DNA of 64,000 nucleotides, from the NCBI RefSeq assembly GCF_013745115.1, contig NZ_CP051151.1, positions 1,302,001 to 1,366,000 of the forward strand, in the 5' to 3' direction. A program made the position numbers and the translations under genes. This document shows positions 1-64,000 of the stretch, one piece after another. The DNA is from Hujiaoplasma nucleasis (GTDB lineage: Bacteria > Bacillota_I > Bacilli_A > Izemoplasmatales > Hujiaoplasmataceae). A model generated the notes under the pieces. The model made no database searches. It saw nothing but the letters and a program-made list of their open reading frames with translations, and was not told the origin of the DNA. Positions within the stretch are counted from its first letter, which is position 1, and the number at the start of each line of letters is the position of its first letter.

Positions 1-1
1 A

Positions 2-70
2 TTGTTAAGCGAAATAGATGTTGTGCAGGTATTTAAAAATTATAAAAGCAAATTTATAAGTCGTTCTTGA
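2..70 (+). CDS. possible C-terminal tail of an upstream protein (partial)
   Basis: The second forward frame is open from the window edge and ends at TGA 68-70, giving 22 residues that end in KSKFISRS. It would converge on the minus-strand gene at 79-432 and ends inside a hairpin that could serve both directions. A competing forward frame stops at 34-36. The fragment is too short to assign a family, and whether it is coding rests only on its position. Confidence 0.3.
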   Translation: MLSEIDVVQVFKNYKSKFISRS

Positions 71-82
71 TGAACGACTTAT
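56..82. terminator. terminator hairpin, probably bidirectional
   Basis: Perfect 11-bp inverted repeat (56-66 with 72-82) around a 5-base loop. It contains the stop codon of the minus-strand gene at 79-432 and is followed by T-rich sequence on both strands. It would end the hflX operon. Confidence 0.7.
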
Positions 83-432
83 TTTCTTCTTTCAACATAA
101 TAATTCAAGGAAGCGTGATCTCCAATTAATCTAAGTCGACATAAGCCCGCTTCTAGTTGAAATTCAAATGTTTTTTGACAATTAGTGTCTGTAATGATCT
201 GAACATTCCCATTTTGTAAAAGAAATAAAGCAGAGTAACCTTTACTTTGTGTGAATTCAATGTATAGTTTTTCTTCGCCCGATGTTTTAAATTTAGCAAT
301 TGTTTGATATCCTGAAAATGATTTGGCTTTACCAATATAGATTGGTTTAAGCCATTTTTTTCTATTATAAAAGACTAAAGCTTTCTTATAATTAATTATT
401 GATGTTGCTTTTTTGTTATTTAGATCAATCAT
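79..432 (-). CDS. hypothetical protein downstream of hflX
   Basis: 117-residue protein that I do not recognise. It has no signal peptide or membrane segment. It is basic at the N terminus and mostly predicted beta-strand, with alternating hydrophobic stretches around FQLEAGLCRLRLIG near the C terminus. It starts 10 bases after the hflX stop with a good ribosome binding site (AGGGG), so it is the second gene of an hflX operon. A terminator hairpin covers its stop codon. No function is assigned. Confidence 0.7.
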   Translation of the reverse strand: MIDLNNKKATSIINYKKALVFYNRKKWLKPIYIGKAKSFSGYQTIAKFKTSGEEKLYIEFTQSKGYSALFLLQNGNVQIITDTNCQKTFEFQLEAGLCRLRLIGDHASLNYYVERRK

Positions 433-442
433 GTTGATTCCC

Positions 443-1684
443 CTATTTAATATATTGATTATATTTTTCTATTTCTTCTTTAGAAAGTCTTAATTGTACT
501 AAAATACCAGTTTCTTCATAGGTTGTAGATATGATACTTTTGTTCTTTTTAAAATATGAAAAAATATCTCCTTTATTATAAGGTAGCAATAGTTGAACTA
601 TTTTTGTATTTTTTTCTAATTCATGATTAATCATTGTAAGCAATTTTTGAATATTTAGATTATTTTCTGCAGAAATAAATATTGAGTTTTCTGTTTCTAA
701 TAAAGGTAAATCATCGATTAAATCTATTTTATTATAGACATAGATTGTTGGAATGTTTTCTGCCTTAATTTCTTTAAGCACAATATCAACAGCTTCTATT
801 TGTTTTTTATATTGAGGATTTGAAACATCGATGACATGTAATAATAAATCAGCTTCAGTGATTTCTTCAAGTGTTGATTTAAAAGCTTCAACTAAATGGT
901 GAGGGAGTTTTTTAATAAAACCTACAGTATCTGTGAGTAAGAAATTTTTTGTATCACTTAAGGAAATGTTAGTTGTCTTTGTTTCCAAAGTAGCAAAAAG
1001 CATATCTTTTTTTAAGACATGTTCTTTTTTAATATTTGTTGAAGCATCAATTAACGCATTCATCAAAGTTGATTTTCCTGAGTTGGTATATCCTGTGAGA
1101 GATACAATTGGTATATGGCTAGATTTACGGTTTTGACGTTGAGTTCTTCTAATTTCAACGACTGCTTGAAGGTCTTTTTTTAATTTTACAATTTTATTTC
1201 TTAGCAACCTTCTATCTAACTCAAGTTTTTGTTCACCAGGGCCTTTAGAACCTGTACCTGATCGTTGTCTAGATAATGATTTATACATACCTATAACTCT
1301 TGGCAACATATATTCTGATTGAGCTAATTCTACTTGTAGTTTCGCTTCTGTTGTTTTAGCTCGACGAGCGAATATGTCTAAAATTAGAACTGTACGGTCA
1401 ATGACTTTGATTTCTAGTTCTTTTTCTAAGTTTCTAATTTGACTAGGACTTAATTCATTATCAAAAATAACTAAATCAGGTTCTAAAGACTCAATAAGTA
1501 GTTTAAGTTCATCAACCTTGCCTTTACCGATATAAAATTTATTGGTTGGCATAGATTTGTTTTGTATTAATTCTTCGATGATTTCGATATGACATGCATG
1601 AGCTAAATTTCTTAATTCAGCCATAGATTCTTTAAAATCTTTTTCTAGTTCTGTGTTGAGTCCAACAAGTAATCCTTTTTCCAT
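443..1684 (-). CDS. hflX: GTPase HflX
   Basis: Ribosome-associated GTPase that binds the 50S subunit and splits stalled ribosomes during stress. The 413 residues match the family length. The N-terminal HflX domain carries the DRTVLILDIFARRAKT signature (residues 96-111) and a glycine-rich GTGSKGPGEQKLELDRR stretch (143-159). The GTPase domain has Walker A GYTNSGKST (198-206), DTVGF (252-256) and NKID (318-321). The ATG has a GAGGTG site upstream. It is divergent from the yfhO-like gene and followed 10 bases later by a small unknown gene. Confidence 0.96.
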   Translation of the reverse strand: MEKGLLVGLNTELEKDFKESMAELRNLAHACHIEIIEELIQNKSMPTNKFYIGKGKVDELKLLIESLEPDLVIFDNELSPSQIRNLEKELEIKVIDRTVLILDIFARRAKTTEAKLQVELAQSEYMLPRVIGMYKSLSRQRSGTGSKGPGEQKLELDRRLLRNKIVKLKKDLQAVVEIRRTQRQNRKSSHIPIVSLTGYTNSGKSTLMNALIDASTNIKKEHVLKKDMLFATLETKTTNISLSDTKNFLLTDTVGFIKKLPHHLVEAFKSTLEEITEADLLLHVIDVSNPQYKKQIEAVDIVLKEIKAENIPTIYVYNKIDLIDDLPLLETENSIFISAENNLNIQKLLTMINHELEKNTKIVQLLLPYNKGDIFSYFKKNKSIISTTYEETGILVQLRLSKEEIEKYNQYIK

Positions 1685-1780
1685 AAGTCACCTCATATAC
1701 ATTATAACGCTTTATAGCGAAATTTTAAATGTTTTATCATTTTAAAGACTAAATTTTCTTATATATTAAGTCATATTTTA

Positions 1781-1789
1781 TGATATAAT
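1781..1789 (+). promoter_or_regulatory. extended -10 promoter of the glycosylation operon
   Basis: TGATATAAT, an extended -10 (TG at 1781-1782, TATAAT at 1784-1789), lies 27 bases before the ATG at 1817. There is no convincing -35, which is usual for extended -10 promoters. The interval also holds the divergent hflX start. Confidence 0.6.
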
Positions 1790-1816
1790 AATGTTTACAG
1801 TTATGAGAGGTGTTCT

Positions 1817-4800
1817 ATGACAAAAATTAAGACTTTTTTTCAAAAAAATATTATCTCTACGATTATAAAGATCATAGGTTTTGTTAAAGATTTTTTCAAT
1901 CGTAAAGTTTTAAATAAACCTAAAAATACGATTATTTTTACTGTCTTATTTGTTTTTATTATATTAATAGGTGTTCAACTATATATTATTTTGAACAATA
2001 ACAGTGTTTATAATAATCATTCTGATGATATTTTACAATATTATGTTATTTTAGAAGGTTTTATAAGATCTATTAAAGAGGGTTCTTTATCATTTTTTGA
2101 TTTAAATAACTATTTTGGCGCATCACTTTTTTCTAATTTATACTACGTACCTTTAGATTTGTTGACGCTATTAACCTTGTTATTAAGTTTTGTTATGCCT
2201 ACTGTTGTGGCTATATCAACAATGGAGTTAATGAAAATAGTCATTGGTGTTGGTTTGCTAGGTATTTATTTAGCCTTAAAAAAATATAAGAATTCAACTA
2301 TTTTTTGGATAAGTATTTTATATTTTATAAATGGCGGAACTGTTTCATTTATGAATTTCCCTGCTTTTTTATCCATGACAGTATATTTGCCTCTAGCTTT
2401 AATCGTCATTCATTATTTCTTTGAAAAGAAATATTGGGTGGTTCCTTTATATGTATTAATGATTGTATTTTATAATTTTTATTTAGCTTATATGTTGCTT
2501 GCCTTTATTTCTTTTGCTTATTTAATCGAGTATTTTAAATACCGTTCATTTAAAATTAGTGATTTCTTGATAAAAGGGGTTAGTTTTTTATCTTTGTTAT
2601 TGTTAGGAGTATTAATGTCATCAGTGGTTCTATTGCCAGCGATAACCTTTATTTCTGAAGAAACCATTAGAACATCTGTGACTTTTAAACCTTGGATAGT
2701 TGATTTGAAAATCTTTAAACTTAAGTTATATGATCCACAAGTTTATATTCGTTATTTTGCTAAGATGTATTCTCCACAAAGACCGGTTAGTTTTAGAGGT
2801 TTTCTAAATGATTACAAATTAGAACATGTATCTAATTATATTTCAATTATTGGATTCTTATTAATGACTTTGGTGATTTTTATGAGAGGTAAAATTGCCA
2901 ATGTTTATAAAATAATGTTTGCTTTTGTGATTGTTTTTAGTCTTTTACCTATTTTTTCAAGTATCTTATCAGGTACTTTTATCATGGAGTTGTTTTCAAG
3001 TTCAGATCAAGAGGCCTTTCCATATAATCGTTGGTTAAATATGTTCCCGATTTTACAAGTTTTAGTTGTGGCACATGTTTATGAAAATTTCGAATTTAAG
3101 ACGAAGAAAAGATTTTTATCTTTAATTACTTGGTCTTTAATCAGTGCTATAGGAATATATTTAATTATTTATTATCAAAAACAAATGGATGGAGAACATG
3201 GATTAAAAGATTTTGTAATTGAAACCTTAACTTACGATAGAATCTTTATGATTGTTTCATTATCTATATTAGCTGCAGGTATTTTACTTATTGTGTTTAA
3301 AAGACACCAATGGATTAAAGTTTTAATATTAGGTGAATTGGTTATAGCAGTTGGTTATATTTTCGTTAGTGGTTTTGCTTCTATGAATAGAATTGCTCAA
3401 TTTAAAGAAATGAATGAAATTAATGATTTTATGAACGAAAATATTGATGATGAGCAATTTACTAGAGTTTATGTTAATATGGATGATTTTAATATTGTTG
3501 ATCATAACTATAATCAAATGACATCCTTCCCTACCAATTCAAGAATCTTTCATTCATGGTCGGATTCTGAGACTGATAATTTGGTTTTCTTAATATTTCC
3601 TACTTTAGGAGAGAATTCAGAAAGACAATCTAAAATTAAAATGAATTACTATAGTTACTATTTATCTACTTTTTTAGGTTATAAGTATGTTTTAACAGAA
3701 GCATTAAATCAATCGTTTTCAGATTCTGAAGATTTTGAATTTATAGCTAGCAATTCTCAATTTGCCTTGTACAAGATAAATACAGTAGAGAGTTTTTATG
3801 TCTATGATAAATATTTGACTTATAGCACTTTTAAAGATTTTTCAAGAAATTATTCGCAAATATCAGCTGAAAAGCTATTTTTATCGGCGGTTATGATAGA
3901 TGAAGAGCGTTATCAAGATGATTATGATTTTGAAAATTTCTTATTAGAAGAAATGATGAGTGAAGATTTGCAAGACTTCGAAATTGAAGGAAATATAAGA
4001 GCTTATGATACATTGAGAGTCAGCGAAACAGTCCAAAGGAAAAAATTGGATTCTGAAGAGATGGCTGAATTTTATGTTTATGATGATTTTATTATTGATT
4101 ATCCAAGTGGTGAATTTGTGTTAAAAGACAACAACCACCCAATATCAGATTATGGTCAAGCTTTTTATTTAGATTCTTCAGGTAGAGAAATTGCTTGTAG
4201 TTTAAGAATAATGAAAGATAATGATCAAAAAACGACCATTCATTGTGGGCAGTTCTTTTCACCTATTGAAAAAGTGTTTATAGAAAAAACAGATGAAATA
4301 TCTTCAGCCCCATCTTATATTACTCGCAAGGAAAGAGCAGTTGATGGTGCGGCTTATTTAGTCTATGATTTAAATAATCTTAGTCGAGATTTAAGCGGGA
4401 AAGTATTGAGTTTCGATTTTAACGGTTATGATTTAGGTAAAACATTTATAGAAACAACTGAAGGCGAAAGAATATATTCTGTTAATGGTTTGTTCTTTTA
4501 TTCTGAAAATATGTCAAAAGTCTATGTATATAAAACAGCTCAACTATATGGACATAGTGATTTATCTGTCTTATTTTTAAAGTATTCTGCTTTTGATTTA
4601 ATTGAAAATTCTAGTGTCCAAGTAGAGAATAAGTCTTTAATAATTAAGAATGGAAAAATAGATTTAAGTTATCAATATAATGGTCCATCAACTAAAAATA
4701 ATATTGTTACGATTCCAGTTACATATTCTGATGATTGGGAATTCACAAGCGAGCAAAAATATGATAAAATAAGTGTTAGCGGCGGTTTTTTAGGAATCAT

Positions 4801-4990
4801 TATTCCTGAAGGTACTCAAGCAGTGGATATCTCTTTAAAATTTGTTCCAAAAAACATTGGTAATGGTCTCAAATTATCAATGATTGGAAGTGCTATATAT
4901 CTAGGTTTGATCAGTTATCCATTAATCAAGAGAAAATTAAAACGGAGTGATGAAAATGATGAAAGCCAGATTGATCATACCAGCATATAA
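1817..4990 (+). CDS. yfhO: YfhO-family polytopic membrane glycosyltransferase
   Basis: Large (1057 aa) membrane protein of the YfhO family. In Bacillus, YfhO is the GT-C-type enzyme that moves a sugar from a flipped polyprenyl-phosphate donor onto lipoteichoic acid outside the cell. After the first membrane segment (about 38-60) comes the acidic SDDILQYY motif (D70, D71), placed like the catalytic acids of GT-C enzymes. Many membrane helices follow to about residue 500, then a long extracytoplasmic domain, one last helix (about 1018-1040) and a basic tail. The next two genes encode the matching donor synthase and flippase and overlap it, which supports the role. The acceptor here is unknown; it may be a glycolipid or lipoprotein if this lineage has no wall. 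Confidence 0.85.
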   Translation: MTKIKTFFQKNIISTIIKIIGFVKDFFNRKVLNKPKNTIIFTVLFVFIILIGVQLYIILNNNSVYNNHSDDILQYYVILEGFIRSIKEGSLSFFDLNNYFGASLFSNLYYVPLDLLTLLTLLLSFVMPTVVAISTMELMKIVIGVGLLGIYLALKKYKNSTIFWISILYFINGGTVSFMNFPAFLSMTVYLPLALIVIHYFFEKKYWVVPLYVLMIVFYNFYLAYMLLAFISFAYLIEYFKYRSFKISDFLIKGVSFLSLLLLGVLMSSVVLLPAITFISEETIRTSVTFKPWIVDLKIFKLKLYDPQVYIRYFAKMYSPQRPVSFRGFLNDYKLEHVSNYISIIGFLLMTLVIFMRGKIANVYKIMFAFVIVFSLLPIFSSILSGTFIMELFSSSDQEAFPYNRWLNMFPILQVLVVAHVYENFEFKTKKRFLSLITWSLISAIGIYLIIYYQKQMDGEHGLKDFVIETLTYDRIFMIVSLSILAAGILLIVFKRHQWIKVLILGELVIAVGYIFVSGFASMNRIAQFKEMNEINDFMNENIDDEQFTRVYVNMDDFNIVDHNYNQMTSFPTNSRIFHSWSDSETDNLVFLIFPTLGENSERQSKIKMNYYSYYLSTFLGYKYVLTEALNQSFSDSEDFEFIASNSQFALYKINTVESFYVYDKYLTYSTFKDFSRNYSQISAEKLFLSAVMIDEERYQDDYDFENFLLEEMMSEDLQDFEIEGNIRAYDTLRVSETVQRKKLDSEEMAEFYVYDDFIIDYPSGEFVLKDNNHPISDYGQAFYLDSSGREIACSLRIMKDNDQKTTIHCGQFFSPIEKVFIEKTDEISSAPSYITRKERAVDGAAYLVYDLNNLSRDLSGKVLSFDFNGYDLGKTFIETTEGERIYSVNGLFFYSENMSKVYVYKTAQLYGHSDLSVLFLKYSAFDLIENSSVQVENKSLIIKNGKIDLSYQYNGPSTKNNIVTIPVTYSDDWEFTSEQKYDKISVSGGFLGIIIPEGTQAVDISLKFVPKNIGNGLKLSMIGSAIYLGLISYPLIKRKLKRSDENDESQIDHTSI

Positions 4991-5882
4991 CGAAGAAGAA
5001 AATATAGCTTTATTTTATGAAGAAGCTAGAAAATATTTGGTATATGATGATATAGAATTTGACATGTTATTTGTTAATGATGGTTCTAAAGATAATACTT
5101 TGGAAGCCATTAAGAATATTGAGGTTAAGGATATTCCTGTAAAATATCTTTCATTATCAAGAAATTTTGGTAAAGAACCAGCCATGCATGCTGGTTTGGT
5201 TAACTCACAAGATAAAGATTTTATTATAATTATTGACTGTGATCTTCAACAACCACCTGCCTTAATACCTGAAATGATTCAATATTATCGTGAAGGATAT
5301 AAAATTATTTATACCAAATCTAAATCAAGAGATGGTGAACCTAGGTTAAGAAGATTGTTCGCCAATTTGTTTTATAAGATTTATAATGTTTACACTGAGA
5401 GACCATTAATTAATGGCGCTAAAGATTATCAATTAATGGATAAACAGGTTGTGGATGCCTTTATTAGAATAAAAGATAATAATAGATTTATAAAAGGTAT
5501 TTTTTCATGGGTTGGTTTTAAAAGAAAATCAATTGAGTTTGATTTTATTCCAAGACAACATGGTAAGACTTCATGGAGTTTTTACTCTTTATTAAAGTAT
5601 GCTTTTAATGGGATGAATCAGTTTTCAACAATTCTTTTGGTATTACCAGTCTTAAGCTTTGTTTTAGGTTTTATGGTATTGATAGTAGATATATTTTTAT
5701 ATATTTTTGATTTTTATGCATTAACAACTTTTATTATTACCTTACATTTAAGTTTTATTATATTAGCATTGAGTATATTTTCTTATGTTATAATTTATTT
5801 GCTTTATCAAAATCGCAAACAAGTTTTACAAAGACCTATTTACTTAATTGAAGAAGCTTCGGAGGATTTGCAGGTTGAATAA
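4956..5882 (+). CDS. csbB: polyprenyl-phosphate glycosyltransferase (GT2, CsbB/GtrB-like)
   Basis: Family 2 glycosyltransferase that charges undecaprenyl phosphate with a sugar on the cytoplasmic face. It shows a GT-A fold start (LIIPAYNEE), NDGSKDNT (41-48), the metal-binding D-x-D motif IDCDLQQPP (D94, D96), a late basic RQHGKTSW motif, and two C-terminal membrane helices. The ATG at 4956 is preferred because CGGAG lies 8 bases upstream; GTG at 4947 and ATG at 4950 are too close to it. It overlaps the end of the yfhO-like gene and the start of the gtcA-like gene, so all three are translationally coupled. The sugar, GlcNAc or glucose in relatives, cannot be read from sequence. Confidence 0.87.
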   Translation: MMKARLIIPAYNEEENIALFYEEARKYLVYDDIEFDMLFVNDGSKDNTLEAIKNIEVKDIPVKYLSLSRNFGKEPAMHAGLVNSQDKDFIIIIDCDLQQPPALIPEMIQYYREGYKIIYTKSKSRDGEPRLRRLFANLFYKIYNVYTERPLINGAKDYQLMDKQVVDAFIRIKDNNRFIKGIFSWVGFKRKSIEFDFIPRQHGKTSWSFYSLLKYAFNGMNQFSTILLVLPVLSFVLGFMVLIVDIFLYIFDFYALTTFIITLHLSFIILALSIFSYVIIYLLYQNRKQVLQRPIYLIEEASEDLQVE

Positions 5883-6375
5883 GATTTGGACATTTATAAA
5901 AAAACATTTTTTAACTAGGAAATTCATTACTTTTGGAATTATAGGTGTTGTAAATACATTAATACATATGTTGGTGTATGGTTTGATTTATAATTTGTTG
6001 AGTGATCAAACAAACTATTTATCTGCGATGATTGCTTTTATAGCTAATGCTATTGCTTTTGTTTCAGCATCAACATTTTCATATTTTGCTAATGCTTATT
6101 TCACCTTCAAACCCAAACATAAAACCACAGTACAGTTTTCAGCAGTAATTTTAGTTTTTCTTGCAAGATGGCTGGTCTCTAGTTTAATGGCTGCTGGTTT
6201 TGATTATACGGTTGTTCATTGGATAGGATTAGATTATGAAATATATCCTCTAGCAAAATATATCGCACCATTCTTAGCTTCAGCTTTGTTAATTCCTGTG
6301 GCTTATTTAGCATTAAATATTGTATTTAAGAAAACAAGTGATATTAAAGAAAATCAAAATAAACAAGGGGTGTGA
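5875..6375 (+). CDS. gtcA: GtrA/GtcA-family flippase-like membrane protein
   Basis: 166-residue protein with four membrane helices (about 17-40, 49-73, 84-106, 125-148) and the GtrA-family opening FxxFGIIGVVNTLIH. GtrA/GtcA proteins are thought to flip polyprenyl-phosphate-linked sugars to the outside, completing a synthase/flippase/transferase trio with the two genes before it. The start is TTG at 5875, with GGAGG at 5861-5865 nine bases upstream; the upstream TTG at 5848 has no such site. The gene overlaps the glycosyltransferase by 8 bases. Confidence 0.85.
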   Translation: MNKIWTFIKKHFLTRKFITFGIIGVVNTLIHMLVYGLIYNLLSDQTNYLSAMIAFIANAIAFVSASTFSYFANAYFTFKPKHKTTVQFSAVILVFLARWLVSSLMAAGFDYTVVHWIGLDYEIYPLAKYIAPFLASALLIPVAYLALNIVFKKTSDIKENQNKQGV

Positions 6376-6380
6376 TTGAC

Positions 6381-7130
6381 ATGAATGAATTTTATATATC
6401 AGTAACTATTGCGTATTTATATAGTATCTTTCTTATTAATTTAAGAATGAAACTAGAAACCAAACAGATACGTTTTTTAAAAATATTATTGCTGGTATTA
6501 ACTATTTTTTCAGTGTCGACATTCTTTAAATATGCAAATACCTTATCTGGGTGGGGATTATATACAGAGATTTTAGCTTTAATCACTTTGTTTGTATTTT
6601 TTGGAGCGACTTACTGTAATGAGATTAAATCTGTTTATAAGAAGATTTCATCTAATAAAATAGATACATCACCAAGACTTATTGATAATGAATTAGCTGT
6701 TGCTTTAATTCAATCGGTTGATTATTTATCGAAAAGAAAAATTGGAGCTCTTATTACAGTTGAAAGATCCATTCGCCTTACCAACATTATTGACAATGCA
6801 TTGATGATTAATGCTGATGTATCAAAAGAATTGCTTACATCGATATTTATTCCTTCAACTCCATTACATGATGGGGCGGTAATCATAAGGGATAATAAAA
6901 TTTTATGTGCTAAGGCTTATTTTCCTGCTTCAGATAGAACTGATTTACCAATGAACTATGGTACAAGACATAGAGCCGCTATCGGTATTAGCGAACATTC
7001 AGATGCTTTCACAATCGTTGTTTCAGAAGAAACTGGTAGAGTCTCTGTAACAGTGGATGGTAAGATGGAATACAATGTGACTAAAGAAGCACTTAATTTG
7101 TACTTAGAAAACATTTTAAAAATCAATTAA
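6381..7130 (+). CDS. cdaA: membrane diadenylate cyclase (CdaA/DacA-type)
   Basis: Makes c-di-AMP from two ATP. Three N-terminal membrane helices (about 4-20, 32-49, 62-79) precede a DisA_N domain with both catalytic signatures, DGA (164-166, in LHDGAVI) and RHRAA (196-200). The ATG at 6381 is chosen over GTG at 6372 because the AAGGGG site (6365-6370) suits only the former. The gene starts 5 bases after the gtcA stop and so belongs to the surface glycosylation operon. The usual regulator CdaR is not adjacent. A terminator follows directly. Confidence 0.9.
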   Translation: MNEFYISVTIAYLYSIFLINLRMKLETKQIRFLKILLLVLTIFSVSTFFKYANTLSGWGLYTEILALITLFVFFGATYCNEIKSVYKKISSNKIDTSPRLIDNELAVALIQSVDYLSKRKIGALITVERSIRLTNIIDNALMINADVSKELLTSIFIPSTPLHDGAVIIRDNKILCAKAYFPASDRTDLPMNYGTRHRAAIGISEHSDAFTIVVSEETGRVSVTVDGKMEYNVTKEALNLYLENILKIN

Positions 7131-7149
7131 AGCGCTAAGCGCTTTTTTT
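7129..7149 (+). terminator. Rho-independent terminator after cdaA
   Basis: 7-bp stem AAAGCGC/GCGCTTT with a TAA loop and a T-run, overlapping the cdaA stop codon. Confidence 0.85.
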
Positions 7150-7176
7150 CTTTAAATAGAAATTTAATCTATATTG

Positions 7177-7185
7177 TGTTATAAT
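7177..7185 (+). promoter_or_regulatory. extended -10 promoter
   Basis: TGTTATAAT (TG, one base, TATAAT at 7180-7185), 27 bases before the ATG at 7212. No clear -35 element. Confidence 0.55.
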
Positions 7186-7211
7186 TTTCTTGAAAAACAA
7201 GGAGTATCATC

Positions 7212-9548
7212 ATGAAAAACTATGATTGTATTATTATAGGTGACGATATATATGCGCTTATTATAGCGCTCTTTTTGACGAGAAAAATGAGAGACATTTT
7301 GTTGATTAACAAATTATCTCCTTATAAACAAAATACTGAAAAATCTTCTGTTGAATTTAATAAGAAAAATTATGAATTTTCCTATGATTCAGAGGCTGTC
7401 CTTACAGGATTGGATGAATACGGTCTAACTGAAGCTTTTTTAGAAGATTTAGATTTATTAAAAGACTTAGAATACATTAAGTTAGACAATGATTTTGTCG
7501 TAACAAAAGATGGACAAAGAAAGACAAAAGCCAATCACTTTAATGATTTTAAGATATATTTGATGAGGTATTATCCTAAAGCTATTAAAGAGATCAAATT
7601 ATTCTTCGAAGATTTAGAAAGACATTATCTAAATTATCGTGAACAGTATTTAAATTTACTTCATAATAATGATTATACTTTATCGTCTTTGATGGTTGAG
7701 TGGGGAGACTACAATTTAAAAGAATTATTGGATTCTTATTTTGATGATTCTTCTATTATTAATGAATTTAAGACCAATGCTTTTATCAATGGTTTAGATA
7801 TTAATAAGGTGAGTGCCTATAATTTCTTTTCTAATTATTTTATAGGCTTAAAGTCTGGTTTTTATTATATTAAAACACCTGTAGAAAAATTAAGAGCACT
7901 TATTTTAGAAAAAATTAAATTATCTTCTAAGCATTCAATTGTTGATACAGAAATTACTAATATTGTGACCAATGAACATAAAGTAGAATACATTGAAGAT
8001 GAAAAAGGAAAAAAGTATACTGGTAAGTATTATTTTGTCAGTGACCATCCTATAGAGTTTTATAATGATTACTTTAAGGATCTAAATGAGCATGTAAGAA
8101 AGTTAAAACAATATTATCCTAATATTAATAGTCCTGTTGTAAAAAGAACCATGTATTTAGTTTTTGATCCTATTCCAAAAGATATAGGAATAGAACAATT
8201 GATATATTATTATCAAGACAATGATTCAGACACTGAAAAGATAATTAAAATCTTTAATTATTCTGAAATAGACAAATCAGATAAATCTATTGGAAAGTTA
8301 TGTCTTGATTTTACTTATGATAAAACCAAGGGTTTTAACGAAGATAATATTCTTGATAAATTGGTCTTAGCATTTCCAAAATTAAAGTGGTTAGATATTG
8401 GAATAAGTTACGGTGAAGAAACGCCTTATTTAGCGATGTTACGGGAAAGAAGATTAAGAAAATTATCCATCACTGATTTGATTGATTACGAAAGTTTAAA
8501 TCATATTAATGTATATGATAATTTATTTATAGGTGGGGCATTCATTAGACCAGAAGCAAGTTTATATGGAAAGATTCATCAAGCTATAGTTACAGCGGAT
8601 AAGATAGAAGATGGATTATATTTCAAAGAAGAAGATGAAGAATTCTATTATTCAAATGAAGAAGTCTTAATGATGTTAAGGCAAAATTATGATGATACTT
8701 ATTTTGGGAAAAAAGAAGTTCATATTAATTTTCAAATAGGAAAATCAGCTTACTTTTTTAGAATTAAAGGAAAAAACATTATTATTCATAGTGGACGTTA
8801 TTCCAATCCAGATTTATCTATATTCACTTCTAACGATCGGCTGACTGATTTGATTTTTAAAAGAAGATCTTATAAGGAAATTATTAAATCAGATTTCTTT
8901 AAGTGGATGGGTAGTGAAGAAACTAAAAAAGCTTTTTTAAAGAGCTTTGACTTAGATGATCGTTATCGGGAGAATACCCTTCAAAGTTTTAAATCGCCTT
9001 TTAAAAAATTTGGATTATTTTATGTAAATACTTGGATGTTTTTTATTGCCTTAGCTGCTTTTTTATTAAATTATTTTGAAGGTATATATATCTTTTTCCC
9101 TTTGGCTATTCTTTTGATGGTTATGATTCTTTATAAAAAGATTAAGCTTAGAAAAATGAATATTTTCGAAAGTTTAATTTTCTTAATTATATTAGGTTTA
9201 GGAATTTCATCTATTTTTGTTAAAGAAGTTAATCTTCTTACAAAAGATCATTTAATTTTAGGTCCGATTACTCTATTGATGTTTATTTCCGTGATTATCA
9301 ATAAACCACTTGTTAAGAATTCCTTAGTCTATGATTATTCTAAAGAATTTGTTCAAACTAAATTATTTTTGTCTATGACCAATGGCTTGACATTTATTTG
9401 GGCTTTCATTTATTTAACCATTATATTTGGTCCGTTTTTTACTGGGGAAAGGCATATGTCTGTTTTATATAATTTTGTTTTTGTTGGTTTGTTTTTAACC
9501 CATTATTATCCTTCTATTTATGTCAATACAAGCATTAAAAAGAGTTAG
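7212..9548 (+). CDS. FAD-oxidoreductase-like / SCP2-like / membrane fusion protein
   Basis: 778-residue composite. Residues 1-470 resemble the amine-oxidase/phytoene-desaturase FAD fold: an N-terminal beta strand and glycine turn (DCIIIGDDIYA) and a C-terminal NLFIGGAFIRPEASLYG motif. The usual GxGxxG is degraded to GDDIYA and the acidic residue ending strand 2 is missing (LLINK), so FAD binding is doubtful. Residues about 485-582 look like an SCP2 sterol-carrier lipid-binding domain (FRIKGKNIII..PDLSIFTS..KWMGSEE). Six membrane helices follow (about 604-768). The role may be membrane lipid or isoprenoid handling, since ispD and ispF follow three genes later; this is inference. The AAGGAG site supports the ATG. 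Confidence 0.6.
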   Translation: MKNYDCIIIGDDIYALIIALFLTRKMRDILLINKLSPYKQNTEKSSVEFNKKNYEFSYDSEAVLTGLDEYGLTEAFLEDLDLLKDLEYIKLDNDFVVTKDGQRKTKANHFNDFKIYLMRYYPKAIKEIKLFFEDLERHYLNYREQYLNLLHNNDYTLSSLMVEWGDYNLKELLDSYFDDSSIINEFKTNAFINGLDINKVSAYNFFSNYFIGLKSGFYYIKTPVEKLRALILEKIKLSSKHSIVDTEITNIVTNEHKVEYIEDEKGKKYTGKYYFVSDHPIEFYNDYFKDLNEHVRKLKQYYPNINSPVVKRTMYLVFDPIPKDIGIEQLIYYYQDNDSDTEKIIKIFNYSEIDKSDKSIGKLCLDFTYDKTKGFNEDNILDKLVLAFPKLKWLDIGISYGEETPYLAMLRERRLRKLSITDLIDYESLNHINVYDNLFIGGAFIRPEASLYGKIHQAIVTADKIEDGLYFKEEDEEFYYSNEEVLMMLRQNYDDTYFGKKEVHINFQIGKSAYFFRIKGKNIIIHSGRYSNPDLSIFTSNDRLTDLIFKRRSYKEIIKSDFFKWMGSEETKKAFLKSFDLDDRYRENTLQSFKSPFKKFGLFYVNTWMFFIALAAFLLNYFEGIYIFFPLAILLMVMILYKKIKLRKMNIFESLIFLIILGLGISSIFVKEVNLLTKDHLILGPITLLMFISVIINKPLVKNSLVYDYSKEFVQTKLFLSMTNGLTFIWAFIYLTIIFGPFFTGERHMSVLYNFVFVGLFLTHYYPSIYVNTSIKKS

Positions 9549-9557
9549 AGGTGTTTT

Positions 9558-10730
9558 ATGTTAGATTTAGTCTATTATTCAGTGCTTATACTAATCTCAT
9601 CGGTATATGTTCTTGGAATAATTATTTATAAAAGAATCAGTATTTTAAAGTCTATTTTATTTATAATTACTCTTTTAGTCATACTTATTTGGGAGTTTTT
9701 TCCTGATATTATTCCCTTTAATGAATTTAATTATCTTGAAGACCTTTATTATATTTTGTTAGTGACTGTTTTATTGGTTTTAAGTCTAAGCTTTAGATCT
9801 AAAATTAAAGTGACAAGGAATTTAACAGACCATGACTTTTTTGATTTAGAAAAACAATTAGAATCTGTAACCAATACTTCTGAGTTATTAAGAAAACGGT
9901 TTATACGCTCAATAGAACTCATGAATGAAGGTTTGATTTTTTATGAAACAGATTATTCTGGTTTGTATATCACTGATCAAATTAAAGACTTGATAGATAT
10001 TCAAAATAATCAAGTCACAATGGATGATTATGTTAATATTATCTATGAAGAAGACCGGAAAATGTATTTGCAAACGATTAAAAAGTTAAATGAAAAAGTT
10101 CCAAGTTATGAAATGAAATATCGAGTTCAATCTAGAGATACTTATGCATGGGTTATTGAAAAAGGTAGATTATTCAAGCACCAAAAGATGGATCATATTA
10201 TTGCGACCTTGAAACCTGTGAATTTAAAATTATTTCCAGATACTTTAATTGAAGAACTAGATTCTTTACCTTATGAAGAAGAATTAACAAAAACATTGTC
10301 TTCATTAAGAAAAGAAAAAGAAACTTTTTATTTGGTCATGCTTCATTTAACCAATATTCCTGATGTTAATAAAAGGTTTGGAAGAGATGTTGGAAATTTG
10401 ATGATTGCGGAATATGTTAAAAATATGAGATATCATTTTGCTAGAGAAAAAAATACCTTGTTTAGGATTACTGGAATTCAATTCGCTTTGATTATTAAAG
10501 ATGATTTAAAATATCAAAATTTACATCGAGCCTTAACCAGCGGTGGAGACTTGATTAATTTGAAGTTAAGTATAGGTGGTATCCAACAAATTATTTATCC
10601 TAATTTAGGGATTATCAAACATGATCCTTGGAGTAAAATCAATATTAATGAGCTTATTAGTTTAAGTAATAAAGCGCTTGAAGAAGCGATTTCTGACAAT
10701 AAGAATAATTATTCTATTTTTGGAGGATAA
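9558..10730 (+). CDS. membrane PAS-like protein with degenerate GGDEF domain
   Basis: 390 residues. Three membrane helices (about 4-26, 31-49, 60-79), a short coiled stretch, a PAS-like region (about 115-215, with YRVQSRDTYAWVIEKG resembling the PAS core) and a C-terminal domain (about 240-385) with GGDEF-fold hallmarks: FYLVMLHLTNIPDVNKRFG and RITGIQFALII. The latter sits where RYGGDEF should be, so the catalytic GG(D/E)EF is lost and cyclase activity is unlikely. It may be a signal-binding or regulatory remnant. It starts 9 bases after the previous gene, and ispD begins one base after its stop. Confidence 0.6.
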   Translation: MLDLVYYSVLILISSVYVLGIIIYKRISILKSILFIITLLVILIWEFFPDIIPFNEFNYLEDLYYILLVTVLLVLSLSFRSKIKVTRNLTDHDFFDLEKQLESVTNTSELLRKRFIRSIELMNEGLIFYETDYSGLYITDQIKDLIDIQNNQVTMDDYVNIIYEEDRKMYLQTIKKLNEKVPSYEMKYRVQSRDTYAWVIEKGRLFKHQKMDHIIATLKPVNLKLFPDTLIEELDSLPYEEELTKTLSSLRKEKETFYLVMLHLTNIPDVNKRFGRDVGNLMIAEYVKNMRYHFAREKNTLFRITGIQFALIIKDDLKYQNLHRALTSGGDLINLKLSIGGIQQIIYPNLGIIKHDPWSKININELISLSNKALEEAISDNKNNYSIFGG

Positions 10731-10731
10731 G

Positions 10732-11385
10732 ATGTACTCTGTGATTATTTTAGGTGGGGGCTCAGGAGAAAGAATGGGCTTAGGATATAATAAAGTATTA
10801 TATAAAATTAAAGGTTTAACAGTCATTGAACACGCGGCTAAAAACTTTATTCATGATGAGGATTTTAAAGAAGTTTTAGTGGTTATTAATAGGGATGATT
10901 ATGATCAAGTTAAATTACTTTTTAATCATCCAAAAGTTAGGGTTATTAAAGGTGGAAATACTAGGCAAGAATCAGTTTATATAGGTTTGAATGATTTAGA
11001 AGATACATCTTATGTTTTTATTCATGATGGTGCTAGACCTAATATCTCTGCAGAGTCCATTGCAAAAATAAAGGAAAAGGTAAGAGAAGGTTCGATTACT
11101 TTATTTACAAAAGCTAATGAATCTCTGGTTTATCATTCAGGCAATCAAATTGATGAATATATCAATAGAGATATTATAGCTATGATAAAAACACCACAGG
11201 CATTTCTTTATTCTGATATAAAAGAAGCTTATGAATTGGCAAAAAAGAATCATCATGAGTATAAAGATGATGCTTCAGTTATGATCAAGGAAATGGGACA
11301 AAAGGTGTTCTTACTTGAAGGTGAAGAATCAAATATTAAATTGACGACACAATTCGATATTAAAATAATGGAGGAATTATTATGA
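10732..11385 (+). CDS. ispD: 2-C-methyl-D-erythritol 4-phosphate cytidylyltransferase
   Basis: Third step of the MEP isoprenoid pathway: CTP + MEP to CDP-ME. The 217 residues show the nucleotide-binding loop LGGGSGERMG (7-16), HDGARP, the IKTPQAF stretch and the C-terminal GEESNIKLTT typical of IspD. The start is ATG 10732 behind GGAGG; an in-frame upstream ATG at 10678 lies inside the previous gene and lacks this site. The stop overlaps the ispF start (ATGA), so the two are coupled. Confidence 0.95.
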   Translation: MYSVIILGGGSGERMGLGYNKVLYKIKGLTVIEHAAKNFIHDEDFKEVLVVINRDDYDQVKLLFNHPKVRVIKGGNTRQESVYIGLNDLEDTSYVFIHDGARPNISAESIAKIKEKVREGSITLFTKANESLVYHSGNQIDEYINRDIIAMIKTPQAFLYSDIKEAYELAKKNHHEYKDDASVMIKEMGQKVFLLEGEESNIKLTTQFDIKIMEELL

Positions 11386-11873
11386 TTAGAATAGGATTTT
11401 CTAAAGATGTACATCCACTTGTTGAGGGAGAAAAACTATTAATAGGTGGTATTGAAATTGAACATTATAAGGGCAGTTCTGGATACTCAGATGGGGATTG
11501 TTTATTACACGCTATTGCGGAATCAATTTTAGGGGCTTTAGCACTTGGAGATTTAGGGAAGTTTTTCCCGGATGATAATCCAAAATATAAAGATTATGAC
11601 TCTAAATTAATTTTAAAAGAAGTCTTTGATTATGTTCAAGGTAAGGGCTATGAAATATCTAATCTAGATTGTATGATTTCTTTACAAAAACCTAAACTAA
11701 GACCTTATATTAATGGTATGAGAGAAGTAATTGCTGGTATATTAAAATGTGATATAAAAAGAGTATCAATAAAAGCCACAACTCATGAAGGTTTAGGATT
11801 TGTGGGTGAAGAAAAAGGAATATTATGTGAAGCTATTGTTTTACTTGAAAGGTCTGATTTTATCTACGATTAA
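11382..11873 (+). CDS. ispF: 2-C-methyl-D-erythritol 2,4-cyclodiphosphate synthase
   Basis: Cyclises CDP-ME-2-phosphate with loss of CMP in the MEP pathway. 163 residues, the usual family size. Conserved zinc and active-site stretches are visible: KDVHPL near the N terminus (usually FDVH), SDGDCLLHAIAESILGA, LGDLGKFFPD, and near the C terminus KATTHEGLGFVGEEKGI. The ATGA overlap with ispD indicates coupled translation. ispE and the other MEP genes are not in this window. Confidence 0.95.
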   Translation: MIRIGFSKDVHPLVEGEKLLIGGIEIEHYKGSSGYSDGDCLLHAIAESILGALALGDLGKFFPDDNPKYKDYDSKLILKEVFDYVQGKGYEISNLDCMISLQKPKLRPYINGMREVIAGILKCDIKRVSIKATTHEGLGFVGEEKGILCEAIVLLERSDFIYD

Positions 11874-11942
11874 TTCAAGGTAAAATTATTATCATTCTTT
11901 TGCTTGATATGATAGAATAGTTATGCTAAAGGAAGTGATATT

Positions 11943-12212
11943 ATGATAGAGTCTGAACATGGAATGTTTGATATGATTAAAAATTATCGAGATGCTTTTG
12001 TTCTCGATGATTTTAATCAATTGTATGTTGATTACTTTAATAAATATATGTATATTGTCGGGGATTATGTAGCTGGTAAGTTAAGATTAAAGGGATTTAA
12101 TGAACAGAACTTTAACACGATACCAGACTATATTGTTGAATCTTGTGCCCCTAATTGTGCATATTATATCCTTAAGAATAACGAACCTAAAGAAGAGAAA
12201 GGAAGTGAATGA
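11943..12212 (+). CDS. yutD: YutD-family protein
   Basis: 89-residue cytoplasmic protein matching Bacillus YutD (YutD-like family) in the YIVGDYVAGKLRLKGF core and the C-terminal CNxxCAYYILK-like motif (here CAPNCAYYILK). The molecular function is unknown. It starts a three-gene unit with nfu and pgpA that corresponds to the yutD/yutI/yutG neighbourhood of Bacillus. The ATG follows AAAGGAAGTGAT. Confidence 0.85.
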   Translation: MIESEHGMFDMIKNYRDAFVLDDFNQLYVDYFNKYMYIVGDYVAGKLRLKGFNEQNFNTIPDYIVESCAPNCAYYILKNNEPKEEKGSE

Positions 12213-12213
12213 T

Positions 12214-12450
12214 ATGGAGTATGAACAAATTATTGAAGAAATTAAGGAAGTCATTGAGTTGATTAGACCTTATATAAATAGAGACGGTGGAGACATCGAA
12301 TTTGTTAAATTTGAAGATGGTATTGTATTTGTTAGATTTTCGGGTGCTTGTGTAGGATGTGCAGCTATGGATTCTACCATGAATGATCTTGTTGAAGATA
12401 CTTTATTAGAAAGAGTGCCTGGTGTCATTGGAGTGGAGTTAGTAGTATGA
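12214..12450 (+). CDS. nfu: NifU-like Fe-S scaffold (Nfu type)
   Basis: 78-residue NifU C-terminal domain protein that assembles or carries Fe-S clusters. It has the RPYINRDGGDIEFVKFEDG opening and the CxxC ligand pair in CVGCAAM. The start ATG 12214 directly follows the yutD stop behind GGAAGTGA; an earlier in-frame ATG (12100) lies inside yutD and adds a non-homologous 38-residue leader. It overlaps the next gene by 4 bases. Confidence 0.92.
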   Translation: MEYEQIIEEIKEVIELIRPYINRDGGDIEFVKFEDGIVFVRFSGACVGCAAMDSTMNDLVEDTLLERVPGVIGVELVV

Positions 12451-12962
12451 GAAACGAAGTGGTCCAATCAAATAAAAAAATGAAACAAATTGCTAGAGAT
12501 TTATTGATTGAACGTGGCGCTAAAATTGAGGATATTGCGGATATCGTTTATGAATTACAAAAAAAATATATATCAAACTTAACCATGAAAGATTGCATGG
12601 ATGCCATTGAAAGAGTTTTGGATAAAAGAGAAGTTCAAAATGCTATTTTAACTGGTATTGAATTAGATAAACTTGCTGAAAAGAAAATGTTGTCTGAGCC
12701 TTTACAATCTCTTATAGATAGTGATAATCCACTTTATGGTATTGATGAAATTCTTGTTTTATCAATTGTGAATGTTTATGGTTCTATTGGTTTTACCAAT
12801 TTTGGTTATGTTGACAAACTTAAACCAGGTATTATTGGTAAGTTAGACGAGGAAGGTAAAGCTGAAAATCGTTGTAATACATATTTAGACGATATTATTG
12901 GCGCAATTGCAGCTGCAGCTGCTTCATCTATTGCTCATAATTTTGAAGATTTAAAAGAATAA
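12447..12962 (+). CDS. pgpA: phosphatidylglycerophosphatase A family protein (YutG-like)
   Basis: 171 residues, close to Bacillus YutG, a PgpA-family enzyme expected to dephosphorylate phosphatidylglycerophosphate. Family blocks: KREVQNAILTGIELDKLAEKK, EPLQSLI, YGIDEILVLSIVNVYGSIGFTN and the acidic LDDIIGAIAAAAAS near the C terminus. Unlike E. coli PgpA it has no obvious membrane helices, as in YutG. ATGA overlap with nfu; a terminator follows. Confidence 0.85.
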   Translation: MRNEVVQSNKKMKQIARDLLIERGAKIEDIADIVYELQKKYISNLTMKDCMDAIERVLDKREVQNAILTGIELDKLAEKKMLSEPLQSLIDSDNPLYGIDEILVLSIVNVYGSIGFTNFGYVDKLKPGIIGKLDEEGKAENRCNTYLDDIIGAIAAAAASSIAHNFEDLKE

Positions 12963-12986
12963 TCACTTACGATTATTCTTTTTTTT
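12957..12986 (+). terminator. Rho-independent terminator after pgpA
   Basis: 8-bp stem GAATAATC/GATTATTC, 6-base loop, run of eight T; overlaps the stop codon. Confidence 0.88.
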
Positions 12987-13006
12987 GATTTCAAGGGATG
13001 TCTTGC

Positions 13007-13034
13007 TTGATAATTATCGAGATTGTGTTATAAT
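13007..13034 (+). promoter_or_regulatory. promoter of the S1-domain gene
   Basis: TTGATA (13007-13012), 16-bp spacer, TATAAT (13029-13034) preceded by TG one base upstream, so it has both a -35 and an extended -10. Confidence 0.78.
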
Positions 13035-13064
13035 ATTTACAGTTTTCTTTGAGGGGTGTTAAAT

Positions 13065-13397
13065 ATGAAACAAGGTGACATCGTCAAAGGTCGTATAACT
13101 AATATTAAATCTTATGGAGCTTTCGTTAAAGTAGAAGATAAATATGATGGTTTAATCCACATATCTGAAGTTAGCGATGGGTTTGTAAGAAATATTGAAG
13201 ACTATCTCACTGTAGGAGATGAAGTAACTGTTGAAGTTATCAAAGTAGAAGGTGACAAAATAAGTTTCAGTTATAAAAGTCAAAATAAGACCAGACGTAA
13301 AAAAAGAGAATCTACAGAATTAAAAACTGGATTCGGACCTTTAGCTGATCAATTAAAAGCTTGGGTAGATGACAAGTATGAAAAAGACGGCGAATAA
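13065..13397 (+). CDS. S1 RNA-binding domain protein (YugI/CvfD-like)
   Basis: 110 residues: an N-terminal S1 domain (about 1-72, GDIVKGRITNIKSYGAFVKVE..GLIHISEVS) and a basic linker KTRRKKRE with a short C-terminal tail. It resembles the single-S1 general stress protein 13/YugI/CvfD group, which bind ribosomes or mRNA. ATG 13065 is used, 8 bases after GAGGGG; the GTG at 13056 overlaps that site. It is a single-gene transcription unit with its own promoter and terminator. Confidence 0.87.
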   Translation: MKQGDIVKGRITNIKSYGAFVKVEDKYDGLIHISEVSDGFVRNIEDYLTVGDEVTVEVIKVEGDKISFSYKSQNKTRRKKRESTELKTGFGPLADQLKAWVDDKYEKDGE

Positions 13398-13414
13398 TCA
13401 TTCGTTGTTTTTTT
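13388..13414 (+). terminator. terminator after the S1-domain gene
   Basis: 8-bp stem with two G-T pairs (13388-13395 with 13400-13407), 4-base loop, seven-T run. Confidence 0.75.
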
Positions 13415-13417
13415 AAT

Positions 13418-13446
13418 TTGACAAAAGTATCTATTTATAATATTTT
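13418..13446 (+). promoter_or_regulatory. pgi promoter
   Basis: Consensus TTGACA (13418-13423) with a 17-bp spacer to TATTTT (13441-13446). The better-looking TATAAT at 13436 is only 12 bp away and so poorly placed. Confidence 0.5.
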
Positions 13447-13463
13447 TAAATTGGAGGATAATT

Positions 13464-14798
13464 ATGAAAGAAAAATATTTAAATTTAAATTATAATAATG
13501 TATTACCATTTGTAGAATTATCTGATTTGAAATTAATGCAAAAAGAAATAAATCAAGCAAGAAAAACATTAGATGAGAAAACTGGTTTAGGAAATGATTA
13601 TATTGGATGGACAAATCTGGTAGATGAAATTAGTCCTGAACTTATTGATGATATTCAAATAACAGCTAAAAAAATAAAAAAACAATCAGATGTACTGGTT
13701 GTCATTGGAATTGGAGGATCATATTTAGGTGCTAAGGCAGCCATTGAGTATATGAAACCTTACTTTCCTAAAAGAAAAAGTTTAGAAGTTGTATTTGCTG
13801 GTCAAAATTTATCTTCAACTTACTTGAGTGAATTATTAGACTACTTAAAGAAAAAAGATTTTACAGTCAATGTTATATCTAAATCAGGTACTACAACTGA
13901 ACCCGCTGTTGCTTTCAGGGCTATTAAGCAATTGTTAGAAGAAAAATATTCATATGATGAAGTAAAAGAAAGAATTATTGCAACAACTGATGCATCTAAG
14001 GGTGCTTTAAGAACCTTAGCTGATCAAGAAGGATATAAAACATATATTGTTCCTGATGATATTGGTGGACGCTTCTCTGTTTTAACACCTGTTGGTTTGT
14101 TACCTATAGCTGCGGCCGGTATAGATATTAAAAAAATGTTAAGAGGCGCTAAAGCTGCTAAAAGAAATTATAAAGTGAAAGATATATATAAAAATGATGT
14201 TCATATGTATGTGGCTTTAAGAAATCTTTTATATCGCAAGGGTTTTGCCCTAGAATTATTGGTTAATAATGAGCCTAAATTGAATTATTTTTCTGAATGG
14301 TGGAAACAATTATTTGGTGAGTCAGAAGGTAAAGATTTAAAAGGTTTGTTTGTTTCTAGTGCATCCTTTACTACTGATTTGCATTCTTTAGGTCAGTTTA
14401 TTCAAGAAGGAAAAAAAGTATTATTTGAAACGATGATTGACATTCAAGAACCTGAAAAAGATTTGTATATAGGTCATGATAAAAATAATTTAGATCAACT
14501 TAATTATTTGGAGAATAAATCAGTTGATTATGTTAATAGACAAGCTTTGAAAGGTACTATGCTAGCTCATCTTGATGGTCAAACACCTAATATGTTAATT
14601 ACAATTCCTAAAATTGATGCATATAGTTTTGGATATTTAGTATACTTTTTTGAATTAGCTTGTGGTATTAGTGGTTATGTTTTAAATGTTAATCCATTTA
14701 ATCAACCAGGAGTTGAATCTTATAAAAAGAATATGTTTGCTTTACTAGATAAACCTGGATACGAATCATTAAGTAAGGAATTAAAAGAAAGAATATAA
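13464..14798 (+). CDS. pgi: glucose-6-phosphate isomerase
   Basis: Interconverts glucose-6-phosphate and fructose-6-phosphate in glycolysis. The 444 residues match the short Bacillus-type enzyme. Motifs: IGIGGSYLGAKAA, the phosphate-binding SKSGTTTEPA, and GGRFSVLTPVGLLP. GGAGG lies 8 bases before the ATG. Monocistronic, with a terminator shared with the convergent lipid kinase gene. Confidence 0.97.
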   Translation: MKEKYLNLNYNNVLPFVELSDLKLMQKEINQARKTLDEKTGLGNDYIGWTNLVDEISPELIDDIQITAKKIKKQSDVLVVIGIGGSYLGAKAAIEYMKPYFPKRKSLEVVFAGQNLSSTYLSELLDYLKKKDFTVNVISKSGTTTEPAVAFRAIKQLLEEKYSYDEVKERIIATTDASKGALRTLADQEGYKTYIVPDDIGGRFSVLTPVGLLPIAAAGIDIKKMLRGAKAAKRNYKVKDIYKNDVHMYVALRNLLYRKGFALELLVNNEPKLNYFSEWWKQLFGESEGKDLKGLFVSSASFTTDLHSLGQFIQEGKKVLFETMIDIQEPEKDLYIGHDKNNLDQLNYLENKSVDYVNRQALKGTMLAHLDGQTPNMLITIPKIDAYSFGYLVYFFELACGISGYVLNVNPFNQPGVESYKKNMFALLDKPGYESLSKELKERI

Positions 14799-14800
14799 AA

Positions 14801-14833
14801 AAAGACCCCTATACATTTTTGTATAGGGGCTTT
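14801..14833. terminator. bidirectional terminator between pgi and the lipid kinase
   Basis: Perfect 10-bp stem (14806-14815 with 14820-14829), TTTT loop, flanked by A-run and T-run, so it works on both strands for these convergent genes. Confidence 0.93.
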
Positions 14834-14840
14834 AAATATC

Positions 14841-15704
14841 TTATTTTAAATCATTTTTAGAAAAAGCTGAGAAACTTTTTGTGCCAATAGCTTTCACAGA
14901 GATTTCTGTAACAGAATCAGATACTTCTCCATCAGCTTGGAAGTAATTGGCTTGATGGAAATTGACTTTTATATTCTCACCTTTGATGACTGTAACATAT
15001 TTTTTGATTTTTTCGTGAAATCCAGAATAGATGGTCATCAGTAAAAATTGAAGTAGGAATTTACTTAATCCATGAACGACCATGACATAATATGTCTTAT
15101 CAGCTATATTGGCTTTTGGAGCTGCTTTCATACCACCGCCAAAATATTTTCCGTTTTGGATGGTTACTAGAAAAGCTTTTTTGAAAGAATATGTTTTTGA
15201 ATCTACTTCAAGATCAATATCTTGTGGTTCGTATTCGATAATTGATTTAAATACATTAAGAAAATACGATATCTTATTTTTCTTTTGATCATTGTTCACG
15301 TAATGGCATACCAATCCATCAAAACCTAAGCCACAACCATTGATGAATTGTATAGGCTTCTCATTGTTTAATAAGGCTTGTCCAATAACAACTTCTGTTT
15401 TCTTGACTTGCTTAAGCGATCTTAAGAAATCATTTCCTGAGCCACTTTTAGCCAAGTGGATATTTTGAGTGATTTTACTTAAGTCAGTAGAGTTAATAAA
15501 ATAATTGATTGATCCATCTCCGCCTAATAATAAAATATCAGTGATATGAGTTTTATCTTGTAGGTATTCAACTAGATCATCTATTTTTAAAGTAGATCTG
15601 ACAATAAAAGCTTGTTTATTTTTTTTAAACAATCGAACAATTTTTTTAGTTTTCTTACGAGATTTTCGATTGCTAGATAATGGATTATGTAAAATGAGAT
15701 ACAT
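14841..15704 (-). CDS. diacylglycerol/lipid kinase family protein
   Basis: Soluble lipid kinase of the DagK_cat family (DgkB/YegS group), which phosphorylates diacylglycerol or a similar lipid. 287 residues. ATP-binding LLGGDGSINYF (59-69, the GGDGT motif) and SGSGNDFLR (87-95) are visible, then the beta-sandwich domain including FGGGMKAAPKA. Strong AAAGGAGG site before the ATG. It is divergent from tsaE and convergent with pgi. The exact lipid substrate is not decidable from sequence. Confidence 0.88.
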   Translation of the reverse strand: MYLILHNPLSSNRKSRKKTKKIVRLFKKNKQAFIVRSTLKIDDLVEYLQDKTHITDILLLGGDGSINYFINSTDLSKITQNIHLAKSGSGNDFLRSLKQVKKTEVVIGQALLNNEKPIQFINGCGLGFDGLVCHYVNNDQKKNKISYFLNVFKSIIEYEPQDIDLEVDSKTYSFKKAFLVTIQNGKYFGGGMKAAPKANIADKTYYVMVVHGLSKFLLQFLLMTIYSGFHEKIKKYVTVIKGENIKVNFHQANYFQADGEVSDSVTEISVKAIGTKSFSAFSKNDLK

Positions 15705-15741
15705 AAGATGTTCCTCCTTTAAAGGCTTGTCATCTATGATT

Positions 15742-15750
15742 ATTATATCA
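15742..15750 (-). promoter_or_regulatory. extended -10 promoter of the lipid kinase gene
   Basis: On the minus strand TGATATAAT, about 38 bases before the ATG at 15704; no -35 is obvious. Confidence 0.5.
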
Positions 15751-15825
15751 TAAGATATGATTTTCTAATCTTAAAACCTTAAATTTGATTTTGATATCGG
15801 ATAAACTATGAATTCATTGTTTTTA

Positions 15826-15834
15826 TGATATAAT
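15826..15834 (+). promoter_or_regulatory. extended -10 promoter of the tsaE operon
   Basis: TGATATAAT (TATAAT at 15829-15834), about 36 bases before the tsaE GTG. Confidence 0.55.
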
Positions 15835-15869
15835 ATTTAATAGATTATTGAAAGAAATTAGGAGATAAA

Positions 15870-16319
15870 GTGATTAAGAAGTTACGTTTAAATTCAGAAA
15901 AAGATACCGATCAGTTTGCTAAATTGATTGCTAAAAATATATTTCCAGGTATGATTATTGGTTTAAGTGGTGATTTAGGTTCGGGGAAAACTACTTTTAC
16001 CAAATACTTGGCAAAACATATGGGTGTGAAAGATACTTTGAATTCACCTACTTTTACGCTCTTAAAAACATATCAAGGTGACTTAAATCTATATCATATG
16101 GATGTTTATAGATTAGAGAATATAGGCTATGATTATGAGTTAGATGATTATATTTATGGTGATGGAGTAGCTGTTATTGAATGGTATCCATATATTATAT
16201 CAATGTTACCAGATAACATCTTAACCCTTACTTTTACATTTATTGATGATGTAAAACGGGATTTAGTCATTGAAGGAAGTGGAAAGTATGAAAAAATCTT
16301 ACAAGAGATTAGTGATTGA
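15870..16319 (+). CDS. tsaE: tRNA t6A biosynthesis ATPase TsaE
   Basis: ATPase that works with TsaB-TsaD to make N6-threonylcarbamoyladenosine (t6A37) in ANN-decoding tRNAs. 149 residues with Walker A GDLGSGKTT (34-42), the SPTFTLLKTY block and YHMDVYRLE. The start codon is GTG at 15870 behind AGGAGA. First gene of a compact operon holding tsaB, rimI, tsaD and glnS; TsaC is not in the window. Confidence 0.95.
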   Translation: MIKKLRLNSEKDTDQFAKLIAKNIFPGMIIGLSGDLGSGKTTFTKYLAKHMGVKDTLNSPTFTLLKTYQGDLNLYHMDVYRLENIGYDYELDDYIYGDGVAVIEWYPYIISMLPDNILTLTFTFIDDVKRDLVIEGSGKYEKILQEISD

Positions 16320-16893
16320 TACAGCCACTAAGTACATATATTTATCTTTAGTATTTGATAATGAAGAAGTTGACAGTCTTTATCAAGTAGGCGATAATAA
16401 TCATTCAGTTACCATTATGCCTTTTTTAGATCAAATGTTAAAAAATCAACAGATTGGTTTAAGTGATTTAGACGAAGTAATCGTTGGGATTGGACCGGGT
16501 TCTTACACAGGTGTCAGAATTGGAGTTACTGTAGCTAAAATGATAGCTTATTTAAATCAAATCCCTATTAAGACAATATCTTCTTTAGCTTTGATAGCTT
16601 CTCATTCTAATGCCAAGCATGTTTTGGCATTGATTGATGCTAGAAGATCTAATGGATTTGTGGCATTCTTTAATCAAGATAAAAATTTAGAATATGTATA
16701 TGAAGATGTATTGATGAATATAGAGAAGTTTAAAAATAATCTGAAAGTTGATTATGATGTTCTCGAATTTGGCAAACCAAATATTATTAAAATACTTGAA
16801 TCATCTTTATTAAAAGAAGTCACTAATGTTCATGACTTGGTTCCTAATTATTTACAGGTAACTGAGGCTGAGAGAAATTTAAAAAATGCTTAA
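16288..16893 (+). CDS. tsaB: tRNA t6A biosynthesis protein TsaB
   Basis: Inactive ASKHA-fold partner of TsaD. 201 residues. Shows the ATPase-fold start IDTATKYIYLSL and the conserved GPGSYTGVRIG. ATG 16288 (after GGAAGTGGAAAG) is preferred over the in-frame start at 16270. It overlaps tsaE by 32 bases and rimI by 8, so translation is tightly coupled. Confidence 0.93.
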   Translation: MKKSYKRLVIDTATKYIYLSLVFDNEEVDSLYQVGDNNHSVTIMPFLDQMLKNQQIGLSDLDEVIVGIGPGSYTGVRIGVTVAKMIAYLNQIPIKTISSLALIASHSNAKHVLALIDARRSNGFVAFFNQDKNLEYVYEDVLMNIEKFKNNLKVDYDVLEFGKPNIIKILESSLLKEVTNVHDLVPNYLQVTEAERNLKNA

Positions 16894-17323
16894 AATTAGA
16901 GAATTTCAAATCAATGATTTATCGAAAATTATTGAATTAGAAACACATTTTTATAAGATTAATCAAAACGAATTTATGGAATCCTACATAGAAAATCCAT
17001 TAATTCAAGTATATGTTATAGAAAGAAATACTGATTGGATTGGTTATATGATTATATGGCTAGATCAAGACAAATTTCAGTTATATACCATATTTATTAT
17101 TGAACAATATAGACATCAGGGTTATGCCTATCAAGCTTTAAAGTTATTAGAAGAAAAAATATACAATCAAGGTGTTTATGAATATTCATTAGAAGTAAGA
17201 CCTTCTAATAAAAATGCAATTGCATTGTATAAGAAATTAGGATATTCCATACAGGCAATAAGAAAAGATTATTACCCAAATCATGAAGATGCTTTATTGA
17301 TGTATAAGAATTTAAGGAAGTGA
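16886..17323 (+). CDS. rimI: ribosomal-protein-alanine N-acetyltransferase RimI-type
   Basis: GNAT acetyltransferase of the RimI group (N-terminal acetylation, classically of ribosomal protein S18). 145 residues with the acetyl-CoA loop [10 protein letters not shown] (in place of R/Q-x-x-G-x-G/A) and the RimI-like C-terminal [19 protein letters not shown]. Its place between tsaB and tsaD is the conserved Bacillota order. Confidence 0.92.
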
Positions 17324-17327
17324 ACTT

Positions 17328-18329
17328 ATGTATGTTTTAGGCGTGGAAACTAGTTGTGATGAAACAAGTGTATCTGTTGTAAAAGACGGAAACATAGTTT
17401 TATCTAACCAAGTGCTATCACAAATAGATATTCATCAAAATTATGGAGGCGTCGTTCCAGAAATAGCTTCAAGAGAACATGTTAAGGGTGTGACCTATGT
17501 TTTCGATCAGGCAATAAAAAAAGCTGGTATTGCTTTTAAAGATATAGATTTAATTGCAGTAACAAAAGGACCTGGGTTGATTGGTTCTTTGTTGATTGGT
17601 ATTAATGCCGCAAAAGTGATCTCAATGAATTACAATATTCCAATCATTGGTGTACATCACATAAGCGGTCACATCTATGCTAATTATATCGACCATGGAA
17701 TGAACTTTCCCTTATTGGCCTTGGTTGTATCTGGGGGTCATACGGAACTGATTTTAATGAAAGAGCATTTTGATTTTAATAAATTAGGTGAAACACAGGA
17801 TGACGCTGTTGGGGAAGCTTATGATAAAGTTGCTAGAATTCTTGATTTAGGATATCCTGGTGGTCCAGCTGTAGACCAACTAGCAAAAGAAGGTAAAGAT
17901 TCACTTCATTTTCCAAGACCAATGATTCATAGTGATGATTATCATTTTTCTTTTTCTGGTTTAAAATCACATGTGATCAATACCCATCATAATATGAAAC
18001 AACGTGGTGAAGACATTTGTAAAGAAGATTTTGCTAGGAGTTTTCAAGAAGCTGTGACAGATGTCTTGGTAGAGAAAACTATTAAAGCAAAAAATGAATT
18101 TAAGGTTAAAGAAGTGATAGTAGCTGGAGGCGTCGCTGCTAATTCTGGATTACGACAGAAACTTAATGAAAGAATTAAAGATGTGCCTGTGTATTTCCCT
18201 AAGATGGCATATTGTACAGACAACGCCGCAATGATCGCAGCTGCGGGATATTTTCAATATAAAAAACACGGAGAATACGATGATTTATACATCAATGGTT
18301 ATTCACGTTTAAATCTAGAAAGAGGTTAA
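17328..18329 (+). CDS. tsaD: tRNA threonylcarbamoyltransferase TsaD
   Basis: Catalytic subunit that transfers threonylcarbamoyl to A37. 333 residues. [12 protein letters not shown] at the N terminus, metal-binding H111 and H115 in [21 protein letters not shown] and [11 protein letters not shown]. The gene follows rimI by 4 bases, and glnS follows by 3. Confidence 0.97.
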
Positions 18330-18332
18330 ATT

Positions 18333-19964
18333 ATGGAATCTAATTTTGTTAAAACAATTATGGAAGAAGATTTAAAATCAGGGAAAGTTAATGAGATAAT
18401 TACCCGTTTTCCTCCAGAACCATCAGCATATTTGCATATTGGACATGCTAGAGCTATTATCACTAATTTCGAATTAGCCAAACACTTTAAAGGGCGTACT
18501 AATTTAAGGTTTGATGATACAAACCCATCTAATGAAGACCAATCATTTGTTGATGCAATCATTAAAGATATTGAATGGTTAGGATATCATCCAGATAAAA
18601 TTCTTTATGGTTCAGATTACTTTGATACAAATTATCAACTAGCCATTAAATTAATAAAAAAAGGTTTAGCTTATGTTTGTGATTTGAACCCTGAACAAAT
18701 GAGGGAATATCGCGGCACATTAACAGAAGCTGGAAGAAACTCTCCATATAGAGAACGATCTATTGAAGAAAATCTTAAATTATTTGAAGAAATGAAAGAC
18801 GGTAAGTATCAAGATGGTGAAAAAACTTTAAGAGCTAAAATCGATATGGCATCACCAAATATGAATATGAGAGATCCAGTGGTTTATAGAATTATGCATC
18901 ATCACCACCAAAATACAGGTGATAAATGGTGTATCTACCCAATGTATGACTTTGCTCATCCAATTCAAGATGCGATTGAAGGTGTTACACATTCTTTATG
19001 TTCATTAGAATATGATGATCATAGAGTTTTATATGATTGGTTTGTTGAAAAGTGTGAGATGGAACATATCCCTCACCAATATGAATTTGGTCGTTTAAAT
19101 ATTACCAATACCATTATGTCTAAAAGATATTTGAAAGCCTTAGTTGAATCTGGTAAAGTTCATGGCTTTGATGATCCAAGAATGCCTACATTGGCTGGAT
19201 TAAAAAGAAGAGGTTTCACTAAGGAAGCAATAAGAGATTTTATTTTAAGCACTGGTTTATCAAGAGTAAACTCAACTGTATCAAGTGAAATGCTTGAAAA
19301 CGCAGTTAGAAATGATTTAAATTATAAGGTGAAAAGAGTTCATGCAATTTTGAATCCATTAAAAGTAACCATCACGAATTATCCAGACGACCAAGTTGAA
19401 TGGATTGATGACGTTGATTACAATCCAGACAATGAAAATCTTGGTAGTCGAAAAATAGCTTTTAGTAAACATTTATATATCGATAGAGAAGATTTTGTTG
19501 AAGAAAAACCTAATAAAAAATGGAAGAGATTAGCTAAAGATGTTGAAGTAAGATTAATGAGAGCTTATTTTATTAAGTGTCATGACGTTGTTAAAGATGA
19601 TTCAGGTGAAATTATTGAAATTCTATGTACCTATGATCAAGAAACAAAATCAGGATCAGGCTTTAATGATCGAAAACCCAATGGTAATATTCATTATGTA
19701 GAAGCAACAACTGCTAAAAAAGCTGAATTTAATCTGTTTGAACCATTACTTCTTGATTCGGATTCTAAAAAAGATTTATTCGAAAGATTAAATCCAAATT
19801 CATGGGCAACCTTACATGGTTTTGTAGAAAGTGCTTTAGAAGATACTCAATCCGAAGAAAAATTCCAATTTATTAGAGTCGGTTATTTTACAACAGACTA
19901 TGATTCTAGCAAAGAAAGATTAATCTTTAATAGAACAGTAGAATTAAAATCAACTTTTAAATAA
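18333..19964 (+). CDS. glnS: glutaminyl-tRNA synthetase
   Basis: Charges tRNA-Gln directly. 543 residues, class I. RFPPEPSAYLHIGHAR with HIGH at 35-38, the GlnRS-type SLCSLEYDDHRVLYDW block, an IMSKR motif in the KMSKS position, and a C-terminal anticodon-binding beta-barrel half (about 330-543). Many Bacillota lack GlnRS and use GatCAB amidation, so its presence is notable. Co-transcribed with the t6A genes; terminator right after. Confidence 0.95.
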   Translation: MESNFVKTIMEEDLKSGKVNEIITRFPPEPSAYLHIGHARAIITNFELAKHFKGRTNLRFDDTNPSNEDQSFVDAIIKDIEWLGYHPDKILYGSDYFDTNYQLAIKLIKKGLAYVCDLNPEQMREYRGTLTEAGRNSPYRERSIEENLKLFEEMKDGKYQDGEKTLRAKIDMASPNMNMRDPVVYRIMHHHHQNTGDKWCIYPMYDFAHPIQDAIEGVTHSLCSLEYDDHRVLYDWFVEKCEMEHIPHQYEFGRLNITNTIMSKRYLKALVESGKVHGFDDPRMPTLAGLKRRGFTKEAIRDFILSTGLSRVNSTVSSEMLENAVRNDLNYKVKRVHAILNPLKVTITNYPDDQVEWIDDVDYNPDNENLGSRKIAFSKHLYIDREDFVEEKPNKKWKRLAKDVEVRLMRAYFIKCHDVVKDDSGEIIEILCTYDQETKSGSGFNDRKPNGNIHYVEATTAKKAEFNLFEPLLLDSDSKKDLFERLNPNSWATLHGFVESALEDTQSEEKFQFIRVGYFTTDYDSSKERLIFNRTVELKSTFK

Positions 19965-19969
19965 ATTTA

Positions 19970-20005
19970 AAAAAGACGATGACTTTAAAAAAGTATCGTC
20001 TTTTT
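19970..20005. terminator. bidirectional terminator between glnS and the ferritin-like gene
   Basis: 11-bp outer stem AAAAAGACGAT/ATCGTCTTTTT with a further inner stem and T-run; it lies between convergent genes. Confidence 0.88.
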
Positions 20006-20028
20006 ATTTTTATGATTTATGACTCCAA

Positions 20029-20685
20029 TTAATTAGTACAGTTTCCACCATGAGCTTGTTGGCGAGAACCTCTACTTGAATCATTTCCTTCTTTTTGAAA
20101 CATATTATTTATTTTATTTCTAAATTGATTCATCATATCTTGACCATAGTATTGATTGCGGTCTTTTGAAAAAGCACTTAAGTGATTTTCTGATGCTTGT
20201 AATAAATATTCAAAAACATCTCTAACGTCTTGATCTAGATTATCTTGGCTCAAGAATAATTCATACATAGCAATGTTCACTTTTTCAGCCTCAATTCCAG
20301 TTGCTATGGCACTGGTTATTGATTCAGGTATAACAACTTTTTCAGCTGAATTATCTTCAGGAACTTCTATACCATATTTTTCAAATAATGGTAACAATAA
20401 GTTTATATGTTGTTGTTCAGCTTCTACGATGTTGATGAAAGGTCTAACTTCACCGAACTCATTAATAATAGCTTCATATTCTGATTTAGCTAAATATTCA
20501 TCTTGTATTGCGAAATTTAACATTTCTTCTAAAGAATATTCAATATCTTCAGAAAATGCAAACTCCTTTTGACGATCTATGCCTGAATAGACACTTCCTG
20601 CGCTGACACTTGACAAGCTAATGGTTAATGCAAAAACTAGTGTTAATACGGTAAAAATAATTCCTTTTGCTAATTTTGATTTCAT
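20029..20685 (-). CDS. exported ferritin-like DUF2202 protein
   Basis: 218 residues. N-terminal signal sequence (basic MKSKLAKG, hydrophobic stretch, SVSAGS cleavage-like site near 28-30), then a DUF2202 ferritin-like four-helix domain (about 45-180). Candidate di-iron ligands: E in DEYLAKSEYEAI, the EAEQQHI E..H pair, E in GIEAEKVNIAMYE, and ASENHLSAF. The tail is polar and ends in GGNCTN. It may bind metal or act as a peroxidase outside the membrane; the substrate is unknown. AAAGGAGG site; single-gene unit. Confidence 0.8.
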   Translation of the reverse strand: MKSKLAKGIIFTVLTLVFALTISLSSVSAGSVYSGIDRQKEFAFSEDIEYSLEEMLNFAIQDEYLAKSEYEAIINEFGEVRPFINIVEAEQQHINLLLPLFEKYGIEVPEDNSAEKVVIPESITSAIATGIEAEKVNIAMYELFLSQDNLDQDVRDVFEYLLQASENHLSAFSKDRNQYYGQDMMNQFRNKINNMFQKEGNDSSRGSRQQAHGGNCTN

Positions 20686-20904
20686 GTAATGCCTCCTTTG
20701 TTTGATATATATACGGATAAAGTATAGTTTTTATTGGTAATAATTTAAAAAAGAAAATAATTTAAAATTATTATATTAAAGATTAGATGGATAGCAAAAA
20801 GCTTTTATCGTATTTATTGTTTATAATACATACACGAATACCATTTTTTTCTATGATTTTTTCATGTTTTTAACAGTGAATAATTTTATACTTTAGGCTA
20901 ATCA
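20686..20904. other. intergenic region, no gene seen
   Basis: AT-rich divergent spacer between the ferritin-like gene and pcrA. It has the Shine-Dalgarno of the former at one end and the pcrA promoter at the other. I see no ORF with a ribosome binding site and no strong hairpin. Confidence 0.5.
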
Positions 20905-20913
20905 TGGTATAAT
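20905..20913 (+). promoter_or_regulatory. extended -10 promoter of pcrA-ligA-uvrA
   Basis: TGGTATAAT (TATAAT 20908-20913), 18 bases before the TTG start and just upstream of AAAGGTGAT. No consensus -35. Confidence 0.6.
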
Positions 20914-20930
20914 ATTTAAAGGTGATAATT

Positions 20931-25101
<4,171 letters not shown>

Positions 25102-25102
25102 T

Positions 25103-27913
25103 TTGAGAGATTATATAACAATCAAAGGGGCAAGAGAAAATAATTTAAAATCGATTGATTTAGAATTTAAAAAGAATCAATTGGTTGTAATGACTGGTTT
25201 ATCAGGTTCTGGGAAAACCTCTTTGGCTTTTGATACAATTTATGAAGAAGGACGTAGAAGATACGTTGAATCTTTGTCTGCATATGCCAGACAATTTTTA
25301 GGCAATATGAAAAAACCTGATGTTGATGTAATTGAAGGTTTATCACCATCAATTTCAATCGATCAAAAATCAACATCTCATAATCCTAGATCTACAGTGG
25401 GGACTGTGACAGAGATATATGATTATATTCGTTTACTTTATGCACGTGTAGGAAAGCCTTATTGTCCTACACACCATATAGAGATTAAAGCTCAATCTAT
25501 TCAAGAAATGACAGATAAAGTATTAGAAAATGATCAAGCTAAACTTATTATTTTAGCACCAATCATCAGAAGTAAAAAAGGAAGTCATTCTGATGTTATT
25601 CAACATCTTCGTCAAGAAGGCTATACAAGATTGAGGATAAATTCTGAAGATTATGAATTGGATCAAGATATTCAACTTGATAAGAATAAACGATATGACA
25701 TCGATGTAGTGATTGATAGAGTGATTATTAAAGAGTCCGCAAGATCAAGACTCTATGATTCTTTAGAAACCGCGGCTAGATTAGGAGAAGGTAATGTAAA
25801 AGTAATAATTGATGGGGAAGAAAGGTTATTTAGCGAAAATTTTTCTTGTCCTATTTGTGGTTTTACTATACCTGATTTAGAACCTAGGTTATTTTCTTTT
25901 AATGCTCCTAATGGTGCTTGTCCTACATGTAATGGCTTAGGTTTTTCACGAAAGATAGATCCTAAAGCTTTGATAGTTGATTCGACTTTATCTTTAGAAG
26001 GTAATGTTTTTCAAAAATTTGCGAAAACAGATTCTATATATTATAGAGAAATAGAACAAACAGCAATTGCTTTGAAAATACCTTTAGATAAGGCTTTTCA
26101 AGATTTAACAAAGAAGCAGCAAGACTATTTACTTTATGGAACCGAAAAAGATATTAATTTTAAATATGTTTCTAGAGAAGGAAAAATGTTTCATCAATCT
26201 AAAAAACCGTATGAGGGGGTCATCAATAATCTTGAGAGACGTTACATGTCAACAAAGTCTAAAATGATTCGTCGTTGGATTGAGGGTATGATGAGTGATA
26301 TAGAGTGTGAAACTTGTCACGGAAAAAGATTAAATCCTGAGGCTTTGTCAGTCTACATTGATGGCAAGAATATTGACGATGTATCAAGATTAAGTGTGAT
26401 TGATTTATTGAATTTTTTTAATCAATTAAAACTAGATAAACAAAGTGAAGAAATAGCTCAACCTATTTGTAAAGAAGTTAAAGATAGATTATCATTTTTA
26501 GTGAATGTTGGTTTAGACTACTTAACACTTGCTAGGGCATCAATGACCTTATCAGGTGGAGAGGCTCAAAGGATTAGATTAGCGACTCAAATTGGTTCTA
26601 GATTGACTGGGGTTTTGTATGTTTTAGATGAACCCTCTATAGGTTTACATCAAAGAGACAATCAAAGATTAATACATTCATTAAAGGAAATGAAAAATCT
26701 TGGAAATACCATGATTGTAGTTGAACATGATACTGAAATGATTTTGGAAAGTGATTTGGTAGTCGATATTGGTCCTGGGGCTGGAGATCATGGTGGTCGT
26801 TTAGAATTTATAGGAACTCCTCAAGAATTAATTGACCATGGACAATCTTATACAGGTAAATACTTAAGAGGTGAATTAAAGATTGAGGTTCCTAAAGAAA
26901 GAAGAAAACATGAACATGGTTATTTAAGTGTGATAGGCGCTAAACAAAATAATTTAAAAAATCTAAATGTTGATTTTCCTATTGGCTGTTTAACTGTTGT
27001 AACAGGGGTATCTGGTTCTGGCAAATCCTCTTTAGTGAATGAGGTTTTATTTAAAAATTTAGCCAACTTAATCACAAGAAGAAGAGAAAATGCTGGTTTA
27101 CTAGATAAACTAGAAAATTATGAACAATTTGATCGTATCATTGATATAGATCAATCACCTATTGGTAAAACGCCTAGGTCAAATCCAGCAACATATACAG
27201 GGGTTTTTGATCATATAAGAGACTTATATGCTTCTACCAAAGAATCAAAATTAAGAGGTTATGACAAGGGAAGATTCTCCTTTAATGTTAAAGGTGGACG
27301 TTGTGAAACTTGTCAGGGCGACGGTGTCATTAAAATTGAAATGCATTTCATGCCTGATGTTTATGTTGAATGCGAAGAATGCCATGGTAAACGTTATAAC
27401 AAAGAGACTTTACAAGTCAAATATAAAGGTAAAAATATAGCTGATGTTTTAGATTTAAGAGTAGAAGAAGCCTTAGATTTCTTTGATAAAATTCCAAAGA
27501 TTCAAAGGAAATTAGAAACAATAAATAATGTTGGTTTAGGATATATTAAGTTAGGTCAATCTTCAACAACCTTATCTGGTGGTGAAGCCCAAAGAGTTAA
27601 ATTGGCATCAGAGCTATATAAAAGAATTACCAACCAATCAATTTATATACTCGATGAACCAACAACAGGTTTACACACTCATGATATTAAAAAATTAATG
27701 GAAGTGTTAAATGATATTGTAGATAAGGGAGCGACTGTTATTATCATTGAACATAATCTTGATGTGATAAAAACAGCTGACTATATCATTGATCTAGGAC
27801 CTGAAGGTGGAGAAAGAGGCGGACAAGTATTAGCTTGTGGAAGTCCTGAAGATATTGCTGAAGTAAAAGATTCTTATACAGGGCAATATTTAAAAGGTGT
27901 CTTAAAAGTATAA
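25103..27913 (+). CDS. uvrA: excinuclease ABC subunit A
   Basis: DNA damage-recognition ATPase of nucleotide excision repair. About 936 residues. Two ABC ATPase modules: Walker A GLSGSGKTS near the N terminus and GVSGSGKSS in the second half, each with LSGGEAQR signatures. Zinc fingers include CPICGF...CPTCNGLG and CETCQGDG...CEECHGKR. The TTG at 25103 is preferred (AGGTGAT just upstream, protein starting MRDYITIKGAREN) over GTG 25094 inside the ligA end. uvrB and uvrC are not adjacent. Confidence 0.96.
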   Translation: MRDYITIKGARENNLKSIDLEFKKNQLVVMTGLSGSGKTSLAFDTIYEEGRRRYVESLSAYARQFLGNMKKPDVDVIEGLSPSISIDQKSTSHNPRSTVGTVTEIYDYIRLLYARVGKPYCPTHHIEIKAQSIQEMTDKVLENDQAKLIILAPIIRSKKGSHSDVIQHLRQEGYTRLRINSEDYELDQDIQLDKNKRYDIDVVIDRVIIKESARSRLYDSLETAARLGEGNVKVIIDGEERLFSENFSCPICGFTIPDLEPRLFSFNAPNGACPTCNGLGFSRKIDPKALIVDSTLSLEGNVFQKFAKTDSIYYREIEQTAIALKIPLDKAFQDLTKKQQDYLLYGTEKDINFKYVSREGKMFHQSKKPYEGVINNLERRYMSTKSKMIRRWIEGMMSDIECETCHGKRLNPEALSVYIDGKNIDDVSRLSVIDLLNFFNQLKLDKQSEEIAQPICKEVKDRLSFLVNVGLDYLTLARASMTLSGGEAQRIRLATQIGSRLTGVLYVLDEPSIGLHQRDNQRLIHSLKEMKNLGNTMIVVEHDTEMILESDLVVDIGPGAGDHGGRLEFIGTPQELIDHGQSYTGKYLRGELKIEVPKERRKHEHGYLSVIGAKQNNLKNLNVDFPIGCLTVVTGVSGSGKSSLVNEVLFKNLANLITRRRENAGLLDKLENYEQFDRIIDIDQSPIGKTPRSNPATYTGVFDHIRDLYASTKESKLRGYDKGRFSFNVKGGRCETCQGDGVIKIEMHFMPDVYVECEECHGKRYNKETLQVKYKGKNIADVLDLRVEEALDFFDKIPKIQRKLETINNVGLGYIKLGQSSTTLSGGEAQRVKLASELYKRITNQSIYILDEPTTGLHTHDIKKLMEVLNDIVDKGATVIIIEHNLDVIKTADYIIDLGPEGGERGGQVLACGSPEDIAEVKDSYTGQYLKGVLKV

Positions 27914-27963
27914 TTTTTCTCTATTTTATGGTATGATATTGATAATTAAAGTTGCGTGATAAT

Positions 27964-28527
27964 ATGGATGAAAAAAATAAAAATGATGACAAAAAAACTA
28001 ACGAAGAGATACGTAAAGAAATCGAACAGTTAGAAAAGCTAATTGAGAAAGTTAAAGAACAAAATAAGGAAAAGAAAAAACAAAAAAGAAGACCAGCTAT
28101 CTTAAGAATTAATCTTGCGGCTATTTATTCTAGAAATCCTTATATTAACATCGTTATTAGTTTTCTAATTAATGTGATTACAGTTTTTTTAATCACTAAA
28201 ATCATAGGACATTTATTCTTTGATGGTTCATATAATGATTTACAAATCATGTTAATTATTTTAGGATTAACCTTATTTGAAGAAGTCTATAAAAATTATC
28301 TTTTCAAAAAACATATGGCCACAGTGATATACTCTGTAGGAACAATATTCTTATTATTAGATATGTTTTATTTCTACATTATAGATTATATCTTTTTTGA
28401 CTTTAGATGGTTTATTGATGCATATCATCCTATTTTATTTGTAATTACTTTTGCTTTTTTTAGATATATCATTAAATTCTTATATAAGAAAACAGATAAT
28501 TTCATCAATCGATTGAATAGAAGGTGA
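27964..28527 (+). CDS. hypothetical coiled-coil membrane protein
   Basis: 187 residues. Residues 1-45 are very rich in K, E and N and predicted to form a cytoplasmic coiled coil (EIRKEIEQLEKLIEKVKEQN); about four membrane helices follow (65-90, 97-115, 122-150, 155-175). The likely start is ATG 27964; the upstream TTG 27952 has no better site. A TATGAT -10 with an upstream TG lies in the gap after uvrA. It ends 4 bases before hprK. I recognise no family. Confidence 0.65.
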   Translation: MDEKNKNDDKKTNEEIRKEIEQLEKLIEKVKEQNKEKKKQKRRPAILRINLAAIYSRNPYINIVISFLINVITVFLITKIIGHLFFDGSYNDLQIMLIILGLTLFEEVYKNYLFKKHMATVIYSVGTIFLLLDMFYFYIIDYIFFDFRWFIDAYHPILFVITFAFFRYIIKFLYKKTDNFINRLNRR

Positions 28528-28531
28528 ATCT

Positions 28532-29476
28532 ATGTCATTGAAAATTTCTAGAATTATTGAAGGATTAGAATTAAAACTAGTTGCTGGACAAAAAGGAATT
28601 AAAAGGGAGGTTAACGTAGCCTCTTTAGCGAAACCGGGATTAGAGTTGGCGGGAATGTTGGATTTTTATGAAAACGACCGTATTCAAATTATTGGCTCTA
28701 AAGAAGCTGCTTTTTTCCATTCTTTAAGTCATGAAGAACAAACTTCTAGAGTAGAAGCTATGTTAAAAAAAGACGCTCCAGCATTTATATTTTCTAAAAA
28801 TGTTGATATTCCACAAATTTTTATTGATTTAGGTAACCAATATCAAGTGCCTATCTTAAAAAGTTTTTATAAGACAACTTCCTTGTTCAGTGAACTTTAT
28901 GCTTTTTTACAAGCTGAATTAGCTGAAAGAACATCCATGCATGGTGTCCTAATGGACATTAACGGTGTTGGTGTTTTGATCACGGGTAAATCTGGTATAG
29001 GTAAAAGTGAAGTAGCACTTGAACTTATTCGTCGGGGTTACATACTTGTTGCTGATGATATGGTTGAGATTTATCAAGTTGAAAAAGGCGTGTTGATTGG
29101 TGAAGCACCTGATGTTTTGAAGAAGTTTTTAGAAATTAGAGGTGTTGGCGTTGTCAATGTGGTTTATTTATTTGGGGTGCGTTCTTACCGAGAGAAAAAG
29201 CGAATTTCAATTATTGTTGAGTTAGATAAGAACTTTGATGACAATAAAGACGATCGTTTAGGCATGAGTGCTGATCAAAGAAAAATATTTGATACTTATG
29301 TATCTTATGCTTCTTTACCGATTACAGAAGCAAGAAATACAGCGACTTTAGTAGAAGCTGCTGCCCTAGATTTTAAATCAAAAGACATGGGGTATAATTC
29401 TGCGGTTGAGTTTAATAAAGGACTTAATCAACACATAAAAAAGAATCAGGAGTTAGAAAATGAAAAAGACGATTAA
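28532..29476 (+). CDS. hprK: HPr kinase/phosphorylase
   Basis: Phosphorylates and dephosphorylates HPr on Ser46, the sensor step of carbon catabolite control. 314 residues: N-terminal HprK domain, the MHGVLMDINGVGV block, Walker A TGKSGIGKSE (151-160) and the family signature EIRGVGVVNVVYLFGV. It overlaps lgt by 17 bases, the conserved Bacillota hprK-lgt pair. It implies a PTS elsewhere in the genome. Confidence 0.96.
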   Translation: MSLKISRIIEGLELKLVAGQKGIKREVNVASLAKPGLELAGMLDFYENDRIQIIGSKEAAFFHSLSHEEQTSRVEAMLKKDAPAFIFSKNVDIPQIFIDLGNQYQVPILKSFYKTTSLFSELYAFLQAELAERTSMHGVLMDINGVGVLITGKSGIGKSEVALELIRRGYILVADDMVEIYQVEKGVLIGEAPDVLKKFLEIRGVGVVNVVYLFGVRSYREKKRISIIVELDKNFDDNKDDRLGMSADQRKIFDTYVSYASLPITEARNTATLVEAAALDFKSKDMGYNSAVEFNKGLNQHIKKNQELENEKDD

Positions 29477-30686
29477 AATATTATTACTTACATTTACTTT
29501 ATTAACATCTATTGCTTTATTCAAGATTCAAGACAATAGTATTTCTGCGGAAGATACAAGTTTTACGGTTACTTTTGTTGACTATGATGGTAGAGTGATA
29601 AAAACAATTGAATGTGAAAGCGCACCTTGTGAAATTATTCCTCCAGCAAAACCTGATGAAAAGGAAAATACTAAATTTTTAAGATGGTCTGTATTTGAAG
29701 AAGACTTTGATGATATTAATGAAGATACAACCATTAAAGCTATTTATAGTTTGGATAATAGAGTTTTATCAGTCGGTGGATTCACCATCGTTTTTTACTC
29801 TTTCTTTATTGTCATAGGCATTATTGTTGGTTTAACCCTAGGTCTTAGAGAAATGCCTCGTATAGGCATGGAAAAAGATGATCTCATGGATGGATTTTTA
29901 TGGATTGTTCCTTTAGCGATATTAGGCGCTAGATTGTGGTATGTAATCTTTGAATGGGATAATTTTGTTTATGGTAGTTTTGGACCATCCTTATTAAGGA
30001 TATTAGGTTTTAGGTCAGGAGAGTTTTCTTTTGCTGATTTCGGTTTAGAAGGCTTAGCCATTCATGGAGCTTTTGTGACTGCGGTTATATTGGCTTATTT
30101 CTATACCAGAAAGAAGAAGTTAGATATTTGGAAATTATTAGATGTTGTCGCTGTTGGTTTTATTATTGCACAAGCATTTGGACGCTGGGGTAATTTCTTT
30201 AATCAAGAAGCCCATGGTGGCTTGGTTGGCGGCATGAATGATGGTGTTGCTAATTTATCACTTAAAGAACAGTATGAATTTTTAAGACATACTTTACATA
30301 TACCTGAGTTTATTGTTAATAATATGTTTATGACTAGCGGTAAATTTATTGATGATGTGGGATTCCATCATCCTACTTTCTTCTATGAATCAATGTTAAA
30401 TTTATTAGGTTTTTCAATTATGATGATTTTAAGAAGAGTTAAGAAGGTTCATTTTGGAGAAATCTTTGCCTTTTATTTAATTTGGTATGGTGGTGTTAGA
30501 ATTTTTATCGAAACCATGAGAACAGATCCATTAACATTTGAAATTTTTGGTTTAAGTTTAAAATCAGCCATCGTTACTTCAGTCTTAATGATTTTAGCAG
30601 GTATTGCAGTTTCAGTATACGTTAGAATGAGAAGAAAGGATGAAACTTACGCTAATAGTAAGCATACCTTTAATTTTAAAAAATGA
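29460..30686 (+). CDS. lgt: prolipoprotein diacylglyceryl transferase with N-terminal InlB-type repeat
   Basis: Lgt attaches diacylglycerol to the lipobox cysteine of prolipoproteins. The Lgt core starts near residue 103, with LEGLAIHGAF (H202), the GRWGNFFNQEAHGG signature (241-254) and HPTFFYES; about seven membrane helices. At 408 residues it is roughly 100 longer than usual because of an N-terminal signal/anchor helix (1-25) and a domain at 35-97 matching the InlB B-repeat pattern (VTFVDYDG...P.KP...FLRW...INEDTTIKAIY). AGGAG precedes the ATG within hprK. The fused domain should lie outside the membrane. Confidence 0.93.
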   Translation: MKKTIKILLLTFTLLTSIALFKIQDNSISAEDTSFTVTFVDYDGRVIKTIECESAPCEIIPPAKPDEKENTKFLRWSVFEEDFDDINEDTTIKAIYSLDNRVLSVGGFTIVFYSFFIVIGIIVGLTLGLREMPRIGMEKDDLMDGFLWIVPLAILGARLWYVIFEWDNFVYGSFGPSLLRILGFRSGEFSFADFGLEGLAIHGAFVTAVILAYFYTRKKKLDIWKLLDVVAVGFIIAQAFGRWGNFFNQEAHGGLVGGMNDGVANLSLKEQYEFLRHTLHIPEFIVNNMFMTSGKFIDDVGFHHPTFFYESMLNLLGFSIMMILRRVKKVHFGEIFAFYLIWYGGVRIFIETMRTDPLTFEIFGLSLKSAIVTSVLMILAGIAVSVYVRMRRKDETYANSKHTFNFKK

Positions 30687-30707
30687 CATAGAAAGTTTGG
30701 TGAAATC

Positions 30708-31661
30708 ATGTCATTCGCAAAAGAAGTAAAAAACGAATTACAAAGTTTAAAACATTTAGATTGTTGTAATAAAGCAGAATTATCAGCATTATTACATATC
30801 AATGGTTCTATTGAAAAAAACAGTCAAGGCATTAGTATTGTTTTTCAAACAACAAACAATACTGTTGTAAGACGTTTTGTATATTTGTATAAACAAGTAT
30901 ACAATTTGGACTTCTCTTTAATTCAAAAAAAGGTTCATCAGTTTAAATCAAAAGAATTATTTATAGTAAAACTAAATGAATCTGTTAATTCAATCATGAA
31001 TGACTTATCATTAATTAATAAAGAAGCAATTTTCTTTACTGATGTAGATGATTCTTTAATATCAAAAGAATGTTGTAAGAGAGCTTATTTAAGAGGGGCG
31101 TTTCTTGCGACAGGGTCGATTAATTCTCCTAATACAAGCAGGTATCATTTAGAGATTCAGTCTTATTCAGAAACACACGCTTTAATCATTAAAGAAATAG
31201 CTGATGAATTTTATTTGAATGCTAAAGTGGCTAAAAATAAGAGAGGTTATATAACTTATTTAAAAGAAGCAGAAAAAATAGCTGACTTTTTAAGAGTGAT
31301 TGGCGCAAATAATTCTTTGTTTGTTTTTGAAGATACTAGAATTAAAAGAGATTTTAAGAATTCCATTAATCGTGTCATTAACTGTGATATCGCAAATGAA
31401 AAAAAAGCGATGGATGCGGCCAATGAACAGTTAAAGCAAATAGAATATGTTGAAAAACATGCAGAGAAGAAATTATCTAAATCAATGAAAGAAGCTATTT
31501 TCTTAAGAAAGAAATACCCAGAATCTTCTTTATTAGAATTAAGTTATGCTTCTTTAGAACACTTTGATAAACAAATTTCTAAATCAGCATTAAACCACAG
31601 ATTTAGATCGATTAAAGACTTAGCCAATAAAATTAAAATTTCAGAGGCTTATCATGATTAA
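30708..31661 (+). CDS. whiA: DNA-binding protein WhiA
   Basis: WhiA homologue, 317 residues: an N-terminal LAGLIDADG-like domain (CCNKAELSALLHINGSI, CKRAYLRGAFLATGSI) and a C-terminal helix-turn-helix (about 235-315, LLELSYASLEHFDKQISKSALNHRF). In Gram-positive bacteria it influences cell division and chromosome segregation. Overlaps acpS by 8 bases. Confidence 0.95.
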   Translation: MSFAKEVKNELQSLKHLDCCNKAELSALLHINGSIEKNSQGISIVFQTTNNTVVRRFVYLYKQVYNLDFSLIQKKVHQFKSKELFIVKLNESVNSIMNDLSLINKEAIFFTDVDDSLISKECCKRAYLRGAFLATGSINSPNTSRYHLEIQSYSETHALIIKEIADEFYLNAKVAKNKRGYITYLKEAEKIADFLRVIGANNSLFVFEDTRIKRDFKNSINRVINCDIANEKKAMDAANEQLKQIEYVEKHAEKKLSKSMKEAIFLRKKYPESSLLELSYASLEHFDKQISKSALNHRFRSIKDLANKIKISEAYHD

Positions 31662-32001
31662 AGGTATAGGTATAGATATTTGTCAAATAAGTAGAATGTC
31701 TTTAGATTTATATAAAAAAATATTAACTCATGAAGAAATATTGCTTTATAACGACTTAAAACACGAACAAAGAAAAAAAGAATTTTTAGCTGGAAGATTT
31801 TCTGCCAAAGAAGCAATTTATAAAGCTTTGTCAGCTTTAGAAAAAGACATTTATATGCAAGATATTGTGATCCTATATGATGATAAAAATAAACCTTATG
31901 TATCTAAACCTATCTATAAAGATAAGCATATTTGGATTAGTATATCCCACGAAAAAGAATACGCAATTGCTCAAGCAATTGTAGAGTCTATAGAAAAGTA
32001 A
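31654..32001 (+). CDS. acpS: holo-[acyl-carrier-protein] synthase
   Basis: Transfers 4'-phosphopantetheine from CoA to acyl carrier protein. 115 residues. IKGIGIDICQI (Mg-binding D8) and FLAGRFSAKEAIYKAL with the catalytic E-A region, then ISISHEKEYAIA. Translationally coupled to whiA. Confidence 0.95.
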   Translation: MIKGIGIDICQISRMSLDLYKKILTHEEILLYNDLKHEQRKKEFLAGRFSAKEAIYKALSALEKDIYMQDIVILYDDKNKPYVSKPIYKDKHIWISISHEKEYAIAQAIVESIEK

Positions 32002-32058
32002 ATTAACACTTGAATTATTAGTGTAAATTATGTAAAATTATAATACTGAGGTGATAAA

Positions 32059-32583
32059 ATGGCAACATACACGAAAGGGTACAAAAAGCAAAATTCGCAA
32101 TTAATGTTATTAAAAATTACACTAGGAGTTATTGGAGCTGTCGCAATTTTACTATTGGCAGCGTTTATCTATGATAAATCAACTGATTGGAAAGATTACT
32201 CATCATATGATCATTTAGAAACATATGATCAAGTCTTAAGTCAAAATCAAGAAGATTATGTCGTTTATTTTTATTCAACAAATACTACAAGTCAAGATAT
32301 TAAAGAAGACGTATTAAAAGTATTAAATGATTTAAGAAAAGAAGACATGACATATCTTGTTGAATATTCTACTGAAACTTTTAAGCAAAGACCTGTAGAA
32401 GATGATGAAACTGCTTATACAAGACAAAGTTTATTAGATGATTTAGACATTGACTCAATTACAGCACCTATGATTGTTGTTGTAGCAAATGGTGAACTTG
32501 AAGAAGTTATTCTTGGCACAGTCAACATCAATAAATTCTTAATTTCAATTGAAAATGATACTTATGCACCATTTAATGAATAG
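32059..32583 (+). CDS. membrane-anchored thioredoxin-fold protein lacking CxxC
   Basis: 174 residues with one N-terminal membrane anchor (about 20-40) and an outside domain. YVVYFYSTNTTSQDI sits where thioredoxins have strand-CxxC-helix, and TAPMIVVVANGELEEVILG matches the cis-proline strand. No cysteines occur at the active site, so it is not a disulfide reductase; it may be a binding or chaperone-like protein. AGGTGAT site before the ATG; terminator directly after. Fold assignment is by pattern only. Confidence 0.6.
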   Translation: MATYTKGYKKQNSQLMLLKITLGVIGAVAILLLAAFIYDKSTDWKDYSSYDHLETYDQVLSQNQEDYVVYFYSTNTTSQDIKEDVLKVLNDLRKEDMTYLVEYSTETFKQRPVEDDETAYTRQSLLDDLDIDSITAPMIVVVANGELEEVILGTVNINKFLISIENDTYAPFNE

Positions 32584-32608
32584 AGCTAATTAATTAGCTC
32601 TTTTTTTT
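32583..32608 (+). terminator. Rho-independent terminator
   Basis: 18-bp palindrome GAGCTAATTAATTAGCTC followed by eight T; it starts at the last base of the preceding stop codon. Confidence 0.85.
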
Positions 32609-32659
32609 AACAAAACCTCTAAAATATGTTAAAATATTAAGGTAGAAAGTAGGTATTAT

Positions 32660-34840
32660 ATGGAATATATAAATGATAAATTGATTGCTGAAGTTGCCAA
32701 AAATCAAAATATATCAGTCTCGCAAGTGAAAACTGTATTGGCCTTGTTGGAAGAAGGAAATACAGTTCCTTTTATTGCTAGATATCGAAAAGAAAAGACA
32801 GGTTCTTTAGACGAAGAAGAAATAAGAGCCATTCAAAAAGAATATGAGTATAGTAAAAATTTGCAAGATCGTAAAGAAGATATTATTAGATTAATTGATG
32901 AAAAAGGAATGTTAACTGAAGAACTAAGGTCTAATATTTTAGCTGCAGATAAATTGGTTGATGTTGAAGATATTTATAGACCTTTTAAAGAAAAGAAGAA
33001 AACCAAAGCTACCGAAGCTATAAAAAAGGGCTTAGAACCTTTAGCGGACTTGATGTTAACTTTCCCTAAAGAAGGTGATTTAGATCAGATAGCCAAGGCT
33101 TACTTAAATGAAGAAGTATTAACTGTAGAAGAAGCATATGAGGGAGCTAAGCATATTATTGCTGAAAAAGTATCTGATAATGCTGATTACCGTAAATGGA
33201 TTAGAGAATATACATATAAGAATGGTTTTATTGCATCTTCTGTTAAGAAAAATGCTGAAGATGAATATCAAACCTATCAAATCTACTATGATTATGAAGA
33301 AAAACTTAGTCAAGTTAAGTTGCATAGAATATTGGCTATTAACCGAGCTGAGAAAGAAAAAGTGATTAGCTGCAAGATTAATATTGATACAGAAGACATT
33401 TTTAGATATTTAAACTCCCAAGTAATTCAAGGTAGATTATCTATTTTTAATGAAATGATTGATGAAGCCATTGTTGATGGTTATAAGAGATTAATTAGTG
33501 GTTCAATTGAAAGGGAAATTAGATCTGATTTATCTGAAAAAGCAGAAGACCAAGCCATTCATTTGTTCTCAGAGAATTTAAGATCCTTACTCCTACAACC
33601 CCCTTTAAAAGGCCAAATGGTTTTAGGGGTTGACCCTGCTTTTAGGACAGGATGTAAAATGGCTATCATCGACAAATTTGGTAAATACTTAACCAAAGAT
33701 GTCATTTATCCTCATGAAGCTTATCCAGGGGCTAAGGTTCATCCTCAACAGTTAAATGAAGCAAGAAAAAAAGTCATAGATTTATTGAAAAAATATCCTG
33801 TGAATATCATTGCAATTGGAAATGGAACAGCGTCTAGAGAAACAGAGAAATTTATCGTTGACTTGTTAAAAGAAAATCAATTGAGTATTAAATATGTTAT
33901 TGTTGACGAAGCAGGGGCTTCTGTTTATTCTGCGAGTCCTTTAGCTAGAGATGAGTTTCCTGATTTTCAAGTTGAAGAAAGATCAGCTGTGAGTATAGCA
34001 AGAAGAATTCAAGATCCTCTTTCAGAACTTGTAAAAATTGACCCTAAATCCATTGGTGTAGGGCAATATCAACATGATGTTACACAAAATAAGCTAAATG
34101 ATTCCTTAACTTTTGTTGTGAGTACAGCCGTTAATCAAGTAGGGGTTAATGTAAATACAGCCAGTCAATCTTTATTACAGTTTGTGTCAGGCTTATCAGA
34201 GAAAGTTGCTAAAAACATTGTGGCTTTTAGAGAAGAAAATGGGCCATTCACTGATCGTAAGAAAATTAAGAAAGTTAAGAATGTTGGAGAAAAAACTTTT
34301 GAACAAGCTATTGGTTTCTTAAGAATTTTTAATTCTAAGAATCCTTTAGATAAAACACCAATTCATCCAGAGTCATATGATTTGGCTAATGATATTCTTG
34401 ATTATTTAGCTTTAGAAGCTAAAGATATAGGTTCTAAAGAGATGAAAGAGGCTGTTGATAAAGTTAGTGTCAAAGAATTGGCCACTAAATTTAAACAACA
34501 TGAGATATTGATTCAAGATATTTTAGAAGCTTTTGCTTCTCCAACTAGAGATATTAGAGATGACTATCCACAACCTTTATTAAAAAGCGATTTATTATCC
34601 TTAGAAGATTTAAGACCTGGTATGGAAATGCAAGGAACAGTAAGAAACGTTGTTGATTTTGGCGCATTTGTGGATGTGGGAATTAAAGAAGCTGGATTAG
34701 TTCATATATCTAAATTAAGCAAAAACTTTGTAAATCATCCGCTTGATGTGGTGAGTGTTGGTAATATAGTCAAAGTATGGGTTTTATCAGTTGATGTTAA
34801 TCGAAAAAGATTGCAATTATCAATGATCAAACCAGATTAG
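32660..34840 (+). CDS. tex: Tex-family RNA-binding transcription accessory protein
   Basis: 726 residues with the Tex architecture: N-terminal helical domain (PFIARYRKEKTGSLDEEEIR), YqgF RNase H-like domain starting at GVDPAFRTGCKMAIID, helix-hairpin-helix motifs (NVNTASQSLLQFVSGL, KIKKVKNVGEKTFEQAIGF) and a C-terminal S1 domain (PGMEMQGTVRNVVDFGAFVDVG). It binds nucleic acids and affects transcription or ribosome function. Own RBS; no clear terminator after it. Confidence 0.95.
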   Translation: MEYINDKLIAEVAKNQNISVSQVKTVLALLEEGNTVPFIARYRKEKTGSLDEEEIRAIQKEYEYSKNLQDRKEDIIRLIDEKGMLTEELRSNILAADKLVDVEDIYRPFKEKKKTKATEAIKKGLEPLADLMLTFPKEGDLDQIAKAYLNEEVLTVEEAYEGAKHIIAEKVSDNADYRKWIREYTYKNGFIASSVKKNAEDEYQTYQIYYDYEEKLSQVKLHRILAINRAEKEKVISCKINIDTEDIFRYLNSQVIQGRLSIFNEMIDEAIVDGYKRLISGSIEREIRSDLSEKAEDQAIHLFSENLRSLLLQPPLKGQMVLGVDPAFRTGCKMAIIDKFGKYLTKDVIYPHEAYPGAKVHPQQLNEARKKVIDLLKKYPVNIIAIGNGTASRETEKFIVDLLKENQLSIKYVIVDEAGASVYSASPLARDEFPDFQVEERSAVSIARRIQDPLSELVKIDPKSIGVGQYQHDVTQNKLNDSLTFVVSTAVNQVGVNVNTASQSLLQFVSGLSEKVAKNIVAFREENGPFTDRKKIKKVKNVGEKTFEQAIGFLRIFNSKNPLDKTPIHPESYDLANDILDYLALEAKDIGSKEMKEAVDKVSVKELATKFKQHEILIQDILEAFASPTRDIRDDYPQPLLKSDLLSLEDLRPGMEMQGTVRNVVDFGAFVDVGIKEAGLVHISKLSKNFVNHPLDVVSVGNIVKVWVLSVDVNRKRLQLSMIKPD

Positions 34841-34848
34841 TTATTTGA

Positions 34849-34876
34849 TTGATTTTAATAAAATATATTATATAAT
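34849..34876 (+). promoter_or_regulatory. promoter
   Basis: TTGATT (34849-34854), 16-bp spacer, TATAAT (34871-34876), 36 bases before the ATG at 34913. Confidence 0.6.
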
Positions 34877-34912
34877 ATGATTAGAAGCAATATAAACTAA
34901 AGGAGGTTTATT

Positions 34913-35611
34913 ATGGCTAAAGCAAAATATGGTTATGGTTGGTTAATCAAATGGATTGTGGCCGCTATTTTATTAGGTGTTGGTATTTTTATGGCCTTAT
35001 CTGATGATGTGGTATATACAGTCACAGGTATTACAATTGCTATATATTCTTTATTTAGGGTTTACCCTTTGTTAAAATCATTGGATAAAGAAGTATTAAG
35101 AACTATTAATTTAATTGAAATTCTTATTGGCGTTGTTTTAGGTGGTGTTATGATTTACGCTGGTGTTAAGGGTGTCAAGACAGACCAAGCAGAAACATGG
35201 TCTAAATTATTTAGATGGTTCTTAGCATTTTTCTTCTATTTAAGAGGAATTATATTCTTTGTTTCTACTACATTTTTTGATGAAAAAACGGAAGTCCCAA
35301 AATTCATCTTCCATATCATTGCTATTTCATTAGGGGCAGCCTTAGTCTTGTGGGATAACTTTGATGCTGGAACTTTAGGTTGGTTGTTCTTGTTTGTATC
35401 TATCGCTAGTGCAGCTTATTTAGCTTATGATGGATATGGTGGTTATGGACAATACCGTAAATTCTCTAAATCTTTAAATACAAAGAAAGAAAAAGAAGCT
35501 CAAGTTAAATACGAAAAAGATCTTCCAAAAGAAGAAATACAAAAAGAAAAAGACCTTCCTAATCAACATCAAGAGGAAGAAGAAAAACAAGAAGAGACTT
35601 ACATTAGTTAA
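34913..35611 (+). CDS. hypothetical membrane protein with acidic/basic tail
   Basis: 232 residues. Six membrane helices between about residues 9 and 167 (LIKWIVAAILLGVGIFMAL first), then YDGYGGYGQYRKF and a 50-residue tail rich in K, E and Q with a repeated K-DLP motif (YEKDLPKEE, KEKDLPNQH). AAGGAGG site. I know no matching family with certainty; the HdeD/DUF308-like layout of paired short helices is a weak resemblance. Confidence 0.65.
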   Translation: MAKAKYGYGWLIKWIVAAILLGVGIFMALSDDVVYTVTGITIAIYSLFRVYPLLKSLDKEVLRTINLIEILIGVVLGGVMIYAGVKGVKTDQAETWSKLFRWFLAFFFYLRGIIFFVSTTFFDEKTEVPKFIFHIIAISLGAALVLWDNFDAGTLGWLFLFVSIASAAYLAYDGYGGYGQYRKFSKSLNTKKEKEAQVKYEKDLPKEEIQKEKDLPNQHQEEEEKQEETYIS

Positions 35612-35620
35612 GAAAAAGAG

Positions 35621-35652
35621 TTGACAGTTGGTCAAAAATCTAGTAATATAAT
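35621..35652 (+). promoter_or_regulatory. tRNA-Ser promoter
   Basis: Consensus TTGACA (35621-35626). The -10 is either TAATAT at 35644-35649 (17-bp spacer) or TATAAT at 35647-35652 (20 bp). Confidence 0.65.
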
Positions 35653-35668
35653 ATGGCTGACTGTTATT

Positions 35669-35759
35669 GGAGTAATACTCAAGAGGCTGAAGAGGCGCCC
35701 CTGCTAAGGGTGTAGGTCGGGTAACCGGCGCGAGAGTTCGAATCTCTCTTACTCCGCCA
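35669..35759 (+). tRNA. tRNA-Ser (anticodon GCU)
   Basis: 91 bases including an encoded CCA. Acceptor stem GGAGTAA (35669-35675) pairs with TTACTCC (35749-35755), discriminator G. Anticodon stem 35696-35700 with 35708-35712, loop CTGCTAA with GCT at 35703-35705. A long class II variable arm follows (GGTCGGGTAACCGGC region), and the T arm has GTTCGAATC. It decodes AGU/AGC. As the codons start with A it is a t6A substrate of the tsaBDE products. Confidence 0.96.
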
Positions 35760-35770
35760 TATAAATATTA

Positions 35771-35796
35771 AGCAATCCTTAAGGGTTGCTTTTTTT
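35771..35796 (+). terminator. terminator after tRNA-Ser
   Basis: 8-bp stem AGCAATCC/GGGTTGCT with one G-T pair, TTAA loop, seven-T run. Confidence 0.85.
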
Positions 35797-35816
35797 ATTA
35801 TTTTTAAAAAATATAT

Positions 35817-35844
35817 TTGACATTAAGAAAATCATATGTAATAT
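35817..35844 (+). promoter_or_regulatory. promoter of the TetR-flavodoxin unit
   Basis: TTGACA (35817-35822), 16-bp spacer, TAATAT (35839-35844). The transcription start would fall within the direct repeats just downstream. Confidence 0.65.
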
Positions 35845-35876
35845 TAACAGTGTTCATATAATTAACAGTGTTCATA
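35843..35876 (+). repeat. tandem operator-like direct repeat
   Basis: Two identical 16-mers, ATTAACAGTGTTCATA, at 35843-35858 and 35861-35876, 18 bp apart. Each holds an AACA-G-TGTT dyad. They overlap the -10/start region directly ahead of the tetR Shine-Dalgarno, so they are a likely binding site for the regulator encoded next. Confidence 0.7.
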
Positions 35877-35910
35877 GGAGGTAAAAAAAACGACAATAAA
35901 AAATGAAAGA

Positions 35911-36465
35911 ATGAAACAAATTTTTATTGATTCTGCCAAGACTATCATTAAAGAAAAGGGTTTAAAATTTGTATCTGCTAGAGAAATTTCTAAAATATCT
36001 GGTTATAGTTACACAACATTGTATAATTACTTTGAAAACATCGATTCATTGTTAACTTATGTTGCTGTAGACTATTTAGAAGAATCTTACCAAGAAATGC
36101 TTCAAGCGCTTAAGGGAACAAATGATATTAAGAAAAAGATTATTGTAGCATCTAAAACTTATTTTTCATTCATGTATAATCATCCCTCTATTTTTAAAAT
36201 AGTTTTTATTAATGATTTTGGAGTAGAAGTTGAAAGTATGTCCTATAAGCTTATACCTAAAGTAACTATATTGTTAAGAGAGTTACTAAAGGATTTAAAG
36301 GATAGGCAAATCACTTTAGATAGAGATATATTATTTGAATTGATTTCAAGTTCAATCCACTCAAAATTAATGTTCGCTATTTTCAAAAGAAGTCCTATAA
36401 AATATGACGATTTACTAATGATGATTGAAAAAGAATTGAATATATTAATAGGTGATATCAAATGA
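35911..36465 (+). CDS. TetR-family transcriptional regulator
   Basis: 184 residues from ATG 35911. N-terminal TetR helix-turn-helix (AKTIIKEKGLKFVSAREISKISGYSYTTLYNYFENIDSLL), then a helical ligand-binding domain with no recognisable ligand. The strong AGGAGG (35877-35882) lies 28 bases before this ATG, far too distant. In frame, an ACG at 35890 sits at ideal spacing and would add TTIKNER, the usual kind of TetR N terminus, so the original start may have been ATG at 35890. It heads a three-gene unit and probably represses itself through the tandem repeats. Confidence 0.87.
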   Translation: MKQIFIDSAKTIIKEKGLKFVSAREISKISGYSYTTLYNYFENIDSLLTYVAVDYLEESYQEMLQALKGTNDIKKKIIVASKTYFSFMYNHPSIFKIVFINDFGVEVESMSYKLIPKVTILLRELLKDLKDRQITLDRDILFELISSSIHSKLMFAIFKRSPIKYDDLLMMIEKELNILIGDIK

Positions 36466-36476
36466 AATAGAGAATA

Positions 36477-36851
36477 ATGATTTTCCTAGGTATTTTTATA
36501 GGTTTTGTATCTATAATAGCATTAACAATGTACATTAAAATCAATCAAAATGCTGATAAGATATTGGATAACGAGATTGAAGAAGTCGATTTAAAAGAAG
36601 TAGAGGATGGTCTATATGAAGGCGAATACTATTCTGAAGGCATAGGTTTAATAGTACATGTAGAAGTAAAAAACCATGAAATTATTAGCATTGAATATGA
36701 AAACCATCAATACGGACAAGGGTACAAAGCAGAAGCTATAAAAGAATCAATTATCCATTCACAATCGGTTTTAGTTGATGATGTGTCTGGAGCGACAATT
36801 TCCAGTCGTTGTATTAAATTAGCGATCATAGATGCGTTGAAGGAGGCATAA
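36477..36851 (+). CDS. membrane-anchored FMN-binding domain protein
   Basis: 124 residues: one N-terminal membrane helix (1-19), then an FMN-binding domain (about 45-122) of the kind found in RnfG/NqrC and exported flavoproteins. The covalent attachment motif is DDVSGATISS, where the Thr of SGAT normally carries FMN via ApbE. The ribosome binding site is weak and the ATG lies 11 bases after the tetR stop. It is followed 3 bases later by a flavodoxin gene, suggesting a small electron-transfer pair. Confidence 0.85.
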   Translation: MIFLGIFIGFVSIIALTMYIKINQNADKILDNEIEEVDLKEVEDGLYEGEYYSEGIGLIVHVEVKNHEIISIEYENHQYGQGYKAEAIKESIIHSQSVLVDDVSGATISSRCIKLAIIDALKEA

Positions 36852-36854
36852 GTT

Positions 36855-37322
36855 ATGAATAAAATATTATTAGTGTATGCAAGCAAAAAAGGGATGACAG
36901 AAACATTGGCTGAACTTATAAAGGAAGATTTAGGTCAAATAGATTTAGTAAATATTAATGAAAAACAAGCAGACCCAAAACTTTATGACAAGATTATTAT
37001 AGGTAGCCCTATATATATAGGAAAGATTCATAAAAAAATTAAAGCATGGATTCAACAGAACCAAGATAGCTTATTATCAAAAACCACTGCTGTGTATTTA
37101 TGCGGTATGAACTTTAACGAAGAAAAACAAGTTATAGAAAATAATTTTACTAAATCAGAGATTAACCATCTCTTCATCAAATACTTAGGTGGGGCATATA
37201 GATTTGATCGTTTGAATTTTTTAGAGAAATTTATGATCAAAAAGATTACTGGAGAAAGTCAATCAAGACAAGAGATTCATCAAGACGTTTTTAAGGAACT
37301 TATTTCTTATATACAAGCTTAA
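36855..37322 (+). CDS. flavodoxin-domain protein (HemG-like)
   Basis: 155 residues. FMN-phosphate loop ASKKGMTETLAE at residues 9-20 (T/S-x-x-G-x-T pattern) and GSPIYIGKIHKKI after strand 3, as in flavodoxin-domain oxidoreductases related to HemG (protoporphyrinogen oxidase/menaquinone-dependent). Given the neighbours it probably passes electrons to the adjacent membrane FMN protein. AAGGAGG site before the ATG; terminator after. Confidence 0.85.
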   Translation: MNKILLVYASKKGMTETLAELIKEDLGQIDLVNINEKQADPKLYDKIIIGSPIYIGKIHKKIKAWIQQNQDSLLSKTTAVYLCGMNFNEEKQVIENNFTKSEINHLFIKYLGGAYRFDRLNFLEKFMIKKITGESQSRQEIHQDVFKELISYIQA

Positions 37323-37343
37323 AGAGGAGATATCCTCTTTTTT
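37321..37343 (+). terminator. terminator after the flavodoxin gene
   Basis: 8-bp stem AAAGAGGA/TCCTCTTT, GATA loop, T-run. Confidence 0.85.
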
Positions 37344-37421
37344 ATTAGATATTTATCTAATTATATCTATTTTTTTGGGCAATACCTAATAAAGTTTAAA
37401 AAAATTAGATAAATATCTAAT
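37344..37421. repeat. paired inverted 19-bp operator-like palindromes
   Basis: ATTAGATATTTATCTAATT (37344-37362) recurs exactly as its reverse complement at 37403-37421. Each copy is itself a near-perfect dyad with 7-bp arms, TTAGATA-nn-TATCTAA. The centres are 60 bp apart and the second copy ends 7 bases before the -35 at 37429. They are probable binding sites for the ArsR-type regulator encoded at 39233-40294. Confidence 0.75.
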
Positions 37422-37428
37422 ATTCTAC

Positions 37429-37457
37429 TTGACATTTGATAGATATCGATTTATAAT
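37429..37457 (+). promoter_or_regulatory. strong promoter of the peptide/MFS/ArsR operon
   Basis: TTGACA (37429-37434), 17-bp spacer, TATAAT (37452-37457), a full consensus match. The spacer contains TAGATATCGAT, which resembles half of the flanking operators. Confidence 0.88.
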
Positions 37458-37500
37458 ATAATTGCCTAAGAAGATAAGAGTGTTATTAAGGAGTGATTTT

Positions 37501-37665
37501 ATGATTCAAAATGAATGTTGTTTGATTGACACGTTTGAAAAACTTCAAGTTTTGCATAAGTCCATTCACTTAAATACTATTAAATATATCCATGAAGTAT
37601 ATTACAAGAAACATAAACTTGTAAATCGTTTAAATCATAAAGGAGGTAGTGGAGATGAAAAATAA
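37501..37665 (+). CDS. small protein, first gene of the peptide/MFS operon
   Basis: 54 residues from ATG 37501, which has AAGGAG 8 bases upstream; an in-frame upstream start at 37462 would lie only 5 bases past the -10. Starts MIQNECCLIDTFEKL; rich in H, K and Y, with Cys6-Cys7 adjacent, and ends in KGGSGDEK. The last codons encode the ribosome binding site (GGAGG) of the next peptide, and the two ORFs overlap by 11 bases. Unrecognised. Confidence 0.6.
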   Translation: MIQNECCLIDTFEKLQVLHKSIHLNTIKYIHEVYYKKHKLVNRLNHKGGSGDEK

Positions 37666-37765
37666 TAAGAATACACATCAAGAACATAGCGTTTATGTAT
37701 TAGATTTTATGAATACAGCTCAAATAACTTATTGGGATCAATTTAAGAACCATAATAATAAATAA
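37655..37765 (+). CDS. 36-residue peptide, copy A
   Basis: Short ORF MKNNKNTHQEH... ending at TAA 37763-37765, behind AGGAGG at 37641-37646. It is 22/36 identical to the second peptide at 37814 with no gaps, with shared SVYxLDxxNT and TYWDQFK. That pattern, with third-base changes and conservative swaps (V/M, F/L, I/L), shows selection at protein level. It has no signal peptide, no Cys and no Gly-Gly leader. Function unknown: a secreted or signalling peptide, a binding partner of the transporter, or a leader peptide are all possible. Confidence 0.72.
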   Translation: MKNNKNTHQEHSVYVLDFMNTAQITYWDQFKNHNNK

Positions 37766-37813
37766 GTGATATATATTGTGGTTTATTAAAGAATTAATCA
37801 AAGGAGGAAAATG

Positions 37814-37924
37814 ATGAAAAATAAAAATAATACTCGTCAAGGGAATTCTGTTTATATGCTTGATTTATTAAATACACCACAGTTAACATATTGGGATCAG
37901 TTTAAAGATCAAGATAAAAAATAA
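37814..37924 (+). CDS. 36-residue peptide, copy B (paralogue of copy A)
   Basis: Short ORF MKNKNNTRQGN... with AAGGAGG (37801-37807) 6 bases before ATG 37814 (ATG 37811 is an alternative). It shares the S-V-Y-x-L-D-x-x-N-T and T-Y-W-D-Q-F-K core with copy A. Its stop overlaps the Shine-Dalgarno of the MFS gene that starts 11 bases later, so it is coupled to the exporter. Tandem duplication with its own RBS argues for a product made in quantity. Confidence 0.72.
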   Translation: MKNKNNTRQGNSVYMLDLLNTPQLTYWDQFKDQDKK

Positions 37925-37935
37925 GGAGTCTTTTT

Positions 37936-39243
37936 ATGAATAAGAAATTACTAAAAAATAAAAACTATATGTTATTGGTGATAGGGAATTTTGTTTCCTT
38001 AATTGGAAGTAATATTCAACAGTTTGTTTTATCCTTATATGTTTTAGCCTTAACAGGATCGGCGACAATATTCGCTTCTATGTTGGCTATTTCTATTTTA
38101 CCTAGGATTTTATTATCACCCATAGCAGGTGTTTTTGGAGATTGGTTTGACAAGAAAAAATCAATTGTGATTTTAGATATTACTAACGCCCTTGTATTGC
38201 TGGCATTTGGTATATATGTTTATTTATATAATGATTTAACCATTGGTTTAATCTACTTATTGGTTATTTTGTTAGAAATCACTGAAATTTTCTTTCATTC
38301 TTCTATGTCAGCGGTTATACCATCTGTTGTACAAGAGGATGAATATTTAGAAGCTAATTCTTTAAGAATGATGCTTGTATCTTTTGGCCAACTTTTGGCA
38401 CCTGTTTTTGGGGCTTTAATCTATGGAGCTTTTGGCTTATTGGTTGCCATTTTGATTAATGCTTTATCATTCTTTTTATCGGCTCTTAGTGAAATGTTCA
38501 TTAAAGTCCCAAAAACAAAAAGTGAATCAAATGTTAGATCAGTTTCTGGCTTTAAGAAAGATTTTTCTGAAGGTATTATATTGGTTAAGCATTCAAAACC
38601 TATTAGAACCATTATGGCCATGGCAGTTATTGTTAACTTTTCCATTTCGCCTTTCTTTTCTGTAGGACTTATCTTTTTGTTAAAAGAAGTATTGGTTCAA
38701 TCAGATATGAGGTTGGGTTTATTGCAAACAGTATTATCGGCATCAATGATTTTGGCTCCGATACTCTTATTAAAAAAATTAAAAACAATGAGACTTGGGG
38801 ATGTCTTAATGAAAAGTTTCTTTATTATGGGGACATTAATAGTCTTAATATCTTTCAGTATACATTCCAGTTTAGCAAGTTTAGCTGATGGGTTAGCGTC
38901 TTATATTTATGTCTTAGTGATCTGTTTTATCATCGGAATCTTGGTGACTGGTGTTAATATTTCAGTAGGAACTCTTATTCAAAAAATCGTACCTTTAGAA
39001 TTTATGGGAAGAACATCAACGGTTTTAGGATTATTTTCTACCATAGCAATTCCAATTGGACAGATGATTTTTGGTTACTTATATGATATTATAAATCCAG
39101 GCTTTGTTTTTATTCTCAATGGATTGGTTATTTTAGGGACAGTTCTTTTCTTTTACAAGAGAATGCACCTTATTGATGATTATGACAAAGAAGAAGTTAA
39201 AGAAAATTTAGTGGAAAGAAGTGTGTTAGTCAATGAAATTTAA
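37936..39243 (+). CDS. MFS efflux transporter
   Basis: 435 residues with about twelve membrane helices, of the MFS_3/macrolide-efflux-like group. Features: the N-terminal NFVSLIGSNIQQFVLSLYVL helix, the loop motif GVFGDWFDKKKS between helices 2 and 3, and a mid-protein cytoplasmic loop (about 190-215). The substrate is unknown; it could be a drug or the small peptides encoded upstream. AAGGAG at 37923-37928. The last 11 bases overlap the regulator gene. Confidence 0.85.
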   Translation: MNKKLLKNKNYMLLVIGNFVSLIGSNIQQFVLSLYVLALTGSATIFASMLAISILPRILLSPIAGVFGDWFDKKKSIVILDITNALVLLAFGIYVYLYNDLTIGLIYLLVILLEITEIFFHSSMSAVIPSVVQEDEYLEANSLRMMLVSFGQLLAPVFGALIYGAFGLLVAILINALSFFLSALSEMFIKVPKTKSESNVRSVSGFKKDFSEGIILVKHSKPIRTIMAMAVIVNFSISPFFSVGLIFLLKEVLVQSDMRLGLLQTVLSASMILAPILLLKKLKTMRLGDVLMKSFFIMGTLIVLISFSIHSSLASLADGLASYIYVLVICFIIGILVTGVNISVGTLIQKIVPLEFMGRTSTVLGLFSTIAIPIGQMIFGYLYDIINPGFVFILNGLVILGTVLFFYKRMHLIDDYDKEEVKENLVERSVLVNEI

Positions 39244-40294
39244 ATTTAACGAAGATGTATCAAGGATTTATGATTATTTGTTATTTCCAAGACTTTATTT
39301 TTACAAGTATGATTATGAAGAAAATAAGAACGATGACTTGAAAAGTGTGATTCATGAACAATATTTAGAAATGGCTGAAAGATTAAATGAAAAATTAAAG
39401 CCATATGAAAAAGAAATATCTCAATATTTTCAAAAAAGTATTTATTCAAGTTATGACTATCCTAATATTTTGACACATGCATTCCCTGTCGAAGGATACA
39501 CTGATGAACATCAATATTTAGAAAGTATTTTAGATGTAGATGATTCTGAATTTAAAGATAAACTTATTAAATCTTTGGTTACCATGGAAGATGATGAAGA
39601 TGAAAAAATATCAGTAGATGAATTAAATTCAACTGAGTATATTAATAACTTAAAGATTGATTCAGCTAATAAATGGAATTTATTTTTGATGGTTCAAAAT
39701 CCAAAGAAATATTTAAAAGATTATATTGTTTTCTTGAAAACAGTTGAACCATTATTTTATAATACATATAATCAATTTAAGGATGAACTTATTGAAGTTG
39801 GGATGGATATTTCTGCTAGGTTGTCAAAAAATACTGCTCAATCATTTAAGAAAATAACTCAAAATTTAATTAATTATGAATTTTCTAATCGCGAAGTTTG
39901 TAACTTATATGTATCAGCTATGTTTCCTTATTCTGTAAGATTAATGGGAGACCACAGAATCGTATGGGGATTAAAATCTGAATTTTCATTTAAGAAAGTA
40001 AGTGAAATCAATGAAAACCAACTTAGTCAAAGGGTTAAAATTTTTAAAGCTTTAGGTGATAAAACTCGCTATGAAGTTTTAAAAATGATTTCAAATGGAC
40101 ATAGTTCTATAAAAAATATTGCTGAGAAATTAGATGTATCAAGCGCAACAATTTCTTATCATGTCAATGAATTTTTAACGACAGGAATCATAAGTATTAA
40201 TAGAGATAAAGATAAAAAGGCTGGTTATAGAATTGATTATCATAAACTAAATGAGGTTATAAGCGGTTTAAAAGAAGATTTAAATTTTGAATGA
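39233..40294 (+). CDS. ArsR-type regulator with large N-terminal domain
   Basis: 353 residues. The C-terminal winged helix (about 266-345: RVKIFKALGDKTRYEVLKMI, recognition helix SSATISYHVNEF at 303-314) is ArsR-like. The metal-binding ELCVC motif is absent and the only cysteine nearby is C223, so it is not a metal sensor of the usual kind. The 260-residue N-terminal helical domain is unrecognised and is presumably the sensor. It overlaps the MFS gene and should control the operon through the 19-bp palindromes upstream. Confidence 0.8.
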   Translation: MKFKFNEDVSRIYDYLLFPRLYFYKYDYEENKNDDLKSVIHEQYLEMAERLNEKLKPYEKEISQYFQKSIYSSYDYPNILTHAFPVEGYTDEHQYLESILDVDDSEFKDKLIKSLVTMEDDEDEKISVDELNSTEYINNLKIDSANKWNLFLMVQNPKKYLKDYIVFLKTVEPLFYNTYNQFKDELIEVGMDISARLSKNTAQSFKKITQNLINYEFSNREVCNLYVSAMFPYSVRLMGDHRIVWGLKSEFSFKKVSEINENQLSQRVKIFKALGDKTRYEVLKMISNGHSSIKNIAEKLDVSSATISYHVNEFLTTGIISINRDKDKKAGYRIDYHKLNEVISGLKEDLNFE

Positions 40295-40298
40295 GATG

Positions 40299-40332
40299 AT
40301 GATATGGAGTGAATACTTCATATCATTTTTTT
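40299..40332 (+). terminator. terminator of the peptide/MFS/ArsR operon
   Basis: 12-bp stem with one G-T pair (40299-40310 with 40315-40326), GAAT loop, T-run. Confidence 0.88.
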
Positions 40333-40372
40333 CTTAGTGATAAATATTATATAATGAGTTAAGGGGGAACTT

Positions 40373-41215
40373 ATGAATAAAATGATAGAATCAGCCTTAT
40401 TATCAAACCATGCAACACTAGGTGTCCATTGGATTTATGATCATGAATATATAAAAAAGTTATCAGATACTCGTTCTATATTGTTTATGAAACAAGATAA
40501 GTCTATATTTGATAAAGCTAAAACATCGTTTTTTGTTTATGAAAATAATCAATATTCAGTTCAAGGAGAAATACTAAAGTGGCTTTATGAAGCTTTAGAA
40601 GATAATCCTCTTTTATCAGCGAAGGACTTTGATGATATTTTATATAAACAATTTAAGCCAGGTGGATATAATCAGGGTTATGTTGAAAAATATGGGAAGT
40701 TACAAGTCTTTAATCGTTTAATAGATGAGTTAAATCTTTCAATGGATAAACAAGTGATAAATGACCAACAAATGGTCGCTTTTGTTCCTTATATTGTATT
40801 TAAAGCTTTGGGAAGAGATTTTTCTGATGCCATGGATTTTGTAAAAATTTATAGTGATGATCCAATCTACGAAGAATTTTTTAAGATGTTTGATTTATTG
40901 TTCGACTACTTGAAAGTATTTACTTTACAAGAAGCTTTAGAAAAAGCAATTACTGAATGCCCTAATCATTTTGAACTTGCTTTTAAAAAAGCATTAGAAG
41001 TGAAAGACACTGATGAATTTATTGAAAAATACGCTGGAAGGGCTTGTCCATATAAACATGCTTTACCAGTCATTGTTCACCTTTTATATCACTATTCTTC
41101 TTATGAAGACGTAACAATGGCTAACGCTCTTATTGGTGGTGCATCAGCGGATAGGGGTTTGTTATTGGGAGCGATATTATCTGAAGTTTATAGGATACCT
41201 GAAAAATGGTTATAA
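40373..41215 (+). CDS. ADP-ribosylglycohydrolase-fold protein, metal motifs altered
   Basis: 280 helical residues with the layout of the ADP-ribosylglycohydrolase family: N-terminal SALLSNHATLGVHWIYD, mid YKHALPVIVHLL, and C-terminal IGGASADRGLLLGAILSEVYRIPEKWL, which matches the family's GGDTDT..GALLGAYYGIPEKW end. The Mg-binding aspartates are gone: TDDT is replaced by VQGE (YSVQGEILKWL) and GGDTDT by GGASADR. It is therefore probably inactive as a hydrolase or has another chemistry. Single gene with a TATAAT at 40350-40355 and an AAGGGGG site. Confidence 0.7.
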   Translation: MNKMIESALLSNHATLGVHWIYDHEYIKKLSDTRSILFMKQDKSIFDKAKTSFFVYENNQYSVQGEILKWLYEALEDNPLLSAKDFDDILYKQFKPGGYNQGYVEKYGKLQVFNRLIDELNLSMDKQVINDQQMVAFVPYIVFKALGRDFSDAMDFVKIYSDDPIYEEFFKMFDLLFDYLKVFTLQEALEKAITECPNHFELAFKKALEVKDTDEFIEKYAGRACPYKHALPVIVHLLYHYSSYEDVTMANALIGGASADRGLLLGAILSEVYRIPEKWL

Positions 41216-41217
41216 AA

Positions 41218-41240
41218 AAAAGGACAATTTTTGTCCTTTT
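41218..41240. terminator. bidirectional terminator
   Basis: 10-bp stem AAAAGGACAA/TTGTCCTTTT with a TTT loop between convergent genes. Confidence 0.87.
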
Positions 41241-41475
41241 AGTTTGCTTTGATTAAAGCACTTATTTCTTCATTTTCTAATAATTTTCCACTTGAAACAA
41301 CTTTATCATTGATGACCATGGCTGGAGTAGATAAAACATTATAAGCTGATATTTCCATCATATCTGTGACTTTTTCTACTTGAGCCTCAATGTTTTCTTT
41401 TCTTAATACGTCTTTGATTCTTGTTTCTAATCTTTGACACTTTTTACATCCTGAACCTAATACTTTAATTACCAT
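41239..41475 (-). CDS. small thioredoxin-like protein
   Basis: 78-residue thioredoxin-fold protein with redox pair C10-x-x-C13 (GSGCKKC) and cis-Pro in STPAMVINDKVV. This compact type is commonly encoded beside ArsP/UPF0718 permeases, as here (11 bases after the permease stop). It probably reduces or loads the permease or its substrate; this is inference. Confidence 0.88.
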   Translation of the reverse strand: MVIKVLGSGCKKCQRLETRIKDVLRKENIEAQVEKVTDMMEISAYNVLSTPAMVINDKVVSSGKLLENEEISALIKAN

Positions 41476-41486
41476 TTGTTGCCTCC

Positions 41487-42497
41487 TTATATAAATATAT
41501 ATTCAAAAATATTAAATAAATAACCTGTGATGATAATACCAGCTGTTACAATACCCACAAATGTGAGAAGCAGTTTAAATTTAACGACTTTCTTGAGTAG
41601 AATTAAAGATGGTAGACTTAATGCTGTAACAGCCATCATAAAGGCTAATACAGTTCCTATACCAACGCCTTTTAATACCAAAGCTTCAGCGATAGGTAGG
41701 GTTCCAAATATATCAGCATACATTGGGATTCCTATAATTGTTGCGATAAATACAGAGAACGGGTTTTCTTGTCCAAGAACTTTTGAAATTATTTCTTCTG
41801 GGATATATCCGTGTATTATGGCACCAATACCAACACCTATGAATATATAAATCCAAACTCTATGAATGATTTCTTTAACTTGGTCAAAAGCATAAAGACG
41901 TCTTTCTTTTTTTGTGAGTTCTGGGTTTTCTATATCAATGCTTTCTTTGTTTTTTGTTACAAATTCTTCAACATATTTATCCATCTTAAAAATTGATATC
42001 AGTGTGCCCCCAATAACTGCGATAATGATACCAACAACTACATAAGCTAGTGCAATGGTCCAATTGAAGATACTAGCAAGTAAAATGACGGAAGCTAAAT
42101 CAACAAGCGGAGAAGATATAAGAAATGAGAAAGTTACCCCTACAGGTAAACCGGCTTTAGTAAAGCCAATAAAAATAGGAATAGAAGAACATGAACAAAA
42201 AGGGGTAAGTGTGCCTAAGAGTGCACCAACAATATTGGCTTTAACACCTTTAATTTTAGATAGTATTTTTCTTGTTCTTTCGGGTGTAAAGTAACTTTGT
42301 ATATAAGATGATATGTAGATTAATATTGATAATAATAAGAAGATTTTTATAACATCATATATGAAAAAAGATAAGCTTGAAAATAACATTGTGCTTTCAT
42401 CTATTTGAAACCATTCTCTAAGTATATATTGGACTGCAGATTCCAGCCATGTCATTTTTAAGAAAATATCATTAATAGTGATAAAAAAATCTTTCAT
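41487..42497 (-). CDS. permease of the ArsP/UPF0718 family
   Basis: 336 residues, about eight to nine membrane helices. Family signature GTLTPFCSCSSIPIFIGFTKAGLPVGVTFSFLISSPL (first half), repeated in weaker form in the second half (GIPMYADIFGTLPIAEAL). Relatives export organoarsenicals or are of unknown substrate. A GAGGTG site precedes the ATG. No ArsR gene lies in this unit. Confidence 0.88.
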   Translation of the reverse strand: MKDFFITINDIFLKMTWLESAVQYILREWFQIDESTMLFSSLSFFIYDVIKIFLLLSILIYISSYIQSYFTPERTRKILSKIKGVKANIVGALLGTLTPFCSCSSIPIFIGFTKAGLPVGVTFSFLISSPLVDLASVILLASIFNWTIALAYVVVGIIIAVIGGTLISIFKMDKYVEEFVTKNKESIDIENPELTKKERRLYAFDQVKEIIHRVWIYIFIGVGIGAIIHGYIPEEIISKVLGQENPFSVFIATIIGIPMYADIFGTLPIAEALVLKGVGIGTVLAFMMAVTALSLPSLILLKKVVKFKLLLTFVGIVTAGIIITGYLFNIFEYIFI

Positions 42498-42562
42498 TTA
42501 AACACCTCACATTATTTCGCTATTTTTACTATATCAAATGAACAAGTATTTACAAAGCGATA

Positions 42563-42591
42563 TTGTCTTTTTCTTTCTAACATAGTAAAAT
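42563..42591 (+). promoter_or_regulatory. promoter of the zinc-ribbon gene
   Basis: TTGTCT (42563-42568), 17-bp spacer, TAAAAT (42586-42591). Confidence 0.5.
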
Positions 42592-42614
42592 GGAGAAAAT
42601 GAAGAGGTGTATAA

Positions 42615-42938
42615 ATGAAAAGATGTATCTATTGTGGTAGGGAAAATGATTCTCATAGCAAATATTGTAAATATTGTGGCGAAGCTTTAAATGTGAATGT
42701 CTTTGATGATGATCCTACCAATGATGATCAGAAACGTCAAGACAATCAACATATTCACTGTCCAAAATGTGATTCGACAAATATCTATATGATGACTAGA
42801 GAAGGCTCTGATTTTAATGAGTCTAACGCTTGTTGCGGACTATTGTTATTTGGACCTCTAGGTTTGTTGTGTGGATTAAGCGGAAAGAAAGAATCAATAA
42901 CCTTTAGGAAGTGTGGTCAATGTGGACACGAATTCTGA
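42615..42938 (+). CDS. double zinc-ribbon protein with hydrophobic insert
   Basis: 107 residues. An N-terminal zinc ribbon (C4-x2-C7 ... C18-x2-C21, CIYCGRE...CKYCGEA), an acidic linker, then a second CPKC/CGQC pair parted by a Gly/Leu-rich hydrophobic stretch (NACCGLLLFGPLGLLCGLSG). The hydrophobic insert between two CxxC knuckles resembles LITAF-type membrane-inserting zinc domains. GAGGTG precedes the ATG. No function assigned. Confidence 0.7.
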   Translation: MKRCIYCGRENDSHSKYCKYCGEALNVNVFDDDPTNDDQKRQDNQHIHCPKCDSTNIYMMTREGSDFNESNACCGLLLFGPLGLLCGLSGKKESITFRKCGQCGHEF

Positions 42939-42957
42939 GAGAAGATGGCTAAGATTA

Positions 42958-43275
42958 ATGAAGATTGGCAAGAATTTAGGCTGTCATCAAAAGTCATGCA
43001 GATCTTTCTTTTATAAAAATTATCAGTTTCCCTTATGCGCAAGATGTACTGGTATTGTTATAGGTGAATTGCTTATAGGGCCAATCGTTATTATGTTTGG
43101 TTTTAATAATATTTATCTTAATCTTGCTTTATTATTGTTGATGGCTATTGATGGTTTGTTGCAGTATTATCATATCTTAGAATCAAACAATATAAGAAGA
43201 TTATTAACAGGTTTAGGGGCAGGTTATGCCATGACTTCTACCTTAGTATGGTTTATTAAATGGATAATAAAATAA
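42958..43275 (+). CDS. DUF2085-family membrane protein
   Basis: About 105 residues. Carries the DUF2085 pattern CHQKSCRSFFYKNYQFPLCARCTGIVIGE followed by three membrane helices. The conserved Cys/His residues may bind a metal. The start is uncertain: ATG 42958 has a poor site, while GTG 42913 would overlap the zinc-ribbon gene by 26 bases and add 15 residues. Likely co-transcribed with the zinc-ribbon gene. Confidence 0.75.
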   Translation: MKIGKNLGCHQKSCRSFFYKNYQFPLCARCTGIVIGELLIGPIVIMFGFNNIYLNLALLLLMAIDGLLQYYHILESNNIRRLLTGLGAGYAMTSTLVWFIKWIIK

Positions 43276-43303
43276 AAGTTTCTGTTTTTAGACAGAAACT
43301 TTT
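43274..43303. terminator. bidirectional terminator next to gyrA
   Basis: 12-bp stem AAAAGTTTCTGT/ACAGAAACTTTT, 6-base loop, T-runs either side. Confidence 0.9.
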
Positions 43304-43308
43304 TATTA

Positions 43309-45822
43309 TTATTCTATATTTTCTTTTGGATTTTCATTTGTATCTTGGATGACTTCAACTTCGTCTTCCTCTTTTGCAATTAAGGCAATGGTTTTGACAA
43401 ATTGTTCATCCATTAAATTAATGATTTTTACCCCTTGAGTTGCACGTTTAGAAATAGAGATTTGTTCAATCGGTGTACGTATGATCATTCCTTGGTTTGA
43501 GACCACCAAGAGATCTTCATCACCTATAACAGATACCAGCTTAGCAAGCGGACCATTCTTATCGGTGACATTTATAGTTTTAACACCCTTACCACCTCTA
43601 TTTTGAGAGCGATATTCATCAACTTCAGTACGTTTACCATAACCTAATTTGGTAATGGCTAATACTTGATTTTGATCTTCAGAGACGACAGTTACGCCAA
43701 CAACTGATTCATCTTTAACAAGGTCAATACCCTTGACCCCAGAAGCAGTTCTTCCCATTGATCTTACTTGTTCTTCATGGAAGCGAATGGCTTTACCGTT
43801 AGAAGCTCCAATGATAATATCTCTTGTGCCATCTGTGAATTTAACTGAATGTAAGGTATCTTGATCTTTTAAATTGATGGCTCTAATACCATTGGCTCTA
43901 ATATTCTTGAAGTCTTGAACCGATGTTCTCTTAACAATTCCATTGCTAGTTGTGAAGAATAAATAACCTTCCTCAAAATCTTTTAAGGTCATGCAAGTCG
44001 CAAGCTCTTCGCCTTCATTTAGATCAAGTAAATTAACGATTGGCAAGCCTTTTGATGTCCTACCAAAGTTAGGAATTTTATAGCCTTTCATCTTATAAAC
44101 TCGACCAAGTGTTGTGAAAAATAGTAGATAATCATGAGTAGATGTAAAGATGATAGAATCAATAACATCATCTTCGTTTAATTGCATACCTGTTTTACCT
44201 CTACCACCTCTGTTTTGAGCGCGGTAAACGTCTATATTCATGCGTTTTACATAACCGTTGGTAGTGATAGCAATGATTACATCTTCCACAGGGATTAAAT
44301 CTTCATCATCTATGTCATAATCACCAAATAAGTCAATTTCTGTTCTTCTTTGATCCCCAAATCTTGATTTGATATCATTGGCATCATCGATTAAGATTTG
44401 ATTTTGTTTCTCTTTACTGGCTAAAGTTTCTTGTAAATCATTAATCGTTAAATTAAGTTCATTGATTTCATCTTCAATTTTACTTCTTTCAAGTCCAGAT
44501 AAACGTCTTAATTGCATTTTAAGAATTTCTTTGACTTGTTTGTCTGATAGATTAAATGCTTGTATTAATCTTTCTTCAGTGTCATCATAAGAATCTCTAA
44601 TAATCTTTATCACTTCATCAATATTGTTTAAAGCGATGATATAACCTTCTAATATATGTAAGCGATCTTTAGCTTTGTTTAAATCAAAATTAGTTTTTCT
44701 AACCAATACTTCAACTTGATGCAAGTAGTAGTATTTAATCATATCTTTTAAGTTAAGAACGACTGGCTTATCATCAACAAGTGCCAACATATTTGCGCCA
44801 AATGATACTTGTAACTGAGAATTTTTATAGAGGTTATTTAAGAGTACTTCTGGATTGATATCTTTTCTAAGTTCGATGACAATCCTCATACCTTTTCGGC
44901 TTGATTCGTCTCTTAAATCAGTAATGCCTTCAATTTTTTTATCTTTGGCTAGTTGGGCAATTCTATCGATTAAAGTGGTTTTATTAACTTGGTAAGGAAT
45001 TTCGGTAATAATGATTTGTTTCTTTCCATTAGCAAGTTCTTTTATTTCTGATTTAGCTTTGACACGGATAATGCCCCTACCTGTTTTATAGGCTTGTACA
45101 ATACCTGATTGTCCAAGGATAACGCCCCCTGTAGGAAAATCAGGACCTTTAATATACTCCATTAAATCATCGATGTCGATGTCATTATCTTTGATATACG
45201 CTGTGTAACCATCAATAACTTCTGATAGATTGTGAGGCGGTATATTAGTGGCCATACCAACAGCAATACCAGTAGCGCCATTCACTAATAGATTAGGTAT
45301 TCTTGATGGCAATACTTTGGGTTCGGTTTCACTGCCATCATAGTTTTCTATGAAATCAACAGTGTCTTTTTTTAAGTCTTTTAATATTTCAGAAGCAATC
45401 TTATCCATTTTAGCTTCGGTATAACGCATGGCCGCAGCTGGATCTCCATCAATTGAACCGAAATTACCGTGTCCATTGACTAACGGATAACGATAAGAAA
45501 AGTCTTGTGCCATTCTGACCATAGCATCATAGATGGCTGAATCACCATGAGGATGGTATTTACCCATAACATCCCCAACGATTCTCGCTGATTTTTTATA
45601 AGATTTATCTGGGGTTAGTCCAAGTTCATCCATACCATATAAAATACGTCTGTGAACTGGTTTTAAGCCGTCTCGGACGTCTGGTAATGCTCTAGCAACA
45701 ATAACGCTCATAGCATATGAAAGGAAAGATGTTTCCATTTCATTGGTGACATTGATTTCTTTTATTTTATCATTGGTTTTTATTTGGATGTCGTCGATAT
45801 TTTCTTTGTTAAAATCGTCCAT
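43309..45822 (-). CDS. gyrA: DNA gyrase subunit A
   Basis: Breakage-reunion subunit. 837 residues. Catalytic Tyr134 in [10 protein letters not shown]; the quinolone-determining stretch HGDSAIYD (92-99) keeps Ser95 and Asp99, at the wild-type-like sensitive positions. GyrA box [10 protein letters not shown] and six C-terminal beta-pinwheel repeats, with an acidic tail ending in NPKENIE. AAAGGAGAG before the ATG; 12 bases after gyrB. Confidence 0.97.
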
Positions 45823-45834
45823 AAATCTCTCCTT

Positions 45835-47742
45835 TTACACATCTAAATTCTTAACGTATTCAGCGTTTTCATTGATAAAATCTTTACGACTTTCAACATC
45901 ATCACCCATCAACATTGAGAATACTTGATCTGCTTTTATTGCATCATCAATAGTTACTTGTAATAAAGTTCTTTCCTCTGGATTCATGGTTGTTTCCCAA
46001 AGTTGTTCAGGATTCATTTCCCCAAGACCTTTATACCTTTGTAAATTTGGTCTACCTTCATTTAAACTCATTATGTTTTCAAGTTCTTTGTCTGTATAAG
46101 CGTATTGGATGTTTCTTCCATATTGAATCTTGTATAGAGGTGGTTGAGCAATGTATATGTATCCTTGTTCTACCAAAGGTTTTAAATATCTAAATAAGAA
46201 TGTTAATAAGAGGGTTCTAATATGGGCTCCATCAACATCGGCATCGGTCATAATGATGATTTTATGGTATCTTAGTTTACTGACATCAAACTCTTCACCA
46301 ATACCTGTGCCAAAGGCTTGAATCATTGAAAGGATTTCTTTGTTTTGTAAGGCTCTGTCTAAACGTGTTTTTTCAACATTTAGTACTTTTCCTCTTAAAG
46401 GAAGAATGGCTTGAAACTCAGAATCTCTACCTTGTTTTGCTGATCCACCAGCTGAATCTCCCTCCACTATATATATTTCAGCTTTTTCAGCATCTCTAGA
46501 ACGACAATCTGCTAATTTAGAAGCGAAGCCTAAGGCATCTAGAGGTGATTTTCTTCTGGTAGCTTCTCTTGCTTTTTTAGCCGCAATTCTAGCTCTTTGA
46601 GCCATTAATGCTTTTTCAATAATAACTTTAGCGGCATTAGGGTTTTCAAGTAAAAATCTTTCTAAACCTTCAGACATAATGGTTGCGACAGCTTTTCTTG
46701 CATCAGAAGAACCTAATTTTGATTTTGTTTGTCCTTCAAATTGCGGGTCTGGATGTTTCACTGAAACAATAGCAATTAAACCTTCTCGAGTATCTTCGCC
46801 TAGAAGAGACTCATCTTTCTTGAATATGCTATTGTTCTTACCATAGTTATTTAAGACCCTTGTAAGGGTTAATTTAAAACCTTCAACATGAGTACCCCCT
46901 TCAGGGTTGGTGATATTATTGGTAAATGGATAAATATTATCAGCATAACCATCATTATATTGAAGAGCTATTTCAACCATAATATTATCAACTTCACCTT
47001 CAAAATAAGCAATCTCTGAATGTAAAACATCTTTTCCTTTATTTAGAAAACCAACATATTCTTTAACCCCACCTTGGTATACATAGTCTTTATTGACGAT
47101 TTTTAATTCATCTCTAGAGTCAGTGATGGTGAAACGAATTCCTTTGTTTAGAAAGGCTAATTGTTGGATTCTTGTTCTTAAAATTTCAAAATCGTATACA
47201 TGAGATTCAACAAATATCTCTGGGTTTGCTAGGAAAGTTACAATGGTTCCTGTTCGTTTTGTATCAGAAATACAATCAAGTTCTTTCTTTAAGAAACCAT
47301 TTTCAAATTCAATGATATATTGTTTGCTATCTTTATGTATTTCTACAGTCATATAAGTCGATAGTGCGTTTACAACTGAGGCTCCAACACCATGTAGCCC
47401 ACCAGAAACTTTATATGAATTATGGTCGAATTTACCACCAGCATGCAAGGTAGTATAAACGGTTTCTACTGAAGGTCTCCCTGTTTTTGGATGAACATCA
47501 ATAGGAATACCTCGACCATTATCTTCAACTCTAATCACATCACCAGGTAATATTTCTACATGGATGGTATCACAATAACCAGCGAGTGCTTCGTCAACTG
47601 CATTATCTACGATTTCCCATACTAAATGGTGTAATCCTCTAGGGCCGGTTGTACCAATGTACATACCTGGTCTTTTTTTTACAGCTTCTAAACCTTCTAG
47701 AATCTGAATGTTATCGGATGTATATGTTTTGTTTTCACTCAT
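45835..47742 (-). CDS. gyrB: DNA gyrase subunit B
   Basis: ATPase subunit. 635 residues. [30 protein letters not shown] with the ATP-site Asn/Asp, [15 protein letters not shown], and TOPRIM with [16 protein letters not shown] and [13 protein letters not shown] 47742 is chosen for AGGAGG eight bases upstream; the longer ORF start (47775) lies inside recF and adds 11 unrelated residues. Overlaps recF by 8 bases. Confidence 0.97.
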
Positions 47743-48826
47743 GTTTGTGCCTCCTAATATAGTGATTTCTAACATAGAATATATTTGCTTCTTTTAATAT
47801 TTTATCTTGAATATGATTGATGCTTGTTGTCGTAATGATGGTTTGTAAATGAGATTGATTTAAGTAATTAATCAGTTTATTTTGTCTTGTTTCATCTAAT
47901 TCCGAAAAAACATCATCCAAAAGAAGAATAGGGCTTTCTTTTTTCTTTTCATAAATGATCTCGGTGACAGATAAAACTAAGGATAAAATCATGATTCTTT
48001 GTTCACCTTGAGATGAAATATCCGAAGAAAGACTCTGGTTAATATAAAAACCATAGTCATCCCTATGGGGACCATTGGTGGTTGTTTTATAAAATAAATC
48101 TTTTTTATAATTTTCCTTCAGTGTGTTTTCGATATTAGCAGAAATAGAAGGTATATAGACAAAATCAAACTGATGTTGAGAATTAGATAAATAGGGATGA
48201 ATATCTTTTAGATGCAAATTGATATCTTTGATAAACACTTGTCGGTATTGGATAATCTTTTCAGCTGATTTAGCCAATTGCTCAGTATAAATATCGAGTA
48301 AAGTCATGTCTGGTTTTCTATCTTCAGATAGTTGTTTAATCAATTCGTTTCTTTGTTTTAATTGGTTTTTGTAATTTGATAATTCAAGAAGATAGTTTTT
48401 ATCCATTTGACCTATGATTGAATCGATAAAATAACGTCTATCTTTAGGCGGGCCCTTGATAAGGTTCATATCTTCAGGCAAAAAAGAGACAACATTGACA
48501 TGACCTATATAATCAGAGAGTTTTAAAATATCATGGCCATTCAAATTAATTTTCTTTTTATTTTTTGAAATAATAACCTTAAGGTCTTCTTTGCCCTTTT
48601 CACTTAATAAAGACAAATGAATTCTTGAAAACTCTTCATTGAATTTGATTAAATTAGCATCCTCTGTTTTATAAGACTTAGCTAAAGACAAAAAATATAT
48701 CGCTTCTAGTAAGTTGGTTTTACCACTACCGTTAGGACCTATCAGTAGATTGACTCCTTCACTAAAAGCAATATCTTGTTTGTGATAACCTCTATAGTTG
48801 TATAAGGACAAATGACTAATTTTCAT
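47735..48826 (-). CDS. recF: DNA replication and repair protein RecF
   Basis: SMC-like ATPase that loads RecA at gaps. Walker [15 protein letters not shown] near residue 30, DxxGPHRDD-like block ([12 protein letters not shown]), the SQGEQR signature and Walker [15 protein letters not shown] 48826 gives the standard [14 protein letters not shown] start; a TTG 9 bases earlier is possible. It overlaps yaaA by 11 bases. Confidence 0.95.
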
Positions 48827-49034
48827 TTTGAACAATCTTATAAGTTTTATCTAAAATTTTGACTCTATCATTTGGGTATAATTTCTTTCCTCGACGATTG
48901 TCAAATTCATCATTGATCATCACCTTATTGTGACTTAAAAAATGTTTAACTTCGCCTCCAGAACTCACCAAACTAAGTAGCTTTAGTAATTGCCCTAAAG
49001 TGATGTATTCAGTATGTATTTTTATATTGTTCAT
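48816..49034 (-). CDS. yaaA: S4-domain protein YaaA
   Basis: 72-residue S4 RNA-binding domain protein of the YaaA type (EYITLGQLLKLLSLVSSGGEVKHFL, then VMINDEFDNRRGKKLYPNDRV). The normal neighbour of recF near the origin. AGGTGG precedes ATG 49034. In most Bacillota dnaN sits just upstream; here that place is taken by the end of mfd. Confidence 0.92.
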   Translation of the reverse strand: MNNIKIHTEYITLGQLLKLLSLVSSGGEVKHFLSHNKVMINDEFDNRRGKKLYPNDRVKILDKTYKIVQNEN

Positions 49035-49065
49035 AAAAACCACCTATATTATATTATATATATAT

Positions 49066-49094
49066 ATTATATAATATTTTGGCTTTTTTTTCAA
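49066..49094 (-). promoter_or_regulatory. promoter of yaaA-recF-gyrB-gyrA
   Basis: On the minus strand TTGAAA (49094-49089), 17-bp spacer, TATAAT (49071-49066), about 31 bases before the yaaA ATG, in a very AT-rich run. Confidence 0.75.
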
Positions 49095-49120
49095 TGAAAT
49101 CTACCATATAAAACATGAAA

Positions 49121-49145
49121 AAAAGATACCTAAAAGGTATCTTTT
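49121..49145 (-). terminator. terminator after mfd
   Basis: 10-bp stem AAAAGATACC/GGTATCTTTT, 5-base loop, T-run on the minus strand; overlaps the mfd stop codon. Confidence 0.88.
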
Positions 49146-52100
49146 ATGAATTGATTTTATCTAAAAATTCTACCATGGTAAATAACCAATGTTTCTTTAA
49201 ATTAACAGTGTCCAAAATGATGTGAATTTGTTCGTTTTTATAAGCGAATCGAATGTCTTTAGAAACATCTAAACCACTTTTGAAAATTTGGTCTCCAGCC
49301 ATTTTTTTTGTGCTTTCTTTTGAGACAATTAAAACTCGTTGAGATTTAGTATCTTTGATTTTTTCAATATCTAAGGATTTTGTTAAATATTCAAAAAGTT
49401 GTTCATATATATAGATTTCTAAATCAATGGAGTAATGACCAAATCTATCTTTGATTTCAGATAACAATTCTACGACTTCTTTTAAAGAACGAACATTTTT
49501 TATTTTCTTATGCATTTCAATCTTAATATAATCATCTTCGATATAGTCTTTATCAATAAATTTAGATACTTTGGCTTTAACACCTTTATTTTCAGTGCTT
49601 TCTATTTCTTTACCTTGCACTTTATGAATTTCTTCTTCAAGAATTTTCATATACATATCAATTCCTACAGAATCGATAAAACCTGATTGTTCTTTTCCAA
49701 GAACATCACCTGCACCTCTAATAGATAAATCTCTTAAAGCTATTTTAAAACCGCTACCTAATTCAGTAAATTCTTTAATGACTTTTAATCTTTTTTCTGC
49801 TTCAGGGGTTAATCTTTTATTTTTCTCATACATGAGGTATGCATAAGCGATTTTATTAGACCTACCTACACGTCCCCTAATTTGGTATAACTGTGATAAA
49901 CCTAACATATCTGCATCATGAACAATTAAGGTATTGGCATTTGGAATGTCAATTCCAGTTTCAATGATGGTTGTTGAAATAAGAACATCTAATTCTTGGT
50001 TTATAAATTGGTCAATGATATTTTCTAATTGATTTTTCGACATTTGGCCATGAGCAATACCTATTTTTGCATAAGGAACAATGTCTTGAATCTGATCAGC
50101 GATAAAATCAATTTGGCTGACTCTGTTAAATAAGTAAAAGACCTGACCTTTTCGAGCCAACTCTCTTTCAATAGCGTCTCTTAATATAATTTTATTTCTT
50201 TCAAGAACATAAGTTTGAACAGGATATCTATTTTCAGGAGCTGTTTCAAGTAAACTCATATTCTTTACTCCCATGATTGCCATGTTTAATGTTCTTGGAA
50301 TTGGAGTTGCGGAAAGGGATAAGACATCAATATTTACTTTCATTTCTTTAATACGTTCTTTATGTAAAACACCAAAACGTTGTTCCTCATCGATAATTAA
50401 TAGGCCTAAATCCTTGAATTCGATATCTTTACTTAATAATCTATGGGTTCCAATTAAAATGTCTATATGACCGGATTTGATGCCTTGTAAGACTTGTTTT
50501 TGTTCTTTTGAAGAGATAAATCGATTGATAAGCTTTACATTAATACCAAAATCAGTCATTCTGTTTTTAAAGGTTTCGTAATGTTGTTTAGAAAGAACTG
50601 TCGTAGGTGCTAAGTACGAAACTTGTTTTTTATTTAATACAGCTTTGAAAGCTGCTCTTAAAGCAACCTCAGTTTTACCAAAACCAACATCACCGCATAT
50701 AAGGCGGTCCATAGGTGTTGTTTTATTCATGTCTTTAAAAACTTCTTCTATGGTTTTAACTTGATCTTGAGTTTCGATATACTCGAAAGTTTCAGAAAAT
50801 TCATTTTCTAAATCAGGGAAATTTTCGTAAGAAAAACCTTGGCTTTTTTCTCTTCTTGAATATAAATCAATTAATTGATCAGCTATTTCTTGAACTTGTT
50901 TTCTTACACGTTCTTTAGCTTTTGACCAAGATTTACCACCTATTTTAGAAAGTTTAGGGCTAAAGCCTTCGCTTGCAGAATATTTATGTATTTGATCAAT
51001 AGCGTCTAAAGTGATATAGAGTTTATCTTTATCTTGGTATTCAATATGGATGTAATCAGTTTCTTGTTGACCAAAGGTCATGGTCTTAATTTCTAAGAAT
51101 TTACCAATACCATAGTGGTAGTGAACGACATAATCTCCGGGTTTTAAATCGTTAATTCCAGATAGTTTTGTGGATCTTTTATAGACAGAGATATAATCAC
51201 CGCGTTTGCGTTGGATAGATCTTTTCCTTAAAGCTTCTTCAGTAATTACTTTTGTTTCAAATGTTCTTGAATGAAAATTAAATACTTGGTCATCAAGGAT
51301 TAAGTTGATGGCATTACTTTTTATTTGTTTATTTAATATATATTCTATATTTTTGTTTTTTAATAGTTTAGCGAATTCATGCATGTATTTTTCGTCTTGA
51401 AAAGCAAGAACATGGGTTAATTTATTTTTATTTTTCTCTAAGTCATTAAAGAAATATTCGAGGTTTTCATTGTAGGTTGTGACTGATTCACCAAAAATAG
51501 AATAGGTATAAGGGAATTTTTCTTTATAGAAGAAATCTAGGTAATCAATTTTTATTGAAGTAAGTCTATCAACTTCTAAAAAATCATACAAAAGATTAAA
51601 GCGCATTTTTGGATAATCATTTGCTTGTTCATACCACTCTTTAATTTCTTCAATTAGTATTTGATTTTGGTCGAGAATTCGATGGTAATCAAGAAAAAAT
51701 GTATGGGCATTATCTGCTAAATCTAAGAGTGTTGTATGTTTTTCTGTCATAAAAGGAAGGTATCTACTTAAACGATCTAATTCATCTCTTTGACTTAATT
51801 TTTGCAAATCATCATCAACTTGTTTAAGAGAGTCTTCTGATAAATTTAAATCCTCAATGTGTAACTTTATTTTTTCTTTTAAGATATTGAACTCCTGATC
51901 ATCATAGAAGAAATCGGTCATAGGAGTTATTCTAAATTCGTTAACTTGGTCAATAGAACGTTGACTGTCTAAATCAAATGTTTTTATAACATCGACTTCA
52001 TCTCCAAAAAAATCTAAACGATAAGGATTGTCTGTGTTTATTGGGAATATATCAAGAATACCGCCTCTTATGGCGAAATCACCAATTTTCTCTACAGTAT

Positions 52101-52593
52101 ATTGATGGTTATATCCTAAATTTATAAGTGTTTCCTTTAGTTCTTGGATATTATATTGATTGCCTTTTCTTATGGTCATCATGGCTTGAGACCATTTGTT
52201 TTTATTGAAGAGTGGTTTTAGAATACCATATAAATTTACCACAACAATTCTAGGATTATGATTGATAATTTTGTCGATAGTGTTGATTCTTTCTAATCTA
52301 AATTCATTAGATGAAACCAATAGCTCATTGGTCAAAAATTCATCTTGAGGGTAAAAATTGACTTGGTCTTTTTCCAGTACTCTAGAAAGTTTGTCATAGA
52401 CCAATTGAGAAGTATAAAGATTTGGAGTAACAATAAAAAAGGTTTGATTAAGTTTTTTGTAAAGTGATAAAAGCACCAAGAGAGCATTATCTTCATTGGT
52501 GTTGTTTATATAGATATTTTGTTTGGCTTTTACTTTGTTAGTGATTTCTTGTAAAAGGGGATTTTTTTGAATATGTTTTAGGATATTTTCCAT
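49144..52593 (-). CDS. mfd: transcription-repair coupling factor Mfd
   Basis: 1149-residue translocase that removes stalled RNA polymerase and recruits UvrA. UvrB-homology module at the N terminus, RNAP-interacting domain around GDYVVHYHYGIGKF, RecG-like motor with GDVGFGKTEVALRAAF (Walker A), IIDEEQRFGV (DEEQ) and SATPIPRTL, TRG-like QIRGRVGRS, and a C-terminal D7 domain. A GGAGG site precedes the ATG. Confidence 0.96.
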   Translation of the reverse strand: MENILKHIQKNPLLQEITNKVKAKQNIYINNTNEDNALLVLLSLYKKLNQTFFIVTPNLYTSQLVYDKLSRVLEKDQVNFYPQDEFLTNELLVSSNEFRLERINTIDKIINHNPRIVVVNLYGILKPLFNKNKWSQAMMTIRKGNQYNIQELKETLINLGYNHQYTVEKIGDFAIRGGILDIFPINTDNPYRLDFFGDEVDVIKTFDLDSQRSIDQVNEFRITPMTDFFYDDQEFNILKEKIKLHIEDLNLSEDSLKQVDDDLQKLSQRDELDRLSRYLPFMTEKHTTLLDLADNAHTFFLDYHRILDQNQILIEEIKEWYEQANDYPKMRFNLLYDFLEVDRLTSIKIDYLDFFYKEKFPYTYSIFGESVTTYNENLEYFFNDLEKNKNKLTHVLAFQDEKYMHEFAKLLKNKNIEYILNKQIKSNAINLILDDQVFNFHSRTFETKVITEEALRKRSIQRKRGDYISVYKRSTKLSGINDLKPGDYVVHYHYGIGKFLEIKTMTFGQQETDYIHIEYQDKDKLYITLDAIDQIHKYSASEGFSPKLSKIGGKSWSKAKERVRKQVQEIADQLIDLYSRREKSQGFSYENFPDLENEFSETFEYIETQDQVKTIEEVFKDMNKTTPMDRLICGDVGFGKTEVALRAAFKAVLNKKQVSYLAPTTVLSKQHYETFKNRMTDFGINVKLINRFISSKEQKQVLQGIKSGHIDILIGTHRLLSKDIEFKDLGLLIIDEEQRFGVLHKERIKEMKVNIDVLSLSATPIPRTLNMAIMGVKNMSLLETAPENRYPVQTYVLERNKIILRDAIERELARKGQVFYLFNRVSQIDFIADQIQDIVPYAKIGIAHGQMSKNQLENIIDQFINQELDVLISTTIIETGIDIPNANTLIVHDADMLGLSQLYQIRGRVGRSNKIAYAYLMYEKNKRLTPEAEKRLKVIKEFTELGSGFKIALRDLSIRGAGDVLGKEQSGFIDSVGIDMYMKILEEEIHKVQGKEIESTENKGVKAKVSKFIDKDYIEDDYIKIEMHKKIKNVRSLKEVVELLSEIKDRFGHYSIDLEIYIYEQLFEYLTKSLDIEKIKDTKSQRVLIVSKESTKKMAGDQIFKSGLDVSKDIRFAYKNEQIHIILDTVNLKKHWLFTMVEFLDKINS

Positions 52594-52611
52594 AGGACCT
52601 CCACGTGCTTT

Positions 52612-52632
52612 TAGCGAGTTATAAACTCGCTA
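52612..52632. promoter_or_regulatory. hairpin just upstream of the mfd RBS
   Basis: Perfect 9-bp inverted repeat TAGCGAGTT/AACTCGCTA with a 3-base loop, about 19 bases before the mfd start and within the SDR-mfd gap. It has no T-run on the minus strand, so it is not a standard terminator; it may be an attenuator or mRNA-stability hairpin. Confidence 0.5.
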
Positions 52633-52647
52633 GGGGTATAAGATATT

Positions 52648-53388
52648 TTATTTTCTACTTTGAATTTTATAGGCTGTATATAAAATTAACTTTTTTGGAA
52701 AGAACCTTATAAAGAATTTTAAAAGTTTCATTTTAAATCCTGGAATAATGGTTGACTTATTTTTATTTATACCTTTAAGGATATGATGAACACACTTTTC
52801 TACAGGCATACTTTTAAGTTTTTGATTAGAACCTGCCACTTTTCCAAACTCTGTATGAACAGGTCCTGGAGATACAGTGATAACTTTTATATTTTTCTTT
52901 TGTTTTTTCAATTCATAGTTTAAGGCTTCTGAATAAGATGTAACATAAGCTTTGCTTGCTGCATATGAAGCTAATTTTGGTGTTGGGATATAGGATGCCA
53001 TAGAAGATATATTGATGATTTTTCCTTCGGTCATATGGTCTATAGCGAATCGTGTTAAATGATGAAGTCTTTTTATATTTAATTCAATCATATCCATTTC
53101 GTCTTGGAGGTCAATGGATGTAGAGACACCAACTTTTCCAAAACCAGCATTGTTAATCCAAAGGTCTATCTTTAAGGTGTTTATTTCTATTAGCAACTGT
53201 TTTGTTTGGTTTTGATCTAATAAGTCTGTTTGAAAGATTAAGATGTCTTGCTTATTAAACATATCTTGTATTTCTTTGAGTCTTTCAATTCTCCTAGCAA
53301 TCAAGATGAGATCATAGCCTTTATTTGCTAGTTCAATAGCAAGTTTTCTACCTATTCCAGAAGATGCTCCAGTGATGAGTGCTCTCAT
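52648..53388 (-). CDS. short-chain dehydrogenase/reductase
   Basis: 246-residue classical SDR. Cofactor motif TGASSGIG (6-13), R residues after strand 2 (ARRIERL) suggesting NADP(H), NNAG, catalytic Ser in INISSMAS, and YAASKAY (Tyr/Lys). The C terminus is basic and hydrophobic (LLKFFIRFFPKKLIL), perhaps membrane-associated. Substrate unknown. AGGAGG site; the promoter is an extended -10 on the minus strand. Confidence 0.88.
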   Translation of the reverse strand: MRALITGASSGIGRKLAIELANKGYDLILIARRIERLKEIQDMFNKQDILIFQTDLLDQNQTKQLLIEINTLKIDLWINNAGFGKVGVSTSIDLQDEMDMIELNIKRLHHLTRFAIDHMTEGKIINISSMASYIPTPKLASYAASKAYVTSYSEALNYELKKQKKNIKVITVSPGPVHTEFGKVAGSNQKLKSMPVEKCVHHILKGINKNKSTIIPGFKMKLLKFFIRFFPKKLILYTAYKIQSRK

Positions 53389-53410
53389 AAATCCTCCTTT
53401 TTCCCTTACA

Positions 53411-53419
53411 ATTATATCA
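53411..53419 (-). promoter_or_regulatory. extended -10 promoter of the SDR gene
   Basis: Minus strand TGATATAAT, about 23 bases before the ATG. Confidence 0.5.
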
Positions 53420-53478
53420 TGGCTTATTGATATTGACCAATAATTTGAAAACTTGATATTTATTTATTAAAATACCAA

Positions 53479-53507
53479 TTGACAACGCTTTCATATTTCA
53501 GTATAAT
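53479..53507 (+). promoter_or_regulatory. consensus promoter of the lysine fermentation operon
   Basis: TTGACA (53479-53484), exactly 17 bp, TATAAT (53502-53507). Transcription would start near 53513-53516, just ahead of the riboswitch. Confidence 0.9.
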
Positions 53508-53520
53508 GACTGTGTAATTT

Positions 53521-53716
53521 AAAGCACAGAGGCGCGTTTCATTGGTATTTTATACTGTTTTCTTTTTAGGCAAAGTTGTATAAAAGAAGGAATGAATCGC
53601 CGAAAGTATAGGGTCTACCTAAGGGTTCTTTACTTGGTATTTAAACAGACAGTTTAAATATTGCCATATTTATTATGGAGAGCTGTTATATTTTTTTAAA
53701 TATAACGGCTTTTTTT
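53521..53716 (+). promoter_or_regulatory. lysine riboswitch (L-box) with terminator, predicted ON switch
   Basis: Aptamer about 53525-53686: conserved AGAGG after P1 (53528-53532); P2 base GCG/CGC with TTTCATT/AATGAA; core ATCGCCGAAAG (53596-53606); P4 hairpin GGTATTTAAAC/GTTTAAATATTGCC; P5 CATA/TATG; and closing GGAGAGCTGT. This lines up element by element with the Bacillus lysC riboswitch. The P1 3' strand CTGT (53683-53686) is part of the 5' arm of a 13-bp terminator (53681-53693 with 53698-53710, TTTT loop, T-run), so P1 and terminator exclude each other. Lysine binding should block termination. The operon downstream degrades lysine. Confidence 0.92.
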
Positions 53717-53738
53717 ATTTTAAAAACGGAGGTTAAAT

Positions 53739-54170
53739 ATGAATCAATTGACAATCCAACAAATTAAAGTTGGAGATTTTGCGTCGACCAAAAAAGTATT
53801 TCTGGAAGAAGATGTTTTAAAATTTGCGGAGGTTTCGACTGATTACAACCCTGCACATGTGGATAAGGAGTATCCAAAACAGACCATGTTTAAAAAGCAA
53901 ATTGTTCATGGCATGTTGGTGGGCTCTTTGTTTTCTGCAATTTTTGGAGTTCAGTTGCCAGGTTTAGGTAGTATTTATACCAAACAATCTTTAAAGTTTA
54001 CTAGACCAGTATACTTCGGTGATGAAATCGAAGCTACTTGTAGTGTTAAAGAAATAATTGTGGATAGAAATAGAGTTATCTTTGATTGTGTAGCTAAAAA
54101 TCAAAATGGTGAAGTGGTTATTGTTGGCGAATCTGAAATTATGCCACCTAGGGAGACGAAAAATGCGTAG
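53739..54170 (+). CDS. MaoC-family (R)-specific enoyl-CoA hydratase
   Basis: 143-residue hotdog-fold hydratase with the catalytic pattern STDYNPAHVD (D35, N37, H40) and IVHGML (55-60), as in PhaJ. It may interconvert crotonyl-CoA and (R)-3-hydroxybutyryl-CoA, since crotonyl-CoA is the product of Kal in this pathway. It is the first gene after the riboswitch and is not part of the classical lysine-fermentation set. Good ACGGAGG site; overlaps atoD by 8 bases. Confidence 0.85.
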   Translation: MNQLTIQQIKVGDFASTKKVFLEEDVLKFAEVSTDYNPAHVDKEYPKQTMFKKQIVHGMLVGSLFSAIFGVQLPGLGSIYTKQSLKFTRPVYFGDEIEATCSVKEIIVDRNRVIFDCVAKNQNGEVVIVGESEIMPPRETKNA

Positions 54171-54816
54171 ATTTATAGATGGAGATTATTTTAAGTCTTT
54201 ATTAAAAGATGGAATGAGTATTCATGTTGGTGGGTTTTTAACCAATGGTTCACCTGAAGTATTAATTGATTTAGTGGTAGAGTCTAACGTTAAGGATTTA
54301 ACGATTATATGTAATGATGGAGGTTATGAAGGCAATGGTGTTGGTAAAATGATAGCCAATCATCAAGTCAAAAAATTAATAGCTTCTCATATAGGCACCA
54401 ATCCTGAGGTAGGCAAGCTAATGAATTTAAAAGAATTAGAAGTTGAATTGGTTCCTCAAGGCACTTTGGTCGAAAGAATCAGAGCATTCGGAGCTGGTTT
54501 AGGTGGTGTTTTAACACCTACTGGCCTCAATACGATTGTAGAAGAGGGTAAAGAGGTTATTGAGGTTCAGGGAAACAAATATTTATTGGAAGTAGCTTTG
54601 GGCGCTGACTTGGCTTTAATAGGTGGGGCAGTTTCTGATAATTATGGAAATTTAAAATATAAGGAGACCATGAGGAACTTTAACCCAATTATGGCGACGG
54701 CAGCTAATCTTGTTGTGGTAGAACCTTGTATGCAAGTTGAAGAAATAGATCCTGAAGATGTGGTAACACCGCATCCCTTTGTTGATTATATATTAGGTGG
54801 TGATTATCATGGATGA
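54163..54816 (+). CDS. atoD: butyrate-acetoacetate CoA-transferase subunit A
   Basis: Alpha subunit (217 aa) of the type I CoA-transferase that exchanges CoA between acetoacetate and butyryl-CoA, releasing butyrate. [18 protein letters not shown] near the N terminus is the CoA-binding stretch; [12 protein letters not shown] and [11 protein letters not shown] follow. ATG 54163 (after AGGGAGACG) replaces an in-frame upstream start that lies in the hydratase gene. Overlaps atoA by 8 bases. Confidence 0.92.
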
Positions 54817-55453
54817 TAAACAAATCATTGCTTCAAGAATTGCTTTAGAATTAAATGATGGTGATTTGGTGAATTTAGGAATAGGAATTCCTACTTTGGT
54901 TGCGAATTATGTTCCTGAAGATAAAAAAGTTATTTTTCAATCTGAAAATGGCATTATTGGTTTAGGTCCTGATAAAGGAGAAGATAATCAAATAGTAAAT
55001 GCTGGTGGAATGAAAGCTTCAATCAATAGGGGTGGAGCCTTTATTGACTCAGCGACTTCTTTTACCTTTATTAGAGGCGGTCATATTGATATGACGGTGT
55101 TAGGTGCTTTAGAAGTGGATCAAGAAGGTTCGATTGCTTCTTGGATTATACCTGGGAAATTAGTTCCTGGTATGGGTGGAGCTATGGATTTAGTTACTGG
55201 AGCGAAAAAAGTGATTATTGCCATGAGACATACCAATCGTGGTGAAGTTAAAATATTAAAGAAATGCCGTTTACCTTTAACTGCATATAAGCAAGCTAAT
55301 TTAATTGTGACTGAAATGGCTGTGATGAGAGTTGAAGAAGATGGTTTACACTTATTAGAAGTAAATCCTCAATATTCAATTGAAGATGTTGTGAAAGTTA
55401 CTGAAGCTGAATTGATTATTGGAGAAGTCTTAGCGATGAAAGGAATAGAATAA
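54809..55453 (+). CDS. atoA: butyrate-acetoacetate CoA-transferase subunit B
   Basis: Beta subunit (214 aa) with the catalytic glutamate E46 in [11 protein letters not shown], which forms the glutamyl-CoA thioester, and GLGIPTL-type ([14 protein letters not shown]) CoA-binding sequence before it. Start ATG 54809 behind AGGTGGTGAT; GTG 54797 is less suitable. Its product, acetoacetyl-CoA from Kce-derived acetoacetate, feeds back to acetyl-CoA. Confidence 0.93.
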
Positions 55454-55836
55454 TGAAAACTACTTTAAAATTAAGAATGTCGAGTCATGATGCTCATTAT
55501 GGGGGTAATTTAGTTGATGGCGCTAGAATATTAGCTTTATTTGGTGATGCTGCAACTGAATTATTGGTTAGAAATGATGGTGATGAAGGCTTATTTAGGG
55601 CTTATGAAAAAGTTGATTTTTTAGCACCTGTTTATGCTGGAGATTTTCTTGAAGTTGAAGCTGTAATTTTATCTCAAGGGAATACATCAAGAAAAATGGA
55701 ATTTAAATGTTATAAAATCATTAGTCCAAGAACAGATATATCAGAGTCTGCTTGTGATGTTTTAAAAGAGAGAATATTAACAACTTATGCCTTAGGAACC
55801 TGCATTGTGCCAAAGGAGAAACAAAGAAATGGATAA
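55453..55836 (+). CDS. kal: 3-aminobutyryl-CoA ammonia lyase
   Basis: 127-residue hotdog-fold enzyme that removes ammonia from L-3-aminobutyryl-CoA to give crotonyl-CoA. Sequence blocks [30 protein letters not shown] and [17 protein letters not shown] fit Kal. Position between atoA and kce matches the known cluster. Start codon overlaps the atoA stop (TAATG). Confidence 0.92.
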
Positions 55837-56647
55837 ATTAATTATTACATGCGCTATTTCGGGCGCTGAAGTTATGAAAGAGCATAACCCTGCAGTACCT
55901 TATAGTGTTGAAGAAATGGTTGAACAAGCTAGAGGTGCTTATGAAGCAGGGGCTTCAATCATTCATTTACATGCAAGATATGATGATGGAAGACCTACCC
56001 AAGATAAAGACAGATATGATGAGATTATCCAAGCCATAAAAAAAGCTTGTCCGGATTTAATTATTCAAGTTTCAACGGGTGGAGCTGTTGGAATGTCAAG
56101 ACAAGAAAGATCTTCTGTTTTAGATTTAAAACCAGAAATGGCAACCTTAGATTGTGGAACTTTAAATTTTGGTGGCGATGATATATTTGTTAATACTGAG
56201 AATGATATTATCTATTTTGCTAATAAAATGAATGAATATCATGTGATGTATGAAATGGAATGTTTTGAAAAAGGTCATATAGATATGACAAAAAGGTTAA
56301 TAAAAAAAGATATTATTAAAGCTCATTACCATTATTCGTTTGTGTTGGGTGTTAACGGTGGAATGACTGGTGAAGAAAGAGATTTTCATTTTCTAAGAGA
56401 ATCATTACCTGAAGGAGCCACATATTCAGTGGCTGGCATTGGAAGATATGAGTTTCCTTTGGCGGACTTATCGGTTAAATATGGTGGACATGTTAGAGTT
56501 GGTTTGGAAGATAATATATATTTAGAAAAAGGTGTTTTAGCTAAATCAAACGCTGATTTAGTTCGTAAGGTTGTTGAAATAGCAAAAAAATATAATAGAG
56601 AGATAGCTAGTCCTAGTGAGGCTAGACAAATACTTGGAATGGAGTAA
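55829..56647 (+). CDS. kce: 3-keto-5-aminohexanoate cleavage enzyme
   Basis: Zn-dependent BKACE-family enzyme: 3-keto-5-aminohexanoate + acetyl-CoA to acetoacetate + 3-aminobutyryl-CoA. 272 residues. [12 protein letters not shown] at the N terminus, metal ligands in IIHLHAR (H46, H48), [14 protein letters not shown], and a C-terminal VRVGLEDN carrying the third ligand Glu. ATG 55829 (AAAGGAG 11 bases before) is used rather than an upstream in-frame start inside kal. Confidence 0.94.
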
Positions 56648-56649
56648 TT

Positions 56650-57693
56650 ATGGATAAAATTTGTAAATACGGAACACATAGAGTTATATATCCTTTAGGT
56701 GTATTGCCGCAATCAGCGGATAAATTAAATAATAATATGATTTGTATGGATAATGAAATATTAATCGATGTTAAAACCTTAAATATAGATTCAGCTTCAT
56801 TTACACAAATCAAGAATGCTTGTGAAAATGACAAAGAAAAAATGGCTGAAATGATTTTAGATATTGTAAATACTAGAGGGAAAATGCAAAATCCAGTTAC
56901 TGGTAGTGGCGGAATGTTATTAGGAAGGGTAAAAGAAGTTGGTAAAGATATACAAAAAGACGTATCAGTTGGTGATGATATAGCTTCTTTAGTGTCTCTA
57001 TCATTAACCCCTTTAAAAATAAAAAAGATTCATGCCATTCATTTACATAAAGACCAAGTCGATATAGAAGGCCAAGCCATTCTTTTTGAAACAGGCATAT
57101 TTGCAAAAATACCTAGCGATATACCTCCGCATATTGCTTTAGCGGCTTTAGATGTTGCTGGTGCACCTGCCCAAGTTAAGAACTTGGTTAAAACAGATGA
57201 TACTGTAGTGATTTTAGGGGCTGCAGGAAAATCTGGTGTTTTATGTGCTTACCAAGCCAGAAAAAGCGCTGGACCTAATGGAAAAGTTATTGGTATCATT
57301 CATCATGATACCCATCAAAAAGAGTTAGAAGCATTGAATATTTGTGATCATATTGTTATTGGTGATGCAAAAAGACCTATGGAAATATATGATATCGTTA
57401 TGAACTTAACCAATAATGAAGGATCTGATGTAACGATTAATGTTGTTAATGTTCCGAACACAGAAATGGCAACTATATTACCAACCAAAGCTTCGGGAAC
57501 AGTATATTTCTTCTCTATGGCTACGTCATTTACTAAAGCGGCTTTAGGAGCTGAAGGTATTGCGGCTGAAGCCTTAATGATTATTGGTAATGGATACACT
57601 AAAAACCATGATCAAATTACTTTAGATATCTTAAGAGAATCTAAGGCAATGTATCAATTATTTGAGAAACGTTACGGAAAGGAAAATCAATGA
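56650..57693 (+). CDS. kdd: L-erythro-3,5-diaminohexanoate dehydrogenase
   Basis: NAD-dependent oxidative deamination of 3,5-diaminohexanoate to 3-keto-5-aminohexanoate. 347 residues. N-terminal [19 protein letters not shown], a Rossmann motif [15 protein letters not shown] with preceding VVILG strand, and conserved [12 protein letters not shown]. Two bases after kce; overlaps kamA by 4 bases (ATGA). Confidence 0.93.
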
Positions 57694-58946
57694 AAAAAAT
57701 TACAAACGATTCATACTTAGATAGAAAAGCCAAGTATTTTCCTAATGTAAGTGATAAAGATTGGAAGGATTGGCATTGGCAAGTTAGAAATAGAATTCAA
57801 TCCATAGAAGAGTTAGAAAAATATGTGACTTTAAACGAAGATGAAAAACTTCATATTCATGAAGTTTTAAAGAAATTTAGAATGGCAATCACCCCTTATT
57901 ATTTTGCTTTAGCAGATATTAATAATCCTGATTGCCCTATTAGAAAGCAAGCTATCCCTTCGTTAAATGAAGTACATGTCGGAAAAAATGATATGGTAGA
58001 TCCTTTAGCTGAAGATACAGATTCGCCTGTAGAAGGCTTAACACATCGCTACCCTGATCGCGTTTTGTTTTTAATTACAGATATGTGTTCTATGTATTGT
58101 AGACATTGCACTCGAAGAAGATTCGCTGGACAATCAGATCAAAGAATGCCTAAAGAAAGAATTGATAAAGCTATAGAGTATATTCGTCAAAATAAAGAAG
58201 TTCGCGACGTCTTATTATCAGGTGGAGATGCTTTGTTGGTAAGTGACTCTTTATTAGAAGATATTATTAAAAGATTAAGAGAAATCGACCATGTTGAGAT
58301 TATTCGCTTAGGGACTAGGACACCTGTAGTTCTTCCGCAAAGAATTACAGAGGATTTTGTAAATATGTTAAAGAAATACCATCCAATATGGTTGAATACA
58401 CATTTTAATCATTATGATGAAATCACTATTGAAAGCAAAGAAGCCATTGAACGTTTAGCCAATGCTGGTATACCTTTAGGAAATCAGTCAGTTTTATTGA
58501 AAGGTATTAATGATTCTGTAGATATTATGAAAACTTTAGTTCAACGTTTAGTAATGATGAGGGTCAGACCATATTATATCTACCAATGTGATTTATCTTT
58601 GGGTATTGAACATTTTAGAACTCCAGTATCTAAGGGTATTGAAATTATTGAAGGTTTAAGAGGTCATACATCAGGATTCGCTGTGCCTACTTTTGTTGTG
58701 GATGCACCAGGTGGTGGTGGAAAAATTCCTGTCATGCCTAATTATGTGATTTCTCAAGGGCCAGGCAAGATTGTATTAAGAAATTATGAAGGTGTGATTT
58801 CAACTTATTCTGAACCAACAAGTGAATATATAAATCGTGATGCATATAAGTCTGTAGAAGGTGTTTCATCTTTACTTGCTGGCAAACAAATATCATTAGA
58901 ACCAAAAGAATTGAAAAGGAAGAAAAGAACATTAAAAGAATCATAG
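57690..58946 (+). CDS. kamA: L-lysine 2,3-aminomutase
   Basis: Radical SAM, PLP enzyme converting L-lysine to L-beta-lysine, the first step. 418 residues. Fe-S cysteines C133-x3-C137-x2-C140 (CSMYCRHC), RRRFAG after them, GGDALL, and the PLP lysine K345 in [10 protein letters not shown]. The C-terminal tail is basic ([13 protein letters not shown]) and its coding end contains the RBS of the next gene. Confidence 0.97.
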
Positions 58947-59932
58947 AATTACTTGGGGATTTTCAAGTAATTAGTATTGTGGGAAATGCTAAAAATGCGG
59001 GTAAAACAACGGTTTTAAATTCTATTGTTTCACATAGCCAAAAACCTTTAATTATTACTTCTATTGGTTTAGATGGAGAGGCAATAGATCAGGTTACATT
59101 TTTAGAAAAACCACAAATAGATGTAAGAATAAATGATATTGTTGTTAGTGCTAAAGACACTTTAAAAGCTTTTGAAGCTTCTTATGAAATTATTGAAGAA
59201 ACACAGATGTTTACAGCCGTTGGACCCATAGTAATATGCAAAATTACAAAGCCAGGAAAAGTATTGGTTGCTGGTCCTTCATTGGTTGATGATATGCAGG
59301 TTTTGGTTGATAGATTAATGGATCAATATGACCATAGAATCTTAATTGATGGTGCTTTTTTTAGGCAAAGTTTTGCAAAAGTATCTGATGCAAGTATTTT
59401 TGTGGTAGGCGCAAATGATTCAGTAGATATGGAACTAACCATAGACCATGCATATTATGCCTATAAAAAATTAGTTTTATCAAAAATTAAAAAAGAATAT
59501 CACGTCTTTAATCATGTTGAAAATATAGCTGTTTTAGAACACAATCACATAAAAGTATTAAATTATGATTCAATCTTAGGTAATGTTGATCGCTTATTTA
59601 ATGAAATTAACGACAATACAAAAGCTGTATATTTTCCTAAAACATTAACTGATGAATTTGTCTCTAAATGGACATCTACCTATCATAAACTTAATTTTGA
59701 TATTGTTGTAAAATCTGGTGTTCATATACAATTGAATCAAACGAATTTAAAAAATATTTTTAAAATGGATCACGATATATTTGTAATTAATCCTATAGAA
59801 GTATGTGGTGTATGTATCAATCCGTATTCACCAAGAGGATATACATATGATCCTATTGAATTTAAAAAAGTTCTATCAAAAAAATTAAAACGTGATGTGA
59901 TTAACGTAAAAGAGGATGATGCAAGTGAATAA
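58931..59932 (+). CDS. kamB: lysine 5,6-aminomutase reactivase-like P-loop protein (KamB-type)
   Basis: P-loop protein in the kamB position between kamA and kamD; KamB/KamC are thought to reactivate the B12 aminomutase. Walker A is [10 protein letters not shown]. From the first ordinary start (GTG 58979) the P-loop would lie at residue 2 with no beta strand before it and no RBS near. The frame stays open upstream, and ATT 58931 has AGGAAG eight bases before it, giving [27 protein letters not shown]-like order (strand then loop), 333 aa. I therefore take ATT as the start. A C-terminal [10 protein letters not shown] motif may bind metal. No kamC (MutS-like) gene is present. Confidence 0.75.
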
Positions 59933-61481
59933 GTTAAAATTAAATCAAAATATTATTGATTCTAGTAGAAAGTATGCTGGCCTAATCGCGAAGGATGTCC
60001 AATCTTATATAGATTTACATTCTACTGTATCCGTTGAAAGAACAGTATTAAGATTGTTGGGTGTTGATGGGGTTGATTTATATGACGTTCCATTAATGAA
60101 TAGAATGGTAGATGAAGTAAAAGAGAATGCTGATATATCAAAGGGAATATCTGTTTATATTGCTTCTGCTTTAAAAAGTACTAACATGACTTTAAATGAT
60201 TTTTGCCAGGCATATTTAGATAATTCTGTTTCTTTAGTTGGACATAATTTATTAAGTAAAGATGAAACCCATCAAGTCTTAAAGCCCTATTATGAAAATA
60301 CATTAAATAGAATTAAGAAAAACCGACAACTTAGAGAAGAATTAATCAACAATTACGGGGAAGAAAAGACCTTATTGTATGTTATTGTTGCGACAGGAAA
60401 TATTGATGAAGATGTTGTTCAAGCTCAAGCAGCTGCTAGAGCTGGAGCTGATATCGTTGCGGTTATTCGTTCAACCGGTCAATCATTACTTGATTATGTG
60501 CCTTATGGAAAAACCACTGAAGGTTTTGGTGGAACTTATGCAACTCAAGAGAATTTTAGAATTATGAGAAAGGCTCTTGATGAGGTCGGCCAAGAAGAAA
60601 ATAGGTATATTCGTTTGGTAAATTATGCATCTGGATTATGTATGCCTGAAATTGCGGCTATGGGTGCTTTAGAACGATTAGATGTTTTATTGAATGATTC
60701 TATGTATGGCATTATTTTTAGGGATATTAATATGAAAAGAACCTTTGTTGACCAATATTTCTCGAGAATGATTAATGCATATTCAGGAATTATCATCAAT
60801 ACAGGTGAGGATAATTATTTAACGACCAGTGATGCAGTTGAAGAAGCTCATACAGTTACAGCTTCTCAATTTATTAATGAAGCTTTTGCTATAGAGGCTC
60901 ATTTACCTGAGAAGTTGATGGGTTTAGGACATGCATTTGAAATTAATCCACAAGTGGAAAATTCTTTTTTACTCGAGATTGCTCACGCTGAATTAGCTAG
61001 AGAATTATTTCCAAAAGCGCCTTTAAAATATATGCCACCTACCAAGCATATCAATGGTAATATTTTTAGGGCTTACCAACAAAATGCTATGTTTAACATG
61101 GTGACTACATTAACAGAACAAAAAATACATTTATTAGGTATGATGACAGAAGCTATACATACGCCTTTTATTTCAGATAGATATTTGGCAATTAAGAATG
61201 CTCAAATGGTTCAAGAATCTATGAAATCATTGGCTGATGAAATTGTATATAAAGAAGATGGGATGATTCAAAAAAGAGCCCATGAGGTTTTAGATAAAGC
61301 CAATAAGTTATTAAAAGAAATTTCTGAAGAAGGCATGTTTAATTCCTTGGCCAAGGGCGTTTTTGCCCAAACAAAAAGAACGGAAAAGGGTGGAAAAGGA
61401 TTAGATGGTGTCTTTAAAAAATCTAATGATTACATCAATGTAATACAAGATCAATTGGAGGTGTTTTTCAATGAAAATTAA
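59925..61481 (+). CDS. kamD: lysine 5,6-aminomutase alpha subunit
   Basis: Large subunit of the adenosylcobalamin/PLP enzyme that moves the terminal amino group of beta-lysine to give 3,5-diaminohexanoate. 518 residues, the family size. TIM-barrel blocks include VDGVDLYDVPLMNRMVD, IVAVIRSTGQSLLDYVP, EGFGGTYATQENFRIMR and PPTKHINGNIF. Start GTG 59925 with GAGG nine bases before it; ATG 59916 lies directly against that site. Overlaps kamB by 8 bases and kamE by 11. Confidence 0.95.
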   Translation: MNKLKLNQNIIDSSRKYAGLIAKDVQSYIDLHSTVSVERTVLRLLGVDGVDLYDVPLMNRMVDEVKENADISKGISVYIASALKSTNMTLNDFCQAYLDNSVSLVGHNLLSKDETHQVLKPYYENTLNRIKKNRQLREELINNYGEEKTLLYVIVATGNIDEDVVQAQAAARAGADIVAVIRSTGQSLLDYVPYGKTTEGFGGTYATQENFRIMRKALDEVGQEENRYIRLVNYASGLCMPEIAAMGALERLDVLLNDSMYGIIFRDINMKRTFVDQYFSRMINAYSGIIINTGEDNYLTTSDAVEEAHTVTASQFINEAFAIEAHLPEKLMGLGHAFEINPQVENSFLLEIAHAELARELFPKAPLKYMPPTKHINGNIFRAYQQNAMFNMVTTLTEQKIHLLGMMTEAIHTPFISDRYLAIKNAQMVQESMKSLADEIVYKEDGMIQKRAHEVLDKANKLLKEISEEGMFNSLAKGVFAQTKRTEKGGKGLDGVFKKSNDYINVIQDQLEVFFNEN

Positions 61482-62199
61482 ACCTTATGGAGATACATTG
61501 AATGATGGTTCAATTCAAATGAGTTTCACACTTCCTATGTCCTTATCTGCCAAGGCTGTTCAAACTGCCAAGGAGATTGGTAAGCAAATGAATTTGGTTG
61601 ATCCTTCTGTGGTACATGCTGAAAGTGTTGGTGATAATTTTTCCTTTTTTATCGTCTACGGTCAAACAAAAGCAATTGTTGATATAGATAAAATAAAGGT
61701 TGTAGAAATCCAAAAAACTGAGCATTCAAAGTCGGATATAGAGAAACTAATAAAAGATAATTTTGATGAAGAAATAGTTATTATCGGAGCTTCTACTGGA
61801 ACAGATGCCCATACCGTTGGAATAGATGCTATAATGAATATGAAAGGTTTTGATGGTCATTATGGTTTGGAAAGATATGCTGGGATAAGGGCTATCAATT
61901 TAGGTTCGCAAGTGACCAATGAAGATTTTGTTAAAATCGCTCGACAAGAAAAAGCAAAAGTTTTATTGGTGTCACAAACGGTGACTCAAAAAGACGTGCA
62001 TTTAAAGAATTTAATTGAACTTGTTGAACTCTTAGAATCTGAAGGTATGAGAAAAGATGTTTTACTAATCGCTGGAGGTGCAAGAATTACTCATGAACTT
62101 GCAAAAGAATTAGGTTATGATGCGGGTTTTGGACCGGGTTCTTATGCGGAAGATGTCGCAAGTTTTGCAGTAACTGAACTTATCAAAAGGAGAGGGTAA
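61471..62199 (+). CDS. kamE: lysine 5,6-aminomutase beta subunit
   Basis: Cobalamin-binding subunit. 242 residues: N-terminal domain, then a B12 Rossmann domain with the base-off ligand motif DAHTVG (112-117, His114) and the GGGARI/GPGS region near the C terminus. Lys125 in IMNMKGFDGHYG is at about the position of the PLP-binding lysine in characterised KamE. GGAGGTG site before the ATG. Confidence 0.95.
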   Translation: MKIKPYGDTLNDGSIQMSFTLPMSLSAKAVQTAKEIGKQMNLVDPSVVHAESVGDNFSFFIVYGQTKAIVDIDKIKVVEIQKTEHSKSDIEKLIKDNFDEEIVIIGASTGTDAHTVGIDAIMNMKGFDGHYGLERYAGIRAINLGSQVTNEDFVKIARQEKAKVLLVSQTVTQKDVHLKNLIELVELLESEGMRKDVLLIAGGARITHELAKELGYDAGFGPGSYAEDVASFAVTELIKRRG

Positions 62200-62200
62200 A

Positions 62201-62734
62201 ATGGCTGTCACTAGATTAGAACAAATTTCTACAAAAAAAGGTGATTCTGGAAAATCAAAGAATTATAATGATGATGCTTTTAGTAAAGACGACCCTTTGT
62301 TTGAAACTTTAGGTACCATTGATGAACTAAGTTCGTTTTTAGGTTTAACTTATCATGAGGCTAAATTACCTATTATTAAAACTGTTCAAGAAAACCTACA
62401 AACCATTAATTCAATGATTGCGACCAATCCAAGATCTGATTTATATCAAAGAATTAAATATATCACTGATATGGATATTGAATTCATTGAGGACCATATC
62501 CAAGCAACATTAAATTCTTACCCATCAAATGATACTTTTTACTTACCTGGAACTGAAAAAACGAAAGTAGGAGCTTATTTTGATGTCTGTAGGACCATTG
62601 CTAGAAGAGCGGAAAGAAGATTAATTACTTTTGTGAAAAGTCACCGAAGAAAAGATTTGTCATATGCTCAAAAATATATTAATAGATTAAGCGATTTATT
62701 ATTTGTCTTGAGTTTAAAAGATAGTGAATTTTAG
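62201..62734 (+). CDS. cob(I)alamin adenosyltransferase, PduO type
   Basis: Transfers the adenosyl group of ATP to cob(I)alamin, making the AdoCbl cofactor. 177 residues. N-terminal TKKGDSGKS (TKxGDxG nucleotide motif), ETLGTIDELSSFLGL and the C-terminal RTIARRAERR and YINRLSDLLFVLS. One base after kamE, last gene of the lysine operon; it can also supply the glutamate mutase encoded next. The tie to AdoCbl enzymes on both sides supports the assignment. Confidence 0.93.
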   Translation: MAVTRLEQISTKKGDSGKSKNYNDDAFSKDDPLFETLGTIDELSSFLGLTYHEAKLPIIKTVQENLQTINSMIATNPRSDLYQRIKYITDMDIEFIEDHIQATLNSYPSNDTFYLPGTEKTKVGAYFDVCRTIARRAERRLITFVKSHRRKDLSYAQKYINRLSDLLFVLSLKDSEF

Positions 62735-62764
62735 TAATTTTATCTTTAAATCTCATATGTTATA

Positions 62765-62773
62765 TGATATAAT
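62765..62773 (+). promoter_or_regulatory. extended -10 promoter of the glutamate mutase cluster
   Basis: TGATATAAT (TATAAT 62768-62773), 40 bases before the glmS TTG, with no strong -35. No terminator is visible after the adenosyltransferase, so read-through from the lysine operon is also possible. Confidence 0.55.
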
Positions 62774-62813
62774 GTTTTACGTTATAAAAACGCTTACATA
62801 AGAGGAGATAATT

Positions 62814-63218
62814 TTGAAAACAATCGTAATAGGCGTCATTGGCGCCGATGTACATGCTGTGGGAAACAAAATCATTGAATATACCCTTGTTAACTCAGGG
62901 TATAATGTTGTAAACATTGGGGTGCTTTCATCTCAAGAGGATTTTATTAATGCTGCTATTGAAACTGATGCTGACTTAATTATGGTTTCTTCTTTATACG
63001 GCCATGGTGAGATTGACTGTAGGGGAATGAGAGAAAAATGTATTGAGTCTGGAATCGAAGACATATTATTATATGTTGGCGGTAATATTGTTGTTGGTAA
63101 ACAAGACTTTGATGAAGTAAAAGAAAGATTTAATGAAATGGGATTTAATAGGGTATATCCTCCAGGTACATCTATTGATGAAGCCTTAGAGGACATTAAA
63201 GAAGATTTGGGAGAGTAA
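62814..63218 (+). CDS. glmS: glutamate mutase sigma subunit (methylaspartate mutase S)
   Basis: 134-residue B12-binding subunit of glutamate mutase, which converts L-glutamate to 3-methylaspartate. [15 protein letters not shown] holds the D12-x-H14-x-x-G17 cobalamin motif; [14 protein letters not shown] and YVGGNIVVG are typical. The start codon is TTG behind AGAGGAGAT. Not to be confused with glucosamine-6-phosphate synthase GlmS. Confidence 0.95.
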
Positions 63219-63220
63219 AG

Positions 63221-64000
63221 ATGTCAAACTATTTATTAGTAGACTTTGGATCAACCTTTACAAAATTATGCGCTGTTGATATTGATAATGAAAAGATTAT
63301 TGGAACTTCAGCACATTACACTACAGTCTTAGAAGATATCTCTATTGGTTATCATAATGCATTAAATCTTTTGTATGATAAGTTAGGAAAAAAAATAGAA
63401 TTTGAACAAGTTATTGCTTGTTCTTCTGCAGCTGGCGGCCTAAAAATGGCCGCTATTGGTCTTGTTGAAGAATTAACAGTAGAAGCTGCCAAACGTGTTT
63501 GTTTAGGGGCTGGTGCTAAAGTAGATTTGGTTTTTTCACATCATTTAACAAGAAGTGATATTAAAAAAATAAAGGAAGACAATATTGATATTATTCTTCT
63601 ATCAGGTGGAGCCGATGGTGGAAATCGAGAGAATGTTATTTATAATGCTCAACTCTTAGGTGAAGCGGGTGTAGATATCCCTATTATTTATGCAGGGAAT
63701 AAATCGGCCGAAGATAATATCATAGATATATTTGATAAATACCATTTAGATGGTTATATTTGTGACAATGTCATGCCTAAAATCAATAAATTAAACCCTA
63801 AATGTGCTAGAAATAAAATTAGAGAATTATTCTTAAAGAAAATTATTGAAGCCAAGGGTATTAAAAAAATTGAATCAGATATTGATAAAGTCATTTTGCC
63901 AACACCTAATGCTGTATTGCAGGCAGCTGAATTATTATCTGAAGGTTATCTTGAAGAAAAAGGTCTAGGAGATCTTGTTTTAGTTGATATCGGTGGTGCG
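63221..64000 (+). CDS. glmL: GlmL (MutL-like) glutamate mutase partner protein, partial
   Basis: Starts ATG 63221, two bases after glmS, and runs open to the window edge (260 residues visible). ASKHA-type ATPase fold start LLVDFGSTFTKLCAVD and CSSAAGGLKMAAIGLVEELTVEAA are characteristic of the MutL/GlmL protein encoded between glmS and glmE, thought to act as chaperone or reactivase. Ends in GDLVLVDIGGA at the border. The catalytic subunit glmE is expected next. Confidence 0.93.
   Translation, partial: MSNYLLVDFGSTFTKLCAVDIDNEKIIGTSAHYTTVLEDISIGYHNALNLLYDKLGKKIEFEQVIACSSAAGGLKMAAIGLVEELTVEAAKRVCLGAGAKVDLVFSHHLTRSDIKKIKEDNIDIILLSGGADGGNRENVIYNAQLLGEAGVDIPIIYAGNKSAEDNIIDIFDKYHLDGYICDNVMPKINKLNPKCARNKIRELFLKKIIEAKGIKKIESDIDKVILPTPNAVLQAAELLSEGYLEEKGLGDLVLVDIGGA

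Follow-up and report, generated by a model that had tools for sequence, protein, structure and literature searches.

Two tandem ORFs of 36 codons at the head of an efflux operon of Hujiaoplasma nucleasis zrk29 are real, selected genes, predicted from their substitution patterns and ribosome-binding sites to be translated, and they belong to a family of micro-ORFs that heads two operons sharing no downstream gene, in both cases directly 5′ of the first membrane-protein gene. Our preferred reading, to which we give a chance slightly short of even, is that the products are cis-acting leader peptides, the translation of which would tune the genes behind them. H. nucleasis zrk29 (CP051151) is a wall-less, free-living, deep-sea bacterium with kin in the Izemoplasmatales (PMC10470597), and the window referred to below is the whole stretch of 64,000 nucleotides of its chromosome that was analyzed (positions 1,302,001 to 1,366,000 of NZ_CP051151.1).

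The preliminary description of the operon listed a promoter, a 54-aa ORF, twin 36-aa ORFs, an MFS exporter gene, an ArsR-type gene and a terminator, all of which were found. The promoter, TTGACA-17-TATAAT (37429–37457, plus strand), matches at 12 of 12 positions and is the sole full match in the 4.1 kb scanned. It is followed on the same strand by ORF1 (54 aa, 37501–37665), the stop of which overlaps the start of peptide A (36 aa, 37655–37765), by peptide B (36 aa, 37814–37924), the stop of which lies 11 nt 5′ of the exporter start, by the gene for a TIGR00900/Mef-like MFS exporter (37936–39243) and by that for a large ArsR-type regulator of 353 aa (39233–40294); an intrinsic terminator with 13 pairs (40298–40327, plus strand) ends the operon. 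Peptides A and B are indeed identical at 22 of 36 positions (61%) without gaps, each preceded by a Shine-Dalgarno (SD) sequence, and the dN/dS between them, a check proposed at that stage, was 0.15. ORF1 was tried as a third conserved gene and dropped: strain zrk2 has a 45-aa ORF in the corresponding place, but the two sequences share no detectable similarity.

Small ORFs escape routine annotation. A single-sequence search of 200 relatives gave a convincing E-value only for the 2 copies of zrk29 itself; the family was recovered by going from the regulator gene to the adjacent exporter and reading upstream, and a profile built from synteny was required. Homologous ORFs of 30–49 aa occupy the equivalent position in 6 related Izemoplasmatales/Tenericutes genomes: those upstream of the exporter in G028, G023, G001 (strain zrk2) and G002 carry YW(D/G/S/E)QF, and similar ORFs precede the exporter in MO-XQ and OKU6. 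Thus, the homologues that had been predicted near MFS/ArsR genes are present, the genomes being zrk29, zrk2, HGW-Tenericutes-5, STD2_259, MO-XQ, OKU6 and G002. The profile re-finds the window pair and the homologues in the relatives, the best E-values per genome reaching 1e-18, and of the above-background matches in the 34 family genomes nearly all fall at 2 syntenic loci. A scan of the zrk29 genome with the YWxQF pattern gave 10 sites, and the SD-led ORFs at conserved loci among them were the 4 family peptides only.

Conservation is sharpest between positions −7 and +3 around the tryptophan, with an information content of 2.8 bits at P(−4), 2.8 at Y(−1), 4.7 at W(0), 2.4 at Q(+2) and 2.5 at F/V/L(+3), and falls to about 0.1–0.9 bits in the tail after +3. 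The core SVYxLDxxNT proposed earlier is limited to H. nucleasis; that of the family is P-x-x-Y-W-x-Q-(F/V/L), or, with its first position, (C/N)P-x-x-YW-x-Q-(F/V/L). Because codons at conserved residues differ synonymously (e.g., CAA/CAG, TTT/TTC), it is the amino acids and not the bases that are conserved. The dN/dS was 0.14–0.43 in 13 of 17 peptide pairs, which are not independent of each other; the other 4 gave 0.56, 0.69, 1.07 and, in one case, no synonymous changes. By part of the Trp-aligned family, dN/dS was 0.15 in the core, 0.49 in the N-terminus and 0.36 in the tail. A purine-rich, SD-like stretch lies at the expected place in 33 of the 34 ORFs analyzed, the exception being the zrk2 copy behind an insertion: in that strain an IS110-like element apparently separates the 2 peptides of the MFS operon (L054, 1900–3720), and the second peptide has lost its SD. 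Even from sequence alone, then, the family hangs together: its core is sharp, selection is clear, and it has two fixed genomic contexts, all this in a wall-less bacterium that lives freely and can be cultured.

The family is narrowly distributed. In searches at the level of family (34 genomes), order (90), class (395) and phylum (392), confident peptide matches were limited to its own family and to the genomes MO-XQ and OKU6; divergent members in genus g10 and further members in g6 were located by position. A single-peptide search of plasmid and phage collections gave no significant match. Pfam, NCBIfam, PHROGs, PADLOC and the open-access text hold no family resembling the YWxQF peptides, and the window leader has no match in Rfam, so that the label "unrecognised" given to the operon at the outset stands in these resources.

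The second conserved locus lies behind uvrB, where 1–4 peptides precede genes for VanZ, DUF2089, a SHOCT-like protein and an RNA methyltransferase. It carries peptides in zrk29 and about a dozen relatives; some genera add an MFS gene, and the loci of genus g1 are without an exporter. The second pair of zrk29 starts at position 1429118 of the chromosome (6119–6383 of G000:C1:1423000-1436000, L181), and its final peptide overlaps the vanZ start. A promoter and micro-ORFs were seen between uvrB and vanZ only in genera g1, g6 and g10; in g2, g3, g7, g8, g9 and g11, uvrB abuts or overlaps vanZ and peptides are absent. Apart from this insert with its own promoter, the locus is like the DUF2089/SHOCT envelope-stress neighborhoods, sets of genes that have been proposed as membrane-stress analogues of PSP (PMC11237479). 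The promoters of the VanZ operons (L181–L189, L228, L247, L248) share a TTGATATAAT(T/A)AAGGTGTAAGTTA-like sequence extending past the −10, which suggests an unknown operator or an initially transcribed element. The VanZ proteins of g1, g6 and g10 carry a second, fused domain; its match in other genera is encoded by a gene of its own (L181 6376–7152 compared with L250–L264).

The exporter and regulator of the first operon have a history of their own. The MFS–ArsR pair is far commoner than the peptides, occurring in Haloplasma, Tissierellia, Clostridium and others, and an operator, TTAGATA-N2-TATCTAA, was found in 30 of 33 such loci with a readable exporter start, beginning 23–24 nt 5′ of the −35 in all 17 aligned promoters. 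In the window, the proximal operator O1, ATTAGATAAATATCTAAT (37404–37421), conforms to most MFS–ArsR promoters, with its 16-mer starting 24 nt 5′ of the −35. A distal palindrome, ATTAGATATTTATCTAAT (37344–37361), matches the motif at 14 of 14 positions as its second copy; the two 18-bp palindromes are spaced 60 bp apart. A half-similar and weak O2, TTTGATAGATATCGAT (37435–37450; 11 of 14), lies in the −35/−10 spacer, where a TT-GATA element recurs in relatives. The twin operators that had been described are therefore both present, but of the two just the proximal operator keeps its position across loci, and this one is general to MFS–ArsR operons. In peptide-free loci, the operator mostly lies 76–88 nt 5′ of the exporter, too short a distance for an ORF, and the MFS operon of the congener G004 also has no peptides. 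Since the MFS–ArsR genes and their operator exist without peptides in Clostridia and others, the peptides appear to be a lineage-specific insertion into two operon leaders and accessory to the function of the exporter. The recurring operator and its spacing in peptide-free loci make a strong circumstantial case for binding by the regulator and for a later arrival of the peptides, and the ArsR-type protein is likely to be an autoregulator acting at O1/O2. The regulator gene does not belong to the peptides in particular, the same gene pair and operator being widespread without them.

Like the ArsR/SmtB repressors, the regulator combines a winged helix with a palindromic candidate operator at its own promoter. 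In the structural model (pLDDT 89), the winged helix is C-terminal (PF12840/PF01022; Foldseek matches to 6j05, 2oqg and CzrA), whereas the added N-terminal domain of ~266 aa sets the protein apart; modeled alone (pLDDT 89.5), this domain had no PDB match by Foldseek, and its sequence had none in PDB either. The operon thus reveals an ArsR-type regulator with an orphan, putatively sensory domain and with a well-defined operator, whose conservation reaches from the wall-less bacteria into Clostridia. The exporter resembles MFS_1/TIGR00900 Mef-type efflux proteins in matching PF07690 and TIGR00900, but scores 218 bits against the curated TIGR00900 cut-off of 319.6 and 87 bits against the Mef(A) cut-off of 675, far under those of Mef(A)/(B)/(C).

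How might one peptide family serve two such operons? Because they have no downstream gene in common, any common partner must be a general one, and the simplest candidate is the ribosome that translates the leader. Specifically, we propose that a micro-ORF module with the core CP-x-x-YW-x-Q-F was inserted into the 5′ leaders of an autoregulated MFS drug-efflux operon and of a VanZ–DUF2089 membrane-stress operon. In the last copy, the YWxQF core lies 31–52 nt before the next start in most loci; a ribosome translating this core, or pausing at it, would raise or lower the frequency with which the exporter or VanZ gene is translated. To the transcriptional control by the ArsR-type protein this would add an input at the level of translation, possibly from a ribosome-acting inhibitor. 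Such cis action is favored by the tight coupling (stop-to-start distances of −29 to +24 nt in 11 of 13 loci, motif-to-start distances of 31–52 nt in 9 of 13), the short core with a variable tail, the placement at operon heads and the resistance-type genes behind. A core so sharply conserved, with higher dN/dS on either side, is what one would look for in a nascent-chain signal, the downstream functions, drug efflux and membrane stress, suit the model, and in G002 a second copy of promoter, 3 peptides and MFS and ArsR genes (L071, 2600–5300) has decayed jointly, the peptides as far as the operon. SD, dN/dS and position are consistent with leader peptides in the sense of short ORFs directly upstream of a candidate regulated gene, with one positional exception, in G003 C78. 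Of the three proposals in the preliminary description, tandem leader peptides are the best fit.

Several observations weaken the leader-peptide reading. Folding of 13 loci against shuffled sequences gave z below −2 in 3 only, the window among them (z = −2.3), and no conserved RNA switch, terminator or masked SD was found across the 13; for this reason we do not class the peptides as a classical attenuator, which would need such a switch. A simple attenuator also needs neither 1–4 copies nor A-type and B-type peptides kept as distinct orthologues. In G003 C78 (L190, 3816–3945, minus strand), a family peptide ends an unrelated transcription unit of an HTH_3 gene and a 120-aa repeat gene and is followed by a terminator-like hairpin and then by no gene. 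Finally, in part of genus g6 (L186, L228, L243, L245), the codons for YW-x-x-VY in the last peptide contain the vanZ start codon and its SD, so that a pause there would hide the start rather than free it.

Among the known devices, the family, undescribed in the resources searched, most resembles leader peptides. With ErmBL/ErmBL2, ErmCL and MsrDL it shares, as known here from sequence alone, short SD-led ORFs that head a resistance operon and in which a variable tail comes after a small number of conserved residues; attenuators with two leaders have been described for ermB (PMC8274638), compared with up to 4 copies here. The YWxQF peptides differ in being longer (30–49 aa), in forming one sequence family that heads two unrelated operons and in having no conserved SD-masking RNA structure. 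Like MifM and CliM (KYxIW, PMC13183943), they place an upstream ORF with a conserved Trp-containing motif before a membrane-protein gene; unlike them, they have no transmembrane segment, their motif is not C-terminal, and an efflux pump or VanZ, not YidC, lies behind. If the core pauses ribosomes, it would add a sequence-unrelated arrest motif and a case of one leader-peptide family across two unrelated stress operons. A bolder form of the idea, which we hold to be rather unlikely, is a new class of nascent-chain sensor in the Izemoplasmatales, in which 1–4 diversified copies of a CPxxYWxQF arrest core, ahead of unrelated efflux and membrane-stress operons, would each respond to a membrane signal or ribosome-acting signal of its own.

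The peptides could instead work in trans, as stable cytosolic microproteins. They would dock through CPxxYWxQF to a common partner (a regulator, the ribosome, or an insertase or protease of the membrane), and their expression alongside resistance genes would reflect a part in the same stress response. We regard this as possible, though well short of probable. The whole ORF is under purifying selection, at a lower level in tail and N-terminus, each copy has a strong SD of its own, A and B orthologues are kept distinct across species, and the G003 C78 copy has no gene to control; if so, the peptides would be a new microprotein family. On the other hand, they are almost strictly bound to the two operon leaders, a free-standing conserved locus is absent, the MFS operon of G004 does without them, and in G002 they decay with their operon. 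In the narrow sense first proposed, that of a transporter-associated microprotein, the idea is disfavored by the VanZ–DUF2089 operon, which the same peptides head.

Secretion is harder to reconcile with the two contexts. The tandem, variable copies adjoin the genes of an exporter and of a regulator that has a large orphan domain, which raises the possibility of a secreted signal or antimicrobial peptide, for which the MFS protein would be the exporter and the ArsR-type protein either the sensor or a regulator of immunity. The VanZ operon of g1, however, carries the same peptides and no exporter, the exporter and regulator are much more widespread than the peptides, neither a signal nor a hydrophobic segment is seen in the peptide sequences, and maturation, processing and modification genes are absent nearby, making this reading improbable. 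Least credible, and in our estimate very nearly dismissible, is that the ORFs are spurious or the degenerate leftovers of some longer gene, for instance of the part encoding the N-terminus of a lincosamide nucleotidyltransferase. This idea arises from a single weak NCBIfam match of the window peptides to Lnu(E) (E = 0.01), which no other family member tested gives, and in PDB vinculin outscores it; dN/dS and the SDs across species also speak against it. Kinship with the Lnu enzymes was accordingly rejected.

On its 5′ side, the MFS–ArsR operon of the window is preceded by one with TetR, FMN-binding and flavodoxin-like genes (35911–37322), closed by a terminator at 37321–37340; on its 3′ side, the minus strand encodes an ArsP_1-type permease adjoining a small CxxC thioredoxin-like protein (41239–42497).

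What the first reader, a model, noticed from the sequence alone, without database searches (positions are those of the whole stretch)
53479..53739. Predicted lysine-activated (ON) riboswitch controlling lysine catabolism
The aptamer matches the lysine riboswitch core. Its P1 3' strand (CTGT 53683-53686) is also the 5' arm of the only terminator, and upstream ATTTAAA (53517-53523) can pair with TTTAAAT (53695-53701) in the terminator loop/3' arm. Lysine-stabilised P1 should therefore prevent termination. Known lysine riboswitches on biosynthesis and transport genes work as OFF switches; this layout suits a degradative operon.
Basis: partly seen in the sequence, partly recalled or inferred. Interest (0 to 1): 0.75.

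Follow-up and report, generated by a model that had tools for sequence, protein, structure and literature searches.

The report
Lysine-activated riboswitch on lysine-fermentation operon
A wall-less deep-sea bacterium carries an RNA sensor that most likely turns on its lysine-eating genes when lysine is plentiful, the reverse of the usual lysine switch; this logic had been predicted before for such genes, so it is a well-supported new example and not a new kind of switch.

Summary
Window 53519-53693 is a full-length RF00168 lysine riboswitch (74.2 bits, gathering score 30) directly upstream of a complete lysine-fermentation operon in Hujiaoplasma nucleasis zrk29. The only terminator before the first gene uses the aptamer's P1 3' strand (CUGU 53683-53686) inside its 5' arm, so closed P1 and full terminator exclude each other: lysine-ON by termination control. 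Comparison supports this strongly. In relatives, 58 of 58 scorable lysine riboswitches on lysine-fermentation genes have this overlap, against 1 of 79 on transport or biosynthesis genes, and P1 5' strand, P1 3' strand and terminator partner co-vary as triplets. The same genome has a second lysine riboswitch, on an ABC transporter gene, with the ordinary OFF layout. One detail fails: the extra ATTTAAA/TTTAAAT helix is energetically unhelpful and not conserved. The 'known ones are OFF' contrast is also incomplete: ON lysine riboswitches, and positive control of kal/kce, are already stated in the literature. New here: a perfect CcpA-type cre site over the promoter, widespread in related genomes, suggesting a two-input gate (lysine present, preferred sugar absent). 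Nothing was tested at the bench; direction of response remains inferred.

The parts
53479..53507 (+). sigma-70-type promoter TTGACA-17-TATAAT
   Evidence: 12 of 12 consensus matches
53480..53493 (-). CcpA-type operator (cre), reverse strand TGAAAGCGTTGTCA, overlapping the -35 box and spacer
   Evidence: exact match to TGWAANCGNTNWCA, the only exact match in 64 kb; exact in 41 of 59 fermentation loci of relatives, one mismatch in 5 more, against 0.4 expected with <=1 mismatch in shuffles
53519..53693 (+). lysine riboswitch aptamer (RF00168)
   Evidence: 74.2 bits, E 1.6e-17, complete model; junction core conserved
53526..53529 (+). P1 5' strand ACAG
53566..53570 (+). P2-loop side (UUAGG) of a possible P2-P3 kissing interaction with 53618-53622 (CCUAA)
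   Evidence: read directly from the sequence; complementarity only, not tested statistically
53618..53622 (+). P3-loop side (CCUAA) of the possible kissing interaction
   Evidence: read directly from the sequence
53683..53686 (+). P1 3' strand CUGU, shared with the terminator 5' arm: the switching element
53681..53716 (+). intrinsic terminator: 13 pairs 53681-53693/53698-53710, U tract 53710-53716
53728..53732 (+). Shine-Dalgarno GGAGG of the first gene, outside the terminator
   Evidence: read from the sequence
53739..54170 (+). MaoC-like hydratase, first gene of the operon
   Evidence: PF01575
54166..55453 (+). CoA-transferase subunits A and B (54166-54816, 54812-55453)
   Evidence: TIGR02429, TIGR02428
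55453..55836 (+). kal, 3-aminobutyryl-CoA ammonia lyase
   Evidence: NF052388 over cut-off
55829..56647 (+). kce, 3-keto-5-aminohexanoate cleavage enzyme
   Evidence: NF052387 over cut-off
56650..57693 (+). kdd, 3,5-diaminohexanoate dehydrogenase
   Evidence: NF052381 over cut-off
57690..58946 (+). kamA, lysine 2,3-aminomutase
   Evidence: TIGR03820 over cut-off
58979..62199 (+). kamB reactivase and lysine 5,6-aminomutase alpha and beta (58979-59932, 59916-61481, 61471-62199)
   Evidence: NF052386, NF052384, NF052385 over cut-offs

Best explanation
It is a lysine riboswitch of ON type that works by controlled transcription termination. Shown by sequence and comparison: a lysine aptamer with intact junction core, whose P1 3' strand is also the G+C-bearing base of the 5' arm of the only terminator. 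Inferred: without lysine the short four-pair P1 does not hold, the terminator forms as its 3' arm emerges, and RNA polymerase stops before the MaoC gene. With lysine the aptamer folds, P1 is locked, what remains of the terminator is a weak A-U hairpin set back from the U tract, and polymerase reads into the lysine-fermentation operon. A cre site over the promoter probably adds CcpA-type repression when a preferred sugar is present, so the operon would be expressed when lysine is abundant and better carbon is not.
For: RF00168 match and operon identity. 58 of 58 scorable fermentation-linked lysine riboswitches have terminator/P1 overlap, 78 of 79 others do not. Triplet covariation of P1 5' base, P1 3' base and terminator partner: A-U-A 42 and G-C-G 7 at one pair; C-G-C 37, C-G-U 9 and U-A-U 9 at the next. 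Occupying the P1 3' strand drops the mean hairpin energy from -16.0 to -1.6 kcal/mol over 58 loci. In the window P1 is part of the minimum-energy fold for transcripts ending from 53690 to 53705, and the terminator wins by 53708. The same genome's transporter riboswitch has a separate terminator whose 5' arm pairs with the P1 3' strand, the ordinary OFF layout. 24 genomes carry both layouts.
Against: No ligand binding, termination or expression data. At equilibrium the full-length RNA favours the terminator by 8.6 kcal/mol, more than lysine binding is likely to repay, so ON switching must be decided during transcription. The ON aptamers may descend from a single origin (one clade not rejected), so 58 loci are not 58 independent events.
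Confidence: 0.88

Rival explanations
1. Ordinary OFF switch: lysine-bound aptamer promotes termination, as in lysC leaders.
For: Most characterised lysine riboswitches are OFF; the aptamer family is the same.
Against: An OFF layout needs a terminator separate from P1 plus an antiterminator that uses the P1 3' strand. Here there is no second terminator before the start codon and the terminator itself uses the P1 3' strand. None of 58 fermentation loci has the separate layout, 78 of 79 others do, and the antiterminator signal seen in those (own -5.97, swapped -4.31 kcal/mol, 0 of 200 swaps) has no counterpart here. It would also shut off lysine breakdown when lysine is plentiful.
Confidence: 0.05
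2. Extended-P1 antiterminator: ATTTAAA 53517-53523 must pair with TTTAAAT 53695-53701 to block the terminator.
For: The seven bases are complementary and the leader/terminator duplex is locally favourable, -7.1 kcal/mol.
Against: Not conserved over 58 loci. The two outermost aligned P1 positions pair in only 24 and 15 of 57 sequences. Forcing it raises the energy from -44.1 to -39.9. P1 alone already removes the terminator base.
Confidence: 0.12
3. The aptamer variant senses another compound, such as beta-lysine or a later pathway intermediate, and not lysine itself.
For: Fermentation-linked aptamers differ consistently from the others in P2: the loop-E base A, 100% in others, is 8% here and 0% in clostridial kal aptamers, and the AGUA motif is found in 7/61 versus 80/86.
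Against: The junction bases, where lysine binds in known structures (own knowledge), are unchanged: AGAGG, GC, GCCGAA 97-100% in both sets. The differences lie mostly in peripheral P2 and P4.
Confidence: 0.05
4. Regulation is mainly by the cre site, and the riboswitch is a vestige.
For: Exact cre over the promoter in most related loci; HPr kinase encoded in the genome.
Against: P1/terminator complementarity is maintained through compensatory changes; a vestige would decay. None of the three LacI-type proteins reaches the CcpA cut-off.
Confidence: 0.03

Closest known systems
Lysine riboswitch (L box, LYS element), RF00168
   Same: Complete aptamer, same junction core, control of transcription by an intrinsic terminator
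   Different: Opposite gene-control logic from the characterised lysC-type switches; four-pair P1 shared directly with the terminator; variant P2 without the loop-E AGUA motif
Predicted lysine riboswitches on catabolic genes (kal, kce) of Clostridium sticklandii, Fusobacterium nucleatum and Thermoanaerobacter (PMC5584792; ON logic for certain lysine riboswitches also in PMC2258182)
   Same: Same aptamer family, same pathway genes, same inferred positive response
   Different: Here Mollicutes (Izemoplasmatales), operon starting with MaoC and CoA-transferase genes, explicit platform anatomy with triplet covariation, and a cre site
ON riboswitches for adenine and glycine (pbuE and gcvT types)
   Same: Ligand-stabilised structure buries part of the terminator stem (mechanism stated in PMC2258182)
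   Different: Different aptamers and ligands; resemblance is of mechanism only
Engineered lysine-ON riboswitch of Corynebacterium glutamicum (Zhou and Zeng 2015, cited in PMC5584792)
   Same: Lysine switches expression on
   Different: Artificial, obtained by engineering

Membership tests
Lysine riboswitch RF00168 | Covariance-model score at or above the gathering cut-off over the whole model | tested here: met
   74.2 bits against 30, model 1-182
Lysine riboswitch RF00168 | Conserved junction core (AGAGG, GC, GCCGAA, UGG and the 3' G..GCU) | tested here: met
   all present in the window; near-invariant in both ON and OFF sets, though the last G of UGG is A in 41% of ON relatives
Lysine riboswitch RF00168 | P2 loop-E (sarcin-ricin-like) motif: common in the family, not required for membership | tested here: not met
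   two-base deletion in the Rfam alignment; AGUA in 7/61 fermentation versus 80/86 other aptamers
Lysine riboswitch RF00168 | Specific lysine binding | not testable with these tools
   needs in-line probing or calorimetry
ON-type transcriptional riboswitch | Terminator stem uses the aptamer's P1 3' strand | tested here: met
ON-type transcriptional riboswitch | Ligand increases read-through | not testable with these tools
   needs single-round transcription with lysine
OFF-type lysine riboswitch (lysC-like) | Separate terminator plus antiterminator formed by the P1 3' strand | tested here: not met
   no separate terminator in the leader; present in the same genome's transporter riboswitch
cre/CcpA-controlled promoter | cre consensus TGWAANCGNTNWCA at the promoter | tested here: met
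   exact at 53480-53493 on the reverse strand
cre/CcpA-controlled promoter | CcpA and HPr kinase in the genome | tested here: inconclusive
   HPr kinase over its cut-off; three LacI-type matches to the CcpA model, none over the cut-off

The most novel reading that the evidence does not exclude
Lysine-fermentation operons are governed by a separate, old lineage of lysine aptamers, with altered P2, fixed to ON logic and in Izemoplasmatales coupled to a cre site, so that one leader region reads two inputs (lysine and sugar status).
Probability: 0.45. Interest if true: 0.5.

Novelty: new member of a known kind. Interest (0 to 1): 0.4.

Why it matters
The genome holds two lysine riboswitches of one family with opposite wiring, one on uptake and one on breakdown, which makes a clean test of how the same aptamer is rewired from OFF to ON. 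The literature I could search holds predictions of natural lysine-ON switches but, as far as I found, no direct test; H. nucleasis zrk29 is a cultured strain and the leader is short enough for in vitro work. The cre site suggests how free-living wall-less bacteria rank lysine below sugars as an energy source.

Tried and rejected
First-pass geometry test let long composite hairpins count: it gave 55/58 against 15/89. Of the 15, three (L108, L190, L191) turned out to be fermentation loci by their downstream MaoC gene and the other 12 were mostly composites of antiterminator plus terminator; the compact-hairpin test replaced it and left one (L156). The extended P1 helix was rejected. A 5' hairpin CUGUG 53510-53514 with CACAG 53525-53529 was considered as an apo-state element, but the promoter places the transcript start near 53514, so most of it would not be transcribed; not resolved without mapping. 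A viral-contig scan for kal relatives found none. Rodionov 2003 (PMC290268) and Serganov and Patel 2009 (PMC3744886) are not held, so their content is known only through papers that cite them. Counting loci as independent was rejected: one origin of the ON aptamers is not excluded.

Full report
What is there. The window lies in a 1,808,583-base single-contig genome, the exact size published for Hujiaoplasma nucleasis zrk29 (PMC10470597, CP051151), a free-living wall-less bacterium of Candidatus Izemoplasmatales. Rfam finds one RNA family match in the window, a complete lysine riboswitch at 53519-53693. It sits between a 12-of-12 promoter at 53479-53507 and an operon whose products match MaoC hydratase, CoA-transferase A and B, Kal, Kce, Kdd, KamA, KamB and lysine 5,6-aminomutase alpha and beta, most above curated cut-offs. 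These are the enzymes of anaerobic lysine fermentation (pathway from established knowledge).

Anatomy of the switch. P1 has four Watson-Crick pairs (53526-53529 with 53683-53686). The terminator runs 53681-53710 with 13 pairs and a U tract. Its G+C-bearing base is made of the P1 3' strand, so the two cannot both form in full. With P1 held, the best fold keeps only a seven-pair A-U hairpin set back from the U tract; energy -44.1 against -52.7 kcal/mol for the terminator state. In growing transcripts from 53514, P1 is present in the minimum-energy fold at ends 53690 to 53705 and lost by 53708. So lysine has a short window during transcription to fix the outcome. These energies ignore tertiary structure and ligand.

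Comparison. 200 relatives were searched for the riboswitch and for Kce, and loci were fetched and rescanned. In most relatives with Kce a lysine riboswitch lies 0.4 to 4.1 kb upstream. I classified each leader by whether a compact terminator overlaps the P1 3' strand. Fermentation loci: 58 overlapping, 0 separate, 3 without a call. All other lysine riboswitches (ABC binding protein, lysA, lysC, NhaC, YfcC, OppA): 1 overlapping, 78 separate. 24 genomes have both kinds. This window's own genome is one: the second copy at 675 kb precedes an ABC substrate-binding protein and has a separate terminator with an antiterminator pairing GCGCU/AGCGU. The set of separate leaders shows a clear antiterminator signal against swapped partners (0 of 200), a positive control for the method.

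Covariation. In 57 distinct fermentation leaders the P1 3' bases pair both with the P1 5' strand and with the terminator 3' arm in 54 and 55 cases at the two outer conserved pairs, with A-U-A replaced by G-C-G, and C-G-C by U-A-U. In a separate alignment, position 53527/53685 is C/G in 50 and U/A in 11 of 61 ON sequences, while the others have U/A in over 90%. This is the strongest evidence that the shared strand is under selection for both states.

How far it extends. Among 80 loci with named organisms, 26 of the 60 searched carry the riboswitch near kal, including Clostridium, Oscillospiraceae, Lachnospiraceae, Christensenella and one Anaerolineaceae (Chloroflexota). Twelve give the overlapping layout by the automatic test. 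By eye, eight more do: L207, L211, L213, L216, L217, L230, L234, L268, some with poor U tracts. Several Clostridium leaders have a long hairpin with the P1 3' strand followed by a second, separate terminator (L215, L244, L247, L248; L214 less clearly), whose logic I did not resolve. The aptamers of fermentation loci, clostridial ones included, lack the conserved A of the P2 loop-E motif. One clade for the ON set is not rejected, so a single old origin is possible, and the 58-to-1 count must not be read as independent events.

The extra ATTTAAA/TTTAAAT helix is not conserved and not needed. The ON logic is not new in principle: Barrick and Breaker 2007 name certain lysine riboswitches with ON logic, citing Rodionov 2003, and Mukherjee 2017 states that catabolic kal/kce genes are positively regulated. 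I found no experimental proof of a natural lysine-ON switch in the papers I could search, but that library is partial. Missed: an exact cre operator at 53480-53493, the only exact match in the window. Exact matches occur in 41 of 59 fermentation loci against about 0.4 expected with up to one mismatch, and in the five Acholeplasmataceae loci of the named set; clostridial loci lack it. HPr kinase is encoded; CcpA identity is open.

Verdict. Observation confirmed; ON mechanism strongly supported by comparison, not by experiment; a new member of a known kind, with an unusually clear comparative case and a probable second input.

Noticed in passing
window 53480-53493 and upstream of kal/kce operons in relatives: Exact CcpA-type cre site over the promoter, conserved in Izemoplasmatales and Acholeplasmataceae fermentation loci. 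In one group (L034, L036, L038, L040) a near-cre instead lies just downstream of the -10 box, suggesting independent placement.
   Followed up: partly
L105 (own genome 674705-677674) riboswitch: Second lysine riboswitch of the same genome, OFF layout, on an ABC amino-acid binding protein gene.
   Followed up: yes
aptamer position equivalent to 53544: Fermentation-linked lysine aptamers lack the P2 loop-E A/AGUA motif that is nearly invariant in other lysine aptamers of the same class; the junction core is unchanged.
   Followed up: partly
L215, L244, L247, L248 (and L214) downstream of the aptamer: Clostridium-type kal leaders with a long hairpin containing the P1 3' strand followed by a second terminator; could be a double-inversion ON switch or another logic.
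   Followed up: partly
L156 (G090): An NhaC-type transporter leader is the only non-fermentation lysine riboswitch scored with the ON layout.
   Followed up: no
L043 5214-5383 (-), L057 729-898 (+): Two Kce loci lacking a lysine riboswitch upstream have a cobalamin riboswitch about 5 kb upstream of kce; lysine 5,6-aminomutase needs B12.
   Followed up: no
L230 198-368: Lysine riboswitch directly upstream of kal in an Anaerolineaceae (Chloroflexota) genome bin, with an overlapping hairpin.
   Followed up: partly
window 62201-63218: Cobalamin adenosyltransferase and a B12-binding-domain protein follow the aminomutase genes, probably serving the B12-dependent mutase.
   Followed up: partly
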